The translations under genes and the position numbers were made by a program. Source: Salinarchaeum sp. IM2453 (GTDB taxonomy: Archaea; Halobacteriota; Halobacteria; Halobacteriales; Salinarchaeaceae). From it: 64,000 nt of DNA. The DNA is taken from contig NZ_CP081183.1 in NCBI RefSeq assembly GCF_019693215.1, positions 1,801,226 through 1,865,225 on the forward strand, in the 5' to 3' direction. Under the pieces are notes generated by a model. It made no database searches. It was given only the letters and a program-made list of their open reading frames with translations, and was not told where the DNA came from. Shown here piece after piece: positions 1 through 64,000 of the stretch. Within the stretch, counting starts at the first letter, position 1. Every line of letters begins with the position of its first letter.

Positions 1-2
1 TT

Positions 3-209
3 AATACAGAGATTCTCGATGATGCTAAGCGAGAGATCACTGAGACAGCGAATGAGAAACGGACGACCTCATCCAGCGTTGACGATGCTGTATCGCAACT
101 ACAGAACATGCAGGGAGGAGAGTCTGAGACTGCAAGCGGTGACAGTGTCGATGCACAGGCTGATGCGTTACGTGAACTCAAAGACCAACAGCAAGAGTCT
201 GATGAGTGA
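3..209 (+). CDS. C-terminal part of an unidentified acidic protein (partial)
   Basis: The window opens inside this reading frame, which runs 68 codons from the left edge to a TGA at 207-209. The visible part is acidic, Gln/Ser-rich and predicted helical (for example DDAVSQLQNMQGG and ALRELKDQQQ), so it may be a coiled-coil tail. I do not recognise the family. The frame is preferred over the overlapping ATG-started frame at 19 because its composition (Asp/Glu-rich, hardly any Cys or Trp) matches the haloarchaeal proteins around it. The start and most of the protein lie outside the window. Confidence 0.55.
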   Translation, partial: NTEILDDAKREITETANEKRTTSSSVDDAVSQLQNMQGGESETASGDSVDAQADALRELKDQQQESDE

Positions 210-281
210 TCGTTGTATAAGCTGCTGTTTCCTGTAATTGGCGTTACATCAAGATACTGTAACGATATATAACTGAGCGGC

Positions 282-1691
282 TTACTGGCTTCTGTTTTCT
301 TCGACTATCTTACTGGCTACTAATACCAAATCGTCCTGATACCGTGGGCCGATAACCTGCAGTCCCACTGGAAGCCCGTCTTCTGTTGTACCAACCGGAA
401 CTGATGCAGCCGGATGCCCTGTCCAGTTAAATGGCCACGTAAGTACCCTTTCCCACTCTGTCGCAGCGCTTGGGTTAATATCTGCATCAACATTCCCCAA
501 TGTCGGGGTCAAGAGGATGTCATAATCTACGAAGACATCTTCCACTGCGTCAAATAGTTCTGTCCGGACAATTCCGGATGTTGCAATGTCTTTTGTCGTA
601 ACAGAGTCTGCTTTTTCTATGAAACTAACCAAAGTGTCATCAACTTTGTCTGGATAGTCCCGAATGTCAATATTAAACGACTGTCGAAGCGTCTCTGCCG
701 CTCGCTCAAGGCTAACACTAAATGTTTCTTCAACGACCGCGGTGAGCTCCTGCATGTCCCTCCCATGATCAAGCGCTACGGTATCGACATGAGTCTCTCC
801 AGATTCAAGTCGTTCTATCTGGCTCTCTATAACGTCTTGAATCTCTGAGTCGACCTCAAACACATCTAGATTTGGACTGTATGCTACTTGTAACTTAGAT
901 GTCCCCGCTTCTATTGCATCGAGAAACGAAATATCGACAGGCACACTTGCAGGATCACGCGGATGCATACCTGTAATTACGTCCATGACTAAGGCAGCAT
1001 CCTCAGCCGTTCTTGTGATTGGTCCTGTAACTGAGTGATGCATTTTCTTCCCGAAGGCATTTGGTCGTGACTTAACCGGCACAAGTCCATATGATGGCTT
1101 TAAGCCAAATACTCCACATAATGTAGCTGGAATCCGTATCGAGCCTCCAGCGTCGCTTCCAATCGCAGCTGCTGCCATCCCCGCTCCAACTGCAGCGGCA
1201 CTTCCACCAGATGATCCTCCAGCATTCAACGACTGATCAACTGGAGATGCAGTTGGTCCGATAAGATTGTTATCAGTCATTCCTTTGTGTCCAAACTCTG
1301 GTGTGTTTGTTTTCCCGATGATAACTGCTCCTGCCTCCTCAAGTCGTTGTACAACCGGAGATGTTTCTGGAGATGTGTATCCCAGCTCGTCAATGAGCTT
1401 CGACCCCATTGTATGTCGGACACCTTCCTTCCCCTGTCGTAGGTCCTTAATTGCGATCGGAGCTGCGTAGAGCGGATTCTGTGAACGCTGATCCTCAGAA
1501 TACGCCTCAAGCCTGACGGCTTGTTCTTTCGCAAGATCCCCAGTTACTGTAATAAACGCGTTAATATCTGGCTCCTGCTGATCAATCTTCTCAAGATATG
1601 TTTGTACAATTGCTTCTGGTGCAATCGAACCTGATTTGGCACGCTTTGTTATCTCCCTCAAAGTGAGTCCTGTGATCTTCTTTTGGTCCAT
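282..1691 (-). CDS. Amidase (amidase-signature family)
   Basis: This 469-residue protein belongs to the amidase-signature family, which hydrolyses amide bonds with a Ser-cisSer-Lys triad. The catalytic Lys lies in PIAIKDLRQG, the cis-Ser in GGSSGGSAAA and the nucleophile in SDAGGSIRIP; these are direct sequence observations. The length is usual for the family. It could resemble GatA of the tRNA amidotransferase, but no gatB or gatC is adjacent and the sequence reads as a general amidase, so the substrate is unknown. The ATG at 1691 begins MDQKKITGLT, directly before the usual N-terminal helix. The gene stands alone on the minus strand, and its promoter lies towards the IS relic at 1834. Confidence 0.85.
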   Translation of the reverse strand: MDQKKITGLTLREITKRAKSGSIAPEAIVQTYLEKIDQQEPDINAFITVTGDLAKEQAVRLEAYSEDQRSQNPLYAAPIAIKDLRQGKEGVRHTMGSKLIDELGYTSPETSPVVQRLEEAGAVIIGKTNTPEFGHKGMTDNNLIGPTASPVDQSLNAGGSSGGSAAAVGAGMAAAAIGSDAGGSIRIPATLCGVFGLKPSYGLVPVKSRPNAFGKKMHHSVTGPITRTAEDAALVMDVITGMHPRDPASVPVDISFLDAIEAGTSKLQVAYSPNLDVFEVDSEIQDVIESQIERLESGETHVDTVALDHGRDMQELTAVVEETFSVSLERAAETLRQSFNIDIRDYPDKVDDTLVSFIEKADSVTTKDIATSGIVRTELFDAVEDVFVDYDILLTPTLGNVDADINPSAATEWERVLTWPFNWTGHPAASVPVGTTEDGLPVGLQVIGPRYQDDLVLVASKIVEENRSQ

Positions 1692-1833
1692 GCTGCCGAA
1701 CTGTTAGTACCATATGTCCCGTCCAAAATGAAACTGATGCCGGTTTGCTTGTCTGACAGTTGTCAATCCATTTTTCCATAAGATCTTGGGGGATGACTGT
1801 CCATGTATCTTGGGCTAATCTCAGAGCTTTTTA

Positions 1834-2206
1834 GTGAACTTACCCCGCCCTACTCCGCTCGGGGTGTGCCCTCGCTTCGTTGAGGGCGGGGCTTCCTGCC
1901 TCTCGGACAGGATTTCCTGTTTCCACGACGGCACTTGCAAGCACTGTCTCACGCTGGGACAGGCTCGCAGCGGTGCCAGTCTCCGCAGGCGTTGCTTTGG
2001 ATTGTTCCAACCCTACTCGATGGTGACGGCGATGATAGAGTCTGACCGTGGTTATGATCCCACTCTAAGCCAGCCTCATGAGTGAATCCCGTCACGACTC
2101 AGTATTTGTTGGCAATTGAGTTGAATGTTTTTGATTTGATTAAGCGACGGCTGTATCCCCGCCCTACTCGCTCCCGGTGGTCGCCCTTTGAGGACGGGGA
2201 CTTAGC
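1834..2206 (+). mobile_element. Relic with two IS200/IS605-type terminal hairpins
   Basis: The 740-bp gap before the MFS gene holds no convincing gene but two copies of one palindromic motif. The first (1834-1898) starts GTGAACTTACC and has a perfect 9-bp stem, 1843-1851 with 1883-1891. The second (about 2153-2206) has the same CCCCGCCCT arm at 2157-2165 paired with 2191-2199 with one mismatch. The sequence between them is locally GC-rich with no maintained frame. Such hairpins terminate haloarchaeal IS200/IS605/IS1341 elements, so this is read as a non-autonomous or decayed element; the exact borders are uncertain. Related hairpins recur near 37975, 48748 and 62026. Confidence 0.5.
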
Positions 2207-2433
2207 CTGCAAAGGGTTAAAAGGAAGTTATGGTATATATTCATTCGTTACACACGTCCACTATATTGTTCCTTTACAGCGGCAAATATCACATTATGAT
2301 AGTTTCAAAACTTTTATTGACCATATTGTTCTTCGTGTTATTAGGAGAAAAAGACGATTGAGGAGGAATCGTCCTCCTGTTTCGTTCACAAATCTGTCGA
2401 ACAGCTCAGATGGTGAGCGAGGTGCATGAAGAG

Positions 2434-3786
2434 ATGACATCTACAACAGATCAATCGAATACTACACTTAACGGGACCCCTCGCCAAGGACTTCTCACGG
2501 CAACGTTTGGGTTCTTTATTGGTTTTGCAGGTATCGTCGTATATGGCCCGGCCGCTGATCAGTTCGAGCAAGCGATGGGACTGTCTGGAATCTTACTCGG
2601 AATTTTAGTCGCCGCTCCGAATCTTGTTGGTTCTTTGATCCGGATTCCGTTTGGGGCGTGGACCGACGATGTTGGAGCAAGAAAGCCTTTTCTGATCCTT
2701 TTCGGGCTATCGATCATCGGTATGGCTGGTCTCTCAGCTATCCTCGTATTGTTCTATCCCAGTGGCCTTTCAATGGAGCTGTATCCACTGATCTTTCTCT
2801 TTGGCGCATTGAGCGGCTGTGGAATTGGTGCTTTCTCTGTTGGTAATGCGCAGACATCATACTGGTACCCAGCAGATAAGCAGGGAACAGCACTTGCCAT
2901 CTACGCTGGAATCGGAAACACCTCACCAGGTGTGTTTACGATTCTTATTCCTGTCGTTATCGCAACAATTGGACTTACACAGACCTACCTTCTCTGGCTT
3001 GTGCTACTTATACTTGGGACAATCATCTACGCTATCTACGCTGTAGACCCGTACTATTTCCAACTTCGAAAGCTCGGTGTCGATCCAGACCGAGCGGAGC
3101 GCAAAGCCCGTGAACATGGCCAGGAACTGTTTCCAAGCGGAGACACATTTAAATCTGTCAAGCAGGCTGCCACAATTCCGAGATCGTGGGCACTTGTGGC
3201 AATGTACTTCTCATCGTTTGGTGGATTCCTTGCGTTGACCGTTTGGTTCCCGACATACTGGACATCATATCACGGGATAAGTTCCAGTGTTGCCGGTGCT
3301 CTGACTGCAATTGGCTTCATTGTCCTTGGAGCGATAATCCGTATTCCGGGCGGTATACTGAGCGATCGAATTGGAGGCGAACGAACCGCTATTCTTAGCT
3401 TCAGTATTATTGCTACTGCTTCGCTAATATTGATGCTCAGTCAAACATCAGTCCTTGCAGCCATTGGACTTGACACCTCTTTGCTCGGTGTCTCCCCCTG
3501 GACGATAACAGCAGTTATTGGAATGGTTGTTCTTGCAGCGGGCATTGGCGTGGCCAGTGCAGCCGTGTTTCAACTCCTCCCACAGTATGTCCCTGATGCC
3601 GTTGGTGGTGCATCAGGACTTGTGGGAGGAGTTGGAGCCTTCGGAGGGTTTGTTGCCCCGCCATTGCTCGGAATATTTGTTGACCTCTATGGGCCAACCG
3701 GGTATGCGCTTGGTTTCATCCTGTTTTTGCTTTTGGCCCTTGTTGGATTGCTTTTGTCTGTCAGTCTATATGTAATCGATAGCTAA
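2434..3786 (+). CDS. MFS transporter, NarK/nitrate-nitrite-porter-like
   Basis: A 450-residue membrane protein with about 12 hydrophobic segments. After TM2 there is the major-facilitator loop motif RIPFGAWTDDVGARKP, and RIPGGILSDRIGGERT repeats it in the second half. The segment YAGIGNTSPGVFTILIP is similar in place and character to the Gly/Asn-rich signature of nitrate/nitrite porters, so an anion exporter or importer of that branch is likely, but nitrate specificity cannot be read from sequence alone. The ATG at 2434 is chosen over 2410 because GAGGTG at 2418-2423 lies at Shine-Dalgarno distance. No nitrate reductase genes are nearby. Monocistronic as far as can be seen. Confidence 0.75.
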   Translation: MTSTTDQSNTTLNGTPRQGLLTATFGFFIGFAGIVVYGPAADQFEQAMGLSGILLGILVAAPNLVGSLIRIPFGAWTDDVGARKPFLILFGLSIIGMAGLSAILVLFYPSGLSMELYPLIFLFGALSGCGIGAFSVGNAQTSYWYPADKQGTALAIYAGIGNTSPGVFTILIPVVIATIGLTQTYLLWLVLLILGTIIYAIYAVDPYYFQLRKLGVDPDRAERKAREHGQELFPSGDTFKSVKQAATIPRSWALVAMYFSSFGGFLALTVWFPTYWTSYHGISSSVAGALTAIGFIVLGAIIRIPGGILSDRIGGERTAILSFSIIATASLILMLSQTSVLAAIGLDTSLLGVSPWTITAVIGMVVLAAGIGVASAAVFQLLPQYVPDAVGGASGLVGGVGAFGGFVAPPLLGIFVDLYGPTGYALGFILFLLLALVGLLLSVSLYVIDS

Positions 3787-3898
3787 GTTACGTTCGTGAC
3801 TTGGTTTCCCGTCAACAAATTCGCAGAAGGAGTCTCATGTGCTACTTACCAGACGGTTTATGACAAAGTCTAATTCACTCGGCGTTTATGTATCAACC

Positions 3899-4345
3899 AT
3901 GAAAGAGAACGTTTTGGTTGCCATTGACCAGTCCGATCCAGCATGGGAGGCTCTCCGAGAGGCCTGTGCATGGCTCAACACAGATGACTTAACTGTTCTT
4001 CATATCCTTGATACTGGAGAATCAAGTTATGGAATCGAAGGAGGCGCAGCAGATGCATGGCATGCTGCAAAACAGGCTGGGGCAGACGATCTATTTGAAC
4101 GTGCAGAACAGATCGCTGCGGAGTACGATGTCGACATTGAAACTGCGGTTGAGTATGGCCGTCCGGCAGATGCTATCATCCGCTATGCCTCTGAGCATGA
4201 TATTGATCATATTATATTGGGCAGCCATGGGAGATCAGGACTCTCTCGGATGTTGCTTGGTAGCGTTGCTGAAGAAGTGGTTCGTAATTCCCCTGTTTCG
4301 GTGACGATCGCTCGTCAAACTAAAGAAGAGTCAACCCCCGACTAA
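3899..4345 (+). CDS. Universal stress protein (UspA family)
   Basis: A 148-residue single-domain UspA fold. It starts with the typical strand MKENVLVAIDQSDPAWEA and ends with the ATP-binding signature GSHGRSGLSRMLLGSVAE (Gly-x2-Gly-x9-Gly-Ser), so it is probably an ATP-binding Usp. The upstream in-frame ATG at 3839 would add 20 residues unlike any Usp, so 3899 is used. The next gene, an Lrp-type regulator, starts 51 bp downstream, and a T-rich stretch at 4368-4375 lies between them. Many haloarchaea carry dozens of such proteins, and the role in this cell is unknown. Confidence 0.85.
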   Translation: MKENVLVAIDQSDPAWEALREACAWLNTDDLTVLHILDTGESSYGIEGGAADAWHAAKQAGADDLFERAEQIAAEYDVDIETAVEYGRPADAIIRYASEHDIDHIILGSHGRSGLSRMLLGSVAEEVVRNSPVSVTIARQTKEESTPD

Positions 4346-4365
4346 TTCCAAGACACAGCCAAAGA

Positions 4366-4376
4366 ACCTTTTTTCG
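4366..4376 (+). terminator. T-tract between usp and lrp-type genes
   Basis: A run of six T follows the universal stress gene stop by about 25 bp. Archaeal intrinsic termination uses such T tracts without a needed hairpin. It could equally be part of the promoter spacer of the regulator gene that starts at 4397. Confidence 0.3.
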
Positions 4377-4396
4377 TCTCTCTCGCATATACAGAT

Positions 4397-4861
4397 ATGA
4401 AAGATCCGGATCTCGATGATGTTGACCGCACTATTCTCCACGCGCTGCAAGAAGACGCCCGGAACATTACATCCGACGAAATTGCCGAGCGAGCCGGCGT
4501 CGCGGGAAGTACCGTTCGAAAGCGAATTAAGCGACTTGAATCTGAAGGCATAATTCAAGGATACAGTGCAAATATCAACTACGACGAATCAGGATACCCT
4601 ATTCGAATGCTTCTGTACTGCACCGCTCCAATACCAAAACGAGGGGATCTCGTTTCTGATATCCTTGATATCCCTGCTGTTGTTTCCGTTCAAGAACTCG
4701 TCACAGGTGAGGAAAATATATTAGTCACTGCTGTCGGTGAGACAGATAGCGACATTACTCCAGTTGCACAGGAACTTCTTGATATGGGTCTTACCGTTGT
4801 TGATGAAGTTCTTGTCCGCCGCCGAAGATCAACACCGTTTGATGAATTCGACGTTGAGTGA
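4397..4861 (+). CDS. Lrp/AsnC-family transcriptional regulator
   Basis: A 154-residue protein with an N-terminal AsnC-type helix-turn-helix (residues about 8-55, DEIAERAGVAGSTVRKRIKR) and a C-terminal RAM-like αβ domain with the pattern VVSVQELVTGEENILVTA. This is the normal length and layout for a haloarchaeal Lrp-like regulator. It lies convergent to the CO dehydrogenase operon, whose cooC stop is 135 bp away, so it is not clearly its regulator. The ligand is unknown. The ATG at 4397 fits the family start DxVDRxIL. Confidence 0.85.
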   Translation: MKDPDLDDVDRTILHALQEDARNITSDEIAERAGVAGSTVRKRIKRLESEGIIQGYSANINYDESGYPIRMLLYCTAPIPKRGDLVSDILDIPAVVSVQELVTGEENILVTAVGETDSDITPVAQELLDMGLTVVDEVLVRRRRSTPFDEFDVE

Positions 4862-4995
4862 TATTTTGTCTAAGAATTATCGCATAGAAGTGCAATTTAC
4901 TTGCCGAGTTACAAATTCCAGCTTTCTTCGAGGAGAGAATCCCACCGTTTACGCCGAGGAGGATGTCACGATTGTTACGAAGATAGGATTCCTGT

Positions 4996-5874
4996 CTAAA
5001 TTTCTGATGATGTCAATACATCGATAATACGGTCTGCAGCTTCTTCTAGACGAACGCTCGCCTGTATTGGTGGTCTTCCGTTGAGTGCGGCATCCATAAT
5101 CTCATCCTCGTACGGAATTGTTTCAATGACTGGAATGTCGATCTGCCCTGCAATCTGTTCGTACTGACCATCCCGTATTTTGTTTAGAACCACGTACACT
5201 GAATCTATACCCAAATCGTCAGCCATCAACTTGATTGTCTCGACCGTTTCGATGGCTGTTTGTGACGGCCCGACAACAATTATTATTGAATCAACACTTT
5301 TGGCAGTGCCTCTACTCAGATGTTCAACACCAGCTTCCATATCGAGGATAGCTACATCGGACTCAAGGGCTGAGCTGACGAATGAACGCACGAAGTTTTG
5401 CTCCGGACAAAGGCATCCCGTATTCGCTGTTTCCGGAGTTCCAATTGTAACCAGTTTTCCGTTCTCGCCAAATGAGGATGAACAGTCTGAGAATACATCG
5501 TCGATCTCCGGATTCATCCTCACTAGCCCGTTCCTACCGGCACGTTGTTGAATTAATGTCTCACGATCTGTGATTGGTATCGGTGACTCACAACCGATTG
5601 TCGTTGATAAATTTCTATCTGGATCGGCGTCTACAGCAATGACTTCTTGATATGTGGATAATCGTCGGGCAAGTGCTCCAGATAGTGTTGATTTTCCAAC
5701 GCCTCCTTTTCCGGTAACGGCAACTCGTAGCGTCTGATCATTTAACTTAGCTATAGGTTTCGTAGGACGCTTATTGTTAATTTCCTTGTTGACATGAGTA
5801 TGGCCGTGTTCATGATCATAGTCTTGATTATGATCATGCGTGGGTTCTTGATGATTACCACAGTGATCGCACAT
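4996..5874 (-). CDS. cooC: CO dehydrogenase Ni-insertion ATPase CooC with His-rich N-terminus
   Basis: A 292-residue MinD/CooC-type P-loop ATPase. The deviant Walker A is GKGGVGKS at residues 55-62. The Cys-x-Cys of CooC proteins (C154 and C156, in TGCLCPEQN) binds Ni between the two subunits of the dimer. CooC loads nickel into the C-cluster of CooS. Unusually, the first 28 residues hold eight His plus MCDHCG, a Cys/His-rich tail resembling the Ni-storage N-terminus of HypB or the CooJ protein rather than ordinary CooC, which begins near the P-loop. The gene lies immediately downstream of cooS (2-bp gap), so the pair is one operon. The tail is seen; its nickel binding is inferred. Confidence 0.9.
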   Translation of the reverse strand: MCDHCGNHQEPTHDHNQDYDHEHGHTHVNKEINNKRPTKPIAKLNDQTLRVAVTGKGGVGKSTLSGALARRLSTYQEVIAVDADPDRNLSTTIGCESPIPITDRETLIQQRAGRNGLVRMNPEIDDVFSDCSSSFGENGKLVTIGTPETANTGCLCPEQNFVRSFVSSALESDVAILDMEAGVEHLSRGTAKSVDSIIIVVGPSQTAIETVETIKLMADDLGIDSVYVVLNKIRDGQYEQIAGQIDIPVIETIPYEDEIMDAALNGRPPIQASVRLEEAADRIIDVLTSSEI

Positions 5875-5876
5875 AA

Positions 5877-7757
5877 TCAGTCACCTCTTGCTGGTGAAGC
5901 AAACAGAACTTCTCGTCGCTGGTCGATTGCGCTAATAATTTCATTTGCGGCTGCGTCTGGGTCTGACTCCTGTATAAGGTACCCACCGGTTATTTCCTTC
6001 AATTCCTCAGTCAATATTTTAGTCACCTCATCACTGTGATTGACAGGTAATTCTGGAGCAACGTGCAGTGGTAATCCGAGAGCTAATGCCCACGTACCGA
6101 TACTAACGGCCTTTTCAGCGATCAGTTCTGGTGCACTTGCAACCACCGGTAACTGTCGCGTCGGAGTACCTGTTTCTTCAGAAAGTGTGCGCAGCACATT
6201 TCCAATTCTTGAGTTATCAACACATGAACCCATATGCCAAACTGGCGGTAGCTCTGCTCCGGCCGCTTCCTCAAGATTGTCAAGAACTGTTGCTAAGCCA
6301 TCTCCGGCCATCTTATCCGTATTTTTGGGGTCAAGATATCCCTCTTGTGCGGCGATATGTCCAATGCATCCTGTTACGACTGGTAAAATGTCTTCTGCAA
6401 GCAATTCATCGATCAAATTCTCAGTCATGTCAGCTGTTCGTAACTTTGGATTGGGACACCCCACAATCCCCACAATCCCTCGTAACTGCCCGGATTTAAT
6501 TGCTTCCACTAATGGCTGTGTTGGGTCCTCAGGGTTTGCGTTAGCTAGCGTTTCAAAAACAAATTTATCTGAAACGCCTACGACAGCTTGCTGCGTTTGA
6601 TCTGGTACGTCCGTTGTATAGCCCGGTCTCTCAACTCGGTCCTGATAGGCGTCGATCCCCCGCTTAATTATCTCCTGTGCATCTGCATCAGCTGTTTCTG
6701 GATTGAAGCTAACGTGTTCAGCCTCTGGAAGCTGAACGAAGTCTGTTGTCGTGATCAACTTTGTGTGGTGACACTCAATCAGGTCATCTAAGCCGGGCCA
6801 AATACATTGGACATCAACGACCATTGCATCAACTGACCCCGTTGTAACTGCCATCTCAGCTTGTGTGCTGTGTGCTGCAAGTGGGATATCATCTCGCTGG
6901 GCAAGTTCATTACCTGTACAGCAAATTCCAACAATGTTGATTCCATCAGCCCCTACTTTCTTTGCTTCTTGTTCCATTTGTTGTGCGTGCTTTACCACCA
7001 TTTCACTAAGAACAGGTGAGTGACCATGTACGGCAATATTCACTTGATCTGGATTCAATACACCGAGGTTAGCCTCGGTTGTTGTTGGCATCGGAGTGCC
7101 AAAGAGTATGTCTTGTAGATCAGTGCCCATCGTCAATCCAGCATATCCATCAGCTAATCCCGCCTCAAGAGTCCCCTGAAGGAGATGCCTTGAGTCTGCA
7201 TCGTTCCCCTGTGTTGTCCGATGCATTGCACGGGCGACTTCCATATCTGCGCTCGCAGTCGGCTGAATATCTTTTTCCGTAAGGTACTGGCGCTGTTCTT
7301 TCGGCATTCGTTGAAGCCAATTTAACGTTCCTTCATTGCCTTCTTCAAAATCATTGAGGGCGGCATCAGCAACTGCCTTTCCAATTGTATCAATGTCTCC
7401 TTCTGCATTAATCCCTAAATCCTTAGCAATGGTACGTAGCTTCTGCTCATCACGAATTTTGTATGTAGTGTTATCTTTATTGACAACCTCTCTCAGCACC
7501 TCTGCAACCTCTCGAGCGTGATCAGCATGGCTGGCAGCACCGGCCGCAACTTGTCGGTATAGATTTCGAGCGACAACCGTTCCAGGCCCGGCACCACATA
7601 CACCTCGGTCCATCCCCTGCTTTTCATCAGTTACCCGGCATGGCCCCATGTGGCAGATTCGGCAGCACCCTCCCCCTGTTCCGAAGGGGCACTGTGGTCT
7701 GGACTCTTCTAAACGATCGTACGGTAACGACTGATCTTCATCCCCAGAATAGGACAT
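5877..7757 (-). CDS. cooS: Anaerobic Ni-Fe carbon monoxide dehydrogenase catalytic subunit
   Basis: A 626-residue monofunctional CODH that oxidises CO to CO2 with electrons leaving through Fe-S clusters. D- and B-cluster Cys are all visible: C23, C31, C32, C35, C40 and C54, in CPFGTGGGCCRICHMGPCR and GVCGAG, with the same spacing as the well-studied bacterial enzyme. All six C-cluster ligand motifs are present: VHGHSP, GICCTGNE, VQCIWP, GCPNPK, TGCIGH and GSCVDNSR. The length and motifs are those of bacterial CooS, not the larger archaeal CdhA, so ancient transfer is likely. The start at 7757 is preferred over 7835 because GAGGTG (complement of 7763-7768) sits 5 bp upstream. No cooF, hydrogenase or ACS gene is in the window. 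Confidence 0.95.
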   Translation of the reverse strand: MSYSGDEDQSLPYDRLEESRPQCPFGTGGGCCRICHMGPCRVTDEKQGMDRGVCGAGPGTVVARNLYRQVAAGAASHADHAREVAEVLREVVNKDNTTYKIRDEQKLRTIAKDLGINAEGDIDTIGKAVADAALNDFEEGNEGTLNWLQRMPKEQRQYLTEKDIQPTASADMEVARAMHRTTQGNDADSRHLLQGTLEAGLADGYAGLTMGTDLQDILFGTPMPTTTEANLGVLNPDQVNIAVHGHSPVLSEMVVKHAQQMEQEAKKVGADGINIVGICCTGNELAQRDDIPLAAHSTQAEMAVTTGSVDAMVVDVQCIWPGLDDLIECHHTKLITTTDFVQLPEAEHVSFNPETADADAQEIIKRGIDAYQDRVERPGYTTDVPDQTQQAVVGVSDKFVFETLANANPEDPTQPLVEAIKSGQLRGIVGIVGCPNPKLRTADMTENLIDELLAEDILPVVTGCIGHIAAQEGYLDPKNTDKMAGDGLATVLDNLEEAAGAELPPVWHMGSCVDNSRIGNVLRTLSEETGTPTRQLPVVASAPELIAEKAVSIGTWALALGLPLHVAPELPVNHSDEVTKILTEELKEITGGYLIQESDPDAAANEIISAIDQRREVLFASPARGD

Positions 7758-7762
7758 CTGTG

Positions 7763-7768
7763 CACCTC
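7763..7768 (-). promoter_or_regulatory. Shine-Dalgarno site deciding the cooS start
   Basis: On the minus strand GAGGTG precedes the ATG at 7757 by five bases. It selects MSYSGDEDQ as the N-terminus and rejects the 26-residue upstream extension, which has no family similarity. Confidence 0.6.
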
Positions 7769-7792
7769 TGTAATATATGGTGCATGTTAAAC

Positions 7793-7807
7793 GTTTACCA
7801 AGGTAAC
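7793..7807. promoter_or_regulatory. Imperfect inverted repeat upstream of cooS
   Basis: GTTTACCAAGGTAAC is an imperfect palindrome (GTTACC/GGTAAC with one extra T) about 36-50 bp upstream of the cooS start. Its place fits an operator or promoter element for the CODH operon. No regulator is tied to it. Confidence 0.25.
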
Positions 7808-7996
7808 AAGTTCCTATCCTCTTATTTTCGATCAAAGAAACCTGAGGTATATAGCGTATTGCCTCAAAATGATACTATATCACAGGAGTAAGGTAATAAC
7901 TAGGCCTACTTCCTGGATTTATCTCAGGATACGTAGTTGGCTTCCGTTTAGACAGTAACGTGTTTTATTACGGCATCAGACATACATCCCTTCATT

Positions 7997-9280
7997 GTGC
8001 GGCTTGTTCAACTCACGGTTTCATCTGAAGAAGAGACCACGGTTCACCGAGTACTCAAAAATTACAATGCCGACTATATCGAAACGGATGAGACAAGTGA
8101 CCGAAACTACTCGGCCGTAATCTACGTACCACTTCCGAAAAATGCCGTTGAGCCACTGCTAGAAGAGTTACGGAACGCCGGTATCAGCCAAGATGGGATT
8201 ACAGTTATTGTTGAAGCTAGTACAATTGAGTCGAACAAATTCAACGAATTACAGGAAAAATATGCTGAGAATAAAAGTGAGGAGCGAATTGCAAGGGAAG
8301 AACTGCAGTCCACGGCCCAAGACCTCCTTTCATCGCGAGGACATTACTATACCCTCACTGTCATTAGCACTGTTGTAGCAACTGCTGGACTTTTGCTCAA
8401 CTCCCCAGCAATTGTTATTGGGGCAATGGTCATTGCGCCACTAGTCGGGCCTGCCTTGGCGGCAAGTACCGGTGTTGTGACAAACAACGATGAGCTGCGA
8501 TCGCAGGGGGTACTTCGACAGATCTACGGGGCGGCTGGAGCCGTGTTGGCGGCCACCGTTTTTGCAGCTTCAATTCAAATTCTAAATGTTGTTCCTCCTG
8601 GAATTGACATACTCGGTCTTGAACAAGTTCGGGGACGATTTGCTCCTGACTTTCTGGCATTGATTGTTGCAATCGGGGCAGGTATCGCAGGAGCGTTGAG
8701 CTTATCCGCCGGTGTTTCGGCAGCACTTGTTGGTGTGATGATTGCGGCAGCATTAATCCCGCCAGCCGCAGTTGTTGGGATTGGACTAGCTTGGAGTGAA
8801 TTCACACTTGTTGCTGGAGCTGGAATCCTGCTGGGTGTTAATATCCTCTCAATCAACTTGTCTGCATTAATGGTGCTATGGTATCAGGGATACCGACCTG
8901 AACACTGGTTTGAACAGTCTGATGCTCGTAGTATGATGCGCGTCCGCGTTGCAGCACTCGTTATCGGCATATTAGTGCTTTCTGTCTTCCTCGTTGGTGT
9001 TACATTTATGACAAACCAAGCAGCAGCACATGAGCAGACAATTCAAACAGAGGTGGATAATATCGTTGATGATCACTCTGATCTGACTTTGATTGATACT
9101 GAGGTGGAGACAAATGACCATCCGTTACGAAGCTCAATTGATCAAGTGACGGTAACTGTCGGAAGAGAAGGGGGCACGGATCTGCCACCTTTAGCTGATC
9201 AAATCAAAGATCGCATTAACGAAACCGTTGGCGAGAGCGTTGCCATCGATGTTAGATTTATTGAACAACAAAGACGATAG
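7997..9280 (+). CDS. DUF389-family membrane protein
   Basis: A 427-residue protein of the DUF389 family, which is common in haloarchaea and has no assigned function. The N-terminal ~110 residues form a soluble αβ domain (MRLVQLTVSSEEETTVHRVL). They are followed by about six hydrophobic segments, with the typical SPAIVIGAMVIAPLVGP and AALIPPAAVVGIGLAW motifs, and then a C-terminal soluble domain after residue ~345. The gene is transcribed divergently from cooS across a 239-bp spacer and convergently to the RND gene, with 13 bp between the stops. Confidence 0.85.
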   Translation: MRLVQLTVSSEEETTVHRVLKNYNADYIETDETSDRNYSAVIYVPLPKNAVEPLLEELRNAGISQDGITVIVEASTIESNKFNELQEKYAENKSEERIAREELQSTAQDLLSSRGHYYTLTVISTVVATAGLLLNSPAIVIGAMVIAPLVGPALAASTGVVTNNDELRSQGVLRQIYGAAGAVLAATVFAASIQILNVVPPGIDILGLEQVRGRFAPDFLALIVAIGAGIAGALSLSAGVSAALVGVMIAAALIPPAAVVGIGLAWSEFTLVAGAGILLGVNILSINLSALMVLWYQGYRPEHWFEQSDARSMMRVRVAALVIGILVLSVFLVGVTFMTNQAAAHEQTIQTEVDNIVDDHSDLTLIDTEVETNDHPLRSSIDQVTVTVGREGGTDLPPLADQIKDRINETVGESVAIDVRFIEQQRR

Positions 9281-9293
9281 CGTCTAAACGTTA

Positions 9294-12227
9294 TTATTCA
9301 TCTTTGTCTTTAACAATCGTCACATCCTGATATACGGGATTATGTATGTCGTCTGTTTCATCATCACTGTCTGGGGGAGGAACAATTGTTTCTAATTTTC
9401 TTTCTTTATCACTAGGATCAGGTTCCTTAATAATAACTACATCAGCTTGCTGTTGCTGACGAAGCTTCTCTCCTGGAGATTCTTCCGAGGTTTTTTGCTG
9501 GCTGTTTATTCCGTCGTTTGCTGGCTCAACTATGGAACTGTCTCTCTGCTGTTGTTCTTTTTGCGCCGTTTTATTTCTTATCTGGTGATGAGCCTTCTGC
9601 TTGTCTTTCTGTGTCGGTGCATTCGCAGAGGAACCATTACTTGGAGGCTCATCCTCTGATGGGGATCCTCCGGGAGGTGATCCAATGTATCTTGTCCACA
9701 GTACTAGCAGCGACGGAAGAACCAACACACTTGCTAAGAACGCGTATATGATTGTTAACCCAGTAATAATACCAAACTGTCGTAGCACTGGGAAGATGGC
9801 GAATGAGAGTGTTCCAAATGCTCCTACTGTTGTTGCAGCACTTCCAACCAGTGCTCCCCCTGTACCGGTAACTGTGGTATATAATGCATCCCAGACTGTG
9901 TCTTGGCGCTCTAGCTCAAGCTGATAGCGAGCACTAATGTGGATACTGTATGCGATTCCCAGTCCAATTGTGAGTGACGTAATTGTTCCTGTTAGCACGT
10001 TAAATGGGATATCGAGAACCCACATTGACCCGAGGATCCACATTACTGACAGCACTACAGGGAGTAATGTGATAACTCCAAGTGATGCTGTATTACCAGC
10101 GAAGTAGTACCCAACAATCATGAATACAAACACAGCAATAAGCGTGAGTACTAGTCCCTGTAGGACCGTACTTAGAAGATCTGCTTCAACATCTGAGAAA
10201 ATAATTGGTTCGCCAGTAGCTTGAATCTGTAAGTTCCCATCGCTAATCTCTTCGAGTTCGCTTGCCACTCCTCTCATCTCCTCAGTTACCTCGCCGATAT
10301 CTGCATCGCCTTCTACTTCAACTGTCATCCGTAATGCTTCATATTCTCCTTCTTCTGTGCGATAGATAACATCAGCTCCAGAGGCTGCGGTTTCCGGATC
10401 ATCAAGCAACAGTCCATACAGTTCTTCGATATTCCTGACTGGGATGTCATTATCTGTAGACTCGTTGTATAGATCATTGAACGCCTCATTCTCACCATCG
10501 GCTCTAGTCTGCTGCATAACCGTTAGAGGAGAGGTAATATCTGCTTCTCCAGTTGCTGGCTCAATAATTACCGTCTCTTGTTCGTTGAGGGACTCCTGTC
10601 CCTCAGAGATCCATTGTAATGTCTCATTTGCCGTTGTTTCACCCTGTATTAGAAAGTCTATGTCACTTCCTTCGGTTAGGAATGTCTCTTGGATATAGGA
10701 AAGATCAGCTTTGGCCTGATATGTACCCGGAGCAAATGGCTCGGGGAGGTTTTGTGTCCATTCTGGAGGACTATCTGCTAAGAAGTCCTCTTCTTGGAAG
10801 CTTGTATCTACTTGCGTAGCTCCGTATACTCCTCCGGCAGTAATTAACAGTGCAATAATGACAACAGTAAATGGAACTCGCCGGGCTAAGCGAGCCCCTA
10901 CCGAAAGCATGCCAGAGAAGATTGATCCACCTGTCCCGAATGCCCGTTTCTCTCTGTTGAAGCCAAATCGCTCCAGTAGCCCATCAATCTCAATCTTAAG
11001 TGCTGGCGTGAGTATACCGAATACCAACAGTGCTGAAACGACTCCAAACGTTGCAACAATACCGAAATCTTGCAGTGGACCAATTGGACTGGCCAGATTT
11101 GCAAGGAATCCAATCGCAGCGGTTACGGTTACCCACACAAGTGCGACCCCAACCCCGGCAAGCGCAAGTGTCATCGATCGGCGGACATCAGCATCTGACT
11201 CACCCCGTTTCTCACGATGCCGCATAAACACGTGTATTGCATAATCAATTGAGAGCCCGATCAGTAATACTGGAACTGAGATGAGCAACTGATTGAATGG
11301 GATATCTGCAAATCCCATGAATCCGAACATCCAGATCAAAACAGCAACAACCCCAAACATCCCAAGCAAGATATCAACGATATCGCGGTAGGCAACTGAT
11401 AATGCAACAACAACAAATAAAAGCGCCAACGGCCCGACAATAATGAAGCTATCTCCTAATGATCGTTCAATTTCGTCGGCAAGAATACCCGGTCCGAATA
11501 ATGCATATGTCTCTTCACGGTCATTTGCAATGTCACGAATATCCAACTGCGCATCTGTCACTGTGCTAAATTCCTGTACATTACCGAACGACGGGCTACC
11601 AGTGCTTTGCGCGATAACGACTAATTGCGCTTCTGCTTCTACTGAACCAGGCTCATATGCTTCTGGTAGCAATGAAAGATAGCGAGGATCTCGATCGTTA
11701 CTTAACGTTTGTAATTTTTCCTCAAGCTCTTCTTCTGAAAGATCTTCCTCAATATATTCAATTCGATTTTCAATCTGGCTTGTTTTGTTCTCTATCGTTT
11801 GAGGCGGCTGATTTAGTTGCCCTTCTCCTTCAACGTCTATTAATCCGGCTACACTTTGGAACGGCGACCTGCGATCAAGTGTTTCACCTACCGATTCTGA
11901 TTCAAGCAGTTCTTTTTGGAATTCTAACGTTGCAACCAGCGCATCTTGTGAGAGAGCATTTTCCCCTTCATCAGCACGATACGCCGCTTGGACAGCTGAT
12001 TGTTGGAATTCATCCTCATCATCGTCCATCTCTACCCCGAAATTCTCATTAATGTAATCTTGTGCTTCTGTTGCTTCTGATTCGGACTCGAACTGTTCAA
12101 CTTCCGAATCCTGCTCAACCATCGGCACCCCAACAGCAAATCCAGCAGTAGTTAGCAGTAATACAACAATGAGGATCTTACTGTGTGCCGTAATAAAGTC
12201 CGCAATCCGATTAGGCAAGTCACTCAT
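9294..12227 (-). CDS. RND-superfamily exporter (MMPL-like)
   Basis: A 977-residue protein built as two repeats, each with one N-terminal TM helix, a large extracytoplasmic domain and about five TM helices. This is the RND/MMPL exporter architecture. Conserved helix pieces LLIGLSIDYAIHVFMRHR and LTIGLGIAYSIHISARYQ mark the fourth helix of each repeat, with the charged residue of the proton relay position. Related proteins export lipids, hopanoids or drugs; the substrate here is unknown. After the last helix there is an unusual tail of about 130 residues rich in Gln, Lys, Ser, Asp and Pro. There is no membrane-fusion partner nearby. Start MSDLPNRIADF at 12227. Confidence 0.85.
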   Translation of the reverse strand: MSDLPNRIADFITAHSKILIVVLLLTTAGFAVGVPMVEQDSEVEQFESESEATEAQDYINENFGVEMDDDEDEFQQSAVQAAYRADEGENALSQDALVATLEFQKELLESESVGETLDRRSPFQSVAGLIDVEGEGQLNQPPQTIENKTSQIENRIEYIEEDLSEEELEEKLQTLSNDRDPRYLSLLPEAYEPGSVEAEAQLVVIAQSTGSPSFGNVQEFSTVTDAQLDIRDIANDREETYALFGPGILADEIERSLGDSFIIVGPLALLFVVVALSVAYRDIVDILLGMFGVVAVLIWMFGFMGFADIPFNQLLISVPVLLIGLSIDYAIHVFMRHREKRGESDADVRRSMTLALAGVGVALVWVTVTAAIGFLANLASPIGPLQDFGIVATFGVVSALLVFGILTPALKIEIDGLLERFGFNREKRAFGTGGSIFSGMLSVGARLARRVPFTVVIIALLITAGGVYGATQVDTSFQEEDFLADSPPEWTQNLPEPFAPGTYQAKADLSYIQETFLTEGSDIDFLIQGETTANETLQWISEGQESLNEQETVIIEPATGEADITSPLTVMQQTRADGENEAFNDLYNESTDNDIPVRNIEELYGLLLDDPETAASGADVIYRTEEGEYEALRMTVEVEGDADIGEVTEEMRGVASELEEISDGNLQIQATGEPIIFSDVEADLLSTVLQGLVLTLIAVFVFMIVGYYFAGNTASLGVITLLPVVLSVMWILGSMWVLDIPFNVLTGTITSLTIGLGIAYSIHISARYQLELERQDTVWDALYTTVTGTGGALVGSAATTVGAFGTLSFAIFPVLRQFGIITGLTIIYAFLASVLVLPSLLVLWTRYIGSPPGGSPSEDEPPSNGSSANAPTQKDKQKAHHQIRNKTAQKEQQQRDSSIVEPANDGINSQQKTSEESPGEKLRQQQQADVVIIKEPDPSDKERKLETIVPPPDSDDETDDIHNPVYQDVTIVKDKDE

Positions 12228-12643
12228 ACCCGTTACTCACCACTTACTTTACCTCTCTATACCCAGTTCTAAAGCAGTGCTGTGACTGATGTAGAAATTC
12301 CTCAATATCTTCTCTATATCTACACATGTGTTATGTTAATTGAACGGTCAGTCAGTTTAGTGTTATCGTCTCGATAATCCGCTCTCTGTTTTGTATTTTC
12401 CATAAATCGGGAAGAGAAGAACTTGATATCGTACAAAAGTCGTTACTGAGATAGATCACTTCAATATCTGAAATTGCCGTGCGAAGTACCTTGAGGGTTA
12501 ATCCCGAAGTACTCAGCTAATTTTCTATATATGTTGATGACCACCGGTGACAGATCCAGATAACCGCTGTCCTTGACCTTGCCTCCATCCAGCAATCAAC
12601 GAATCAATCGGAGAGAACATTCCAGATATCAGTTGCTCTAACG
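12228..12643. other. Gene-free spacer between RND exporter and fumarase
   Basis: I see no coding frame with haloarchaeal composition, no tRNA and no strong palindrome here. It contains AT-rich stretches that could hold the promoter of the RND gene (reading leftwards from 12227) and the 3' region of the fumarase gene. Confidence 0.5.
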
Positions 12644-14053
12644 TCAGTTATCACCGAGGATTCCGGGCGTTGTCATCGCGGCTGGGTCAAGCACGTCGTC
12701 TGCTTCCTGCTCGGTAAGATATCCTTTCTCAATTGCAACCTCTCGAACTGTCTTCCCTTCTTTCAGGGCCGTTTTAGCAACTTCACTGGCTTTATCGTAT
12801 CCAATGGCTGGATTTAGCGCTGTTGCCAGTGCCATCGACTGCTCAACTTGTTTTTGACACTGCTCTCTGTTTGCCTTAAGTTTCTGTATAAACTTCTCAG
12901 CAAACGCGATGCTCGAATTTGTTAGTAGATTAATTGAATTCAGTGTATTGTGTGCTATTACTGGCTTGTATAGGTTCAGATCAATTTCTCCTCGAGCCGC
13001 ACCTGCAGATACTGCAGCATCATTTCCAACAACCTGCTTGTGGACCTGATTAACGGCCTCCGCAACTACCGGGTTAATTTTTCCAGGCATAATTGAGGAA
13101 CCAGGCTGATTTTCCGGCTGATCAATTTCTCCGATCCCGTTTCGTGGCCCAGACGCTAGCAGCCGAAGGTCATTTGCAATCTTATTGAGTGAACCAGCAA
13201 TTGTTCGCAATGTTCCGTGGACGTCTCCCATCGCGTCGTGTGCAGCCTGTGCTTCAAAATGATTTTCCGCTTCGTACACTGGGATACCGATCTCCTTGCT
13301 GATATACTCTGCTGCACGCTCTGGGAATTCTTCGTGGGTATTTAACCCTGTTCCCGTTGCAGTTCCTCCGAGTGCAAGTTCAGATACCTGTTCTTTTGCA
13401 GTGTTGACCCGTTCTTTGCCCTTCTGAACCTGTGTTGCATACCCAGCGAATTCCTGCCCAAGCCGAACAGGGGTCGCGTCCTGTAGGTGTGTTCGACCTG
13501 TTTTCACGACAGCATCAAACTCATCTGCTTTTTGCTCAAGCGCTTCGGTGAGTGTCTCTAGTGCCGGCTGTAGATCTTTTTCAAGTGCCTCGATAGTAGC
13601 AACATGCATTGCTGTGGGGATTACATCATTTGATGATTGTCCATAGTTCACATGATCATTCGGATGAATCTCACGGGACCCAAGGTCACCACCATACAGC
13701 TCGGTTGCCCGATTTGCGATAACCTCATTTGCGTTCATGTTCGATGAGGTTCCTGATCCTGTCTGAAAAATATCAACCGGAAACTGATCATCATGGTTTC
13801 CAGCAATTACCTCATCAGCTGCATCAATAATACACATCGCCTTATCCTCTGGAATACATTCAAGATCGCGATTTGCCTGTGCAGCTGCTTTTTTGACAAC
13901 TCCGAGTGCCCGAATAAATCGACGACCAAACGTTTGGTCTGAAATAGGGAAATTTTCCACCGCTCGTTGGGTCTGTGCTCCCCAGTATGCATCTGCTGGG
14001 ACATCCATCTTCCCTAAGCTGTCCTCTTCGGTTCGTGTTTCATCATTGTTCAT
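12644..14053 (-). CDS. fumC: Class II fumarate hydratase
   Basis: A 469-residue member of the fumarase/aspartase superfamily that interconverts fumarate and malate in the citric acid cycle. The superfamily signature GSSIMPGKINPV (catalytic Ser loop) is complete, as are TGRTHLQDATPVRLGQ and SGSGTSSNMNANEVIA. The overall pattern fits FumC better than aspartate ammonia-lyase. The ATG at 14053 (MNNDETRTEED) is preferred because the family's DxxGxxxVPxDAYWGAQT block begins soon after; the ATG at 14080 adds nine residues with no support. It is transcribed in the same direction as the glycosylase gene upstream, 131 bp away. Confidence 0.9.
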   Translation of the reverse strand: MNNDETRTEEDSLGKMDVPADAYWGAQTQRAVENFPISDQTFGRRFIRALGVVKKAAAQANRDLECIPEDKAMCIIDAADEVIAGNHDDQFPVDIFQTGSGTSSNMNANEVIANRATELYGGDLGSREIHPNDHVNYGQSSNDVIPTAMHVATIEALEKDLQPALETLTEALEQKADEFDAVVKTGRTHLQDATPVRLGQEFAGYATQVQKGKERVNTAKEQVSELALGGTATGTGLNTHEEFPERAAEYISKEIGIPVYEAENHFEAQAAHDAMGDVHGTLRTIAGSLNKIANDLRLLASGPRNGIGEIDQPENQPGSSIMPGKINPVVAEAVNQVHKQVVGNDAAVSAGAARGEIDLNLYKPVIAHNTLNSINLLTNSSIAFAEKFIQKLKANREQCQKQVEQSMALATALNPAIGYDKASEVAKTALKEGKTVREVAIEKGYLTEQEADDVLDPAAMTTPGILGDN

Positions 14054-14184
14054 ACTATACCCGGAACACAGCGTATCCAAAAAGTTTCCTAGTTCCTTTG
14101 CACAGTATCATTCGCTTCACTTAAAAACAGTCGTCAGAAGAGCAGACGTTTTCTCAAGTAGCACGTGCTGTTGGACACGCACTA

Positions 14185-15069
14185 CTATCCGTTGTTCCGG
14201 AGATAATGGAATACGTACGTCTGAATATATCCTGCATAGGTTCCACCAAACTGTTCTCGAATTGCCTGTGATGTCGATGCATAGCTGCCAGTTGCACACG
14301 CTGGATAGTGATCCTCGATTGCTGTTCGAATCCACGTGTCAAGTGGCACCGCTTCCAAAAATCCAAGGGAGAACAAAAGCACACAATCTGCGACCTTATC
14401 TCCAACTCCCGTAAACTGGGTCAGGTATGACCGTGCGGACTCATACGACATTGTTTCGGCTTTCGCTGGATGTGCAACGTCGTCTGCTACCATCTGTGCA
14501 GTTTCTTTTACATATGGTGCACGGTATCCCAGCTTGAGGTCTCGAAGTTCGTTAACTGACGCCGATGCAAGCTGCTCCGGAGTTGGAAATGCGTAGTATG
14601 TCTCACCATTTAGCGTATATTCGCTCCCATACGTTTCGGCAAGTGCTGATACCATCCGATGAATACGTGATACACGCATCTGTGCAGAACAAATAAACGA
14701 GATTGTTGACCCAAATGCCGCATCATTAACGATCCGTAATCCTGTTGCATACTCCAGTGCGGTGTTGATTAATGAATCCTCGGGAGCTGTCCGCAAGATT
14801 GCTGGGAGATCATCCTCCAGTCGTAAGAGCTCCTTAATTTGTGGAACTACGTCGTCGGTACCCTGCCACTCAAGTATGTCGTCTTGCTGTCGAATTCGAA
14901 TAACTTCTTCATCATGTACTGTTGAATACCAGCATCCCTCAGACGGTGGTTCTTGATACATCTCTCCGTCAGACCGACGCCAAAGATACGTTTGACCGCT
15001 TTCTAATGTCGTTGTCAGATCAATCCCGCCAGAAAGCTCCGACACTGAAATTTCGCCACGTTCCATCAT
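14185..15069 (-). CDS. ogg: 8-oxoguanine DNA glycosylase/lyase (OGG1-like)
   Basis: A 294-residue HhH-GPD DNA repair enzyme that removes 8-oxoguanine from DNA and nicks the abasic site. The N-terminal OGG_N domain is about residues 1-115. The helix-hairpin-helix FTGVGDKVADCVLLFSLGF contains the catalytic Lys, and VPLDTW gives the catalytic Asp. This is the standard archaeal/eukaryotic OGG1 layout. Two consecutive ATGs (15069, 15066) could start it. Monocistronic by spacing. Confidence 0.88.
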   Translation of the reverse strand: MMERGEISVSELSGGIDLTTTLESGQTYLWRRSDGEMYQEPPSEGCWYSTVHDEEVIRIRQQDDILEWQGTDDVVPQIKELLRLEDDLPAILRTAPEDSLINTALEYATGLRIVNDAAFGSTISFICSAQMRVSRIHRMVSALAETYGSEYTLNGETYYAFPTPEQLASASVNELRDLKLGYRAPYVKETAQMVADDVAHPAKAETMSYESARSYLTQFTGVGDKVADCVLLFSLGFLEAVPLDTWIRTAIEDHYPACATGSYASTSQAIREQFGGTYAGYIQTYVFHYLRNNG

Positions 15070-15252
15070 GTAATACTATGCCCGGTCGTGGTTTTGCTTT
15101 ACGATAGTCTTCGGCTGCCAGAAGTCTGCTATCCCAGACAAGACGTTGTTCATAACGTCGGCAGGTATTTCACTGTATTTTATCGAAGCCAAATGTACTC
15201 CTTTCTTACCAGACACCATAATAATTTTTAGTAATGGAATGCTCGTTTACGT

Positions 15253-15624
15253 ATGGCAATTTTGCATTTCTGCTTAAATGTTGCCGATGCTGAGCAGGCT
15301 GCGACGTGGTACACTGAAGAACTGGGATTCGAACGATCATGGGAGTTTACAACTGAAGATGGTGACACAAGAAACGTGTATGTTGCTGATGAGAATGGTG
15401 TTGAGCTACAACTTTCCGAAACTGACGGTGTAACTCCAGAACAGTCGGGTGAGCTATTTGATCATTTTGCAGTTCATGTCGAAAACATTGATCAGGCGTT
15501 TGAGGAAATCAATAACCATGGAGTACAAAAGGAACCCGGAGATCAGCCAGCTGCTGGAGCCCGCACTGCCTTCATTCTGGATCCAGATGGCCATCCGGTT
15601 GAACTCATTGAACCACTGGAATAG
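15253..15624 (+). CDS. VOC-superfamily (glyoxalase/dioxygenase fold) protein
   Basis: A 123-residue protein with one vicinal-oxygen-chelate module made of two βαβββ units. His at residue 5 (ILHFCLNV), Glu in VELQLSE, His in FDHFAVHV and Glu in PVELIEP are at the metal-ligand positions of glyoxalase I. It could be lactoylglutathione-lyase-like, though haloarchaea use other thiols, so the substrate is uncertain. It lies 39 bp upstream of tRNA-Val. Confidence 0.8.
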   Translation: MAILHFCLNVADAEQAATWYTEELGFERSWEFTTEDGDTRNVYVADENGVELQLSETDGVTPEQSGELFDHFAVHVENIDQAFEEINNHGVQKEPGDQPAAGARTAFILDPDGHPVELIEPLE

Positions 15625-15663
15625 GAAACAATCTTAAGTTGAGACCTGTAATATCGCTGTATA

Positions 15664-15738
15664 GGGTTGGTGGTCTAGGCTGGTTATGACGTCTCCTTCA
15701 CACGGAGGAGGTCGGCGGTTCAAATCCGCCCCAACCCA
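15664..15738 (+). tRNA. tRNA-Val (anticodon CAC)
   Basis: The sequence folds as a full cloverleaf. The acceptor GGGTTGG pairs with CCAACCC, the anticodon stem TCTCC/GGAGG closes the loop TTCACAC, and the T arm is GGCGG-TTCAAAT-CCGCC. The anticodon CAC reads GUG codons. The discriminator is A, no CCA is encoded and there is no intron. Confidence 0.95.
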
Positions 15739-15998
15739 CTTTATATTGTAATAAGTATGATCAGAACGTTTCAAGCCGTTCTCACTTATGCTGGATTACT
15801 CTGTAGCAACTGCGCTACCGAGTAAGCCCAAGCTTTCCATATAATACAGCATATGTCGTTAATATAGTTAACACAACATCCCCCATATCGTAAGTTTCAG
15901 CCCATCTCTTACCGGTCACAGCAGGTGTTCATGGTTTGAAAATACTGCCTGTCGTGCGAGTACTATTAGTATAGGTGAGACACTCCGTATGCGTCAGT

Positions 15999-16436
15999 GT
16001 CAACTGCCATGGGGTCAATCCCCGAGAATTCCCCGTCTTGTGCCCGCACCTGTAGGTAAATTCAATTTCATTTGGCCTTCTCAGGTTGGGGTCAACTGGA
16101 GCTCACACCTGAGACACAAAAAGGGGGTCCGTGAGGCTCGGTGGATCCACCCTCGCCCGAAAATATCCATTACACGCCCAATGGACGGTGCTGAGAGGAG
16201 TTACCTTCACAAACCGCCACACGACCAGCGAGGGAATTGAGGACTTCAAGTCTATACCGTGAATACTTCGTTTCTGGTGATTATCTGTTTGTTGTCGATT
16301 AGGCTGTATAACTTCCATCATATTTGTTATGATACTCTTCCTCGCTGTCGAGTCGTTCGAGAATCTCCAATTCTCGTGATCACGAAAAACGAAGGTCTTC
16401 AAACGACCCCCGAAGAACTCTCTTTCTCTCTGCAAA
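15999..16436 (+). mobile_element. Degraded PATE-like non-autonomous element (copy 2)
   Basis: This 850-bp gene-free region contains a diverged copy of the element at 32933-33367. The two share the left hairpin (GGGGTCAATCCCCGAG here), the block CGCCCAATGGACGGTG, the block GAGGAGT, the CCAGCGA block, and the right part CAAACGACCCC followed by a pyrimidine-rich end. It has no open frame of its own. Inside is a hairpin GAGAAT-CTCCA-ATTCTC at 16359-16375. It is read as an old palindrome-associated (PATE) or IS200/IS605-derived element. Confidence 0.55.
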
Positions 16437-16595
16437 CAGACTGTTTCCAATCTATAAGTATCGTCGATAATCAGGTATATGTCATCCATAATATCTCTGG
16501 TAGGTTAAGTGGAAGTAGAGAGCATAGCAGGATAACCTGTTCATGAATAATCTGTGTCTCAACCATTGATAGGGTTTGGCGTACTTTCCTGTTAT

Positions 16596-17393
16596 ATGAA
16601 AACTCTTGTTACCGGCGCAGCCGGTGGCATTGGGACCCAAATCGTACGGCGTCTTCGCGGTAAACGCGACCTAATCGTTGTCGACCGTGATCGTGATGCG
16701 CTAGATCAACTTCCTGATGATGTTGATACTCGTGCAGTTGATCTTACAGATGAACAGACTATTCAGGAAGAGTTATCAGAGGAGCAAGTAGAAACACTCA
16801 TTTCGGCAGTCGGCTGGTATGAACTTGCAGCGATTGAAGACTGCTCACCATCATCATTTGAAAAACACCTTGCTACAAATCTCACTGCGGTTCATACGCC
16901 GATTTATGCAACGTTACCAACAATCAGGAAGCATAGTGGTAATATTGTTATCCTTGGTTCGGTTGTTGGCCGTGTTTCGCTCCCGTATCATGGTGGCTAC
17001 AGTGCATCAAAAGCAGGCCTAGCCGGATATACTGACACGTTACGCAGGGAAGTTGCTTCAAAAGGCGTTGATGTCTCGCTTATTGAACCCGGTCCCATTC
17101 GAACGGGATTTAATGAACGTGCCACTGGTTCGCTCAACAACATGTCGGGCAGCGCCTATGCTGAAGATTATTATCATTTCAGGTCCTATAGTCCCACTTC
17201 TGTTTCTGTTGACACTGTCGTTGATTATATCATAGCAGCAATCGAAGCTGATCGACCCAAAGCCCGATACCGTATAGGACGCCGCGCCCGCTGGTTGCCA
17301 TGGCTTCAAACAATACTACCAACTCGAGTGTTTGATCGTGTTGTACGATCTGGTCTTCCCGGAGGTCTGCTGCACAAACTGATTGACCGATAA
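16596..17393 (+). CDS. Short-chain dehydrogenase/reductase
   Basis: A 265-residue classical SDR with a Rossmann fold. The nucleotide-binding TGAAGGIG is at residues 6-13, the active Ser is in ILGSVVG and the catalytic Tyr-x3-Lys is in YSASKAGLAGY. VVDRDRDAL after strand 2 (Asp at the end) suggests NAD(H). The C-terminal region (about residues 190-265) is basic with a possible amphipathic or membrane-associated helix, as in retinol-dehydrogenase-like SDRs. The neighbouring carotenoid oxygenase, convergent 72 bp away, would make an apocarotenoid or retinoid substrate plausible, but that is inference. The ATG at 16596 is used because the upstream one at 16554 adds residues before strand 1. Confidence 0.82.
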   Translation: MKTLVTGAAGGIGTQIVRRLRGKRDLIVVDRDRDALDQLPDDVDTRAVDLTDEQTIQEELSEEQVETLISAVGWYELAAIEDCSPSSFEKHLATNLTAVHTPIYATLPTIRKHSGNIVILGSVVGRVSLPYHGGYSASKAGLAGYTDTLRREVASKGVDVSLIEPGPIRTGFNERATGSLNNMSGSAYAEDYYHFRSYSPTSVSVDTVVDYIIAAIEADRPKARYRIGRRARWLPWLQTILPTRVFDRVVRSGLPGGLLHKLIDR

Positions 17394-17465
17394 TCAACTG
17401 CCCATCTCAACATAACCCGGTGATTGCTCACGCTGCCTTCGACTACTAAGATCGTCTTGCGTGTT

Positions 17466-18896
17466 CTATTGTCTGATAAATCGCCCATGGAACCCAAATG
17501 GAGGTACCTCTGGTACTTTTGCCTTGGCTAACATGGTGAGTGTTTCTGCGTCGAACACTAACAATAAGCCCTCTTCATTTGCTGTATCAACCGCTGAAGC
17601 AATTACAACACCTTCATCCTCGTGACTTCCATCTGGATGCTGAATCATGCGTGGCTCCTCGATGTATATTTCTGGTTCCCACCACTCAACTGAGCGCCCC
17701 GTCTTTACGTCAATTTTCACGATGCCGTTCGCATTACGTCGATCAGTTGCCTGCGCATAGGCGTATCGATATGGACGGGTCCGAACTGACATAGGGACAG
17801 TTGGTAACTCCAGTCCGCCTACAAATTTCCGGGACCAATTGATGGACTTGTCTCCGCTAATTGGTAGTTTATACCGTCGAAATTCGCCAGTCGGCGCTCC
17901 ATCAAACCCATCATCAGTCAGATTAGGTATTTGTAGTGAATCGATAATTGCTGCATCCTCGAAGGCGACTAGATCGATAACGATGCGCTCATTGTCGTCG
18001 TAAGCATTGATATGGTGAAGTGTGAAAAACTGATCTGCTATCGGGTCAGCGACCAATTCACCAGTATCCCGGTCAATGACTAAAAATCGGGTATCAGCGT
18101 CTTCATCGTATGATAGAGCATCAAGTAGTCCTTCTCCCCATGGTAATAATGCTCGAAGAAACTGGATCACGAGTGGACTCTCGACAAGAATCACATATTG
18201 ACTGGTGACAGCACAATCATGGATGTAGGATGGCCGCTGTGTTGGGACTGTTCCAATTCGCTGCCGATGACCTGTTTCTGGAACAATTTGATACACGTGA
18301 TATTTTGACTGCATTCCGAACTCAATCCCAAAGCCGATTGCTTCACCTGTTGCTGGATCAATCGTGTGGTGGGCTGTTGCAATGTGCTCAGTAATGTCAT
18401 CCTCCCATCGAAGTTCTCCTTTAGTCTCAAGCGTTACGGGATCGAAAATTAACTGTCGTGGCGTTTCAGTCAATGCAATGTAGTAATCCCCGACTGGCAA
18501 CACATGAACATTTGTGTTGTCTGTCGGTTCGGGCGGACCTAGTGACTTAATCCATGCTTTTGCATCCGCGACAGCGTTATTTGTGGCAAATTGTCCGCTT
18601 GGCCCGTCTTTTCTGGTGGCGTATGATTCTGACTGAATAAATCGGTTTGAATATTTGATCGTTCCACTTGCAAAGTGATACCGACGAAGCATCGCTAATC
18701 CATCAAACCAGTGATTAACACGGGTGTCACCGTATTTAAACAGGCCTGGTCCATTTCTGATCAGTGAACCTGAAAGCCAATCCGGAATATTGCCTTCCAC
18801 CGGTAGCTCGACGTTTTTGTATTCCTGTGTAGCTGATCGAAATCCAACAGGCGCGGAATTAGCATTCATCACATTGTAGTTGTGCTCTATCAGCAT
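17466..18896 (-). CDS. Carotenoid oxygenase (carotenoid cleavage dioxygenase family)
   Basis: A 476-residue RPE65/CCD-type seven-bladed propeller that cleaves carotenoid polyene chains with a His4-coordinated Fe(II). Candidate iron ligands are seen in ATAHHTID, SYIHDCAV, TLHHINAY and the C-terminal PPFGFHGRF. The N-terminal LSGSLIRNGPGLFKYGD and HWFDGLAML blocks are diagnostic of the family. Cleavage of β-carotene to retinal for rhodopsins is a possible role in haloarchaea, but the regiospecificity is not visible. An alternative start at 18869 (MNANSAPVGF) is plausible. A repeat cluster lies just upstream at 18945. Confidence 0.9.
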   Translation of the reverse strand: MLIEHNYNVMNANSAPVGFRSATQEYKNVELPVEGNIPDWLSGSLIRNGPGLFKYGDTRVNHWFDGLAMLRRYHFASGTIKYSNRFIQSESYATRKDGPSGQFATNNAVADAKAWIKSLGPPEPTDNTNVHVLPVGDYYIALTETPRQLIFDPVTLETKGELRWEDDITEHIATAHHTIDPATGEAIGFGIEFGMQSKYHVYQIVPETGHRQRIGTVPTQRPSYIHDCAVTSQYVILVESPLVIQFLRALLPWGEGLLDALSYDEDADTRFLVIDRDTGELVADPIADQFFTLHHINAYDDNERIVIDLVAFEDAAIIDSLQIPNLTDDGFDGAPTGEFRRYKLPISGDKSINWSRKFVGGLELPTVPMSVRTRPYRYAYAQATDRRNANGIVKIDVKTGRSVEWWEPEIYIEEPRMIQHPDGSHEDEGVVIASAVDTANEEGLLLVFDAETLTMLAKAKVPEVPPFGFHGRFIRQ

Positions 18897-18944
18897 GAAT
18901 CAACGGGCGTCTTTATCTAGTACTGTGATACCGACTCGAAGTTT

Positions 18945-18994
18945 GTGAAGTACCCAGGGTCAAGCCCCGAGTCACTCGGTCTATTTCTTCTGTA
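18945..18994 (+). repeat. IS-end hairpin, GTGAAGTACC type
   Basis: A dispersed palindrome that starts GTGAAGTACC, has an AGGGTCAAGCCCCGAG hairpin and ends near TTCTTCTGTA. Other copies are near 31029, 51696 and 55479 (weak), and as the two ends of 32933-33367. Confidence 0.5.
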
Positions 18995-19005
18995 TACACT
19001 AATTA

Positions 19006-19057
19006 TAGCGGTGGCAAGGTGAACGCCCCAGTTTCAGCCGTGATAGGAGGTCAATTT
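19006..19057 (+). repeat. IS-end hairpin, GAACGCCCC…GGAGGTCAA type
   Basis: Begins 12 bp after the previous repeat. It has the layout AGCGGTGGCAAGGTGAAC, a hairpin, then GGAGGTCAA. Similar sequences occur at 33545, 44246 (minus) and at the termini of the tnpB element near 51756-53220. Confidence 0.5.
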
Positions 19058-19408
19058 ATTTTTGTAGAGGTGACTATCCTATTGATTTTGGACAAATCAA
19101 TTAGTGTTGATTACCAGCATGAAATATTATACCCATATGCTTTCCTGTGGTTTTATAGTCTCGGCTAAGTGATATGGAATTATCGGGAGACACTTACTTC
19201 TGATAGTGGATCAGAATTAGTGAGAAGTTGCAGGCCGGTGTGGTCGCACCGACCTGCGACGGCTCCCGTAACCCAGCTACGGAAGCCATGCAGAGAAATA
19301 CACTACGAGACTATCAAAGTCTCGCACGAACAGGTGTATCGCTAGCATATACCATCGCCATCAACCCAGCACAGCAGCCTGCTTTTGCTACTACCAGAGG
19401 TGGTTATG

Positions 19409-20299
19409 ATGAGTGATCTCGTCTCACGGGTTGACTCCCTTGAGTCGCAAGTGATCAAGCTATCTGATCAGCTTGAAGCCAAGGATGCTCAAATTAACTC
19501 GCTGAAAGACGAGATTGCAGAACTCAAAGAAGCCAACGAGGAATTACGCGAAGAAAACGACGAGCTCCGCGATGAACTTGAAGAAACGAATGAAGAAGTT
19601 GATGAGCTCAATTCGACAATCATTGACCTTGAATCCAAGCAGGAAGGTTGGGTCACAGAGTGGATCGACCAATACCGAGACATGCTCTGTGAACTGCACA
19701 GCAAAGAACTGCAAAAGGGAAGCAAGCTCCGAAAAGACCATGTCATGCCGGATTTGCTGCCAGACGGACCTGACCAATTAAAGACAGTCAAGCGAGACGG
19801 TGAAGTCTTCTACAAAGCAAAAGACCTTCCAGAAGCTATCGAAGAAGACGGTCCTGACGCACTCCCATATGAAGACCTGTTACCGATTCAAAAACTCAAC
19901 CGGATGGACGAGGATACATTCAACAGGACCACGAATTCAGATGCTGAGGAGTTGGCAGCGGAACTGTGGGCTTCTCGAGGTAATCGACATAGTCCGTGGA
20001 AACGTGGGTGTAAAAACGTCCGTGAATATGTTTCCGCGTCGGATTTGAAGATGTGGATTATTCGAGAACGTTCAGACGTGAGCCAAGAATATGCGAAGAA
20101 ACTGGTGTCTCGTATTATCGACGTGATGCATATGCTGACGCGGAATCGGATTCAGGTAAAGAAAAAGACGCGTCGAACAGACGGGTTGACCTATAAAGAG
20201 CGACGCATCATTATCCCGGATGATGCAGAGATTCCCGGAGAATCATCCCCGACAAATACCGATCAATCTAGTCCGGGGACAAGTGTCGTCACCGGATGA
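19409..20299 (+). CDS. Unidentified coiled-coil protein, possibly from an integrated plasmid
   Basis: A 296-residue protein I cannot assign to a named family. Residues about 5-85 are a long coiled coil (LEAKDAQINSLKDEIAELK and on). A more globular acidic part follows to about residue 180, then a basic αβ segment around residues 190-265 (GNRHSPWKRGCKNVREYVS, KKLVSRIIDVMHMLTRNRI, KKKTRRTDGLTYKERRIII) that could bind DNA, and a disordered Ser/Thr/Pro tail. The start is at 19409 because AGAGGTGG at 19396-19403 is a good Shine-Dalgarno site. The iteron-like repeats and a strong palindrome just downstream suggest a replication- or partition-type accessory gene. Confidence 0.6.
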   Translation: MSDLVSRVDSLESQVIKLSDQLEAKDAQINSLKDEIAELKEANEELREENDELRDELEETNEEVDELNSTIIDLESKQEGWVTEWIDQYRDMLCELHSKELQKGSKLRKDHVMPDLLPDGPDQLKTVKRDGEVFYKAKDLPEAIEEDGPDALPYEDLLPIQKLNRMDEDTFNRTTNSDAEELAAELWASRGNRHSPWKRGCKNVREYVSASDLKMWIIRERSDVSQEYAKKLVSRIIDVMHMLTRNRIQVKKKTRRTDGLTYKERRIIIPDDAEIPGESSPTNTDQSSPGTSVVTG

Positions 20300-20349
20300 A
20301 CATGTCCCCGGGGCAAAATCTACCCCTGAGAAGGGCTAATCTCTCACGG

Positions 20350-20440
20350 AACTAACTAAATCATGTTAGTGCGGTTATGTTAGTATAGTACGGTTAGTCG
20401 TACGTATGTTCTAGCAAACGACGACAAACGACGAAAGAGG
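20350..20440. repeat. Iteron-like short direct repeats
   Basis: GTTAGT/GTTAGTA units recur with TGCGGTTA and TACGGTTA between 20365 and 20400. Then CAAACGACGA is repeated twice in tandem (about 20415-20434). Together with the palindrome that follows, this resembles a plasmid origin or partition site. Evidence is pattern only. Confidence 0.4.
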
Positions 20441-20460
20441 GGGACGGGGCTAGAGCCTTG

Positions 20461-20487
20461 TTCCGGTGACGACACCTGTCACCGGAA
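20461..20487. promoter_or_regulatory. Perfect 10-bp inverted repeat with 7-bp loop
   Basis: TTCCGGTGAC (20461-20470) pairs exactly with GTCACCGGAA (20478-20487). A GTCACCGGA half-site also occurs at the 3' end of the upstream coding region (about 20287-20295). It could be a protein-binding site, origin hairpin or terminator of the upstream gene. Confidence 0.45.
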
Positions 20488-20577
20488 CTTCCGTGATATT
20501 GTATACCTTCGAGATACGCTACTACCTGATGTCGAGTTTGCAATCAACTTATCCGAGCAGAATCCTTCTCACAGCGC

Positions 20578-21210
20578 ATGCCACAATTTTATCTAACCCG
20601 CCACGGACAAACAGATTGGAATCGAGATAATCGAATCCAGGGATGGGCGTATACATCTATCAATAACACTGGTCAGAACCAGGCACACACTCTGAGAAAA
20701 CATCTCCAACAACTATCTGCGACTCCGGATACGATATATAGCTCTGATCTCCCCAGAGCGAGAGAAACTACAAATATCCTCACCGAGCAAGGGACCCTTG
20801 GAAACACGTCAGTCACATATCATAGTGACCTTAGAGAACGAAACTTCGGGGTCTATCAAGGGTTCAACAGTGACGGGTTTTTTGAGCGCTATCCTCAATA
20901 CTCGATCTTTGATAATGGGGATCTGGCTGCGGAAAAAGTTCCAGAAAACGGGGAAAGCTACGCGTCATTTGACACTCGGGTACAACATGTGTGGACGGAT
21001 ATCTGCGAGCGGCATAGCGATACTGATAAAACTATATTAATTGTCACTCATGGAGGGGTGATCACTCTGATTGTTGGGAAAATATTGGGATACAATTATG
21101 AGACGAGCATCAAACAGATAGATATATCAAATTGTTCACTCACAAAGATTGTTGACACAGGGACCCAAAAAGACATTGACTATGTATCCAAAGATAGCTT
21201 CCTCTCTTGA
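20578..21210 (+). CDS. Histidine phosphatase superfamily protein
   Basis: A 210-residue phosphoglycerate-mutase-like phosphatase. The phospho-His motif LTRHGQTDWN opens the protein and the second catalytic His is in IVTHGGVITL. Family members dephosphorylate sugar phosphates, adenosylcobalamin phosphate (CobC) or act as phosphoglycerate mutases; no context gene decides between these. The ATG at 20578 directly precedes the strand with the RHG motif. Confidence 0.85.
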   Translation: MPQFYLTRHGQTDWNRDNRIQGWAYTSINNTGQNQAHTLRKHLQQLSATPDTIYSSDLPRARETTNILTEQGTLGNTSVTYHSDLRERNFGVYQGFNSDGFFERYPQYSIFDNGDLAAEKVPENGESYASFDTRVQHVWTDICERHSDTDKTILIVTHGGVITLIVGKILGYNYETSIKQIDISNCSLTKIVDTGTQKDIDYVSKDSFLS

Positions 21211-21316
21211 TCTTATCCTTCCTCGTTATCTCATCACTGTTTCAGAAATACGTTACCTAATCTATAATATTATCTCATGAAAAACTAATATATTACTCAT
21301 TCGTCAAGTGGAGAAT

Positions 21317-22171
21317 ATGCGCTTTACAGTTCTTGGATCTGGAGGGAATAGTCCGATACCAATGCCGACATGTGATTGTCATATCTGTACGGAAGCGCGA
21401 GAAAAAGGAGAACCCTATGCTAGACGCGGAAACTCAGTGTTTGTTCACGATGAAAACATTCTCATTGACACCCCGGAGCTTATCTGGTATTCGCTAAACC
21501 GTGAGAGCATCTCAACGGTTGATTCTATATTTATTACACACTTCCACGCGGATCATACACACGGACTCCGGGCACTACAGTCGATCGGTGGCGAACAACC
21601 ACCCATGAGCACGTTTGTTGGGGATGTCCCAACGCTATATATGAGTACTGCAACATATGAGCGAGCAATTAAAGCAAGTGAATTTTTTGAGCTATTAACT
21701 GACCAGTGGGCCGACATCGAATTACTTGACGAAAATGAGACTATTTCGCTTGGGAACCTAGATGTCACACACATCGTTGCTCCCGAGTTCGAAGATGGTG
21801 CGAACGTGATCTCTGGATTCTTGTTTGAATCAGGCAATCAAACGGCATTTGTTTCTCCTGACGAAACACGACATTTTGATCTTACACAATTGCCTGATCT
21901 TGATCTCTGGGTTAAGGAGTGTGGATACTTCTCTGAAACGCCTGAAGGAGAGCCACTTGTGACCGACACAGCAGAGCAAGGCATATTGCAACATGAGTTA
22001 ACCTTCCAGAAGTCCCTTGATCAAATTCGCACTGTTACACCTGAACGGGCCGTCCTTACCGAGCTTGAAGAATTCTACCGGCGGAGTTATGATGATTATC
22101 AACACCTTGAAGAACGATACGATAATCTCAACTTAGAATTCGCATACGATGGAATGAATATCGAAATATAA
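21317..22171 (+). CDS. Metallo-β-lactamase-fold hydrolase, PhnP-like
   Basis: A 284-residue MBL-fold phosphodiesterase. The metal motif THFHADHTHG is complete, and the N-terminal GSGGNSPIPMPTCDCHICT with its Cys pair is the Zn site typical of PhnP (phosphoribosyl cyclic phosphodiesterase) and its relatives. No phosphonate (phn) genes are nearby, so the substrate may differ. The ATG at 21317 is preferred to the GTG at 21308. The spacer upstream is strongly AT-rich and probably carries the promoter. Confidence 0.82.
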   Translation: MRFTVLGSGGNSPIPMPTCDCHICTEAREKGEPYARRGNSVFVHDENILIDTPELIWYSLNRESISTVDSIFITHFHADHTHGLRALQSIGGEQPPMSTFVGDVPTLYMSTATYERAIKASEFFELLTDQWADIELLDENETISLGNLDVTHIVAPEFEDGANVISGFLFESGNQTAFVSPDETRHFDLTQLPDLDLWVKECGYFSETPEGEPLVTDTAEQGILQHELTFQKSLDQIRTVTPERAVLTELEEFYRRSYDDYQHLEERYDNLNLEFAYDGMNIEI

Positions 22172-22181
22172 CTATCTTGGC

Positions 22182-23707
22182 TCATTCCTTGCACTTACGA
22201 ATGTCTTGGTACGCCTGCATGCGACGCTTCCAGACCGATGAAAAATCCTTGCGTAACTCTACAAACAACTGGTAAAGCCTTTCGTACTGCTGGCTTGGAT
22301 CACTTCGTGGCCGATATCTCTGCTTGACTGAGAGCATTTGATCAGCTGCAACATCCAGTGACGGGTACTCATCAAGTGCTATTGCGAGCATCATTGCTGC
22401 ACCCATCGCACTACTGTTGGAAACCGCAGGAATAGAAACTGGCTTTCCTGTGCAATCAGCCAGAAGCTGGCACCATAATTCAGATTTCGTTCCGCCACCA
22501 CTGGCCCTTATTGAGCTTATCTCTTCTGGTAAGTGTTCAAGACAATCCCGAACAGTAAATGACAGGCCTTCATATACTGCTCGGGCAATATGCTGTCTCT
22601 TATGTTCGGGTGTCAGCCCAATAAACTGAGCCCGGGCAGCAGGATCTGTGAACGGCCCTCGTTCACCAGAGGTACTGAGATACGGATGATACATTACTCC
22701 TTGGCAGCCGGGAGGGGCCTCTGTAGCAATCGACTCAAGCCCAGCTATTGACTCGATACCAGCGATTGTTTTGGCTGCCCACTCTAGGCTCTGTGTTCCG
22801 GCGTTTGATCCGATTGCGGCTGTCCATAGGTCATTAACTCCAAGTGCCATCTTAACTCCTTGACCCTCGGGCATCGGGTTGTTAATCAGCATTTGCTGGG
22901 TCAGTGATGTCCCAAGCGTGACTGATCCGATGTTGTTACAGCCCCATTACCGAAGACTGCAGCTGGGGCGTCAAATGGCCCTGATACAACGGCGAGGCCT
23001 TGAGAAAGTCCAGTTGTCTTGGCAGCTTCTGCAGAAACTTCTCCAACAATCGCTGTCGGGGAGGAAAGTGTTGGCAAATATGATGCTGCGTTTGGGAGAT
23101 TTACATGCTCAAAAATTTCTGTTCCGTACACCTCTGTTTCCCAATCAAGATATGGAACTGTTGCTTCACTTTGATCAATCGTTTGCACCCCGGTCAGCTG
23201 GTATGTAATCCAATCTTTTGCCGATAGAATTGTCTCGATCTGTCCATATACATCTGGACGTTCCTTAGAGAGCCATGCAAGCAACGGAAAACTCATCCCA
23301 GGATATGGTATTGAACCACACTGTCTGCGAATAACATCGAGTGTGCCGTCATCTTTCCATTCTGAAATCAATGAAGCCGCACGACTATCCGACCACAAAA
23401 TCGCATTCTGAACTGGCTCCCCATTTGAATCAATAGCCCATAATCCGTCACCTTGTCCCGTAATTGCAAGCCCATTTACTGTAGCTGCTTCTGGAAGTCT
23501 ATCTATAACTCGCCGAATCGCTGTTGCTGTCTGCTTCCAAACAACTGCCATATCCTGCTCGACATGACCAGCTTGAGGTCGAAGTGTTTTGACCGATAGG
23601 CTGCTTACCGCTTGCTGCTCACCTTTTATATCAAACGCAACAGCCTTGATCTGTGATGTGCCAGCGTCCACTGCAAGAAGAATATCTGTCATTACAGGAG
23701 TGTCCAC
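22182..23707 (-). pseudogene. FGGY carbohydrate kinase, split by a frameshift
   Basis: Two adjacent frames together make one FGGY-family sugar kinase of about 505 residues. The N-terminal frame (22901-23707) has VDAGTSQIKAVAFD and ITGQGDGLWAID. The C-terminal frame (22182 to about 22920) has the phosphate loop ASGGGTKSELWCQLLADCT. They join at about 22920-22924: reading one base out of frame after TTSDQ gives VTLGTSLTQQMLINN without a stop, so a single base, probably a G, is missing. Xylulokinase- or erythritol-kinase-like enzymes are closest in pattern. It is either a recent pseudogene or a sequencing error. Start MTDILLAVDAG (23692) or 23707. Confidence 0.8.
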
Positions 23708-23836
23708 TGTGTGAATTGTTTATTCTGTCGTGATGTTCCGTTATGACGGAGCAGTTTAGTCAATAACTTAACAATTGTTGTATGCTGGCCCTCTCTCGTC
23801 TGTATGCTTATGCAGTTTCAACTCTGAACAAAGTAT

Positions 23837-24520
23837 ATGTGTGGACGGACGTCTCTGTTCATCGACCAAAATGAACTTGAGGATCGGTTTGATGCGACTA
23901 TCGTCGCAGATGGTGGCTATATACCGCGATACAACATCGCTCCTGGTGATGATTTATATGTTATCACAAATGAATCATCTGATGAAATCGTCCAACGTCG
24001 CTGGGGTTTAATTCCGTTTTGGGCAAATGGCCCCGACAACGGCATAATCAACGCTCGTTCTGAGACTGTGCACAAAAAATCTGTATTCGACCAGGCATGG
24101 GAGTCAAATCCTTGTCTTGTCCTATCATCTGGTTTTTACGAGTGGAAAACATTCGATAATGGGCAAAAACAACCGTACAGGGTTTATCGATCCGGTGAAT
24201 CAGCCTTTGCAATGGCTGGCCTTTGGGATGTCTGGGAAAACGACGGACGATCTATTCGGACTGTTACGATCTTAACCACCGAAGCAAATAGCTTTATGAG
24301 TTCACTTCACGATCGGATGCCTGTTATACTCCCACGCGAGGCAGAATCAACGTGGCTTTCCAGCAATCCAGATGTGCGACAGGAACTGTGCCAACCGTAT
24401 CCTGCCAACGATCTGGACGCATATGAAATATCAACACAAGTCAACAATCCCAGCAATGATCACGAACAAATTATCGAGCCGCTTAGTCACGAACAGTCAG
24501 GTCTCAGTGATTTTCAATAA
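23837..24520 (+). CDS. SRAP/YedK-HMCES abasic-site protein
   Basis: A 227-residue SRAP-domain protein that crosslinks to abasic sites in single-stranded DNA and shields them. The catalytic Cys2 follows the initiator Met (MCGRTSLF). INARSET, SSGFYEWK and LHDRMPVIL are the other active-site blocks, with the conserved Asn, Glu and His. The start must be exactly at 23837 because the N-terminal Met is removed to expose Cys2. The C-terminal ~25 residues are an acidic tail. Confidence 0.92.
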   Translation: MCGRTSLFIDQNELEDRFDATIVADGGYIPRYNIAPGDDLYVITNESSDEIVQRRWGLIPFWANGPDNGIINARSETVHKKSVFDQAWESNPCLVLSSGFYEWKTFDNGQKQPYRVYRSGESAFAMAGLWDVWENDGRSIRTVTILTTEANSFMSSLHDRMPVILPREAESTWLSSNPDVRQELCQPYPANDLDAYEISTQVNNPSNDHEQIIEPLSHEQSGLSDFQ

Positions 24521-24682
24521 CACAGTGATGATACTGGGATCACTTGTAACCGGTTGTGCCAACAATCTATCATTGTCTCCCCGCCCTCGGAGAATATAGC
24601 TAACTGACTTTTTATTTCTGCTTGCTTGGTGACTGTAGAGATTTGAAATACTCTGTCTATATTTTTATGGAACTTCTTTGTA

Positions 24683-25648
24683 CTATAGGTATTTACGTAA
24701 TATAAGCGACATCAAATAAATCGAGATTGCAACCAGAATAATCATTGGACCGGTTGCAATTCCTGCATAATACGAACTTACAATGCCAACAATCACAGAA
24801 ACTTGTCCAAACAAAACTGAGGCCATTATACTTCCATTAAAGCTACTAGTTACTTGCATCGCCGCTGCAACTGGAATAACAAGCATCCCGGCAACGAGAA
24901 TCGCTCCAAGAATCTGCATTGCTGCTACAACTACAAGTGCAGTTAACACAATTAGTAGTGTATCGTACCACCAAACGTTGATCCGAGCCAGACGAGCTGC
25001 TTCTCTGTCGAAGGTAATAAACTTGAGTTGCTTATGGGTCAGGCCGACAAGAAGCCCAACAAGCAGTGTCAGTCCAACCATGAGCTGGACATTCTCGAAT
25101 GGAACAAACAGAATATCTCCAAACAGATAACTCTCAACGGTCGCGCTAAACACAACCCCATATGAGATTACGGCAATCCCAACAGCAAACCCGCCTGTAA
25201 GCATGATTGCAATTGGCACGTCAGCATATCCATCTGTCTTGACGGCAATATACTGGATCGCCAATGATGCAAGCGCGGCGATTATCAGTGCCCATAGCAG
25301 TGGATAATCTAACGCCGGAACAGATGCGCCAATAAATAGGCCAATAGCCACTCCCCCAAACGCGGAATGAGCAAGTGCTTCGCCGATCAGTGCCATCTGT
25401 CGATTAACAAGATACGCACCCACAACAGGAGCAGTAAATCCAATCAACACGCCGGCAGTGAATCCATGCTGCAGGAACGAGCTTGTAACCAGCCAGTGAT
25501 CATTAAAAATAACGGCCATTAGACTCCAAAAACGCTCAAATAGTGGTGGAAATACCCAGATAATAAATACCAGAAAAACAGCTAAAACAACGGGAATTCC
25601 AACACCTAACAACACAAGGTCTCGTCGCTGAGAGGACTTAACCGCCAT
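24683..25648 (-). CDS. Metal (Mn/Zn) ABC transporter permease
   Basis: A 321-residue ABC-3 family permease (ZnuB/MntB type) with about eight hydrophobic segments and the family block GEALAHSAFGGVAIGLF. It forms the channel for metal import together with the ATPase gene, whose stop is directly before its start (25649/25648). It is the last gene of a three-gene operon. Confidence 0.88.
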   Translation of the reverse strand: MAVKSSQRRDLVLLGVGIPVVLAVFLVFIIWVFPPLFERFWSLMAVIFNDHWLVTSSFLQHGFTAGVLIGFTAPVVGAYLVNRQMALIGEALAHSAFGGVAIGLFIGASVPALDYPLLWALIIAALASLAIQYIAVKTDGYADVPIAIMLTGGFAVGIAVISYGVVFSATVESYLFGDILFVPFENVQLMVGLTLLVGLLVGLTHKQLKFITFDREAARLARINVWWYDTLLIVLTALVVVAAMQILGAILVAGMLVIPVAAAMQVTSSFNGSIMASVLFGQVSVIVGIVSSYYAGIATGPMIILVAISIYLMSLILRKYL

Positions 25649-26425
25649 CTAATCACCTCCTGTATGTAGATTAGCTGCTTTAGCCGAGCTAAACACCTCT
25701 TCCAGTACGCCACTAGTGAGAAAGTCTCGTGTTTTATCGTAGGCATACAACTCCGTATCTATGCAGGCCATTGTGTCAGCATACTTACTTACGGCCTCAA
25801 TGTCATGCTCAATCAGAATAACTGTGATACCATTGTCGTTAAGATCAGCAAGGAGATCATAGAACTGATCAACGGTCTCAGTATCAATCCCGACAGTCGG
25901 TTCATCAAGAGCGAGGAGATCGGCCTGCGAAGCGAGGGCACGAGCAATATATGCCCGCTGACGTTGTCCTCCAGAAAGATTACCAATCCGTCGATCAGCA
26001 TATGTCTCCATGCCAACTGTAGCAAGTGCGTCATCGATCACCTGATGATCTTCCTCATCCAGCCGTCGTAGTCCTGCATGTACATACCGCCCCATTTCAA
26101 CGACTTCACGCACTGTTACTGGCATCCTTGAATCTGCCTCTGTCGAGTGTTGTGAGACATATCCCAGTCGTTCCCCATCCGAAAATTTTGTTGCCGGTGT
26201 TCCGTATAACTCAACACCCCCCGAATCAGGGCTCTGCAATCCAAGCATGATCTTTAAAAGCGTTGTTTTTCCAGAGCCATTTGGACCAACAAGTCCAAGA
26301 AATTCACCTTGATCAATCGATAGAGACACATCCTGTACAACCGACTGTTCCCCATACGCAAAACTAACATCCTCTACAGAGACCGCTGGTGGCTCCATTG
26401 TCAACTGTTGATTAACACTCTTCAT
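25649..26425 (-). CDS. Metal (Mn/Zn) ABC transporter ATPase
   Basis: A 258-residue ABC ATPase with Walker A GPNGSGKTT, signature LSGGQRQR and Walker B LLALDEPT followed by the D-loop. The closest pattern is ZnuC/MntB-type importers. It is the middle gene between the binding protein and the permease. The N-terminal ~14 residues before AVSVEDVSFAYG are extra, and a later start cannot be excluded. Confidence 0.9.
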   Translation of the reverse strand: MKSVNQQLTMEPPAVSVEDVSFAYGEQSVVQDVSLSIDQGEFLGLVGPNGSGKTTLLKIMLGLQSPDSGGVELYGTPATKFSDGERLGYVSQHSTEADSRMPVTVREVVEMGRYVHAGLRRLDEEDHQVIDDALATVGMETYADRRIGNLSGGQRQRAYIARALASQADLLALDEPTVGIDTETVDQFYDLLADLNDNGITVILIEHDIEAVSKYADTMACIDTELYAYDKTRDFLTSGVLEEVFSSAKAANLHTGGD

Positions 26426-26459
26426 TCTTAGTATTAATTAAAATAAAAATTAGCATCCT

Positions 26460-27458
26460 CTAATAGCTGGTGTCAATCTCCACATCAGAGTCTAATGCTT
26501 CCTTGAGTGTGGGTATGTTAATTTCATAGAAGTGCTCTCTATATCCCCAGTCAGGCTCCATCTCAAGATCAGTGACATCAAGTTCCGGAGTTCCATCGAT
26601 TTGCGTTTCGAGTGGAGACAGAGGTAAAATATCTGCACCAGTCTCATCCGCTAAGTTGGCTGCTAATTCCGCCGGTTCACCCACATCATAAAGTACATGC
26701 TCAATACCTTCGTCATTCATGATCTCCTCGATATCTTCAACTTCATCTGGCGAAGCTTGGTCGTCCGGTGAAGTCCCAACAGGGGACTCAACACTAATGT
26801 CATATTGTTGGTACCACCACTGGAACGAATCGTGCGTAGCAACAATAATTGTATCCAAGCTCGCGTGCTCAACGACGTCCTTCATATCCTCATGTATTTT
26901 CTCTAGCTCATCTTTAAATGAGCCAGCATTGCTCATGTATACCTCTTCATTCTCTGGCTCCACATCAGCAAGCCCTTCAGCAATATTATCAACCCCTTCT
27001 TTTGCATATACGGGATCCATCCAGAAGTGCTCATCATCGTCTTCAGCAGGACTGTCAAAGAAATCGATTCCTTCCGTTGCTTCGATTACAGTAGTTTCAT
27101 CATTATCCTCAAGTTCTTCTGCAGCATCGTCTTGCCACGATGCAAACCCTCGTAAGTAAATAAATGCAGCAGCTTCCTCTATTACTTCAACAGTTGCTGG
27201 TTCAGGTTCCCAGTCGTGTCCATGCCTTCCTACAGGAACAACATCCAGTGTATCTAGCGTTTCCTCATCATCTCCCGCGACTTGCCGAGCCATGTCCCAT
27301 ACCGCCGGCATGGATGCCACAACTGTATTTTCGTCAGGATCAATAACTGCCTCACCGCCATCGATACAGCCTGCTATTCCAGCACTGGCGGCAACACCAC
27401 CACCAGCCAAGAGCGCAAATTTACGACGTGAAACGTTCTGTATATCAGACTTCTTCAT
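26460..27458 (-). CDS. Metal-binding lipoprotein of the ABC importer (ZnuA/MntA family)
   Basis: A 332-residue cluster-A1 substrate-binding protein anchored as a lipoprotein. It has a Tat-like RRKF motif followed by a lipobox AGC at residues about 29-31. Metal-ligand regions are GRHGHDWEP, EHFWMDP and VATHDSFQWW. The His-rich loop of strict ZnuA is absent; an acidic stretch (ASWQDDAAEELEDND) lies near that position. With a DtxR-like regulator next door, manganese is as likely as zinc. First gene of the operon. Confidence 0.88.
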   Translation of the reverse strand: MKKSDIQNVSRRKFALLAGGGVAASAGIAGCIDGGEAVIDPDENTVVASMPAVWDMARQVAGDDEETLDTLDVVPVGRHGHDWEPEPATVEVIEEAAAFIYLRGFASWQDDAAEELEDNDETTVIEATEGIDFFDSPAEDDDEHFWMDPVYAKEGVDNIAEGLADVEPENEEVYMSNAGSFKDELEKIHEDMKDVVEHASLDTIIVATHDSFQWWYQQYDISVESPVGTSPDDQASPDEVEDIEEIMNDEGIEHVLYDVGEPAELAANLADETGADILPLSPLETQIDGTPELDVTDLEMEPDWGYREHFYEINIPTLKEALDSDVEIDTSY

Positions 27459-27523
27459 GTACTTTCTCTACAATCTATGTACGCATATGCTAACTTAATA
27501 GTTTTACTCTATTAAAATAATAA

Positions 27524-27537
27524 TTAGATACGTCTAA
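27524..27537. promoter_or_regulatory. Candidate operator for the DtxR-like regulator
   Basis: TTAGA-TACG-TCTAA is a perfect 5-bp inverted repeat with a 4-bp spacer, inside the AT-rich divergent promoter region of the importer operon and the regulator gene. DtxR/SirR-type sites are often TTAG-based palindromes, so this is a plausible metal-responsive operator. Confidence 0.4.
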
Positions 27538-27701
27538 AAATGCTCAGTCGAGCTTTCTGACTATTTGATTCGGCGACGTACCCGAATAAAACACGACGAA
27601 GAAAGATACTCCTGTATACTGACATCCTCAGTCATAAACTCAATGATACAAAGAACGACAGTATATTATTGTTCAGTGCGTAATTATTTTGCAAGTGAGA
27701 T

Positions 27702-28163
27702 ATGAACGTGGATATCGATGACATCCCAGAAACTGTCCCGGTAAGTGAAAGTCAGGGAAGATACCTCTGTGCTATTCTTTATCAACTCCTTGACAAAGAT
27801 GATCCAGTCAAGACAAGCGAGCTCGCTGGAAAACTTGGAGTCAGTAACGCTAGTGTTACTGAAAAAATTGAAGGATTTGCTGATGCTGACTTAGTTACGT
27901 ACGAACCATATTACGGAGTTGAATTGACTAAACAAGGTGAGGTGATTGCCCGGCAACTGTTCTGGCGTCAATGTACTGTTATGGATCTGTTTGAGGACAT
28001 GATTGGAACGACAGTCGATCCAGACCAAGCTTATAAAGTGGGTTATACGCTTTCAACTGAGACGATTCACGCAATCAGCAATAACGTTGATCAACACTGT
28101 AGCCAGTTATGTGATGCGGCAACGCAAGAGGAATGTGAGTTAGTTATTCCTACTGAGTCCTAG
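27702..28163 (+). CDS. DtxR/MntR-family metal-dependent repressor
   Basis: A 153-residue metalloregulator. It has a winged helix (residues about 15-80, TSELAGKLGVSNASVTEKIEGF) and a dimerisation/metal-binding domain with TLSTETIHAISNNVDQHC in the place of the usual His/Glu/Cys ligands. No SH3 domain is present, as in MntR. It is divergent from the metal importer across a 243-bp promoter region, which strongly suggests control of that operon. The C-terminal segment CSQLCDAATQEEC has an extra Cys cluster. Confidence 0.88.
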   Translation: MNVDIDDIPETVPVSESQGRYLCAILYQLLDKDDPVKTSELAGKLGVSNASVTEKIEGFADADLVTYEPYYGVELTKQGEVIARQLFWRQCTVMDLFEDMIGTTVDPDQAYKVGYTLSTETIHAISNNVDQHCSQLCDAATQEECELVIPTES

Positions 28164-28495
28164 CAACCATTCAGTGCACGAGCAACGCTGTAGTATATTC
28201 TGACTCTGTACCAGTTGCAGGCTGGTGTTCTGTTCAAATCGGGACCCAATCGTTTATTCCTGTCCCAATCCTCTGGAAACTGTTTTCCATAACACGCAGA
28301 ATCCACACGAATCATGTTGATCGGAACACAGTATCAAAACTCGCAGACGAACAAGTTCACAGATAACTAATTAATTTCAGTCTAATCGTTATTTTACCTT
28401 CCACAAGTAATATGTGCGACTAATATCACCAATGCCATGTAACGTGATTTTTGCATACTCGGCAGCGATCTATCACCGAAGGAGGGATACGGATA
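28164..28495 (+). other. Spacer between metalloregulator and ABC export operon
   Basis: No gene, RNA or clear repeat is seen. An SD-like GGAGG at about 28481-28485 precedes the permease start at 28496, so the promoter of that operon is expected here. Confidence 0.5.
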
Positions 28496-29383
28496 ATGGC
28501 TGAGTACAGCAGAACTCAGCGTCTTCGGTGGTTTCCCCTTGTGAGACATGAGGCTAGCCGATTGCTCCTTTCAAAGGGGCCATGGCTGTTGGCAGTTGTC
28601 TTACCGCTGTGGATCTATCGTCCATCGTTCGACCTCGGTGATGCACTTGGTGCAAACGTGACAATCACATTCGTGCAGTATGTAGCACATATTGTTGTTC
28701 CATTTGCCGTCGTATTGTTATGTTATCGAACAATCGCAGGTGAGCGTGAGTCAAAGCAACTTAAGACATTGCTAAATCTTCCTCTTTCTCGCCAAGAGCT
28801 ATTCATCGCCAAGTTTCTCGGCCGATTAATTGGGGTTCTCACTCCAATCCTGCTTGCAATCGCCATCGTAACCGGCCTTGGAGTAGTTAATACTGGCTTA
28901 ATGTCAATTCAAAAATACTTAGCTGTCCTTGGAGTTACTGTCGTATATGTCGCTGCTCTTGTCGGAATAACTGTCAGTGTGTCCGCAGTTGTTAGCCGAG
29001 GGATTACGGCCGCCGCTGTACTCTTCTTCGGTGTCGTTGTTGTCATGGAGTTGCTCTGGCGACAAGTCGTCGGTCAGATAGTAGCTTTTGCTACAGATGC
29101 CGGCCTTCTGACCGATGAATCAACACGAGATGCAGTCGTTATATTTTTACAACGTCTCACTCCGTCAGAAAGCTATTATACTACGACCAATTGGGTTCTT
29201 AGCTCAGAGAATGCTGTTGGCCGAATCAGATCAAGCGGTGAACCGGCTATCATTCTATCAGAGAGATTCAATGATATCCCATGGTATTTGCACGAAGGAT
29301 TTGGGCCGGTCATTCTTCTCCTATGGGTCGTCCTTCCACTTGGCATCGGAATGTTTGTCTTCTCACGGGGTGATGCATTATGA
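28496..29383 (+). CDS. ABC-2 type transporter permease
   Basis: A 295-residue membrane protein with about six hydrophobic segments of the ABC-2 type. The block AGERESKQLKTLLNLPLSRQELFIAKFLGR is typical of haloarchaeal NosY/ABC-2 permeases (quoted in part: the coupling loop between the first helices). Start at 28496 with an SD site 11 bp upstream; the ATG at 28451 has no support. Stop and next start overlap (ATGA), so it is translationally coupled to the ATPase. Confidence 0.85.
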   Translation: MAEYSRTQRLRWFPLVRHEASRLLLSKGPWLLAVVLPLWIYRPSFDLGDALGANVTITFVQYVAHIVVPFAVVLLCYRTIAGERESKQLKTLLNLPLSRQELFIAKFLGRLIGVLTPILLAIAIVTGLGVVNTGLMSIQKYLAVLGVTVVYVAALVGITVSVSAVVSRGITAAAVLFFGVVVVMELLWRQVVGQIVAFATDAGLLTDESTRDAVVIFLQRLTPSESYYTTTNWVLSSENAVGRIRSSGEPAIILSERFNDIPWYLHEGFGPVILLLWVVLPLGIGMFVFSRGDAL

Positions 29384-30306
29384 CTTTAGCTATTGAAACA
29401 GATGAACTTACAAAGCAGTTTGGTGATATTGTTGCAGTGAATCAGCTGTCGCTGAGCGTCGAGGATGGTGAGATATACGGATTTCTTGGACCAAATGGCG
29501 CTGGAAAATCAACAACGATCAACTTGCTAATGGATTACCTTCGTCCAGATAGTGGAAACGTACGTATATACGGGTCTGATCCGCGCAAAGACGGTCCTAC
29601 GATCCGTCAGCAGGTTGGTATTCTTCCAGATGGATTTACGCCATACGACGAGCGTACTGCTCAAGAGCATGTCCGACTTGTTGCTGCTACTAAGAATGTG
29701 GACACTGATCCAGCCTCGCTGCTATCCCGGGTGGGGCTTAACGATGCAATTGATCAGTCTGCTGGTTCGTTCTCTCGCGGAATGACACAGCGTTTAGGAC
29801 TGGCAATGGCAATCGTAGGAGACCCACAGCTGTTGATACTTGACGAACCATTTCAGGGCCTTGATCCTCGTGGTGTACAGACCATGCGTACGCTTATCCA
29901 TGATCTCAACGCTGAGGGGACAACTGTGTTCTTTTCGAGTCATGTACTTGGACAGGTTGAGATCGTTGGAGACCGCATCGGTATCTTACACGATGGTTCT
30001 CTGGCAGCAGAAGGAAGCAAGACAGAGTTACAGCAAGCTGCCGGCCTTGGAGATGCACTCCACGTTTCGACCGATGGATCACTCTCCAGTGCTCGCCAGG
30101 CCGTTTCAGAACTCAATGACGTTGTTCATATAATAACTGAACCTGACACTCTTATTGTACAACTAAACAAGCAAGGAGAGGAAGCATCTGTCCGTAATGC
30201 TATTGAACAAACTAGTCAGAAAATCACCCAAATGAGAAGAAAACAACCGCCAATAGAGTCGATTTTCCTTGCTCATACTGAGGCCCCCGAATCGGTGATG
30301 GACTAA
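29380..30306 (+). CDS. ABC transporter ATPase (exporter type)
   Basis: A 308-residue ABC ATPase with Walker A GPNGAGKST, signature SFSRGMTQR (in place of LSGGQ) and Walker B LLILDEPFQGLDPRG, typical of NosF/CcmA-like ABC-2 ATPases. The C-terminal ~85 residues are a regulatory extension. It overlaps the permease stop by 4 bp and the next gene start by 1 bp, so the three genes form one unit. The substrate is unknown. Confidence 0.9.
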   Translation: MTLAIETDELTKQFGDIVAVNQLSLSVEDGEIYGFLGPNGAGKSTTINLLMDYLRPDSGNVRIYGSDPRKDGPTIRQQVGILPDGFTPYDERTAQEHVRLVAATKNVDTDPASLLSRVGLNDAIDQSAGSFSRGMTQRLGLAMAIVGDPQLLILDEPFQGLDPRGVQTMRTLIHDLNAEGTTVFFSSHVLGQVEIVGDRIGILHDGSLAAEGSKTELQQAAGLGDALHVSTDGSLSSARQAVSELNDVVHIITEPDTLIVQLNKQGEEASVRNAIEQTSQKITQMRRKQPPIESIFLAHTEAPESVMD

Positions 30307-31025
30307 TGTTCGACAAAATCTCTCGCCGCGGACTTGTTGCCGGTATTGGAGGCGTGATTGGTGCTTTTATCACCCCGTTTGGAACGCACGAACAATATGA
30401 GGTAGTGAAGAACGAGACAAACGTTGTCCAAGAGGACCATGTTGCAGTCGACGTAAGGCTCCTTGAGAACATAATTGACCTCACGACTGTGAGTATGTTT
30501 GAATATACAATGGAGAATGTCTCCAATGAGGCAATTGAGATTAGAACTCACAGTGTGCTCCCATTCGGACTACTTCTGTTTGAGGAAACCGACCCTGCCA
30601 CTGATAATATTGAGAAACAATGGTGGCCGTTGTTGGCTGACCAGTACGAGGATGCCCCAAATATTGAGTTTGTTGGTGAGTTCAGCCGATCAGATTATGG
30701 TCCAGAATCCGGCTATGATGGAACACCCTCGACTTATGGGGACCCTCCTTATGAAGATGGTACCGTTTTCGGAGGAGTATACTTTCAGACACCATCGAAG
30801 CATCCGGATACTACAGAGGAATGGATGAAGACAACACTAGGCGCTGGCGAGAGTAAGACCGTTCAGTACAGGCTTCCGAATTTTTCAGCTCCCGATAACG
30901 ATACAGCAACAGGTACTATCAGAAATCCATACGGTATCTGGGTTAATCCAGAGGACAGTGATATGTACCAGGTTGAACTCACCGTAGATATCGAAGTCAA
31001 TCAGCGTCCATGGTGTCTTCCATAG
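30306..31025 (+). CDS. Tat-exported protein of unknown function in the ABC operon
   Basis: A 239-residue protein with an N-terminal Tat-like signal (SRRGLVAGIGGVIGAF) and no lipobox Cys. The mature part is β-rich and acidic, with many Tyr, Pro and Gly (EKQWWPLLADQYEDAP, GGVYFQTP). I recognise no family. Its start overlaps the ATPase stop (TAATG), so it is co-translated and probably acts outside the membrane as a partner of the transporter. The stop lies 3 bp before a repeat hairpin. Confidence 0.7.
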   Translation: MFDKISRRGLVAGIGGVIGAFITPFGTHEQYEVVKNETNVVQEDHVAVDVRLLENIIDLTTVSMFEYTMENVSNEAIEIRTHSVLPFGLLLFEETDPATDNIEKQWWPLLADQYEDAPNIEFVGEFSRSDYGPESGYDGTPSTYGDPPYEDGTVFGGVYFQTPSKHPDTTEEWMKTTLGAGESKTVQYRLPNFSAPDNDTATGTIRNPYGIWVNPEDSDMYQVELTVDIEVNQRPWCLP

Positions 31026-31028
31026 TTC

Positions 31029-31079
31029 GTGAAGTACCTCAGAGCCAAGCCCTGAGGCATTCAGCTTGTTTCTTCTGTA
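31029..31079 (+). repeat. IS-end hairpin, GTGAAGTACC type
   Basis: GTGAAGTACC, a CTCAGAGCCAAGCCCTGAG hairpin, then TTTCTTCTGTA, almost directly after the stop of the preceding gene. Sequence and end match the copies at 18945 and 32933. It may now act as a terminator for the ABC operon. Confidence 0.5.
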
Positions 31080-31162
31080 ATCTCTTGTAAAAGTAGAGTT
31101 AGTCCTTCTCAATTCACCATTTCCTGAGATTGTGACCTATGCTGCAATTTGAGACAATGGTG

Positions 31163-32671
31163 TTACAGCGGATATTCTCGTGGCTCGCGTTGGATTGAGA
31201 TCCACTTCGTTTGAGTCAATTCATCCATGATTGCATCTGCATTGTACCGCCCAATCCCTGATGCTCCAACTCCACCAAACGGTACATGAGCCTCATCATT
31301 GAGTGTTTGGTCATTGATGTGTATCATTCCTGTATCGATTGCATCAGCAATCTCACGTGCTCGGCCAATATCCGTTGAGTGGACCGACCCTGAGAGGCCA
31401 TACTCAGTATCATTAGCCATTGTAATTGCCTCCTGATCGTCACTGAATGGAATAACTGGAGCGATCGGCCCGAAGTGTTCGTTCGCTGCAACAGGCATAT
31501 CATTCGTTACTTCCGAGAGAACCGTTGGTTCAATAAACAGTCCTTCGTAATCTCCGCCCGCTTCAACGGTTGCTCCTTCTTTGATTGATGATTCTACTAA
31601 TTCAACAATCTCAGTATGTTGGCTTTCGTTGATAATCGGTCCAACATCAATATCATCATTCAATGGATCACCAACACGAAGCTCATCTGCACGAGCGGCA
31701 AGTCGCTCAACGTACTCGTCATACACATCTTCGTGGACAAGATGTCGATTAATAGAGATACATTCTTGGCCCTGATGGGTAAACGATCCAAATGTTCCGC
31801 CATCGACTGCCCGATCAAGATCTGCATCTTCAGTCACTATATGGACGTTATTTCCTCCCAACTCAAGTGACGGTAGGGCAAGATTTCGGGCAGCATTTTC
31901 TGCAACTTGTCGTCCAATAGCAGTTGATCCTGTAAATGAGATCACTGACGGAACTGAGTGATCACTCACATATGCGCCGGTCTCTGAACCAGTACCGGTG
32001 ACTACATTCAATAGGCCACTAGGAAGTCCTGCTTCTTCAAATAGCCGAGCGATTACTAACCCGCCAAGAAGTGAACTGCTTGATGATGGTTTCAGTACCA
32101 CACTATTACCGAGTGCTAATGCCGGAGCAACTGCTCGCATTGAGAGGTGGAATGGGAAGTTCCAGGGTGAGATAACCCCTACCACGCCTACCGGCTCACG
32201 CTGAATAATATTTTCCTTGCCGGGAATAGTGGATTGCTTGTGACCCCCATTTGACTCGAATCCCATCCCTTCACTAACTTTCATCATATTACGCACAAGA
32301 TCCATCTCGATATTCGACTTAAGTTGAGTCGCTCCAAGCTCAATACCAAACAGTGTTATCAGATCATCGGCATATTCATCGATAAGCCTCCGAGCCTCTT
32401 CAACAACTGCAACTCGCTCCTGTGGCGGGAGAGCAGCCCACTCTGGCTGTGCTTCTTCTGCAATTTTATATGCACGATCAACGTCTCCAGCTGATGCTAC
32501 TGGGACTTCTCCGATTGCATCTCCTGTTGTTGGATCAATAATCGGTGTCGTTTGCTCATCTTCAGCATGAATCCATTCTCCATCGATAAACATGTTATTC
32601 CAGCCCGCAGCGGGCGCAATTGATAGCGATTCAACGTCCTGAGATGCTGACTTTGTTCCTGAATCAAACAT
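31163..32671 (-). CDS. NAD(P)-dependent aldehyde dehydrogenase
   Basis: A 502-residue ALDH-superfamily enzyme oxidising an aldehyde to its acid. The nucleotide-binding FTGSTAIGRQ, general-base Glu in LELGGNNVHIV and catalytic Cys in HQGQECISINR are all present. The pattern is of the benzaldehyde/vanillin-type branch, but the substrate is not certain. Start MFDSGTKSASQD at 32671; a start at a later Met (MFIDGEWIH) would remove a likely flexible head. It stands alone between two repeats. Confidence 0.9.
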   Translation of the reverse strand: MFDSGTKSASQDVESLSIAPAAGWNNMFIDGEWIHAEDEQTTPIIDPTTGDAIGEVPVASAGDVDRAYKIAEEAQPEWAALPPQERVAVVEEARRLIDEYADDLITLFGIELGATQLKSNIEMDLVRNMMKVSEGMGFESNGGHKQSTIPGKENIIQREPVGVVGVISPWNFPFHLSMRAVAPALALGNSVVLKPSSSSSLLGGLVIARLFEEAGLPSGLLNVVTGTGSETGAYVSDHSVPSVISFTGSTAIGRQVAENAARNLALPSLELGGNNVHIVTEDADLDRAVDGGTFGSFTHQGQECISINRHLVHEDVYDEYVERLAARADELRVGDPLNDDIDVGPIINESQHTEIVELVESSIKEGATVEAGGDYEGLFIEPTVLSEVTNDMPVAANEHFGPIAPVIPFSDDQEAITMANDTEYGLSGSVHSTDIGRAREIADAIDTGMIHINDQTLNDEAHVPFGGVGASGIGRYNADAIMDELTQTKWISIQREPREYPL

Positions 32672-32932
32672 AGATATTGTTATGTTGGAACATGGTTAAC
32701 GCTACCGGTAAGCTTCACAAAAATGGTATTTGACACATAAAAACGGTGATCACAGCGTCATCGAAGAAACGCTCCTATCATCGAAATCAAGACTCAGTAG
32801 TGTAATTACAACCACAGTGAAATCGCTTCGCTTGCTCTTGATATCCATTCAAACAGCTGGGTCTGGGTTTTCTAGGCTCATACCCTGGGCGAGGTGTTTG
32901 ATAATAAAATCATAAAGGTCTAGCCATGTATC

Positions 32933-33367
32933 GTGAAGTACCTCGGTGTCAAGCCCCGAGGCTTCGCCGTCTTGGGACCGCACCGCACCCGCAGGCAAAT
33001 GTAATTCCTCCCGACCTTCTCCGTGAGGAGTCGGCTGGAAGTCACACCCGAACACTCGTTGTGTCCGTGGGAGTCGGCGGCTCCACTACCGCCCGACAAC
33101 TCCCGTCTCACGCCCAATGGACGGTGTTGAGAGGAGTCGCAGTTCCAGTCCAACGGCCAGCGAAGGAAATGAGGTCTTCATTTCCATACTTTGAGCAGTT
33201 TGTTTCTGGCCGTTGTCAGTGTATTATAGCTCGAAAATCTTAAATTTATATAATATTTCGACGGCATTCACCCTCGGGTCAAGTGGTTCGAGACGCAAAG
33301 CGTCTCGTCATCATGGAAATCTCCGATTTCCAAACGACCCCGAGGCACTCTGCCTGCTATTTCTGTA
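32933..33367 (+). mobile_element. PATE-like non-autonomous element (copy 1)
   Basis: A 435-bp element with no frame of its own. It starts with GTGAAGTACC and the hairpin TCGGTGTCAAGCCCCGAG. It ends with CGACCCCGAGGCACTCTGCC and TTTCTGTA, the same ends seen in the short copies. An internal module has two tandem perfect hairpins, GAGACG-CAAAG-CGTCTC (33290-33306) and GGAAATC-TCC-GATTTCC (33315-33331). It fits the palindrome-associated elements of Haloquadratum, which are thought to be mobilised by IS200/IS605 transposases. Confidence 0.6.
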
Positions 33368-33377
33368 GAACTCTTGG

Positions 33378-33569
33378 CTAGCTGTTGCCGTGTCTTCTGG
33401 CATCAGACCAATCTCTCGCCCGCTCTATTATACCATCTTCCGACGCTCTGTATAGATTCTCTGTTGTAGTAATGTAGTTCCCAAGTGCTCGTGCTGTAAT
33501 CGTCTCGTCTGTTATTTCCCCTGTTTCGTAGTCAGGTTCGCTTACAGCGGTAGCGAGGCGAAAGCCCAT
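33378..33569 (-). CDS. Short acidic ORF between two IS relics, perhaps a gene remnant
   Basis: A 63-codon frame. From SEPDYETGEITDE onward it looks like haloarchaeal coding sequence (Asp/Glu-rich, ending RDWSDARRHGNS), while its first ten residues fall in the repeat hairpin at 33545. It is probably the 3' remnant of a gene cut by that element. No family is recognised. Confidence 0.3.
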   Translation of the reverse strand: MGFRLATAVSEPDYETGEITDETITARALGNYITTTENLYRASEDGIIERARDWSDARRHGNS

Positions 33570-33597
33570 CGGCTTTAGCCGTGGAATAAAGCCGACA
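33545..33597 (+). repeat. IS-end hairpin, GGCGAAAGCCC type
   Basis: CAGCGGTAGCGAGGCGAAAG, then a hairpin with GGCTTTAGCC, then GCCGAC. It matches the left end of the tnpB element near 51765-51810 and the copies at 19006 and 44246. Confidence 0.5.
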
Positions 33598-33616
33598 CCC
33601 TCTCTCCCGAAGTCAC

Positions 33617-34492
33617 CTATTTTTCACCGGTCTCAATCGGAGCCCCCACTAAATTACCCCATTCTGTCCACGAACCATCGTAATTTCGCACATCATCGTA
33701 ACCTAACAATTCATGGAGGGCAAACCACTCAATCGAGGATCGCTCACCAACCCGGCAGTAGGCGATGGTCGACTCTTCTCCACTCACACCTGCTTTTGCA
33801 AAGAGGTCTTTTAATTCATCCTTTGATTTGAACGTACCATCGTCGTTTAGCACGGTTCCAACAGGAACATTGCTTGCCCCAGGGATTCGTCCGCCTCGCT
33901 GAGCGGTCTCATTGAGTCCTTCCGGTGCGATAATCTCACCGCGGAACTCTTCTGGCGAACGGACGTCGACGAGTGGAAGTCCCTCCTCAACTGCGTGTTC
34001 CACATCATCTTTGTATGCACGAATCTTCTCGAACGGCCCACGAGGATTGTACTCTTGTTCAGAGAAGTTACTGACATCGGTTGTTGTTGGGTAGTCGTTA
34101 TTGATCCAGTATGGTTTTCCTCCATCAAGCACGCGCACGTCATCGTGGCCGTAGTATTTGTAAATCCAATATGCGAACACAGCAAACCAATTTGGAATCC
34201 GTCCGCCACCGTATAGCACAACTGTTGAATCTTCCGTGATTCCTGCGTTACCGTTCAACGCTGCAAATCCATCTTTGGAAACAATGTCGCGCTGTGTTTG
34301 ATCAGACAGGTCGTCTTCCCAGTCAAAAAAGATCGCTCCAGGGATGTGTCCTTCTTCATATGACGTATACTCTGACTCATCAGTTACTGTTGGGTTGTTA
34401 ACCTCCAGAAGCCGGTACTCAGGGTCGTCACTTTGAAACTGTTCAAGATGGGATTCAACCCAATCGGCTGTTACAAGAATGTCATCTGACAT
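33617..34492 (-). CDS. Thiosulfate sulfurtransferase (two rhodanese domains)
   Basis: A 291-residue tandem rhodanese that moves sulfane sulfur to an acceptor. The second domain has the catalytic Cys in AYCRVGERSS (the CRxGxR active loop). The first domain has the inactive-type loop (VVLYGGGR). The TssA-like arrangement is standard for archaea. The start at 34492 (MSDDILVTADWV) is used because the 16 residues before it are rich in Tyr/Lys and foreign to the family. In sulfur-rich haloarchaeal metabolism it may serve thiosulfate or cyanide detoxification. Confidence 0.88.
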   Translation of the reverse strand: MSDDILVTADWVESHLEQFQSDDPEYRLLEVNNPTVTDESEYTSYEEGHIPGAIFFDWEDDLSDQTQRDIVSKDGFAALNGNAGITEDSTVVLYGGGRIPNWFAVFAYWIYKYYGHDDVRVLDGGKPYWINNDYPTTTDVSNFSEQEYNPRGPFEKIRAYKDDVEHAVEEGLPLVDVRSPEEFRGEIIAPEGLNETAQRGGRIPGASNVPVGTVLNDDGTFKSKDELKDLFAKAGVSGEESTIAYCRVGERSSIEWFALHELLGYDDVRNYDGSWTEWGNLVGAPIETGEK

Positions 34493-34687
34493 TAGATAAT
34501 AATACTTTCCGGACTTGTATATCAGATGTGCAAAATACAAACTTTGCTTTTTTCTATGACAACCACATTTCCAAACCAGAAATAGACCTTTGCTATATAA
34601 AAATCCCTGTGGTCACAGTAATGGATACAAGAAAGTATACCCGGTAAACTGCTCCTCAGCAGTTCAGAAAACTACAATGGTCGTGCG

Positions 34688-35117
34688 TTTGACCTCCTCC
34701 CACCCGTGAACGGGGTGGGATTCCCACGGCACCGCACCGCTTGGTTGGGAGTTTCAGGTTCGCAGTCTGGTCGGCATGACCAGACCGCTGGCGGGGTCGA
34801 TCGAAAATCAAAGATTTTCGTGATGACGAGACTCTTCGATTCTCGAACCACCAAGCCGCCGTCTCTGATCCCGGCATGGGATTCAGAGTTACCGTGCTGA
34901 TTGGAATCCACAACCAGCGGCCCGGAGGGGAATCCTTCAGACGTGGCGTGGCTCGAATCCCGATATTATCCGTTTAGCAGGGCGGCGAAAACCGCCTCGG
35001 TGTAGTCATACCTATTTTCCGATTGAATAGAAAACTCCGGGATGTCTCAACCCCGTAGAGAGATTCCCAGTTGTCGGCTTCATCCACACCCGTAAACGGG
35101 TGGGCTTTCGCCTCGAA
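34688..35117 (-). mobile_element. Internally deleted derivative of a tnpB-type element
   Basis: About 430 bp on the minus strand with both ends of the element that carries tnpB at 51902. The left end shares the run GCCCACCCGTTTACGGGTGT and the GATGAAGCCGACAACTGGGA block with 51781-51819. The right end is GGGAATCCCAC, a hairpin, then GGAGGTCAAAC, like 53181-53220. No tnpB remains. Inside are two hairpins at 34828-34844 and 34803-34819 that match the twin-hairpin module of the 32933 element. Confidence 0.6.
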
Positions 35118-35130
35118 ACTCTGTAATAGT

Positions 35131-35943
35131 TCACTCGCGCAACCGCTGTAGTCGTTTCTCCGTTGGTGGGTGGGTAGCAAAGATTCGCTTGAGCGCACTT
35201 CGATCAACGCTCAAAATACATAGCGCACTTGCGCTGTCGTTCATTTTCGCTTCACCTTGTTCGGCCCCACGTGAGATTTTTTCCAGGGCGCGTGCTAACG
35301 GTTCACCATTACCAGTGTATCGTTTTGCATCAGCATCGGCCACATATTCTCGGTATCGAGATATTGCCATCACGAAAATCAACGTTAGCATCTGGGCTGC
35401 AATGGAGGCAGCATACGCGACAAAGAAGTTATTATCATCACGAAGGAGGAAGAACACGGCGTAGCTCACGATCAATCCGACCGACTGTCCAAGTACCATC
35501 ATTACAGTATCACGATTATTGAGATGGGCCAATTCGTGGGCAATTACTCCCTCAAGTTCATCTCGATCCAGCAACTGAACGAGTTGTGGTGAAACACAGA
35601 CCACTCCAGCACCCTTCCGGCCTGTTGCAAAGGCATTTGGAACGCCCATATCCTTAATCATTAGTTTCGGCTTTTCAAGACCCATATCCTCAGATAATGA
35701 CTCTGTCATCTGATGAATATGCTGGTACTGTCTATCTTCTGGTAGCGGCTCTGCACCGCGAAGCGTGAGCCATTTCCCAATTTTATACTGTGCTACTGGT
35801 AAAACGACAAGAGCGAGCAACAGTATCGGCACAAGTCCAATCCCAGGAAACATTGAGGCAAGCACCAGTGCTGCCCCAAAGTATAGCGCAAACAGGATTG
35901 TCCCGACAAGAATCATCCGCATCTTTAACTGCGCATTACGCAT
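35131..35943 (-). CDS. HtpX-like membrane zinc metalloprotease (M48)
   Basis: A 270-residue M48-family protease. It has two hydrophobic segments near the N-terminus and the catalytic HEXXH (VIAHELAHLNNRDTV), with two further hydrophobic segments before the region YREYVADADAKRY that provides the third Zn ligand Glu. HtpX degrades misfolded membrane proteins. The length is slightly short of the usual 285-300 residues. The tnpB-type deletion derivative ends 14 bp beyond its stop codon. Confidence 0.88.
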   Translation of the reverse strand: MRNAQLKMRMILVGTILFALYFGAALVLASMFPGIGLVPILLLALVVLPVAQYKIGKWLTLRGAEPLPEDRQYQHIHQMTESLSEDMGLEKPKLMIKDMGVPNAFATGRKGAGVVCVSPQLVQLLDRDELEGVIAHELAHLNNRDTVMMVLGQSVGLIVSYAVFFLLRDDNNFFVAYAASIAAQMLTLIFVMAISRYREYVADADAKRYTGNGEPLARALEKISRGAEQGEAKMNDSASALCILSVDRSALKRIFATHPPTEKRLQRLRE

Positions 35944-36033
35944 ACATAATTTGGTACTCCTGTATTCGGATAAAGATGTCTTTCCGGCAAATGATTATTT
36001 CACCAATTCGTGCAATAAAAATCAAAAATATGA

Positions 36034-36798
36034 TTATTTTTCGGGTGTTTCGGGAATGACAATTGTACGATTTTCTATGGTCGTCACAGTTGCTTTGACA
36101 CTATAGACTTCGTTAATTTTCTCTGGCGTAAGAATACTTGGTGGTCCAGCAGCAACTATCTCTCCCTCATGTAGCATGGCAATCTTGTCACTGTATCGCG
36201 CTGCTAAGTTCAGATCATGAATTGCCATGACCGCGGCAGTACCCTCATTGACTTGCTGCTGAATAACATCAAGTACTTCTAATTGATGCCGAATATCTAG
36301 GCTGTTGGTGGGCTCATCAAATAGTAACAGAGAAGCTTCTTGTACAAGTGCGCGCCCAATAATTACTTTCTGTCGCTGTCCGCCACTTAGCTCATCAATT
36401 GAGCGCATTGCAAAATCCTCAAGTCCCAGTGTTTCCAGTACATCTGCAACGATTCGCTCGTCTGCCTCCGTAGGTCGCCAACTGACGTGGGGCTTGCGTC
36501 CTTGCAGAATTGTGTCAAATACCGTTGTTGGAAATGTTGACTGCTCTTCCTGTGGAATATAACCAATTTCCTGTGCAATCTCCTCACGCGATAGGTTTGC
36601 TATTCTGTCTCCATCGACAAATACAGACCCATCGTCGGGCTTGAGCAGTTGGTTGATACAGCGCAAAAGTGTACTCTTTCCTGCCCCGTTTGGGCCGATA
36701 ACTCCCAGAACCTCTCCAGCAGCCAATTCGAGTGTTACATTATCGAGTACAGAATCGCTTGCATAGGAGAACTCAAGATTTTGAATCTGTAGTTTCAC
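36034..36798 (-). CDS. Iron-siderophore/cobalamin-type ABC ATPase
   Basis: A 254-residue ABC ATPase with Walker A GPNGAGKST, signature LSGGQRQK and Walker B LLLFDEPTNSLDIRH, typical of FecE/BtuD-type importers. It overlaps the permease stop by 4 bp, so it is translationally coupled. T-rich DNA just beyond its stop (about 36007-36022 on the minus strand) may terminate the operon. Confidence 0.88.
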   Translation of the reverse strand: MKLQIQNLEFSYASDSVLDNVTLELAAGEVLGVIGPNGAGKSTLLRCINQLLKPDDGSVFVDGDRIANLSREEIAQEIGYIPQEEQSTFPTTVFDTILQGRKPHVSWRPTEADERIVADVLETLGLEDFAMRSIDELSGGQRQKVIIGRALVQEASLLLFDEPTNSLDIRHQLEVLDVIQQQVNEGTAAVMAIHDLNLAARYSDKIAMLHEGEIVAAGPPSILTPEKINEVYSVKATVTTIENRTIVIPETPEK

Positions 36799-37856
36799 CA
36801 GTAATCCCTCCCGACAATTACAAGATACAAGAACAGTGGTGCCCCTAAAAATGCAGTAAGGATTCCCACTGGTAATACCACTGGTGCAATAATAAGACGA
36901 GCAACAAGATCAGATGCTAGCAACAATACACCACCGACAAGCGCAGACGCTGGCAGCAGGAACCGTTCATCTGCACCAATGATTTTTCTAACAATATGTG
37001 GGACAACTAATCCAACAAACCCGATAATTCCCACAAAAGAGATAATAAATGCTGTCATAAGTGATGCCACAATCATCCCCGTTATCCGGAGCTGCTCAAC
37101 GTTTACCCCAAGTCCTCTTGCTGTCTCATCTCCAGCATTGAGAACTGTGTAGTTCCAGCCGTTGTAGACAAAATATGCTGTCCCAAGTAACGTGACCGCA
37201 ATCATTAACCAAAGGTCACTCCACGTTGCTCGCCCAACGTCGCCAAATGTCCAGTACACAATTGCAGCAACATCAGCATCCTCAGCAAAGTACTGGATCA
37301 ACGATAGAGCGGCACTAAACAGCGATCCAAGTGCCACTCCCGTCAAGATTAGTGTCTCTGGAGACGCCCGTGAGTATCGAACTAAGGCAAGAATCGCCCC
37401 TGTGGAGGCTAAAGACCAGACAAATGCTGAGACTGTAACAACTGGAGCGTTGTCAATAATGATTGAATCAGTTCCTGTAGATCCAACTCCTAAAAACACA
37501 ATAGCAAATGCAGCTCCAAACGCTGCTGCTTGTGAAATGCCCAGCGTAAACGGCGACCCAAGTGGATTCCGTAGTACATTCTGCATTGCGGCTCCGGCAA
37601 TCGCCAGTCCTGCTCCTGCTGTGATTGCTGCAAGTGCCTGTGGAATCCGAATGTTCCAAACAATTGTTACTGTCGTTTCTGAACCCTCCCCAAGTAATGC
37701 GTTGAGTACTTCAGAGACAGATAATCTCACAGGACCAATAGCAACTGCAATTACAAACAACGCAGCTAACGCCATGATGCAAATAATACTAAAGAAGAGC
37801 TTTCGACGAATCAACTGCTGATATGCAGACGCTGTCTCCGTTGATTGTCTACTCAT
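36795..37856 (-). CDS. FecCD/BtuC-family ABC permease
   Basis: A 353-residue permease with about ten hydrophobic segments and the family blocks NPLGSPFTLGISQAAAFGAA and GFVGLVVPHIVRKIIGADER. It imports Fe(III)-siderophores, haem or cobalamin with the ATPase gene. No substrate-binding protein is encoded next to it, so the binding protein is presumably elsewhere. The 400-bp upstream region holds only an IS-end hairpin. Confidence 0.88.
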   Translation of the reverse strand: MSRQSTETASAYQQLIRRKLFFSIICIMALAALFVIAVAIGPVRLSVSEVLNALLGEGSETTVTIVWNIRIPQALAAITAGAGLAIAGAAMQNVLRNPLGSPFTLGISQAAAFGAAFAIVFLGVGSTGTDSIIIDNAPVVTVSAFVWSLASTGAILALVRYSRASPETLILTGVALGSLFSAALSLIQYFAEDADVAAIVYWTFGDVGRATWSDLWLMIAVTLLGTAYFVYNGWNYTVLNAGDETARGLGVNVEQLRITGMIVASLMTAFIISFVGIIGFVGLVVPHIVRKIIGADERFLLPASALVGGVLLLASDLVARLIIAPVVLPVGILTAFLGAPLFLYLVIVGRDYW

Positions 37857-37974
37857 TTTGTCGACTGCCCTCTCTTTGTACTATAGATTATCTGCCTGCT
37901 CAGCCTTAATAATAATACGATATCCAACTTCAGTAATAAGTCTGTATCAGCCGATGAGATGTGCGGAGCCTCCT

Positions 37975-38035
37975 TCTCCTCAGCAAGCGACTTCCTTGCG
38001 GGTGAGCGAAGTAGGATGAGGATAGTTTCCCAGCT
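37975..38035 (-). repeat. IS-end hairpin, GTGAACTACC-like type (degenerate)
   Basis: On the minus strand the sequence reads AACTATCC, then CCTACTTCGCTC, and ends in GCTGAGGAGAAGGAGG. This is a diverged relative of the hairpins at 1834, 2153, 48748 and 62026. It is the only structure seen in the 37857-38256 gap; that gap also contains the AT-rich promoter of the TctC gene. Confidence 0.35.
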
Positions 38036-38256
38036 AGACTAATTCTGTAACTAACCTCCTTGTCATGTGTGTTCCCTCACGTTATTATTGACAAAGATTG
38101 AATTGTGGAAGCACGTACCATGGGTAATGATATCTCTCACTTATTTCTAAAATATAATAATGAAAGATAGTATTAAATTAGACATTTGTATCACAGATAC
38201 AGGTAATGATTGTATATATTGAACGTTTTTTCAATACCGGTCTGTAATTCACATGT

Positions 38257-39249
38257 ATGAGACGACGTGATGCGTTGAAAGGTATTGGTGCAGCGTCTGC
38301 TGTATCGATCACTGGCCTTGCAGGATGCACAGATCTATTTGGCTCATCAAAAACGTGGATGATACCGTGGAGTGAAGGCGGCGGTACTGATCAATATGCA
38401 CGACAGCTTTATCCTCTTGCTGAAGAAGAACTTGACGAGAGCATTCAGATTGATAACCGACCTGGTGCTGGAAGTTTAAGTGGTATTCAATGGATGCACA
38501 CGCAGGACGGCGACGGAAGTGTGTTCGGAACTGTTAATACACCTAGCTGGCAGTTTGGCTGGATCCAGGAGCGGGATGAGCGTGACTGGGACCCAGCAGA
38601 CTTCGAACCAATCGCAGTGACTGGTACATTTGGATATGTTCTTGTTGTAGATTCGGATACCGGAATTGAGACATTTTCTGGCCTACAAGACGCCTATGAG
38701 GACGGAGAGCTTGAGAACTTTGCTTATCAAGGTGCAGGCCACGATACACACTTACTTTCTTACATTCTCCGAGATGACTACGATGTAGATTGGGAAAACA
38801 ATGTTCCATACGACGGAGGAGGGGAAGTGCAAGAAAATGTTATCAGTGGTGAAGCTGATGCGGGTATTCTAACGAACACGAGTGCAGCTGATCCCGTTGC
38901 TGACGGTGATCTTAATGCAGTTGTTAATTTGACTGATTCTGACTTCGATGCATTCCCCGATCTTGAGAAGATCTCCAACCATGGGGACGACCTTTCTTAT
39001 ATTAGTGAGTTCCGTTTAACTCAAGTCGCTCCCCCAGATACCCCACGCGAAGAACGAGAACAGATTGCTGAGGCACTCGAATACGCTGCAACTCATGAAG
39101 AGACTGAGGAGTGGGAGGAAGATACGGGTAATAAAGTTGTCTTCGAAGACATTGATGAGGCAGCAAATGACCTTGACGGAGTTGTTGATACTCTCGAAGA
39201 TAACGTCGACTTCGAAGAATTTGAACAACGCGTTGAAGAAGACGAATAG
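38257..39249 (+). CDS. tctC: Tripartite tricarboxylate transporter binding lipoprotein (TctC)
   Basis: A 330-residue TctC/Bug-type solute receptor. It has a Tat-like RRRDALKGIG signal and a lipobox AGC (residues about 22-24), so it is an exported lipoprotein. The family core starts with IPWSEGGGTDQYARQL and NRPGAGSL. It captures citrate-like carboxylates for the TctAB carrier. First gene of a complete operon, tctC-tctB-tctA. The C-terminus is very acidic, as in halophiles. Confidence 0.88.
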   Translation: MRRRDALKGIGAASAVSITGLAGCTDLFGSSKTWMIPWSEGGGTDQYARQLYPLAEEELDESIQIDNRPGAGSLSGIQWMHTQDGDGSVFGTVNTPSWQFGWIQERDERDWDPADFEPIAVTGTFGYVLVVDSDTGIETFSGLQDAYEDGELENFAYQGAGHDTHLLSYILRDDYDVDWENNVPYDGGGEVQENVISGEADAGILTNTSAADPVADGDLNAVVNLTDSDFDAFPDLEKISNHGDDLSYISEFRLTQVAPPDTPREEREQIAEALEYAATHEETEEWEEDTGNKVVFEDIDEAANDLDGVVDTLEDNVDFEEFEQRVEEDE

Positions 39250-39266
39250 TCTGTTATCAAGTATAG

Positions 39267-39935
39267 ATGAGCGACAGGACACGTACAGTGCGACAGTTCT
39301 TTTCGTCTATCCAGAGTTACACCGAAATCTTCCACAAGTATACGCTTATAGCCGGCGAGAAGGTATTCCGTGAACGTCCGACAGTGGAACATCTCCTCTT
39401 ACTATTTTTCTTTACAGCTGGGATATATATGTACGTGGAGGCTGGTGACTTTTCTCCTGCTACCTCTACATTTCCTCAGTTGATGGCAGCTGGAACAGCT
39501 ATTCTCGCTATGATTCTGCTATTCCGAAATTACCTCCCTCAGTCGCTACTTCAACGTATTGATGAGTCATCTCAGTTATTCGAAAAAAGGAGCGGCGATG
39601 TAGACGGACACACGTCTGATTCTGCAAGTGCCTACTCTTATGATATTGATGATCCACGCGGACCCGCAGTCGTATTTGTTCTTTGTGTAGCATATCTTGT
39701 ACTCGCATATTTGATTGGATTACTGTATGCTACCCCTATTTTCGTCGGATTGTACACATTATGGGCGGACGTTGAACGCAAGCGGGCAATTGCATTAGTA
39801 GTCCTGAGTTTTGTCATCGCAGCTTGGTTCTACCTTGCCTTCTCACCAACCGTTGGGCAAGGATGGCACACTGGGTGGACCCCTCCCTTCCCGCTAGGTT
39901 CTATTAACTCAGGGGTGGTCATACAATGGCTGTAG
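39267..39935 (+). CDS. tctB: Tripartite tricarboxylate transporter small subunit (TctB)
   Basis: A 222-residue membrane protein with four or so hydrophobic segments in two pairs separated by a hydrophilic loop of about 55 residues (PQSLLQRIDESSQLFEKRSG and on). TctB is the small, poorly conserved carrier subunit, and the assignment rests mainly on position between tctC and tctA and on topology. Starts 17 bp after the tctC stop; its end overlaps the tctA start by 10 bp. Confidence 0.75.
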   Translation: MSDRTRTVRQFFSSIQSYTEIFHKYTLIAGEKVFRERPTVEHLLLLFFFTAGIYMYVEAGDFSPATSTFPQLMAAGTAILAMILLFRNYLPQSLLQRIDESSQLFEKRSGDVDGHTSDSASAYSYDIDDPRGPAVVFVLCVAYLVLAYLIGLLYATPIFVGLYTLWADVERKRAIALVVLSFVIAAWFYLAFSPTVGQGWHTGWTPPFPLGSINSGVVIQWL

Positions 39936-41431
39936 AGAGCTTTTTATCGGCTGTTGAAATTCTCCTAACGCCTGAAACATTGCTCTTTGCCGTTGTTGGT
40001 GTGCTGATTGGCATTGTTGTGGGGGCATTACCCGGTCTCGGGCCACCGCTTGGAATGGCAATTATGCTTCCGCTGACAGTACCATTCTCAAGCGTCAATG
40101 CAATTATCCTCCTTATTGGGGTCTACAGCGGAGCAATGTACGGCGGGTCGATTGCTGCAATCCTAATTAACACTCCCGGGGTGTCATCCTCTGCAGCGAC
40201 GATGTTTGATGGCTATCCGATGTCTAAACAAGGCGAAGCTGCAAAAGCTCTTGCTATTTCTGCAACTGCATCTGCGATCGCTGGTGCTTTAGCCGTTCTT
40301 GCACTCTTGCTTTTTTCCCCATACCTGATTGAGATTGTTCTTGCTGTTGGTACTCCTGAGCAGTTCTTGATTGCTCTTCTTGGATTGGCAATGATTGCGG
40401 TTGTTGTTCAGGGATCACTTATTAAGGGATTGTTAGCTGGCGTCTTTGGACTGCTTATAACAACCGTTGGAGCAGCGGATCCAATCAGCACAGAAATTCG
40501 GTATGCGAGTACTGATTTCTTCTATGAAGGGTTCGATTTTGTTGCGGTGTTGATTGGTGTTTTTGCAATTGCTGAGATGATGAAACTCGCTGGTCAGCAC
40601 GGGGGTATTGCGAAGCAGTCAGTTGAGATTGGGGGGCGAATCACACAAGGAATTATTTCTGTTGTTAAGCGTCCGCTCACTGTCTTAAAATCGGGTACGA
40701 TTGGAGTCATCGTCGGCGCAATCCCGGGTGCAGGGGCGACTATTTCAAACTTTGTTGCCTACTCTGAGGCAGTCAGAAGCTCAGATAATCCAGACGCTTT
40801 TGGATCTGGCGAAGAAGAAGGTGTTGTTGCCTCAGAAGCATCAAATAATAGTACTGTTGCTGGTTCACTTGTTCCAGCAATCTCATTCGGAATCCCAGGG
40901 AGTTCATCAACTGCAGTTCTTATTGGCGGATTGCTTATGCACGGGCTTACTCCCGGAAGGGGTATGTTTGATCCTGCAGGCCAACTTGAACTGACATATG
41001 CGATCCTGTTGGCACTTCTCGTGGGCAATCTTGTAATTCTGGCCGTAGGCCTGCTTGTAGTTACTCGTCTCGGCATACTCACTCGGATTAATACAGACTA
41101 CATTATCCCGATTGTAATTGTGCTTTCTTTCTTGGGTACGTATGCACTCAATCTCAATCCCGAGGACGTTACAACAGTTGTGATTTTTGGCTTAATCGGG
41201 TTCTATATGGTCCGGTATAATTACTCAGTTATTGCGTTCGTCCTTGGTGTCGTGTTGGGTGATATTGCAGAAGAAAATCTCTATACTTCACTTCAACTAT
41301 CTGATGGCTCCTATATGATATTCGTCAATCCGTTTGAATATGGATGGCTTTCGCCTATACTCGTTGGAGTAATCGTATTTATCCTATTCGCACCGCTGGT
41401 GAAACGAGCTGTGAACTCGCTTCGATCATAA
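39926..41431 (+). CDS. tctA: Tripartite tricarboxylate transporter large subunit (TctA)
   Basis: A 501-residue carrier with about 12 hydrophobic segments and the TctA signature blocks GALPGLGPPLGMAIMLPLT and GAIPGAGATISNFVAYSEA. It co-transports a carboxylate with a cation and uses TctC as receptor. The start overlaps tctB by 10 bp, which supports coupling. The family is widespread in haloarchaea. Confidence 0.92.
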   Translation: MAVESFLSAVEILLTPETLLFAVVGVLIGIVVGALPGLGPPLGMAIMLPLTVPFSSVNAIILLIGVYSGAMYGGSIAAILINTPGVSSSAATMFDGYPMSKQGEAAKALAISATASAIAGALAVLALLLFSPYLIEIVLAVGTPEQFLIALLGLAMIAVVVQGSLIKGLLAGVFGLLITTVGAADPISTEIRYASTDFFYEGFDFVAVLIGVFAIAEMMKLAGQHGGIAKQSVEIGGRITQGIISVVKRPLTVLKSGTIGVIVGAIPGAGATISNFVAYSEAVRSSDNPDAFGSGEEEGVVASEASNNSTVAGSLVPAISFGIPGSSSTAVLIGGLLMHGLTPGRGMFDPAGQLELTYAILLALLVGNLVILAVGLLVVTRLGILTRINTDYIIPIVIVLSFLGTYALNLNPEDVTTVVIFGLIGFYMVRYNYSVIAFVLGVVLGDIAEENLYTSLQLSDGSYMIFVNPFEYGWLSPILVGVIVFILFAPLVKRAVNSLRS

Positions 41432-41533
41432 TAAACAGCCTGTTCCACAGTATCTTAGAGTAATATAACCGTTGGTAAAACAGACCTTGTGTTCTGAGAA
41501 AGGACTCATATTCTTTGATCCCTTGAACTATCT

Positions 41534-42127
41534 ATGGATCGAAAACAAGTCAAGGCCCAGTGGGATCAAGTCTCACAGACATATGCCAATTCTCGAGATC
41601 CCGATGGTCCAGACGTCGAACTTATCACCCAATTACTCGATCGTTTTCCTGAGCCTCCAAAAGTACTTGATGTAGGATGTGGAGATGGGGCTCGCACACT
41701 AAAACGGCTACCGGAAAGTAGTGTAGGGCTTGATATCGCAAAGTCAGGACTGACGCTTGCTGCAGAGAATCTTTCAGATCCGGAACTAATCCAAGGTGAT
41801 ATTGTCCAGCTACCATTTGCGGATGATAGCTTTGATGCGATAACAGCATATCATGTTGTATTTCATACTGATCGCGAACAACATCTTGAGGTATATCGGG
41901 AATTTACCCGTGTTCTTCGTCCTGGAGGGGCATTATTAATGACGCTTCCTTCCCAGCGGTTTGATGTAACTCGACAAGGATGGATGGGTGGTACGATGTA
42001 CTTCTCGTCTCCAGGGAGATCAGAAACACTCTCTCGTCTTGAGTCGGCTGGATTTAGCACGCTTGATACCGTTATGAGTGATGACCCGTTGGGAAGCTCC
42101 GCTGAGTTCGTGTTTGCAACAGTTTGA
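41534..42127 (+). CDS. Class I SAM-dependent methyltransferase
   Basis: A 197-residue Methyltransf_11-type protein. SAM motif I is VLDVGCGDGARTLKRL, an acidic motif II is VGLDIAKSGL and ELIQGDIVQLPFADDSFDAI gives motif III/IV. The substrate is unknown. It is monocistronic, and a T6 tract at 42145-42150 follows the stop. Confidence 0.85.
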   Translation: MDRKQVKAQWDQVSQTYANSRDPDGPDVELITQLLDRFPEPPKVLDVGCGDGARTLKRLPESSVGLDIAKSGLTLAAENLSDPELIQGDIVQLPFADDSFDAITAYHVVFHTDREQHLEVYREFTRVLRPGGALLMTLPSQRFDVTRQGWMGGTMYFSSPGRSETLSRLESAGFSTLDTVMSDDPLGSSAEFVFATV

Positions 42128-42265
42128 ACACGATATTGAAGTTATTTTTTGATTCTGTATGCATACATTTTTCAATTCTGTACCAACATTCTTTAGCCGG
42201 CTGGCAATGTATTTTCATACATCTCCACAATCTGATCGCGCTCAAAAGAATATCATGCACATACA

Positions 42266-42688
42266 ATGACTGTTGAGGATTTTTATTCAGACTCATCGGG
42301 CACGCCTTCAATGATTACTGTTAGCGTGGTAGGATACACAGTCAAGACCACGCTTGGTATTCTGAAAATGCGCGACATCAGTTCTTGTCTGGCGATTGTT
42401 CTCTATGCAAGTGCTGCGATCAACACCATGATGGCAAAGCTTGCTCAGCGCGGAAGTTCTCTTGGTGACACGCAAACTGTCCTCATTGGTGGTAGCCAAA
42501 CTATCCAATTTAGCACATCCGAATCTGCTGCCGATAAGCGAAATAATGTTGCTGCGAAAGAACATTTCGGCCGATATAACATTCCAATCACACCGATGGA
42601 GGCAGGAAGACAGCAGGGACGAATCGCTGCTTTTGATACTACAACAGACAACACAACAGTAACAGCTGTTGGAGGAGACCACTCGTGA
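42266..42688 (+). CDS. CheD-like protein, degenerate (chemoreceptor glutamine deamidase)
   Basis: A 140-residue protein whose parts align in order with CheD. The strand with the catalytic Cys region is ISSCLAIVLY (usually LGSCV), then comes TMMAKLAQRGSS, VLIGGSQTIQ (usually KxFGGA), KEHFGRYNIPITPMEAGRQQGR and a C-terminal strand. About 25 residues that normally carry the catalytic His and Thr (GGLAHxMLP block) are missing, so it probably lacks deamidase activity. It overlaps cheR by 4 bp (GTGA). Adaptation by CheD/CheR belongs to chemotaxis, but no other che genes are seen. Confidence 0.6.
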   Translation: MTVEDFYSDSSGTPSMITVSVVGYTVKTTLGILKMRDISSCLAIVLYASAAINTMMAKLAQRGSSLGDTQTVLIGGSQTIQFSTSESAADKRNNVAAKEHFGRYNIPITPMEAGRQQGRIAAFDTTTDNTTVTAVGGDHS

Positions 42689-43485
42689 CTGATGACGGAT
42701 TCGCTGCGCTTGCAGCATATATTGAGCAAGAGCTTGACTTTGCAACGAGCCATTACAACGATAGCTATCTCGAACGACGATTTTCATCTCGAATGCGACG
42801 AACAGAAGCGAACACATATGAAGAATACCGTCAATTGCTTCAGAAAGACTCCAGCGAACAATCAGAGCTTCTTAATGCGCTTAGTATCAATGTCACTGGG
42901 TTCTTTCGCAATCCAGAGGTATGGGAGGGGATTCGATCTATTCTTCGTGAACTCACAGAAAATCACTTTAGAGTCAACATTTGGAGTGCAGCGTGCTCAG
43001 ACGGTCGCGAACCATATTCAATTGCAATGTTGGCACATGATGACCCAGAAATAAATGAATCGCGCATTTCAGTACTGGCAACTGATATTAACAGCGAGGC
43101 GCTTGAAAAGGCCCGCAACGGTACCTATGAAAATACAAGAACAACTGATATTGACGAACAGATTGAGTTTCTGAACAATCCGTTCGACCACATCACAAAA
43201 ATCGAAGACAAGTTTGAGGTTCAGGACCAAATCAAGTCAGATGTTCGCTTCGAACAGCATGATCTGATCAATGACGAGCCAAAGTCTGGGTTCAACTTAG
43301 TGCTTTGTCGAAATCTCTTCATCTATATTGACTCGGAGTATAAGATCCCAGTATTACGGACCGTAGCACAATCTCTTGAACAGGATGGATATCTCATTAT
43401 TGGTAAGGCAGAAACCGTACCACCAGAACTAGAATCTGACTTTATGGCTGTAGACAACCGACTTCGAATATATCAACGACAGTAA
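42685..43485 (+). CDS. cheR: CheR-type protein-glutamate methyltransferase
   Basis: A 266-residue CheR. The N-terminal helical domain has YLERRFSSRMRR and NVTGFFRNPEVWE. The SAM-binding motif IWSAACSDGREPYSIAM is the haloarchaeal version, and LVLCRNLFIYID is in place of the NPPY-like block. It methylates glutamates of chemoreceptors. It starts with GTG overlapping the stop of the CheD-like gene. Its receptor partner and CheA/B/W/Y are not in the window, so function is uncertain. It could act in another regulatory methylation. Confidence 0.85.
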   Translation: MTDDGFAALAAYIEQELDFATSHYNDSYLERRFSSRMRRTEANTYEEYRQLLQKDSSEQSELLNALSINVTGFFRNPEVWEGIRSILRELTENHFRVNIWSAACSDGREPYSIAMLAHDDPEINESRISVLATDINSEALEKARNGTYENTRTTDIDEQIEFLNNPFDHITKIEDKFEVQDQIKSDVRFEQHDLINDEPKSGFNLVLCRNLFIYIDSEYKIPVLRTVAQSLEQDGYLIIGKAETVPPELESDFMAVDNRLRIYQRQ

Positions 43486-43503
43486 TGATCACTTGTTGAA
43501 CGC

Positions 43504-43779
43504 TCACATCCCCATGTCTTCCGCTTTTTCAGGAACTGGGAGACTGTGCTGGCTTACACCAAGTAGCTCAGCTGCGTGATCGAGGGCCATGTCAAACCCA
43601 TAATACCGCTCAAGCTCGTCACCGTCAGGACTTGGACGCACTTTGAGCATTGCATACCCTTCGATATTCTGCGCGATTGCTGCTTCTTTACCATCCATCT
43701 CAAAGGCGAGAATTCGCTCTGTCTCTGTTGTATAGTATTCTGCCGTAATATTATCTTTTGTAGCTTGATTTTTGCTCAT
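43504..43779 (-). CDS. Small conserved-looking protein of unknown function
   Basis: A 91-residue protein, MSKNQATKDN onwards, with a β-rich middle (ILAFEMDGKEAAIAQ, YAMLKVRPSPDGDELERYYG) and a helical end. The composition is fully haloarchaeal. I do not recognise a function. The start at 43779 is chosen over 43800 because the earlier residues (MERYTKD) look like upstream sequence. Convergent to cheR with 18 bp between stops. Confidence 0.65.
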   Translation of the reverse strand: MSKNQATKDNITAEYYTTETERILAFEMDGKEAAIAQNIEGYAMLKVRPSPDGDELERYYGFDMALDHAAELLGVSQHSLPVPEKAEDMGM

Positions 43780-43968
43780 GTCTTTTGTGTAACGTTCCAC
43801 CTAGACGTACCTGTCGGTTCTTCGTGGATTCTGCCGGTTTCACCTTTTGGTAGGATCTTGGATCCTCAATGATGGTTTTCCTATATGCATAGTGGCACAA
43901 AACGCGAAAACGTAGAAGATATTCGCCAGGCCACAGCCTTTTGCCTTGTTTCTTCGTATATAGCAGAT

Positions 43969-44250
43969 ATGTCCAAATGGATTCACAGTGGTCGCCGCCG
44001 CGATATCTGTTATATATTGTATGAATCGGGCGGAATGACTGATCAGGAACTAAAAACCGAACTCGAACGAAAGTACGATAGTCGAATCAAACCTCGGACT
44101 TTTCGAAGTGCTGTCGAGAAGCTCGTTGAAACTGGATATGTGATCTCAAAAACTGAAGGTTTACAGGAACATTACAGCCTCTCAAAGAAGGGAAAGCAAT
44201 CGATTGAAGAACATCTTGAATGGATTGATCAGGAAACCGGTTCGGTTTGA
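43969..44250 (+). CDS. Small winged-helix DNA-binding protein (PadR-like)
   Basis: A 93-residue wHTH protein with SKWIHSGRRRDICYILYE, a recognition helix region RTFRSAVEKLVETGYV and a wing HYSLSKKGKQSIEEH. It is probably a transcriptional regulator with an unknown target. The ATG at 43969 fits the domain; the upstream ATG at 43885 adds 28 non-conserved residues. The last codons (TTTGA at the stop) lie inside the first bases of the repeat at 44246, so the element appears to set the present C-terminus. Confidence 0.65.
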   Translation: MSKWIHSGRRRDICYILYESGGMTDQELKTELERKYDSRIKPRTFRSAVEKLVETGYVISKTEGLQEHYSLSKKGKQSIEEHLEWIDQETGSV

Positions 44251-44298
44251 CCTCCTTCCACGGTAACGCCGGTGGCCGTTCGCCTCGCTACCGCTGTA
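44246..44298 (-). repeat. IS-end hairpin pair fused as a solo element
   Basis: On the minus strand it reads ACAGCGGTAGCGAGGCGAAC, then a short hairpin, then GTGGAAGGAGGTCAAAC. Left-end and right-end motifs of the tnpB-type element are fused with nothing in between. It overlaps the stop codon of the regulator at 43969. Confidence 0.5.
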
Positions 44299-44370
44299 AT
44301 CGCCTTGGAGATTCTTGTTTCAATCAACAGATATTTTCAAAATGTCTTTTGTATCTCTTAGATGAGGAAA

Positions 44371-44640
44371 TCAGGGCCACCCATGTCCGATATTTTGTGT
44401 TCCTGGCAGCTCGTAAAACAATACGCCGACAATCACTGATACAACAAATAGCCCAAGCCAAATTGCTGCGGTGATCCCAACAATATATCCTACACCAAGC
44501 AACGATTGTCTGATATCACCTGGCTTCCCAACGAACCAAGCAGCAATCATCACATATACAGGAACTAAGATGACGAGGAAAACTAGCCATGTTCCAGTTC
44601 CAACAAATATGTCGTTTAGCATTGGGCTGAGTGCTGTCAT
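44371..44640 (-). CDS. Small two-TM subunit of the Fe-S/NrfD complex
   Basis: An 89-residue membrane protein with two hydrophobic helices (TWLVFLVILVPVYVMIAAWF and GVGYIVGITAAIWLGLFVVS). Its start overlaps the NrfD stop by 4 bp, so it is translated with the complex. I recognise no family. Its position argues for a small membrane subunit of the redox module. Confidence 0.6.
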   Translation of the reverse strand: MTALSPMLNDIFVGTGTWLVFLVILVPVYVMIAAWFVGKPGDIRQSLLGVGYIVGITAAIWLGLFVVSVIVGVLFYELPGTQNIGHGWP

Positions 44641-45980
44641 TGTTTCACCTCTGACTCAGCGGTTGTTGACTCATCCTTGTGATGCTCAACAGCGTGTAAT
44701 TCGATGACTGGAACCACCTTTGAGACAATCATAAATGCAAGTGTCACCAGTGCAATTGTCCCAAGAAGAGCTAACATCTCGATAACACTTGGAAAATAGC
44801 TGCCCGGAATTGCGTAATATAGCGCAAATGCCGGTGTATCAAATCCTTCTATGACGAACAGTATCTTCTCTGTCAGCGTTGCCGCAAGCACAATAATTGA
44901 TGCGACAAGACTCCGCTCAGGTGTAAATATTGATGGTCGAACTGCCTGTGCGAAAATATATCCTACCAAGATCACAAAGATGGACCCGACAGATAGCCAG
45001 TACAATGGCTCTGCAAGCAGTACGTCAAGAGCCCGTCCAGTCTGAACTGTCGGATGCCAATCACCGGTTACAATCTGTTGGAGTTGAAGCCAGCTGAACA
45101 TTAATGAGAAAAATCCAAGCCACAGAGTCAGTCCTCGCATCACTTCGTCCGTAACAATATGGTACCAATCGTAGACTCGTCTAAAGACATATGCTGCAAC
45201 GATAATCCCTGCTACTGCTGATGTCAGCGCAATGGACAGGAATGTTGGTCCCATGATTCCTCCATACCATCCAGGGAAGTTTGGTAACACAGCGAAGAGC
45301 CACGGGATCACACCGCCGTGTAACAACAGCGGTGCCATGATAATAATTGCAAGTGCAACCCACCATACCATTCGTTGCATTACTTCTTCCTCATCTTCGC
45401 GGTAACCAATCGTCATCACCCGGTATACTGGGCTCATGAAATTCGGCAGATACTCACGCAGTTTCACGATGTCATAGCGGAGCGTTAGTCCGAGATATGT
45501 GGCTGTCAAAACAAAGTACGCAGTAATCACTGTCAAATCCCAAGCGAGTGGTGATGTATGGACTGTGTTCTGATAATTAAGCAAAACACTTGACACGAGT
45601 CTATCTGGCCTCCCTACGTGGACTAAAATGAATAGTCCAGCTGCCATCAGTGCAAATAATGTCAGAAACTCAGCCATTCGAGCAACCGGTTGGTACCGCT
45701 TTAATCCAATGAGCCGGACAGCAGCGGAAAGAATAATTCCACCGTGAGCAATACCGACCCACCAAATAAATGAACCAATATATAACCCCCACGTTGACCC
45801 GCCTCCACTTCCCCAATCGCCAAGTCCAGTAACAATCAACCCATTCGAAAGTTGATAGTAATAGCCGACAAGCCATGCTCCAAGCACCAAGAGACAGAGG
45901 ACAGCAATTGCATACCACTTACGAGATGTTTTCTGGAGAGGACGAACAATATCGATAGGCGATCCTTCTTTGGCTGTCAT
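44637..45980 (-). CDS. NrfD/PsrC-family quinone-linked membrane subunit
   Basis: A 447-residue membrane protein with about ten hydrophobic segments and the NrfD-type pattern FIWWVGIAHGGIILSAAVRL and VHVGRPDRLVS. It exchanges electrons between membrane quinol and a partner Fe-S protein. It overlaps the Fe-S gene stop by 4 bp. PsrC-, DmsC- and ActC-like proteins share this fold; the partner decides the substrate and is not fully present here. Confidence 0.88.
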   Translation of the reverse strand: MTAKEGSPIDIVRPLQKTSRKWYAIAVLCLLVLGAWLVGYYYQLSNGLIVTGLGDWGSGGGSTWGLYIGSFIWWVGIAHGGIILSAAVRLIGLKRYQPVARMAEFLTLFALMAAGLFILVHVGRPDRLVSSVLLNYQNTVHTSPLAWDLTVITAYFVLTATYLGLTLRYDIVKLREYLPNFMSPVYRVMTIGYREDEEEVMQRMVWWVALAIIIMAPLLLHGGVIPWLFAVLPNFPGWYGGIMGPTFLSIALTSAVAGIIVAAYVFRRVYDWYHIVTDEVMRGLTLWLGFFSLMFSWLQLQQIVTGDWHPTVQTGRALDVLLAEPLYWLSVGSIFVILVGYIFAQAVRPSIFTPERSLVASIIVLAATLTEKILFVIEGFDTPAFALYYAIPGSYFPSVIEMLALLGTIALVTLAFMIVSKVVPVIELHAVEHHKDESTTAESEVKQ

Positions 45981-47818
45981 AATGCACCTCCAAAGTCCAA
46001 AACATCACCAACGCGAACAGTTTCACCCTCTAACTCCTCGTCACGACGGTTATCACCGTATGTCTCATAACTTCCCCCTCCTTCTAGATGCTCTTGATCG
46101 ATTTGTTTATCATTTGGGCCGGGCGGCGATCCAATATAAATAATACTTGGATCTGTTCCCTGTTCTTCGAGTAACTTGAACGTCTCCAATCGACCTGGTG
46201 GATCGTCGTAAATTCCAGAGTCGGCGAACGCCATAGCACTTAACCATGGTTCAGTATGGATCTCGAGCGTCTCGCCGTATCTAACAAGTACAGCATCTTC
46301 TCTCCCTTCTATTGGACTGATCTCAAAGAGTGATGTCTCTGTTGGGCCGTCACTGATATCAATTGTAATCTCCCGTTCGTTTCCATCGTCTACTTCGAGT
46401 TCCTCCCAGAGATCGGGATATGTTACAACGCTCTCTGCTGCTTCAACGGATTCAATTGTTCTTGTTTCCTCAAATATCTCCTCGCCAGTATCCGGATCAG
46501 AAATCATGATTGTTGCCGTGATCTCTTCTTGTCGCTCGTTATGGATTTCTAGCTCATTTGAGATACTAGGTAACTGTCCCTCTGCCTGCCTACGACGCCA
46601 CTCAAGGTATCGATTCGGCTTACTTTCGGGGTTATTGAGGTCTCCAAAATGAATTGCGTGCATTCCCATGTTTTCAGCACATGCAACCTCACAACTTGTT
46701 GTCCCTCGTTCAAGTGTATCATCACGTGACGGAGGAAGGCCATCTTCTCCTGCGTTAGGGTCATCGTGATGGCCATCTTGATTTGACACACAAAAAACGC
46801 ACTTACCCATCACACCTTTTGGTGGACGCCCAGACACCCACCGACCTCTGCTATCATGCGGATCATCTCCGGAGTTGACGAGCAGTTCCTGTCTATCTTC
46901 ATTTTCCATTGCCCGAAGCTCGTCACTTGTAACTGGTTCGCCCTCATCCAAACCTTCAAGCTCAGCTGGAGGATCATCATTTGGCCAATCTGCAGGTGTC
47001 GCACGTGAAAGTGCCCCACTTTCGTGAAGCTCGTCAAGTGACTCCTCGCGGTCACCCCACCCAAAGTAATTGACGCCATATGGACATCCAACCTGGCAAT
47101 ACCGACATCCTATGCAGACATCATAATCCCGCAATACAATCCCATCTTCCCGTTGATGCGCCGCTGTGGTCGGACAGACATACGTACAAGGGGGATCATT
47201 ACAGTGCTGACATGGTCGAACAAGTTGGTTTAAATCCTGATGTTGAAGTGGCAAATCCGCTTCTTCAGGATTCCAATCTTCATTCTGGTATGAAAGTACG
47301 TACAGCCATGTTTCCCCATGTTCCCACTGATTCTTGCTATTACATGCTCCAACACAACCGAGACAGCCATCACACCGTTCAAGATCAATGACCATTCCCC
47401 ACCTTGTATCATCTTCGTCTGGCCCATCTGTATGTGATCCGAAGTCTCCCTCAAGATCAACTGCCCAGTCTTCAACTGTCGCAAAACTCCCCAGACCAAG
47501 TGCAGCGGCACCTAGTCCCATTTTTTTCATCGTTTCTCGACGTGTCTCTCCAGACGTATCCTCTGAGGAGACAAGGAAAGGAGCGTCATCGTTTGGCGGA
47601 TCAACTGGCCGCTCATCTCTGCCAAACTCATCCTCCATGTCATCGTGGTGTTTGGAGTAGAATTTTTCTTCAGACATCTCACCAGCAACAACTCGCTGTG
47701 CATCTCGGGCAACCTCTAATCCCAACTCCGTATCGTACTCAGACTTCTCAAGAATCTCTCTTTTTTCTTCCTCTGACCGTATCCCCAACGAGGTATCTAT
47801 GTCCTCGTCTCCGGTCAT
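45977..47818 (-). CDS. Four-cluster ferredoxin-like subunit with a Tat-like motif and an inserted β-domain
   Basis: A 613-residue Fe-S protein of the DmsB/PsrB/NrfC type. Four Cys clusters are seen: CDGCLGCVGAC (149-159), CQHCNDPPCTYVCP (203-215), CIGCRYCQVGC (235-245) and CVFC…CEVAC (340-380). A twin-Arg-like motif RRETMKKMGLGAAALGLG lies at 93-110, after a hydrophilic 90-residue head, so it is an extended Tat signal. Between the fourth cluster and the C-terminal block FKLLEEQGTDPSIIYIG (547-563) lies about 100 residues of β-strand-like sequence (421-522) foreign to DmsB. Co-transcribed with NrfD and the small subunit. No molybdopterin partner gene is in the window. Confidence 0.85.
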   Translation of the reverse strand: MTGDEDIDTSLGIRSEEEKREILEKSEYDTELGLEVARDAQRVVAGEMSEEKFYSKHHDDMEDEFGRDERPVDPPNDDAPFLVSSEDTSGETRRETMKKMGLGAAALGLGSFATVEDWAVDLEGDFGSHTDGPDEDDTRWGMVIDLERCDGCLGCVGACNSKNQWEHGETWLYVLSYQNEDWNPEEADLPLQHQDLNQLVRPCQHCNDPPCTYVCPTTAAHQREDGIVLRDYDVCIGCRYCQVGCPYGVNYFGWGDREESLDELHESGALSRATPADWPNDDPPAELEGLDEGEPVTSDELRAMENEDRQELLVNSGDDPHDSRGRWVSGRPPKGVMGKCVFCVSNQDGHHDDPNAGEDGLPPSRDDTLERGTTSCEVACAENMGMHAIHFGDLNNPESKPNRYLEWRRRQAEGQLPSISNELEIHNERQEEITATIMISDPDTGEEIFEETRTIESVEAAESVVTYPDLWEELEVDDGNEREITIDISDGPTETSLFEISPIEGREDAVLVRYGETLEIHTEPWLSAMAFADSGIYDDPPGRLETFKLLEEQGTDPSIIYIGSPPGPNDKQIDQEHLEGGGSYETYGDNRRDEELEGETVRVGDVLDFGGAL

Positions 47819-48217
47819 TGTTTTATTTCCTCCTCCTGAAATCGTCAGAATTGACTGTTAATCTCCGAGACTTACGTCGCTGTGCTGACATCGCATGTAG
47901 TCTATACCCTGACCCTCATTTTATACACATGCTAATTTTTACTTCCAGCAACTATGAGCAATGTTTATATATACTAATAAATCCGCTCTATGGATGGTAT
48001 TGTCCAGTAATGCTTACAGAAGATCTAGTACGAAGGCACCAAATCCAACTGGGGAAAACTGATACATACCCCAAAACTACCTGACAATATTTATCTTGAA
48101 TCCGGAGGCATTTAGCTAAGCGAATACGCCAAAGAATATCTCTCATTTCGTTCTTATTTTCAGATTCTGCAATACAGCACCTTGATTTATTCTGTTGTGT
48201 CGAACTCACCATCCAGT
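47819..48217. promoter_or_regulatory. Divergent promoter region of the Fe-S operon and halocyanin gene
   Basis: About 400 bp with no gene. A TATA-like TTTATATATA at about 47963-47972 could serve either direction. I see no repeat or RNA. Confidence 0.35.
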
Positions 48218-48718
48218 ATGCATTCTCAGAATCGACGATCTGTCTTAGCAACTACTGGAAGTCTGATAGGAGTTAGCGTTGCTGGATGCAGTTCAATGCT
48301 CGGTGATACATCTAACCAGCAACCGCTCTCTGAGATTCCCGGATTCTCTAGAGCAGAGACATTTCTTGAAAGTCAATTCCCAGGTGAGTACAGTACAGAC
48401 GATTATCGAGACTCCTCTGATGTTGAGGTGCAACTGGAGTTATATTCCTTTGACCCAGAATTAGCAGTGATCGAACCAGACACAACCATCCACTGGCGGT
48501 GGCCAGAATATGGAAGTCATGATGTAGTTTCGATAGACCATCTTAGTGACAATGAATACACTGGTGATTTTTCTACGGACTTTGGATTTGAAAGTGACAT
48601 GCTAGCTGCAAATGGCCAAGTTCGATTTGATCATACTTTTATCGAACCTGGTGTTGGACTGTATGTCTGTACACCTCACCAAGAGATGGCTGGGGCCATC
48701 GTTGTTACCGAGAGTTGA
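48218..48718 (+). CDS. Halocyanin-like blue copper protein (plastocyanin family)
   Basis: A 166-residue exported cupredoxin. After a Tat-like signal (QNRRSVLATTGSL) comes a lipobox AGC (around residue 24), so it is anchored to the membrane. The type-1 copper site is formed by His in GSHDVVS, Cys and His in LYVCTPHQEM and the Met after it. It carries electrons in the extracytoplasmic space. It is divergent from the Fe-S/NrfD operon and 258 bp upstream of the copper ATPase. The ATG at 48218 is used; the upstream ATG at 48182 adds 12 residues before the signal. Confidence 0.88.
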   Translation: MHSQNRRSVLATTGSLIGVSVAGCSSMLGDTSNQQPLSEIPGFSRAETFLESQFPGEYSTDDYRDSSDVEVQLELYSFDPELAVIEPDTTIHWRWPEYGSHDVVSIDHLSDNEYTGDFSTDFGFESDMLAANGQVRFDHTFIEPGVGLYVCTPHQEMAGAIVVTES

Positions 48719-48747
48719 AGCGAAAGATCACAGTTTTAACCTCTACA

Positions 48748-48805
48748 GGCTACGTCCCGTCCTCAAGGAGCCGCCAACGGCGGCGAGTCGGTAGGGGTAG
48801 TTCAC
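48748..48805 (-). repeat. IS-end hairpin, GTGAACTACCCC type
   Basis: On the minus strand it starts GTGAACTACCCCTACCGACT and ends GAGGACGGGACGTAGCC, with a central GC-rich hairpin. It matches the hairpins at 1834, 2153 and 62026. It separates halocyanin and the copper ATPase. Confidence 0.5.
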
Positions 48806-48976
48806 CGATGGGAAACCCACATGTGACGCTAACACTGTCTCTAAGAAACTTATATTATTAGAACAATCATACGTATCGCTTTCTTTATTTAGTTTCCTTT
48901 ACCTATCTGCTTATCTCTATTAAGGGCCAATCCCTTGAACAAGCGGTACATAGTAAAATATAGAGGTGAGTATGTA

Positions 48977-51589
48977 GTGCAGATCACAATCCCCGTCTCG
49001 GACATGTCTTGTGCAACTTGTGCTGGGACAATTGAAGATGTTGTAGAACGTCAAGATGGCATTCAGTCAGTGAATGCTAACTTCGCTACTGACGAGGTGA
49101 CGGTTGAATACGATCAAGAGCATATTGGTGTTGCAGAGATATACGAAGCAATTAGCCATGCAGGCTACTCTCCTGAGAAGGCGACAACTACAGTTGAAAT
49201 TGCTGGCATGTCCTGTGCAAACTGTGCCGAGGCAAATGAAGAGTCAATTGAACAACTTGCTGGTGTATTGCAAGCAGATGTGAACTTTGCAACTAATGAA
49301 GCAACTGTACAGTACGTACCCCAAGCTGTTTCCTTGCCTGATATCTACGACGCAATTGAACAGGCAGGCTATGAGCCTACTCGACGACAGGGTGGATCAG
49401 ATAACTCTCTTACAAAGTCGAGAGAGAGTGCTGTACAGCAGGAGCTAAAACACAAACGGAAATGGGTTATTATTGGAGGAATTCTCACACTTCCGTTTAT
49501 CGTGTTAATGATCGATATGATTGGGCTAAATATTGTGCCCGAAACTATCGTTGGAATTGACACAGGATGGTTTGAGCTTGTGTTTGCCTCTGTATTGATG
49601 GCTACCCTCGGTAAGCACTTCATTGAAGGGGCATATAAGGCTCTTGTCAGAAATCGGCAGGCAAATATGGATACCTTGGTTGCGGTAGGAACGTCAACTG
49701 GATACCTATACAGTGCTGCTGTTCAGTTTGGCTTTATCGCTGGTGGTCTGTATTTTGAAGCTGTTGCATTTATCCTCTGGTTTATTTATCTTGGTGTCTG
49801 GTTAGAGGCTCGGTCAAAGGCTCGAGCTAGTTCAGCCCTTCGTGAATTACTTGAAATGCAGGCTGATGAAGCTACCATCATCAAAGATGACACCGAGACG
49901 GTAATCCCGGTCGAAGAGGTTAATGTTGGGGATATTATGAAGGTTCGTCCTGGTGAGCAAATCCCAACAGATGGTGTTGTGGTTGACGGACAGAGCGCTG
50001 TCAATGAGTCAATGGTAACCGGTGAATCAGTACCGGTTGAAAAAGTGCCAGGCGATGAAGTGATTGGATCAACAATAAACGAACAGGGCGTATTATATAT
50101 TGAAGCAACACGGGTAGGATCTGATACGGCAATTCAGCAAATTGTTAAGCGAGTTAAGGAGGCTCAATCTCGACAACCTGACATTCAACGTGTTGTTGAT
50201 CGCGTAAGTGCATACTTCGTTCCAGCAGTTATCCTTAATGCGGTTATCTGGGCAGTCCTTTGGGGACTTTTCCCTGAATCGATTTACACTCTCTCATCCT
50301 CAATTGCTTCCGTAATCCCACCATTAGATCCTGTTGGTGGAGGACCAGAAGTAGCCGTTGCGGGTGGAATCCCAGTGTTTGAGTTTGCAATTGTTGTACT
50401 TGCATCTGCATTGCTTATTGCCTGTCCATGTGCCCTTGGTCTTGCGACGCCAATGGCAACGATGGTCGGATCGACAATCAGTGCTAAAAATGGTATTCTG
50501 TACAAAGGAGCTGATATTCTGGAGCGGGCACGGGATATTGACACAATTGTCTTCGATAAAACTGGCACGTTAACACACGGTAATATGCAAGTAACAGATG
50601 TTATTTTAGCAGATAACTTCTCTGACAGCCTAACCGCTGATGGTGGTGTTACTACACAGATGTTCGATGCCGATGTCGTGCTCTCAATGGCAGCAAGCGC
50701 GGAGTCTGGATCTGAACATCCACTTGCTAAAGCAATTGTCGATAAAGCAGAAATGCAGGGACTTGATGTGCACCAACCAGATGCGTTTGAAAGCGTGCCG
50801 GGTCATGGGATCCGGGCAACTGTCGATGGGTCCGAGATTCTTGTAGGTAATCGTAAATTGCTGCAGGATCATGGCATTGATCCGAACTCCGCAAACGACA
50901 CAATGGAACAGTTAGAGCGTAATGGAAAGACAGCAATGCTCGTCGCGATTGACAATCAACTTGCTGGAGTTATCGCAACTGCCGATACTGTACGTGATCA
51001 AGCAAAAGCGACCGTAGCTGAACTGGAATCCCGTGGTTATAAGGTTATGATGTTAACTGGTGACACGGAGCGTACTGGGAAGGCAGTTGGGAAAGAGCTC
51101 GGCATTGACCCACAGAATATTCATGCAGAAGTTCTTCCAGAGCAAAAAGCTGATGAGATTGAATCCATTCAGTCCGGTAATTCACGGGCAATGATGGTTG
51201 GTGATGGTGTTAACGATGCGCCTGCATTAACAACGGCCCACGTTGGCGTTGCAATTGGGTCCGGTACCGATGTTGCGATTGAAAGTAGCGACATCACCCT
51301 GATGCGCGATGACCCCAGTGACATTATCAAAAGTCTCCGCATTGCCAATGGCACTATTTCCAAAGTTCGTCAAAATCTGTTTTGGGCATTTATTTACAAT
51401 ACAACGCTGATCCCGATCGCTTCGATCGGTCTCCTACACCCCGCCGTTGCCGGTGCTGCGATGGCCGCTTCCAGTGTGTCCGTTGTCTCGAATAGCTTAG
51501 CGTTTATGCGCTGGTCACCGGACCGTGACTATCGGTATCTTCCATCCCGCCCAATACACTGGATTCGGAGTAAACTGGAACCCAATTAA
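48977..51589 (+). CDS. copA: Copper-exporting P1B-type ATPase
   Basis: An 870-residue heavy-metal ATPase. It has two N-terminal HMA domains with MSCATC and MSCANC, the membrane CPC motif ([12 protein letters not shown]), the phosphorylated Asp in DKTGTLTHG, the HP motif SEHPLAKAI and the ATP-site [10 protein letters not shown]. The CPC and the C-terminal helix pattern indicate Cu(I) or Ag(I). The GTG at 48977 is chosen over the TTG at 48935 because GAGGTGAG at 48963-48970 is a Shine-Dalgarno site at the right distance and the HMA domain starts there. The neighbouring halocyanin suggests a copper-handling context. Confidence 0.92.
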
Positions 51590-51695
51590 CCAGCCGGTAG
51601 GATAGCTTATATTTTGCCGCCAAGTTGCTGTAGCAATTGAGGTCTAACTTCTACAGACTCAGTTCCCTTCTCCAAGAAGCGACCGAATGTAGCGA

Positions 51696-51745
51696 GTGAA
51701 GTACCTCGGGGTCAAGCCCAGGGGCACTCTGTCTTTATGTCCGTA
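51696..51745 (+). repeat. IS-end hairpin, GTGAAGTACC type, next to tnpB
   Basis: Starts GTGAAGTACCTCGGGG, followed by TCAAGCCCAGGGGCACTCTG. It lies immediately left of the tnpB element and right of a degenerate reverse-oriented GTGAACTACC-type copy (about 51640-51690). Confidence 0.45.
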
Positions 51746-51755
51746 GATGGGGATA

Positions 51756-53220
51756 GCTTACGGCGTTAGCAAGGCGAACGCCCACCCGTTTACGGGTGTG
51801 GATGAAGCCGACAACTGGGAATCGTTCCACGCTCGTAGCCATGGCTGGATATTCCACGCCGAGAACCAACAGTTATCTAAGAAAAAATACTATGCTTACA
51901 TATGTCGAATCAGGTCGTCACGCGGACACTCAAAGCGAGTATCCGTAACCACTCGCAAGTCTGTGACGACCTTGATTCGCACGGCTTTGCCGCGTCAAAA
52001 TTGTGGAACGTCGGGCGATGGACGATTTCGCGTGTCTGGGACGCCATCGGCCACATTCTAGACGCCGACGAACTCTGTTCGCACCTCAAATCACACGACC
52101 GCTATGCAGACCTACACAGCCAATCTAGTCAGCGAGTTCTTCAGGAACTCGGTGAGGCGTTCGTCTCGTGGTACGAACAGGACGACCCAGACGCCAATCC
52201 ACCCGGCTACCGCAAACACGGCGATGACCACCCCCGCTCAACCGTGACGTGGAAAAATCAAGGCTTCAAACTCGATACCCAGTACAACCGCGTCCGTCTC
52301 TCGAAAGGCACGAACATGAAAGAGTCGCGCTATGCCGCCGACTACATCCTCTGTGAATACACGCTCCAGACAGCCGAGCAGACACTCGACGCTGTTGAGA
52401 ACGTCCAGACGGTGCGTGCTGTCTGGACCGGCGAGCAGTGGGAGTTGCATTTTGTCTGCAAGCTGCGGGTTGAGACGCCTGAGACACCCGGTGAGAAGAC
52501 CGCAGGTGTTGACCTTGGGATCTGTAACACAGCGGCAATCTCTGTCGGTGACGAGACACTACTGTATCCCGGCAACGCTCTGAAAGAAGACGCCCATTAC
52601 TTCCGACAGCAAGAATACGAGACGGAGGGGAAAAATGACCCCAGCGACCACGCAGAGTGGGCCAGACAGAAGAAATCCCGGCGGCAAGACCACTTTCTGC
52701 ATGCCCTCTCGAAAGACATTGTTGAGCAGTGTGCTGACCGAGGTGTTGGGACAATTGCCGTCGGCCATCCGAAGAACATCTGTGAGGATGAAGACTGGGG
52801 GCGACACGGCAACAAACGCCTGCACGACTGGGCGTTTGAAACACTACTCAGCCACATCGAGTACAAAGCCCAAGAACGCGGGATCGACGTAGAGCGTGTA
52901 GACGAAGCAGGGTCGAAAACGTCGAAAACCTGTTGTGAGTATGGAACGGAAGCTGAGTCGAATCGAGTCGAACGTGGGCTGTACGTGTGTGCAAACTGCG
53001 GGTTGGTCGCCAATAGCGACCTGAACGCGGCAGAGAATATGCGAGCGACGGTAACTCCGAATCCGACACAGGATAGGAGTAACGGCTGTTTGGCTCAGCC
53101 TTCGGTACGCCTGTTCGATAAACAAACGGGGCGAGTAGCCCCACAAGAACAGGTTGTATCGTGAACCCTAATATCCCAACGTGGGAATCCCACGGCTTCA
53201 GCCGTGTGGAAGAAGTCAAA
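51756..53220 (+). mobile_element. IS1341-type (IS200/IS605 family) element with tnpB only
   Basis: About 1.46 kb bordered by a left end hairpin (about 51765-51810, GGCGAACGCCCACCCG…CGGGTGTGG) and a right end (53181-53220, GTGGGAATCCCAC, hairpin, GAAGTCAAA). It carries no tnpA, so it must be moved in trans. It is visibly more GC-rich than its neighbours, consistent with recent arrival. A deletion derivative with the same ends lies at 34688-35117. Confidence 0.75.
51902..53164 (+). CDS. tnpB: TnpB-family RNA-guided nuclease, possibly defective
   Basis: A 420-residue TnpB of the haloarchaeal OrfB clade. RuvC-I Asp is in AGVDLGICNTA (D204) and RuvC-III Asp in NSDLNAAENM (D373). The usual RuvC-II Glu position reads AVGHP (G288), with acidic residues only a few positions later (CEDEDW); this clade may use those. 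The Zn-ribbon should be CxxC…CxxC, but the first pair reads C344-C-E-Y347, so one Cys is Tyr while C363 and C366 remain. The enzyme cuts DNA guided by RNA from its right end; this copy may be inactive or altered. Codon use is GC-rich compared with the flanks. Confidence 0.88.
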   Translation: MSNQVVTRTLKASIRNHSQVCDDLDSHGFAASKLWNVGRWTISRVWDAIGHILDADELCSHLKSHDRYADLHSQSSQRVLQELGEAFVSWYEQDDPDANPPGYRKHGDDHPRSTVTWKNQGFKLDTQYNRVRLSKGTNMKESRYAADYILCEYTLQTAEQTLDAVENVQTVRAVWTGEQWELHFVCKLRVETPETPGEKTAGVDLGICNTAAISVGDETLLYPGNALKEDAHYFRQQEYETEGKNDPSDHAEWARQKKSRRQDHFLHALSKDIVEQCADRGVGTIAVGHPKNICEDEDWGRHGNKRLHDWAFETLLSHIEYKAQERGIDVERVDEAGSKTSKTCCEYGTEAESNRVERGLYVCANCGLVANSDLNAAENMRATVTPNPTQDRSNGCLAQPSVRLFDKQTGRVAPQEQVVS

Positions 53221-53299
53221 TGTCTCATATTGGGTTATAATCATGCAATTTTCGCGTCTGCAAATATTACAACTTCCATAACAATCACAACCACCTATC

Positions 53300-54280
53300 A
53301 TGACCAATTCACCAGAAATATATGATACAGTACTTGGTACGGTTGGGGACACTCCATTAGTCCGCCTTGATGCTTCACCTGATTCTATTCCAATATTTGC
53401 TAAGCTTGAGGCGCTCAACCCTGGTGGAAGTGTCAAGGACCGTATCGGCAAGTATATTATAGAGAAGTTGATCGAAACAGAGCAGATCTCCTCTGACGGG
53501 AGAATTATCGAACCGACTGCCGGAAACACAGGCATTGGTATGGCACTCGCTGCGACCCAGTATGATGTTGATGTTACGTTTGTTGTGCCTGAATCCTTCA
53601 GCGTTGAGAAGCAGACTCTTATGCAAGCCTTAGGTGCTGAACTTGTCCGAACTCCAGCTGACAAAGGTATTAAAGACGCAATTAAGCACGCTAAGGAGTT
53701 GGCTGCTGAGCATGACGACGCTATCGTACCACAGCAATTTAGCACAGAGCTAAATACTGAAGCGCACTATCAGACAACGGGTCCTGAAATATACGATGCT
53801 CTTGATGGAAACATTGGTGCAGTTGTGATGGGCGTTGGAACGTCTGGTACACTAATGGGTACTGCACAGTACATCCTGGAAAAATCTCCTCAGACACAGA
53901 TTATTGCAGTCGAACCTGAAGGATCTATGTATGGATCAATAGCAGGCCAAGATCTTACCTGTGCTGAGTATCGAACTGAAGGCATTGGTACCAGTACTCC
54001 CGAAATCAATGAGTTATTTAATCCAAGTATCGTTGATGACGTATTACAGATTAGTGATGAACGAGTACATGCAGAGATGCAGCGACTTCCAGTTGAAGAA
54101 GGACATCTTGTCGGATCAAGTGCGGCAGCAGCAAGTGTTGCTGCACAACAAGTGGCGAGTCAAATAGGGAACGATGGCTACTCGGTGCCGCATCGATCAG
54201 TAGTGACCCTTTTCCCTGATAGTTCAGAACGATATCTTACGAAGAATCCTTACGGAACTCTCGATGAGTGGAAATCATGA
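53300..54280 (+). CDS. PLP-dependent cysteine synthase / cystathionine β-synthase-type enzyme
   Basis: A 326-residue fold-type II PLP enzyme. The PLP Lys lies in NPGGSVKDRIGKY and the phosphate-binding and substrate Ser/Thr loops are EPTAGNTGIGMA and GTSGTLMGT. It makes cysteine from O-acetyl- or O-phosphoserine plus sulfide, or cystathionine from serine plus homocysteine. Sharing an operon with a cystathionine γ-synthase/lyase favours the transsulfuration role, but this is inference. The next start overlaps its stop (ATGA). Confidence 0.85.
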   Translation: MTNSPEIYDTVLGTVGDTPLVRLDASPDSIPIFAKLEALNPGGSVKDRIGKYIIEKLIETEQISSDGRIIEPTAGNTGIGMALAATQYDVDVTFVVPESFSVEKQTLMQALGAELVRTPADKGIKDAIKHAKELAAEHDDAIVPQQFSTELNTEAHYQTTGPEIYDALDGNIGAVVMGVGTSGTLMGTAQYILEKSPQTQIIAVEPEGSMYGSIAGQDLTCAEYRTEGIGTSTPEINELFNPSIVDDVLQISDERVHAEMQRLPVEEGHLVGSSAAAASVAAQQVASQIGNDGYSVPHRSVVTLFPDSSERYLTKNPYGTLDEWKS

Positions 54281-55473
54281 CAGACAACACTGAGAACACC
54301 CCCGATAACACGCGTATCGAGACTCAATCAATTCACGCTGGTCAGTCTCCTGACTCCGAAACAGGGGCAATTATGACACCTATATATGCCTCTTCAACAT
54401 TCGTTCAGGATCGACCAGGAGAAGATCGAGGTTATGAATATTCGAGAACAGGCAACCCAACCCGAACAGCACTTGAGAACAATATTGCTGCTCTAGAGGA
54501 TGGCGATTATGGAAGAGCCTTTTCCAGCGGCATGGCCGCAATATCGACCGTCCTCAATCTGTTTGAATCTGGGGCCCATGTCGTGGCTGGCGAGGATGTT
54601 TATGGAGGAACACACCGCTTGTTTAAGGAGGTCTATGATCAGTTTGATATGGAATTCTCATTTGTAGAAACTACTGATCTTAGTGCTGTCAGAGATGCAA
54701 TGCGATCTAATACAGAACTCCTCTGGGTTGAGTCTCCCACGAACCCGTTACTACGAATCAATGACATAGAATCCTTGGCCAACATTGCTCATGAACACGA
54801 TGCCCTTTGCGCAGTTGATAATACATTTGCCACCCCCTATCTACAACGACCATTAAACCATGGTGCAGATATTGTATCCCACTCATTAACCAAATATATT
54901 GGAGGACATTCAGATCTTGTTGCTGGTGCTCTAATTACTGATGACGAAGAACTGGACGAATCGTTTGGCTTCTATCAGAATAGTGTTGGCAGCACTCCAA
55001 GTCCATTTGAATGCTTCCTTGCTCTTCGAGGAACAAAGACACTTCCTGTCCGAATGGATCGACATTCGCAAAATGGATTACAGCTCGCTGAGTGGCTCGA
55101 TGACCACCCGGCAGTATCACAGGTTTACTATCCTGGTCTATCTACACATCCACAACACGAACTTGCTAAGGAACAAATGGATGCATTTGGCGGCATGCTT
55201 AGCTTTGAGCTTGATGCGTCACTTAAGGAAACAAGTGATGTTGTATCAAACACTGAAGTGTTCACATTAGCTGAGAGTCTCGGAGGGGTTGAAAGCTTGA
55301 TTGAACAGCCGGCAACTATGACACACGCGTCAATCCCTCGTGCACAACGGATTGAAGCAGGTCTTTCTGACGGACTAATACGAGTCAGCGTCGGTATCGA
55401 GCACATTGATGACCTAACTAATGATTTGGACCGGGCGATTTCTTCTGGCGTTGAAGGTTCACAGAAAGATTGA
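54277..55473 (+). CDS. Cystathionine γ-synthase/γ-lyase family PLP enzyme
   Basis: A 398-residue Cys/Met metabolism PLP enzyme. PLP Lys is in SHSLTKYIGGHSD, and YEYSRTGNPTRTALEN and ESLGGVESLIEQPATMTH are family blocks. It exchanges or removes the γ substituent in methionine/cysteine conversion. With the upstream gene it could make the reverse transsulfuration pair homocysteine → cystathionine → cysteine. The ATG at 54277 overlaps the previous stop by 4 bp and is preferred to the GTG at 54268. Confidence 0.88.
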   Translation: MTDNTENTPDNTRIETQSIHAGQSPDSETGAIMTPIYASSTFVQDRPGEDRGYEYSRTGNPTRTALENNIAALEDGDYGRAFSSGMAAISTVLNLFESGAHVVAGEDVYGGTHRLFKEVYDQFDMEFSFVETTDLSAVRDAMRSNTELLWVESPTNPLLRINDIESLANIAHEHDALCAVDNTFATPYLQRPLNHGADIVSHSLTKYIGGHSDLVAGALITDDEELDESFGFYQNSVGSTPSPFECFLALRGTKTLPVRMDRHSQNGLQLAEWLDDHPAVSQVYYPGLSTHPQHELAKEQMDAFGGMLSFELDASLKETSDVVSNTEVFTLAESLGGVESLIEQPATMTHASIPRAQRIEAGLSDGLIRVSVGIEHIDDLTNDLDRAISSGVEGSQKD

Positions 55474-55478
55474 GACGG

Positions 55479-55525
55479 ATGCTACGGGGCTTGGCCCCGA
55501 GACAGTCGACATATTTATGCTGTAG
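55479..55525 (+). repeat. Weak IS-end-like hairpin after the transsulfuration genes
   Basis: ACGGGGCTTGGCCCCGAGAC has a CGGGGC/GCCCCG-type hairpin and the following ATTTATGCTGTA resembles the repeat ends at 18945. It could also act as a terminator. Confidence 0.3.
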
Positions 55526-55569
55526 TTACTTCTCGAAATCATTGTATATCCTCCATCCAAAACTACAGT

Positions 55570-56529
55570 ATGGCCGACATTCTCGTTTTACCGACTGGTG
55601 TACATGGTATTCCGATTACTGAGTATGCAGCAGCCCTTCGGGATCGGCTTCCTGAGCATCAGATTGTAACTGCTGAGACTCCCGCAGAAAGCCAAAAGTA
55701 TATCTCTGATGTGACCGTTGCGACAGGCCGTACGCTCGATGAAGATCTACTTGAAGAGGCATCTGATAAGTTATCGATGTTTGTCTGCAGTTATGCTGGA
55801 ACTGGACATCTTCCTATGGAAGCTATCAACGAGAGGGAAATTACTGTAATAAATGCCTCAGGTGTTCATGGACCAAATATTGCAGAATATGTCATTGGTG
55901 GAATTCTAGCAGCTACCCATCGATTCAACCGAGGGCGCCGCCAACAATCACGCCGTGAGTGGCGTCATTATCCTGTTGGTGAATTACAAGGAGATACTGT
56001 TACTGTTGTTGGGCTCGGAGCGATTGGCCAAGCAGTAGTCGCTCGGCTGCAGGGATTTAATGTCAATACCATCGGCGTTCGTTATACCCCAGACAAAGGT
56101 GGCCCAACTGATGAAGTCATTGGGTTAACCGATCAAGAAGCATTTGAGGACGCCCTTGCACGCACTAACCACCTCGTATTAGCGACCCCTCTGACTGAAC
56201 TCACTGAAGGACTAATCGGTCACGAAGAGTTTGAAATCTTACCTAGTTCAGCAACAATCACAAACATTGCCCGAGGGCCGGTTATTGATACGGAAGCCTT
56301 GGTAACGGCTTTACGCCGCGGATGGATTGGACATGCTATTCTTGATGTAACTGATCCGGAGCCATTACCAGAGGATCATCCACTCTGGACCTTTGATAAC
56401 GTCCGGATAACGCCACACAACAGCGGCTATACGCCTCAATATTATGACAGACTTGCTGATATTGTCGCAACAAACCTTCGAAGATATGAGAATAACGACT
56501 CGCTAGTCAACACCGTAAATAATTGTTAA
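55570..56529 (+). CDS. D-2-hydroxyacid dehydrogenase family protein
   Basis: A 319-residue NAD(P)-dependent dehydrogenase. It has the Rossmann motif VVGLGAIGQAVVA, the catalytic Arg in NIARGPVID, Glu in DPEPLPEDHPLW and His in ITPHNSGYT. It reduces a 2-keto acid to its D-hydroxyacid, or the reverse. The substrate is unknown. It follows the Cys/Met operon at a 96-bp gap, with a hairpin between, so it is probably separate. Confidence 0.85.
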   Translation: MADILVLPTGVHGIPITEYAAALRDRLPEHQIVTAETPAESQKYISDVTVATGRTLDEDLLEEASDKLSMFVCSYAGTGHLPMEAINEREITVINASGVHGPNIAEYVIGGILAATHRFNRGRRQQSRREWRHYPVGELQGDTVTVVGLGAIGQAVVARLQGFNVNTIGVRYTPDKGGPTDEVIGLTDQEAFEDALARTNHLVLATPLTELTEGLIGHEEFEILPSSATITNIARGPVIDTEALVTALRRGWIGHAILDVTDPEPLPEDHPLWTFDNVRITPHNSGYTPQYYDRLADIVATNLRRYENNDSLVNTVNNC

Positions 56530-56565
56530 CTTATCACACGTATTACTTGTATCTTCTAAGCTACT

Positions 56566-56580
56566 CCGATAAATTATAAA
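56566..56580 (+). promoter_or_regulatory. Likely TATA/BRE promoter of the dnaK-like operon
   Basis: CCGATAAATTATAAA lies 28-43 bp before the ATG at 56609, the normal distance for an archaeal promoter with a short leader. It is the only AT-box of this shape in the 79-bp spacer. Confidence 0.4.
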
Positions 56581-56608
56581 CCATTTCCAACCGAATATAC
56601 AAAATGTT

Positions 56609-58144
56609 ATGGGAATTACTGTCGGGATTGATTTAGGTACAACCAATAGTGTGGTAGCGCGTCTTAATGAGGATGGTGAGCCGGTAATCCTCAAAAATAG
56701 TGAAGGAAAACAAAAAACACGGTCTGTTGTGCAGTTCAGAGAAAATGAGACTGTTGTTGGCGAGGCTGCACTGCGTGCCGCACTGCGATTTCCTGATACA
56801 ACTGTTCGTCAAATTAAGCGATATATGGGCGATGAAAAATGGGAAATTGAGGCGTACGGAGAAACGTATACGCCAGAACAGATCTCTGCTCTTATTCTTG
56901 AAAAACTGATCAAAGATGCTGAAGAAGAGATTGGTGGAGAAGAGATAGATGAAGCAGTTATCACCGTTCCAGCATACTTTGGTGCCAAAGAGCGCGAAGC
57001 AACCAAAAACGCAGCCGAGATTGCCGGCATCGAAGTCAAACGTCTGCTTAATGAACCAACTGCTGCATGTCTTCGGTATGGTCTTGAGGATGACGAAGAG
57101 ACCGTTCTCGTCTATGATCTTGGCGGTGGAACATTCGACGCAACAGTTGTCAACCTCAGCCAAAAAGATGGCGTCACTGTAGACGGTGTCAAAGGTGGCC
57201 AACAACTTGGTGGCGATGACTTTGACCGAGCGCTGTATGAAGAAGTAATGTATGAAGAGTTCGTTGATCAGGTCGATCAAGATCCAGCAAAAGATGACGA
57301 ACTAGAGTGGCAGCTACTTGAGACAGCAAAAGAGGTCAAGGAAGATCTATCTGTGGCTGAGTCAGCTTGGGCAACGATGAACCTTGGCACAGAGTCCTAC
57401 GAGCAGGAGATAACTCGTGAGGAGTTTAATGAGGCGACAGAGCACCTTGTCGACGAGACGCTTGATATTATTGACGACTTATTTGACAGTGATAATGTTG
57501 GATCTAAAAAAGACGACGTTGACCGTGTACTTCTTGTTGGTGGGTCCACCCGCATCCCAATTGTCCAGCAACGAGTTGAAGACTACTTTGATGTTGAACC
57601 GTCAAAGGAACTCGATCAGGATATGGTTGTAGCAGAAGGAGCAGCAATGGCAACTGATCTTGAACAACTTGAGATGAAACTTGACGGAGACTTCCAAGGC
57701 GAAGGAAGCTCCGTATTTACTGATGTTGTCTCCAAAACAATTGGGATTGAAGCAGTTGACTTACAGAGTGAAGATGGCGATACACGATTTGTTCCGGTTC
57801 TTGAGGAGAATACCGAGGTACCTGCAACAAGTGAACGTGAGGATTTCACCACCGTTGAGGATGGCCAGACATCACTTGAGATTCGGATATTAGAAGGCGG
57901 CGATCCAGACCCAGAGAAAAATGAACGGTTAGGAAGGTTCATGCTTGAAGGCATCCCCCGTCAGCCAGCAGGAGAACCGGAGTTCCGAATAACGTTCAGA
58001 GTAGACGAGGACGGCGTTCTTCACGCTGAAGCTGAGAATATTGAAACAGGTGAGCAGGCTGATACCACACTTGATATCGGGCTTTCACAGACAGGCATTG
58101 CCGTTGCCCGTGAACAACACGAGGAAATCCCAGACGTCCGATAG
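56609..58144 (+). CDS. DnaK-type chaperone without the C-terminal lid
   Basis: A 511-residue Hsp70. The ATPase domain is complete, with phosphate-1 GIDLGTTNS (6-14), Lys70, phosphate-2 DLGGGTFD (170-177), ADP motif NEPTAACLRYG and adenosine motif LLVGGSTRIP. The substrate-binding β-sandwich follows to about residue 500. The helical lid, normally to about residue 620-640, is missing, and the stop is clean with no frameshift seen. It is probably ATP-active with fast, weak substrate binding. It precedes by 21 bp the fused Hsp70-like/GrpE-like gene and lacks a dnaJ neighbour. The canonical grpE-dnaK-dnaJ locus of haloarchaea is presumably elsewhere. Confidence 0.88.
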   Translation: MGITVGIDLGTTNSVVARLNEDGEPVILKNSEGKQKTRSVVQFRENETVVGEAALRAALRFPDTTVRQIKRYMGDEKWEIEAYGETYTPEQISALILEKLIKDAEEEIGGEEIDEAVITVPAYFGAKEREATKNAAEIAGIEVKRLLNEPTAACLRYGLEDDEETVLVYDLGGGTFDATVVNLSQKDGVTVDGVKGGQQLGGDDFDRALYEEVMYEEFVDQVDQDPAKDDELEWQLLETAKEVKEDLSVAESAWATMNLGTESYEQEITREEFNEATEHLVDETLDIIDDLFDSDNVGSKKDDVDRVLLVGGSTRIPIVQQRVEDYFDVEPSKELDQDMVVAEGAAMATDLEQLEMKLDGDFQGEGSSVFTDVVSKTIGIEAVDLQSEDGDTRFVPVLEENTEVPATSEREDFTTVEDGQTSLEIRILEGGDPDPEKNERLGRFMLEGIPRQPAGEPEFRITFRVDEDGVLHAEAENIETGEQADTTLDIGLSQTGIAVAREQHEEIPDVR

Positions 58145-58165
58145 TTTTATTCATCTTTTTTATCA

Positions 58166-60043
58166 ATGAGCGATAGAAATCAGAGCCAAAAAAAGCGCTT
58201 TGGAGTGGATATCGGGACTCGAACTGCTATATTAGGCTATTCTGCTGACAGTAACCCAATGATAATTAACGCACAGGAGGGCCAAGAGACGATACCTGTT
58301 CGAATGAACCTCTCTTCAGAGACCACACAGGTTGGGTATGAGGTCGACCCAAAATCTAGTAGCAGCCTACGACCTGGACAAGCGTTTGGAGAACGCCTGT
58401 TGGATCTGTCCAGCAGCGATGTTGATGTTAAATCACTCCCAATCGTTCAATTTCTTGCTGAAGCAAAATCCATCTGGGAAACTCATGCGCCGACTGAAAC
58501 GTTTGATTCTCCTGAAGTTCTTTGTGTTGTCCCTGCTGGCATTGGGCCTGATGAGCGTAAATTTATAACCTCTGTGTTCAATCATGCTGGTTTCTCGTCG
58601 GCTGGTGTTGTTCGGTCCCCGATCCCAACAACGATTATTGACCGATCAAATCAAGAGTTGGGAGAACCACTTGTTGTTGCAAATATTGGCTCTTACTGGC
58701 TCAATGCTGCCGTACTAACCCCTAAGCCTGATGCATTTGAATATGAAATCCACTCAAGAATCTGCGCCGCAGGTGTTGGGGTGGGTTCGTTTGAAGAAGC
58801 GATTGTTGAGTGGCTTCTTGCAAACTTCGATGAGCAACTATCAAATACAACGTTTTCCGAGTTACTTCCCTATGTTGTAGACGCTGTTGAGCGTTTAAGC
58901 AAAACTAGTGATAACCAAGTTGAATTCACAATCAACGGTAAGACTGTTCTTATTGATGGTTCTGTAATTCATCGTGCATTAGAGACAACTGCTCCGGAGA
59001 TCAAATGTCATCTGAAGGATCTATTTAGCGCAGCTAATCTATCTCCTGAGGATATCTCTGATGTTGTCATCTCGGGTGGCGGAAGTATGTTTCCTATCGT
59101 ACAGCAAGTGTTTGAGGGGTACTTTGGTCAACAGCCCCGTAATCCTGATCACGGTACTCCTGTAACCGCTCCAACACTTGGTGCTAGCCTCCTTGCTCAA
59201 CGCGATAAAGAGATCAAGCAAGTTGATAATCTCTTGTATCGCGATTTGACTGTCGAAGTTATTAGTGACAAGGGAATTCAAGCACGGCCCATATCTAATT
59301 CTCCAATCTCTGTAGGCGAGTCTCAAAGCATTACTCTCCAAACCACCGTCGACGACCAAATCTATGGGAAAGTCCGAATTGGCGGCCGTCATCTCCTCAC
59401 TGGAGAGACTGAGCCTATTACAACTGCTGAGATTACCGGACTTCCAATGCAAGATGCTGGTTCCACGAGCCTTGAGCTTACTGTTACTCCTCACAATCAA
59501 GACCCAACAGACATCTCATGTGAGGCGACGATCTGTGGTAGTAATAACCTTGGCGAACACATAGAGATAACCAAGATACAGAGTGACTTTGATAATGGTC
59601 CTTGGTTTGCGCTTTCTGGAGTTGATTTGAACGCAGTTTCAATACCAACCAGAGATAGCCAGCCTCTGCAGACAACCCCTGATGATTATTCAGACATAAA
59701 TCCGATTGACGCAATTGATCGGGTATTTACCATTCGGAATGAGCTCTGGACAGTAATTCAAAACAACGGTGATATGTCAGCTGATGACTTACAAATTCGT
59801 CTTGAGAAACTGGATCTCGGTCTCAAACGTGCCGGGGTAGACGTAATTGACCCAGAAATCGGCGAACAGGTGGACGATCGAAAACACCTCATCAGATCAA
59901 TGAGACCGAGCAATCGCCCTGAGGGTGAAATAATTGAAGTTACTCGTCCTGGATATCAAGTCGGTAATGTGGTGGAAGAAGCAGCACATGTTGCAATTAG
60001 CAGTGGGCCGACTGAAGACATCTCTACACCTGAAGACAACTAG
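58166..60043 (+). CDS. Degenerate Hsp70-like protein fused to a GrpE-like domain
   Basis: A 625-residue fusion. Residues about 10-345 follow the Hsp70 ATPase fold but with degraded motifs: GVDIGTRTA for phosphate-1, VANIGSYWLN where DLGGGTFD belongs, SPIPTTI for NEPTAA, and ISGGGSMFP for the adenosine motif. A β-rich SBD-like part spans about 360-490. Residues about 512-612 read as GrpE: a helical IDAIDRVFTIRN…LEKLDLGLKRAG, then VDVIDPEIGEQV, EGEIIEVTRPGYQVG and VVEEAAHVAIS, as in the GrpE β-domain. It is likely a dedicated exchange/regulatory partner of the upstream lidless DnaK, co-transcribed across a 21-bp gap. The GrpE similarity is by eye; the function is inferred. Confidence 0.8.
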   Translation: MSDRNQSQKKRFGVDIGTRTAILGYSADSNPMIINAQEGQETIPVRMNLSSETTQVGYEVDPKSSSSLRPGQAFGERLLDLSSSDVDVKSLPIVQFLAEAKSIWETHAPTETFDSPEVLCVVPAGIGPDERKFITSVFNHAGFSSAGVVRSPIPTTIIDRSNQELGEPLVVANIGSYWLNAAVLTPKPDAFEYEIHSRICAAGVGVGSFEEAIVEWLLANFDEQLSNTTFSELLPYVVDAVERLSKTSDNQVEFTINGKTVLIDGSVIHRALETTAPEIKCHLKDLFSAANLSPEDISDVVISGGGSMFPIVQQVFEGYFGQQPRNPDHGTPVTAPTLGASLLAQRDKEIKQVDNLLYRDLTVEVISDKGIQARPISNSPISVGESQSITLQTTVDDQIYGKVRIGGRHLLTGETEPITTAEITGLPMQDAGSTSLELTVTPHNQDPTDISCEATICGSNNLGEHIEITKIQSDFDNGPWFALSGVDLNAVSIPTRDSQPLQTTPDDYSDINPIDAIDRVFTIRNELWTVIQNNGDMSADDLQIRLEKLDLGLKRAGVDVIDPEIGEQVDDRKHLIRSMRPSNRPEGEIIEVTRPGYQVGNVVEEAAHVAISSGPTEDISTPEDN

Positions 60044-60080
60044 ATCAGTAAAATCAGCACTATTTTGTCATCAAAGTAAT

Positions 60081-60120
60081 AAGAGAAAGCTTCCGGATTC
60101 AGCCGGGGGTGGAGGTTAAA
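60081..60120 (+). repeat. IS right-end-like hairpin
   Basis: CCGGATTCAGCCGGGGGTGG then AGGTTAAA, like the right end of the tnpB element (53195-53220). It lies between the chaperone pair and ilvD. Confidence 0.4.
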
Positions 60121-60182
60121 TCTCCATCGCGAAACGAAGTGGATTCGAAATTCAGCCGTGTATCCAAGATCGTATTGATCAA

Positions 60183-61907
60183 TTACTGTGAATCAATGCT
60201 TTCCACAAGGTCTATATCTGGAGTGTCTTGCTCTGGGACAGTAAGAACACCGCCTTTGTCAGCACTAGTTGCCATTGCTGCGTATCGCTCTAGTACACCA
60301 ACCGTATCAACTTCTGGTGGTGACCAAGATTCTGCCCGTTCAGCAAGCTCTGACTTCGGAACATCAAGATGTAGTCGGCTGTTTGGGATATCAATCTCAA
60401 CTGTATCTCCTTCCTCAACAAGCGCAATTAAGCCTCCAGCGGCTGCCTCTGGACTTATATGTCCAATTGCTGCTCCACGTGTGGCTCCGGAGAAGCGGCC
60501 ATCCGTAATCAGTGCGACTTTCCCCGATAGACGAGGAGAGCCGCTAACCTTTGCAGTCGGTTCAAGCATTTCAGGCATACCTGGTCCTCCCTTAGGACCC
60601 TCATAACGGATTACAATCACATCTCCTGGATTAATCTCTCCTTCATCAATTGCATTTAGTGCGGCCTGCTGTGAATTAAACACCCGGGCAGATCCAGTAA
60701 ATTGTCGCATGTTTTCGTCCACAGCTGCAGCTTTAACGACTGCTCCATCGGGGGCGATGTTCCCGCGTAGGACAGCCAATCCACCTCCTTTGTGAACCGG
60801 ATCTTCTCGTGACTGAATGACCGTTCCTTTGACATCAGCATCTTGAATCCGCTCTTGGATAGTTTTTCCATCGACCGTAGGACATTCTGTATTCAGAAGG
60901 TCTTCAAGTCGACTCAAAACTCCGGGTACACCTCCATCGTCTCGAAGATGCTCCATCCGCCACGGCCCCGCAGGGCTCATATGTGCCAAATGCGGTGTTT
61001 TTTCTGCAATTGCTTCGAAATCTGAAAGAGTTAAATCGATCCCCGCTTCTTGGGCAATTGCTGGAACATGCAACATCGTGTTTGTTGATCCTCCAAGTGC
61101 AAGGTCAACTGTAACAGCGTTTTCAAATGCTTCTTCGGTCAAGAACTCGGACGGTCGAATATCATTGTACACAAGATCAAGAATGCGTTGTCCACTTTTC
61201 CGTGCGATATCACGCTTACGGCTGTCTAATGCTCCGGTTGTTGCACATTCTGTCCATGAGAGGCCAAGGGTCTCTGTTACACATGCCATCGTGTTGGCAG
61301 TAAACATCCCAGCACAGGATCCGGCTCCCGGGCAGGCCGTACATTCAAGCTGGTATAGATCTTCCTCAGAAAACTCTCCTTCTCGGTACTTACTCACGCC
61401 TTCAAACACAGATGCAAGATCAACTGGTTCGTCGTCAAACTCTCCAGCTTCCATGTGTCCACCTGTAACAACAACTGCGGGGATATCAAGCCGAGCAATT
61501 GCTAGCAACATTCCTGGGACAATCTTATCACAGGATGCGAGCGCAACAATACCGTCAAGCTTGTGAGCGGAAGCCATCAATTCTACAGAATCTGCAATTA
61601 TTTCCCGAGATGGTAGGCTCATTCGCATCCCATCGTGTCCCATTGCAATCCCGTCATCAACCGCGATTGTGTTAAACTCAAGCGGCGTTCCACCTGCCTC
61701 TCGGACTCCTTCTTTAACCTCTTTGGCGAGTTCATCAAGATGGATATGTCCCGGTACAATCTCATTCCACGAATTTGCAATCCCAATTAGTGGCTGCTCA
61801 ATATCTTCCTCCGAAAGCCCTGCAGCACGAAACAACGACCGGTGCGGCGCCCGATCCGGGCCTTCTGTAACCTCTGCACTCCGAAGAATATCATCTTTGC
61901 TGGGCAT
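60183..61907 (-). CDS. ilvD: Dihydroxy-acid dehydratase
   Basis: A 574-residue IlvD/Edd family enzyme that dehydrates dihydroxy-isovalerate and dihydroxy-methylvalerate in valine and isoleucine synthesis. The cluster-binding Cys lie in ASCDKIVPGM and CPGAGSCAGMFTANTM, and the dehydratase end block is VITDGRFSGATRG. The length is normal. No other ilv genes are adjacent. Confidence 0.93.
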   Translation of the reverse strand: MPSKDDILRSAEVTEGPDRAPHRSLFRAAGLSEEDIEQPLIGIANSWNEIVPGHIHLDELAKEVKEGVREAGGTPLEFNTIAVDDGIAMGHDGMRMSLPSREIIADSVELMASAHKLDGIVALASCDKIVPGMLLAIARLDIPAVVVTGGHMEAGEFDDEPVDLASVFEGVSKYREGEFSEEDLYQLECTACPGAGSCAGMFTANTMACVTETLGLSWTECATTGALDSRKRDIARKSGQRILDLVYNDIRPSEFLTEEAFENAVTVDLALGGSTNTMLHVPAIAQEAGIDLTLSDFEAIAEKTPHLAHMSPAGPWRMEHLRDDGGVPGVLSRLEDLLNTECPTVDGKTIQERIQDADVKGTVIQSREDPVHKGGGLAVLRGNIAPDGAVVKAAAVDENMRQFTGSARVFNSQQAALNAIDEGEINPGDVIVIRYEGPKGGPGMPEMLEPTAKVSGSPRLSGKVALITDGRFSGATRGAAIGHISPEAAAGGLIALVEEGDTVEIDIPNSRLHLDVPKSELAERAESWSPPEVDTVGVLERYAAMATSADKGGVLTVPEQDTPDIDLVESIDSQ

Positions 61908-62025
61908 CTAGATAGCAATGACTTCTAATCCAGGGTTAATACACTTTTGCAAACATCGTTATTCATTATGACAGTGTAATCCAAGGAAATGCACCGCTTA
62001 TAAATTCGATACACCGTCTCAGAGA

Positions 62026-62084
62026 GTGAACTATTTCTGCCGACTCGTCGCATTCGACGGATCCTTGAGGATAGGGACTTATCC
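62026..62084 (+). repeat. IS-end hairpin, GTGAACTA type
   Basis: Starts GTGAACTATTTCTGCCGACT and ends TTGAGGATAGGGACTTATCC, matching the copies at 1834, 2153 and 48748. It lies between ilvD and thiM. Confidence 0.45.
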
Positions 62085-62108
62085 CATAACAGTTAATTTC
62101 GAGGTGAT

Positions 62109-62936
62109 TCACCTGACATCAACTGTCTCAATTCGCCCTTCAACATCAATTGTCTCAAATGTTTCTGGGTTAAGCGAAGCAACAGTATCGAGGAAAGCTG
62201 TCCGATAGCTCGCTGGCCCTTGCCAATCCTGCTCCTTGGTTGCTATTTCCCCAGCAATCCCAAATGCTGTTGTTCCCCCAAGTGCGGCCGATAGAGAATC
62301 CTCCGCAACAGCGTCGAAAATATTAACCGTGATTCCTAGCATACATCCGGTCCCGACGAAAGATCCGAGCATTGAGTCTCCTACCGAGAGCTTATATGCC
62401 GTTGTTTGATCAGCGATAATGTCTGTCTCTCCTGTTGCCACAACGATAGAATCCATTGTATTTGCACATGCTACAGCAGTCTGCTCAATATCAGTATGCT
62501 CACCAGTTACATCAACTCCCCGAATATTAGCATCGTCTTGAACAAGCGCAGTGATTTCGCCGTAATTTCCACATATTATTGACACATCAATTTCGTTTCC
62601 GATTTCACGAGCAGCCCCTGTCCGCTCTGATGTACCTCCTGCTCCGACTGGATCAAACGCAACCGGAGTGTCTCCGTTGTTTGCTGCTTTTCCAGCTTCG
62701 ATGAATAGCTCAATATCTTTATCATCGATAAATCCCATATTTAGATGACAGCCATCTGATATTCTAAATCGCTCTTCTATATCCTTCTGGTCCTGACTCA
62801 TTGATGGAAGTCCGCCCCAAAACGACGTGATATTTGCTACTTCATCAATCGTGACAAAGTTTGTAATTGAATTAATTAATGGGCGCTGCTCTGATATTGT
62901 GGTAATTTGGTTCTGTAGTGTCGATTGATCGATCAT
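62109..62936 (-). CDS. thiM: Hydroxyethylthiazole kinase
   Basis: A 275-residue ribokinase-fold enzyme that phosphorylates the thiamine thiazole precursor for salvage. Family blocks NSITNFVTIDEVAN, PVAFDPVGAGG and the end-region GSFVGTGCMLG with the conserved Gly/Cys stretch are present. It overlaps thiE by 4 bp in one operon; thiE feeds on its product. No thiD is next to it. Confidence 0.92.
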   Translation of the reverse strand: MIDQSTLQNQITTISEQRPLINSITNFVTIDEVANITSFWGGLPSMSQDQKDIEERFRISDGCHLNMGFIDDKDIELFIEAGKAANNGDTPVAFDPVGAGGTSERTGAAREIGNEIDVSIICGNYGEITALVQDDANIRGVDVTGEHTDIEQTAVACANTMDSIVVATGETDIIADQTTAYKLSVGDSMLGSFVGTGCMLGITVNIFDAVAEDSLSAALGGTTAFGIAGEIATKEQDWQGPASYRTAFLDTVASLNPETFETIDVEGRIETVDVR

Positions 62937-63583
62937 CGTCGGTTTACCCCCGTCATAACGGCATCACTTAGCCGTATTGTTGCTTCTTTCGGATTCTCGG
63001 CAGTGGCAATCGCAGAAATAACTGCCACACCCTCTGCTCCAGCAGCCACAACATCAGCCGCGTTACCAGCATTAATCCCACCGATACCAACAATTGGAAT
63101 ATCTACAGCCTCCCGAACTGCAGCAACCCCTTCTGGTCCAATTCCTTCTTCCTCTGGATCAACATCTTTTGAATCTGTATGGTAAACTGCACCCACTCCA
63201 AGATAATCGGCACCTGCTGCAACGGCTGCGCGTGCTTCTTCTGGAGTAGTCACAGAGCGACCGATAATTGCATCTTTACCGAGTTGCTCACGAGCAACTT
63301 CAATCGGAAGGTCACTATCTCCTACATGCACTCCATCCGCGTCAATTGCGGCTGCAATATCTACCCTGTCATCGACAATTAGCGGGACTTCTGCTTCTTC
63401 GGTTATTCTACGTAGTTTAAGACCTAATTCGTACCGTTCGCGAGCACTCATGTGCTTTTCACGTAATTGTACGACATCGACACCTCCCTCAATCGCTCCT
63501 CGAACAACATCAGTTGTTGACAAACCCCCCGAATAATTCTGCTGGGTCACAAAATAGACTGTCTGATCAGTGATTTGCTTCAC
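62933..63583 (-). CDS. thiE: Thiamine-phosphate synthase
   Basis: A 216-residue TIM-barrel that joins the pyrimidine diphosphate and thiazole phosphate into thiamine phosphate. Phosphate-binding and active-site motifs VQLREK, LIVDDRVDIAAAIDADGVH and VGIGGINAGNAADV are seen. First gene of the thiE-thiM pair. Upstream is tRNA-Arg; I see no TPP riboswitch in the 63-bp gap. Confidence 0.93.
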   Translation of the reverse strand: MKQITDQTVYFVTQQNYSGGLSTTDVVRGAIEGGVDVVQLREKHMSARERYELGLKLRRITEEAEVPLIVDDRVDIAAAIDADGVHVGDSDLPIEVAREQLGKDAIIGRSVTTPEEARAAVAAGADYLGVGAVYHTDSKDVDPEEEGIGPEGVAAVREAVDIPIVGIGGINAGNAADVVAAGAEGVAVISAIATAENPKEATIRLSDAVMTGVNRR

Positions 63584-63646
63584 AGTAATTAGTCGGTTGT
63601 ACCTTCTGGTACTTGACCGTTATCGAACTCAACAGAAAGGGAAAGG

Positions 63647-63719
63647 TGGGCACGGTGGGATTTGAACCCACGATCGAGAGGTTAGGAACCTCTCGCCCTG
63701 TCCACTAGGCCACGCGCCC
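63647..63719 (-). tRNA. tRNA-Arg (anticodon CCT)
   Basis: On the minus strand the acceptor GGGCGCG pairs with CGTGCCC, the anticodon stem AGAGG/CCTCT closes the loop TTCCTAA and the T arm is GTGGG-TTCAAAT-CCCAC. The anticodon CCU reads AGG. The discriminator is A and no CCA is encoded. Confidence 0.95.
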
Positions 63720-63736
63720 GAAAAGAGAAAAATACG

Positions 63737-64000
63737 TTAGTTTGCTGCAGTTGAGTCTTTTTCTCCATCTGACTCAACATCTGTATCAACATCTTCAATG
63801 TCTCCGTCGACATCTTCAATGTCTGCATCACCATCTCGAATTTCTTTTAGCTCCTGTTCAACTTCCTCTTTACCTTTCTGGAACTCACCAATTGCCTGAC
63901 CGCTTGACCGGGCAAGCTCTGGGATTTTACTCGCACCGAAAAGGATGACGACTACTAGAAAGATCAGCGCGATCTCGAACGCCCCCAGACCCCCGATGAA
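63737..64000 (-). CDS. tatA: Sec-independent translocase protein TatA (5' end cut)
   Basis: The window ends inside the N-terminus. The 87 visible residues start FIGGLGAFEIALIFLVVVIL, the single TatA membrane helix, followed by the hinge GASKIPELARSSGQAIGEF, an amphipathic helix, and an acidic tail with a repeated DIEDVDGD-like unit. This is the pore subunit of the twin-arginine pathway, which exports most secreted proteins in haloarchaea, matching the many Tat-type signals in this window. Confidence 0.9.
   Translation of the reverse strand, partial: FIGGLGAFEIALIFLVVVILFGASKIPELARSSGQAIGEFQKGKEEVEQELKEIRDGDADIEDVDGDIEDVDTDVESDGEKDSTAAN

Follow-up and report, generated by a model that had tools for sequence, protein, structure and literature searches.

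The window, a 64,000-nucleotide stretch of the Salinarchaeum sp. IM2453 genome, carries two PATE copies, a remnant of a tnpB 3' end, a terminal-only PATE and an intact tnpB with its omegaRNA (Table 1). PATE copy 1 is separated from the tnpB remnant by an intact sulfurtransferase-like gene, by eye of the rhodanese type (33617-34540, minus strand). The original prediction had described twin hairpins with compensatory changes in three of these elements, and all the quoted hairpins were found: GAGACG (33290-33295) pairs with CGTCTC (33301-33306) and GGAAATC (33315-33321) with GATTTCC (33325-33331) in copy 1, GAGAAT pairs with ATTCTC within 16359-16375 in copy 2, and on the minus strand of the tnpB derivative GAGAAT/AGTCTC, with one mismatch (34844-34828), is followed by GAAAATC/GATTTTC (34819-34803). 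The CGACCCC(C) block claimed to follow the hairpins is present in all three copies, and each copy constitutes one module of exactly 54 nt. A motif comprising the first hairpin and the linker matched exactly twice in the window, in copy 1 and the tnpB derivative, and not once in 100 shuffles. Two further features had escaped the original prediction, namely that copies 1 and 2 also differ by another compensatory change, in which position 2 varies with position 26 (TGG...GTCATCA versus TCG...GTGATCA), and that the window holds an empty copy of the PATE right-end site at 51696-51730. In single-stranded DNA folding, copy 1 formed its two hairpins enclosed by an outer stem (z -6.8); one long hairpin was preferred by the tnpB copy (z -3.3), and copy 2 was degenerate (z -1.6; 17 of 200 shuffles were equally good). 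The core of the PATE is conserved between the diverged copies 1 and 2 (33090-33145 and 16150-16205) as CACGCCCAATGGACGGTG.TGAGAGGAGT, with one base different, and may have a function or fold of its own.

Table 1. Features of the window that host, flank or lack the double-hairpin module.
Feature	Position	Strand	Remarks
Double-hairpin module copy 1	33284..33337	+	HP1 33284-33310, HP2 33311-33337; covariance-model match of 77.1 bits in own genome
Double-hairpin module copy 2	16353..16406	+	Opposite pair 2-26
Double-hairpin module in tnpB 3' remnant	34797..34850	-	Site empty in L004, L061, L023
Host right-end palindrome, 5' arm CCTCGGG and loop TCAAG	33272..33283	+	Directly 5' of copy 1 insert
Host right-end palindrome, 3' arm CCCCGAGG	33338..33345	+	Directly 3' of copy 1 insert
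PATE copy 1, host of module copy 1	32933..33369	+	Left end GTGAAGTACCTCGG, right end ...CTGTAGA
PATE copy 2 (carries module copy 2)	16005..16440	+	Diverged, limits approximate
OmegaRNA-like (sot0042-like) tnpB 3' remnant	34698..34894	-	Module in second hairpin; 28 bits, E 9e-5, below gathering score
Terminal-only PATE without module	51696..51745	+	Empty site, CCTCGGGGTCAAG joined to CCCAGGGG
Intact sot0042 omegaRNA of neighbouring tnpB (51902-53164)	53049..53209	+	No module; control

The claim that the pairing is under selection was borne out once a larger set of copies had been assembled and a covariance model built, since the covariation was overwhelming. The twin hairpin is a real, discrete folded DNA insert. 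Its consensus is a non-coding, quasi-palindromic unit of 54-62 nt with the layout TSGTT-hairpin-TSATCA-hairpin-NACGA, and the structure ((...((((((((...)))))))).))((.((((((((...))))))))...)) was scored on 59 aligned gap-free modules of 54 nt. Across these modules 95.8% of cells were paired versus 84.0% after shuffling, and 148 versus 48 were changed on both sides; because most of the 59 were retrieved by a pattern fixing TTCGAGA and TCTCGTSATCAYGRAA, the constant parts of the stems are biased in these figures and the varying pairs are unbiased. Pair 2-26, which lies outside the quoted hairpins, is GC in 38 modules, CG in 20 and AU in one, and is broken in none of the 59. A further 38 copies, found by the model outside the training set, gave 94.1% paired cells versus 78.5% shuffled. 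Module length was 54, 56, 58, 60 or 62 nt in 131 of 139 copies and odd in the other 8, indicating that the stems lengthen by whole base pairs. Each hairpin has an asymmetric internal loop of 3 nt against 1 nt, GTT/T in one and its mirror image A/NAC in the other; since hairpins and loops mirror each other, the same fold arises on either DNA strand, and owing to the quasi-palindromic sequence nearly every copy is matched by the covariance model on both of its strands. Other origins and folds were considered. A single long hairpin was rejected as the selected fold because it leaves only 72.2% of cells paired and shows little covariation, and a protein-coding origin was rejected because the contexts are mostly non-coding and a stop stands in frame within tnpA. 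With internal loops of 3 and 1 nt and feet of 2 bp, in place of two 3-nt bulges round 4 bp, the module also appears incompatible with an archaeal bulge-helix-bulge intron.

The flanks of the module were joined and searched among the collected loci. Exact empty sites, free of target duplication, were recovered for at least three contexts. The tnpB/omegaRNA site, GGCGGCTTGG joined to CCCCGCC, was empty in L004, L061 and L023. In the PATE/IS200 right end, CCTCGGGGTCAAG was joined to CCCCGAGG in at least nine loci and at the window site 51696-51730, and an internal tnpA site, CTGTCG joined to CTCCAC, was empty in L146, L116, L224 and the tnpA of the Salinarchaeum genome itself. Insertion is deduced here rather than witnessed, because filled and empty sites were compared across different elements or species and not within isogenic strains. 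The loop of the PATE/IS200 right end was the commonest context (69 of 141 copies), and the module was also found in tnpA and tnpB. Among the independent other contexts, the insert sat at a G-to-C junction, with G before it and C after it, in 31 of 36, compared with a background of 8.6%. A perfect surrounding stem of at least 9 bp was present in 39% of the independent other contexts versus 2.9% of GC-matched controls (p = 1e-5) when 60-nt flanks were used; a first test with short offsets had been negative, so the nesting claim depends on the wider definition. The association with IS200/IS605/PATE elements and the nesting in larger palindromes are strong. The original prediction had treated the module as a part of PATEs, which did not hold: it is a separable insert found outside PATEs too, with its own terminal inverted repeats (TCGTTCGA/TCGAACGA in the symmetric, TCG form) and without PATE ends, and the PATEs are its hosts. 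In some contexts, such as terminal-only PATEs and the repeat that we call family B, the module may have been inherited with its host and not newly inserted. Family B is a larger extragenic repeat consisting of GTGGGACTGAAAGGGGC, a variable outer stem, the module and GGGGCTTTC; the outer stem of 10-14 bp is hypervariable yet complementary and encloses modules of 56-62 nt. It was observed in many genera, Haloarcula, Halorubrum and Halosimplex among them (L070, L090, L107, L139, L144, L153, L168 and other loci), often in inverted pairs, and seems to be a structured repeat family in its own right.

The Salinarchaeum genome has one Y1 transposase gene, an intact IS200-type tnpA whose right end carries the module 48 bp past the domain match, and the same spacing was found in genomes G274 and G080. 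Elsewhere in this tnpA family (L106, L149, L073) the right end is empty and the module lies inside the gene. The right end of PATE copy 1 matches the module-free IS200 right end of L106 and L149 at 93% over 45 nt, suggesting that the PATE very probably descends from the IS200-type element whose right end it shares. A BLAST search of the Salinarchaeum genome, a single contig of 2.66 Mb, with the PATE as query returned 13 full or nearly full copies including copy 1, as well as many short matches consisting of the module alone or of right ends. Most of the 13 copies were shown to bear the module, which indicates that it does not stop the spread of the PATE. Module-rich genomes with 10-28 matches and no Y1 match were also present (G009, G011, G015, G026, G136 and G262), and across genomes the presence of any Y1 tnpA was only weakly associated, by eye, with that of the module. 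The G-to-C junction is not a tetra- or pentanucleotide target of the IS200 type, and a non-exhaustive search among the collected loci revealed no autonomous element with half-modules at its ends. In genome G000, tnpB without tnpA is in strong excess, with 34 TnpB (OrfB_IS605) domain matches, each within an open frame some 290-590 aa long, and a single Y1 tnpA.

The 21 module-filled tnpA loci that were read belong to several families (including L244-L262, L073, L106, L149 and L163). They share one layout, 52 codons followed by the 54-nt module in frame and then 80 codons, with the insert at a single site just before the HUH motif. The palindromic centre of the module reads TGA in 16 of the 21 copies and GGA in 5, in which the frame is open through the insert; these five represent three to four lineages, with three to four changes on the tree. 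In the model alignments the corresponding base, A30, is changed to C in 7 of 19 tnpA copies and in 1 of 60 copies from other contexts (p = 1e-4 by Fisher's test, a value that overstates independence because the copies are related). The simplest reading is that the insert often truncates TnpA and that stop loss has repaired the gene in some lineages. Filled and empty tnpA genes are interspersed on the tree, and a single-clade topology was rejected (p-AU 5e-95). Despite this interspersion, independent insertions at the one site were rejected, since the tnpA modules have one common set of stems and divergence is minimal at the junction; for the same reasons, it is more likely that one old insertion was passed on by transfer and gene conversion, or was lost several times.

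Covariance model R1, built from the 59 modules, detected about 50 module loci in the small Salinarchaeum genome and at least one match in 259 of 294 Halobacteria genomes (88%), representing 72 of 78 genera. Elsewhere in the phylum, weak matches were found in four MAGs only. Three MAGs from one non-Halobacteria genus of the same phylum (G318, G327 and G334) gave 10-19 weak matches each with E about 1e-6, which are possibly a related double-hairpin repeat outside the haloarchaea. When 84,980 species genomes were scanned with a DNA pattern, for which we estimated a chance expectation below about one match, at least 120 stretches matched, those listed being all from Halobacteria. The viral contigs searched contained no match, and a literature text search for sequence strings of the module retrieved nothing relevant. 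In the plasmid records checked, the module is mostly unannotated.

Several other explanations of the module were weighed. A TnpB guide-RNA scaffold (ωRNA-like), one of the two roles offered by the original prediction, could draw on the location of the third window copy within a sot0042-like tnpB remnant, to which the remnants at L051, L052, L056 and L062 are similar, and on the recurrence of tnpB 3' ends as hosts (L094, L097, L183, L169). However, the remnant gives a weak full-length alignment to the haloarchaeal omegaRNA/sotRNA (Rfam RF02656, sot0042; PMC12558985) in which the module region is an extra insertion in the second hairpin, the Rfam model having no module, and the same omegaRNA hairpin exists without the module in L004, L061, L023 and the intact tnpB of the window. 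In Halobacterium salinarum the loop of the second omegaRNA hairpin forms a pseudoknot with a transposon-encoded motif (PMC12558985), so an insert there would be expected to damage the scaffold, not to serve it. Since the related hairpin does without the module and most copies sit in tnpB-free contexts, the scaffold reading is unsupported and, already contradicted, extremely improbable; the module has been added to the omegaRNA and is no part of it. An RNA element that serves processing, stability or regulation and is transcribed with transposons and with certain host regions would agree with the covarying hairpins and with sites at tnpB 3' ends and in tnpA, where transcription is expected. We consider it unlikely, because a mirror-symmetric fold matched by the model on both strands is needless for RNA, the module in tnpA is reversed relative to the gene, no Rfam family matches the module, and the loops at the tnpA site vary and flip to their reverse complements (GGA/TCC, GAA/TTC) as the tips of DNA hairpins do.

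The module might instead be the normal right-end hairpin part of one IS200/PATE subfamily that TnpA recognises, the other copies being scattered remnants of right ends. The prominence of right ends among the contexts, the position of the module in the Salinarchaeum tnpA element and in G274 and G080, and the fact that the amplified PATEs are the module-bearing ones all speak for this, but right ends of the same family are otherwise unchanged without the module (L106, L149, L146, L224 and the window site at 51696), and the bare module occurs without right-end flanks in the tnpA, tnpB and family B contexts, which leaves this explanation quite unlikely. It is also conceivable that host genes tolerate a clade-wide, structure-conserved insert, with bypass, read-through or removal from the RNA dealing with the in-frame insert and its TGA in tnpA, and the filled genes functional under purifying selection. 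The dN/dS ratio is low in both classes of tnpA (0.15-0.17 in filled and 0.15 in empty genes), although purifying selection on the filled genes cannot be taken as proof that they work, and we give this possibility very little weight.

The other role offered by the original prediction, a single-stranded DNA structure for transposition, fits the mirror-symmetric fold on both strands, the IS200/IS605/PATE hosts and the lack of target duplication. The best reading is that IS200/PATE elements carry the module as a REPIN-like or SMR-like single-stranded DNA passenger, which the Y1 TnpA probably processes. The module would be non-autonomous, taking up its fold once its strand is single, on the lagging strand or in the single-stranded circle made by TnpA, and it would travel mostly with IS200-type elements or PATEs, in their right ends, as the Y1 (HUH) TnpA mobilises them. 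Occasionally it would land alone at a G-to-C step near the apex of another hairpin through HUH cleavage and rejoining, and its fold may be kept by selection because only folded copies would be processed. Taken as a whole, this account, from the carriage by IS200-type elements and PATEs to the occasional solo landing, is one that we lean towards with restrained confidence.

Short mobile twin hairpins without genes are also known from mitochondrial genomes, as double-hairpin elements and related hairpin repeats. The module works alike, but those elements are organellar and unrelated in sequence, and no membership is claimed. Among haloarchaeal elements, a close parallel is provided by the small mobile repeats of Haloquadratum walsbyi known as SMR-A (HqIRS42, HqIRS43 and HqIRS55). 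These sit in palindromes near the ends of PATEs and IS605 elements, make no target duplication and have an enigmatic mobiliser (PMC3119063, the paper that named PATEs). The module shares with them its shortness, inverted-repeat ends, absence of target duplication and preference for near-terminal palindromes of PATEs and IS605-type elements. In contrast to SMR-A, described as about 110 bp long from two strains of one species (PMC3119063), the module is 54-62 nt long, half that length, and occurs in 72 of 78 haloarchaeal genera. The PATEs and IS200-type elements of haloarchaea (PMC3119063) host copies 1 and 2, in which the module is an insert missing from otherwise equal ends, and the tnpB remnant of the window resembles the PATE HqIRS71 as described, with its C-terminal tnpB segment (PMC3119063). 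In architecture the module is closest to REPINs, in which two inverted REPs form a hairpin linked to a RAYT/TnpA-REP (PMC3116915). Both are non-autonomous, symmetric pairs of inverted small hairpins with covarying stems, linked to Y1 transposases of the IS200 superfamily. REPINs differ in being bacterial, extragenic, tagged with GTAG/CGTC and served by a dedicated RAYT, whereas the hosts of the module are transposon ends, tnpA and tnpB genes and palindromes, and its foot is TSGTT/NACGA, CGTC occurring inside TGG-type copies and not as an end tag. In Archaea, IS200-type Y1 proteins alone have been found, RAYT partners being absent (PMC6006769); the Salinarchaeum genome has a single IS200-type tnpA with the module in its right end. 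Membership in SMR-A or in REPINs is not claimed.

Few small structured DNA elements of haloarchaea appear to be as widespread as the module. In the papers retrieved, REPIN-like elements tied to IS200-type transposases are described from bacteria only, with dedicated RAYTs, and the module offers a test of whether small hairpins can be dispersed by an ordinary IS200 TnpA. The question raised by the work on Haloquadratum, of what moves SMR elements into the palindromes of PATE/IS605 transposons, is touched as well. The tnpA copies form a natural series, from empty genes through genes filled with a stop codon to filled genes with the stop repaired, for the coexistence of a transposon with an insert.

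Follow-up and report, generated by a model that had tools for sequence, protein, structure and literature searches.

A stretch of 64,000 nucleotides (hereafter the window) from the 2.66-Mb chromosome of the haloarchaeon Salinarchaeum sp. IM2453 encodes a DnaK that lacks the helical lid (P0001) and, immediately downstream, a degenerate Hsp70 that carries a GrpE-type head at its C-terminus (P0002). The two proteins may form a private Hsp70/GrpE-type pair with a rewired interface, and we see about an even chance that this is so and that the head modulates ADP release within the pair.

The two genes lie on the same strand with 21 bp between them (Table 1), and their coordinates, lengths and spacing are those given in the original prediction, which was made from the DNA sequence. 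The position of a TATA-like box upstream of the first gene suggests a leaderless or near-leaderless dnaK transcript. The flanking genes are metabolic and unrelated to the pair; upstream are genes for a PLP enzyme, a Cys/Met enzyme and a 2-hydroxyacid dehydrogenase, and downstream, on the opposite strand, is a gene for a dihydroxy-acid dehydratase. A TnpB-like IS605 OrfB gene is located upstream of this region, at positions 51902-53164 of the window. An ordinary grpE is found elsewhere in the genome, at 447 kb, and adjoins an ordinary dnaK.

Table 1. Features of the lidless DnaK and Hsp70/GrpE fusion genes (positions are those of the window)
Feature	Position	Strand	Remarks
TATA-like box ttataaa	56574..56580	+	about 30 nt 5' of the dnaK start codon; consensus resemblance only
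P0001, lidless DnaK, 511 aa	56609..58144	+	ATPase residues intact, SBD-beta, shortened IIB beta-hairpin
Intergenic gap, 21 bp, T-rich	58145..58165	+	
P0002, pseudo-Hsp70/GrpE fusion, 625 aa	58166..60043	+	
P0002 pseudo-NBD, residues 10-345	58193..59200	+	equivalents of K70, E171, T199 and K270 lost
P0002 SBD-beta-like domain, residues 359-471	59240..59578	+	
P0002 GrpE-like head, residues 513-612	59702..60001	+	two helices and a beta domain; Asp541 at the Gly122 position

P0001 is a clear member of the Hsp70 family (Pfam HSP70, E=6.1e-117), and its closest solved chain is the Geobacillus DnaK (2v7y). The catalytic positions D8, T11, T12, K70, E171, D194, T199, D201 and K270 are all intact, as is the GGSTR motif, and SBD-beta is present. 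The protein ends about 20 residues past SBD-beta with no helical lid, whereas canonical haloarchaeal DnaKs reach 628-694 residues. These features bear out the description of P0001 as a DnaK with every ATPase motif and no lid. Two other features set it apart from canonical DnaKs. The lidless DnaKs have a modified interdomain linker (VFTDV in P0001 versus the hydrophobic VLLDV of canonical DnaK), and the IIB beta-hairpin of P0001 has 24 residues rather than 30. P0001 also scores below the NCBIfam equivalog cut-offs for DnaK (383.5 bits versus 648, and 378.5 versus 822.55) and for HscA (368.6 versus 708.55).

The body of P0002 also matches the Pfam HSP70 family (E=1.5e-12), and a profile built from four members of the P0002 family matches Hsp70 structures across both the NBD and SBD-beta. 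However, the positions equivalent to K70, E171, T199 and K270 (E. coli DnaK numbering) are lost in all seven family members, and the T199 position is a Trp in six of them (Trp178 in P0002). Judged by its sequence, the body is a conserved pseudo-ATPase, in agreement with the degraded ATPase domain noticed originally. The predicted model of P0002 (pLDDT 73, pTM 0.59) has an NBD-like body, in which residues 47-91 are of low confidence, then the SBD-beta-like domain and a disordered linker (residues 495-515), and the PDB neighbours of the full model are Hsp70s. One correction to the original prediction is the SBD-beta-like domain that separates the pseudo-NBD from the GrpE head.

The resemblance of the P0002 head to GrpE is far beyond chance. 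Pfam GrpE (PF01025) matches P0002 with E=1.4e-7 and 31.7 bits, above the cut-off of 25.8; P0003 (29.6 bits) and P0009 (43.4 bits) pass as well, and P0011 alone falls below it (16.7 bits). A profile built from only five non-canonical heads (four fused heads and one from an ArlD-type protein) ranked two GrpE structures at the top, with E=7.3e-5 and 1.6e-4. The model of the isolated head (pLDDT 81) had GrpEs as its first twelve PDB matches (E=6.9e-7 to 1.1e-3), the best of which was 1dkg at about 1.9 Å over 100 columns, and the next match, which is not a GrpE, had E=1.6. The alignments used for both P0002 models contained ordinary GrpEs, which biases them, and the five-head profile used none. The predicted order of a helix (513-533), a second helix (539-555) and a beta domain (558-612) agrees with the GrpE-like order originally placed at about residues 512-612, so that profile searches and structure prediction, the two checks proposed for this region, both find GrpE. 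The Pfam match, the profile free of canonical GrpEs and the structural match of the isolated head rule out an ordinary Hsp70 segment at the C-terminus. The head has no long N-terminal coiled-coil helix, and the SBD-beta-like domain and the disordered linker are in its place. The head persists in different genera, and His, Pro, Gly and Trp positions within it are conserved, which argues that it has a function.

Searches for the fused protein covered the order around the window genome, where the relatives include Halorubrum, the genus of genome G109, the family of genome G293 and the phylum. The fusion and its neighbour, which the original prediction proposed to look for in other haloarchaea, were found in seven genomes besides that of the window. 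Three of the seven belong to Halorubrum (Halorubrum sp. LUM.57 and Atlit-26R are among them), two to the genus coded g20 and two to g76. A lidless DnaK is encoded directly upstream, on the same strand, in all eight genomes. The phylum-wide sample contained no further genome with the fused protein, and a scan of the genome collection with a two-row profile gave no matches.

Some of the relatives show variations on this arrangement. For example, the g76 genomes have two lidless DnaKs in tandem; the second has an intact phosphate-2 motif, and the first (L090:5485-7047, L091:5136-6683) has the altered forms DLGGRRFD and DLGGKRFD, so it is possibly a second pseudo-ATPase in the making. In genome G323 (L089:8123-9660, 9732-11579), the lidless DnaK is split over two ORFs and the fused protein has a frame change within its GrpE head, which reflects either real decay or sequencing error.

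Both partners stand apart from their canonical counterparts in the trees. One branch separates the lidless DnaKs from the canonical DnaKs in a quick tree (SH-aLRT 100), and one branch (100/99) separates the fused heads plus the ArlD head from canonical GrpE, with long branches flagged in both the DnaK and the GrpE-head trees. As judged by pairwise identity, the two partners diverge in parallel, a correlation driven in large part by the three close Halorubrum genomes.

In all seven of the other genomes, the pair is part of a cassette that encodes a vWA protein, J-like/Ig proteins, a protein of the membrane, a GTPase-like protein with a P-loop and an uncharacterized protein, P0010. The J-like domains, which are fused to Ig-like repeats, are degenerate and have no HPD motif, and neither the GTPase-like protein nor P0010 has a convincing Pfam match up to E=10. 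Near its cassette, genome G293 encodes a true J protein with the HPD motif (L073:3369-4064). PADLOC gave no defense-system match for the pair or for the cassette proteins tested. Searches of the window genome gave no homologs of the GTPase-like protein, P0010 or the vWA protein, the vWA search having been run without a positive control, and this genome appears to keep only the pair.

The original prediction interpreted the two genes as a compact chaperone cycle in which P0002 docks on the active DnaK and supplies nucleotide exchange. The analysis supports the GrpE homology, the dead ATPase of P0002 and a dedicated pair, with the two genes adjacent in all eight genomes and the partners diverging together. 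The exchange is another matter. In the E. coli complex, a hairpin of the DnaK NBD (residues 276-302) contacts the GrpE helices around Gly122, and a G122D GrpE does not accelerate nucleotide exchange (PMC10825016). Each of the seven fused proteins whose GrpE head is intact has Asp or Asn at the Gly122 position, and the ArlD head has Glu, whereas 24 of 25 ordinary haloarchaeal GrpEs have Gly. On the other side, the hairpin has 20-25 residues in eight lidless DnaKs versus 30 in 25 of 25 canonical ones, a shortening of 5-10 residues. The hairpins of Hsc70 and HscA are likewise shorter, by 4 or 10 residues (PMC10825016), and neither HscA nor HscC is thought to use GrpE. The long helix that the P0002 head lacks is essential in the M. 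tuberculosis GrpE, where it contacts both the NBD and the SBD (PMC10803776). Deletion of the DnaK lid has been reported to strengthen GrpE binding, in a reference cited within PMC10825016. The position equated with E. coli GrpE Arg183 was dropped as an argument, as it varies in ordinary haloarchaeal GrpEs too.

Exchange may therefore have been lost, because the G122D change inactivates the E. coli GrpE and because short-hairpin Hsp70s do without GrpE. If so, the head would bind the lidless DnaK, or only dimerize, without promoting exchange, and P0002 would be a scaffold or an anti-exchange brake, either keeping P0001 in a single state or offering it to other machines, as would happen in a signaling or conflict assembly. 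The missing long helix would fit such a role, and the cassette of the relatives resembles GTPase-centered systems in which Hsp70 has been proposed to act in regulated assemblies. However, the changes on the two faces fit a remodeled interface equally well, and the beta-domain part of the GrpE head is well conserved. The changes weaken the claim of ordinary exchange, yet they are reciprocal and map to surfaces that face each other in the published complex. With Asp or Asn at the Gly122 position, a short hairpin and no long helix, exchange would be possible only through a rewired interface. We favor modulation of ADP release, to which we give about even chances, and regard a pure scaffold or brake as a serious but less probable explanation.

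It is improbable that the pair in the window genome is the remnant of a decaying cassette with no role left. The cassette homologs not found in this genome would be expected of a remnant, but both ORFs are intact, all of the catalytic residues of P0001 are kept, and the GC content of the pair (0.462) is like that of the window (0.467). Least probable of all is that P0002, a GrpE homolog in the same cell, backs up nucleotide exchange on the housekeeping DnaK instead of acting on P0001, since an ordinary GrpE is already encoded beside that DnaK, P0002 has Asp at the Gly122 position and the fused genes always adjoin a lidless DnaK.

In the rewired pair that we prefer, the two proteins would be a private Hsp70 module apart from the housekeeping grpE and dnaK. 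P0001 would be the active ATPase chaperone and would bind clients through SBD-beta without a lid, and clients should therefore exchange fast. P0002 would be its obligate partner. We predict that the GrpE head dimerizes via its two-helix bundle, that its beta domain docks on the nucleotide-binding domain of P0001 and that the pseudo-Hsp70 body substitutes for the long GrpE helix. The interface would have been remodeled on both sides, with Asp in place of Gly122 and a shorter hairpin on the DnaK, and so the pair would be insulated from the housekeeping DnaK and GrpE. Inside the pair, the head would most likely still modulate ADP release. In the relatives, the module would presumably work within the cassette of GTPase-like, vWA, J-like and membrane proteins. 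Besides the doubts about exchange, the altered linker of the lidless DnaKs and the absence from the search results of at least three cassette proteins in the window genome speak against this reading.

GrpE-type exchange factors are normally separate proteins. We found no published Hsp70-GrpE fusion in a literature search whose coverage left out most subscription journals, which agrees with the original impression that the fusion is new, but GTPase systems with a separate GrpE have been described. These systems contain an HSP70, a GrpE, a second HSP70 without a peptide-binding domain and a DnaJ/FNIII protein (Kaur et al. 2020, PMC7159879), and this GAP1-N2 HSP70 theme is the nearest described arrangement. 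By its gene content, the cassette of the relatives appears to resemble it. Both have an HSP70, a GrpE and a further, degenerate HSP70; the degenerate J-like domains with Ig-like repeats may correspond to the DnaJ-linked beta-repeat (FNIII) protein, and the P-loop GTPase-like protein and P0010 may correspond to the DO-GTPase and GAP1 proteins. vWA proteins, also found in the relatives' cassette, occur in other GAP1-N2 themes. The linkage of HSP70, GrpE and second HSP70 is present here with GrpE fused to the pseudo-HSP70 rather than encoded separately, and the pseudo-HSP70 keeps an SBD-beta-like domain. Other differences are that the Ig-linked J domains lack HPD, that the GTPase-like protein and P0010 are without convincing Pfam matches, and that GAP1-N2 systems are reported mainly from actinobacteria and firmicutes, whereas the pair is in haloarchaea.

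Comparisons with better known chaperones give a similar mixture. P0001 shares its NBD and SBD-beta, and the head its helix bundle and beta domain, with the DnaK/GrpE systems of E. coli, Geobacillus and M. tuberculosis; the lid, the full hairpin, the usual linker, the long helix and Gly122 are what the pair lacks, and the head is fused to a pseudo-Hsp70. HscA and HscC are likewise specialized Hsp70s with a shortened hairpin, but HscA, which is not thought to use GrpE, keeps its lid, whereas P0001 is lidless and has a GrpE-headed partner. Hsp110/Sse1 is also an Hsp70-like protein that partners an active Hsp70 and acts as its exchange factor. Hsp110 relies on Hsp70-like domains and a helical bundle of its own, whereas P0002 lacks the extended helical lid of an Hsp110-type exchange factor and has a GrpE head instead.

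GrpE heads also occur in other settings. In the window genome, P0009 (C1:1371044-1372111; L035:9041-10111) combines a GrpE head (E=3.8e-11) with an archaellum protein of the ArlD/E type (Arch_fla_DE, E=2.7e-21), and its gene sits inside an archaellum gene cluster. The P0009 head is the sister of the P0002 head (97/93). This type of fusion was found in no other genome of the 394 searched, and just one of 19 Arch_fla_DE proteins examined has a GrpE fusion. The head could be a transferable module that docks on the lidless Hsp70, serving the chaperone pair as part of the pseudo-Hsp70 and, as part of P0009, bringing the same Hsp70 to the motility machinery, although we consider this unlikely; if true, a dedicated Hsp70 system would act on the archaellum. 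A 635-residue Hsp70-GrpE fusion, annotated only as GrpE, is encoded on a Halocatena salina plasmid (NZ_CP096020.1, L093:10656-12563), with no dnaK seen beside the gene. We count it as a separate lineage because Gly is retained at the 122 position and the hairpin is long. A Natrinema thermotolerans plasmid (CP031304.1, L094:7413-12758) has a cluster of grpE, a 565-residue dnaK-like ORF and dnaJ.

In conclusion, a conserved pseudo-Hsp70/GrpE fusion with its dedicated lidless Hsp70 suggests that the Hsp70 cycle can be reconstructed within a private pair. The fused head carries naturally a G122D-like change that is inactivating in the E. coli GrpE, which makes the pair a direct test case for rewiring of the GrpE interface, and the pair connects an archaeal Hsp70 module with a GTPase/vWA cassette.
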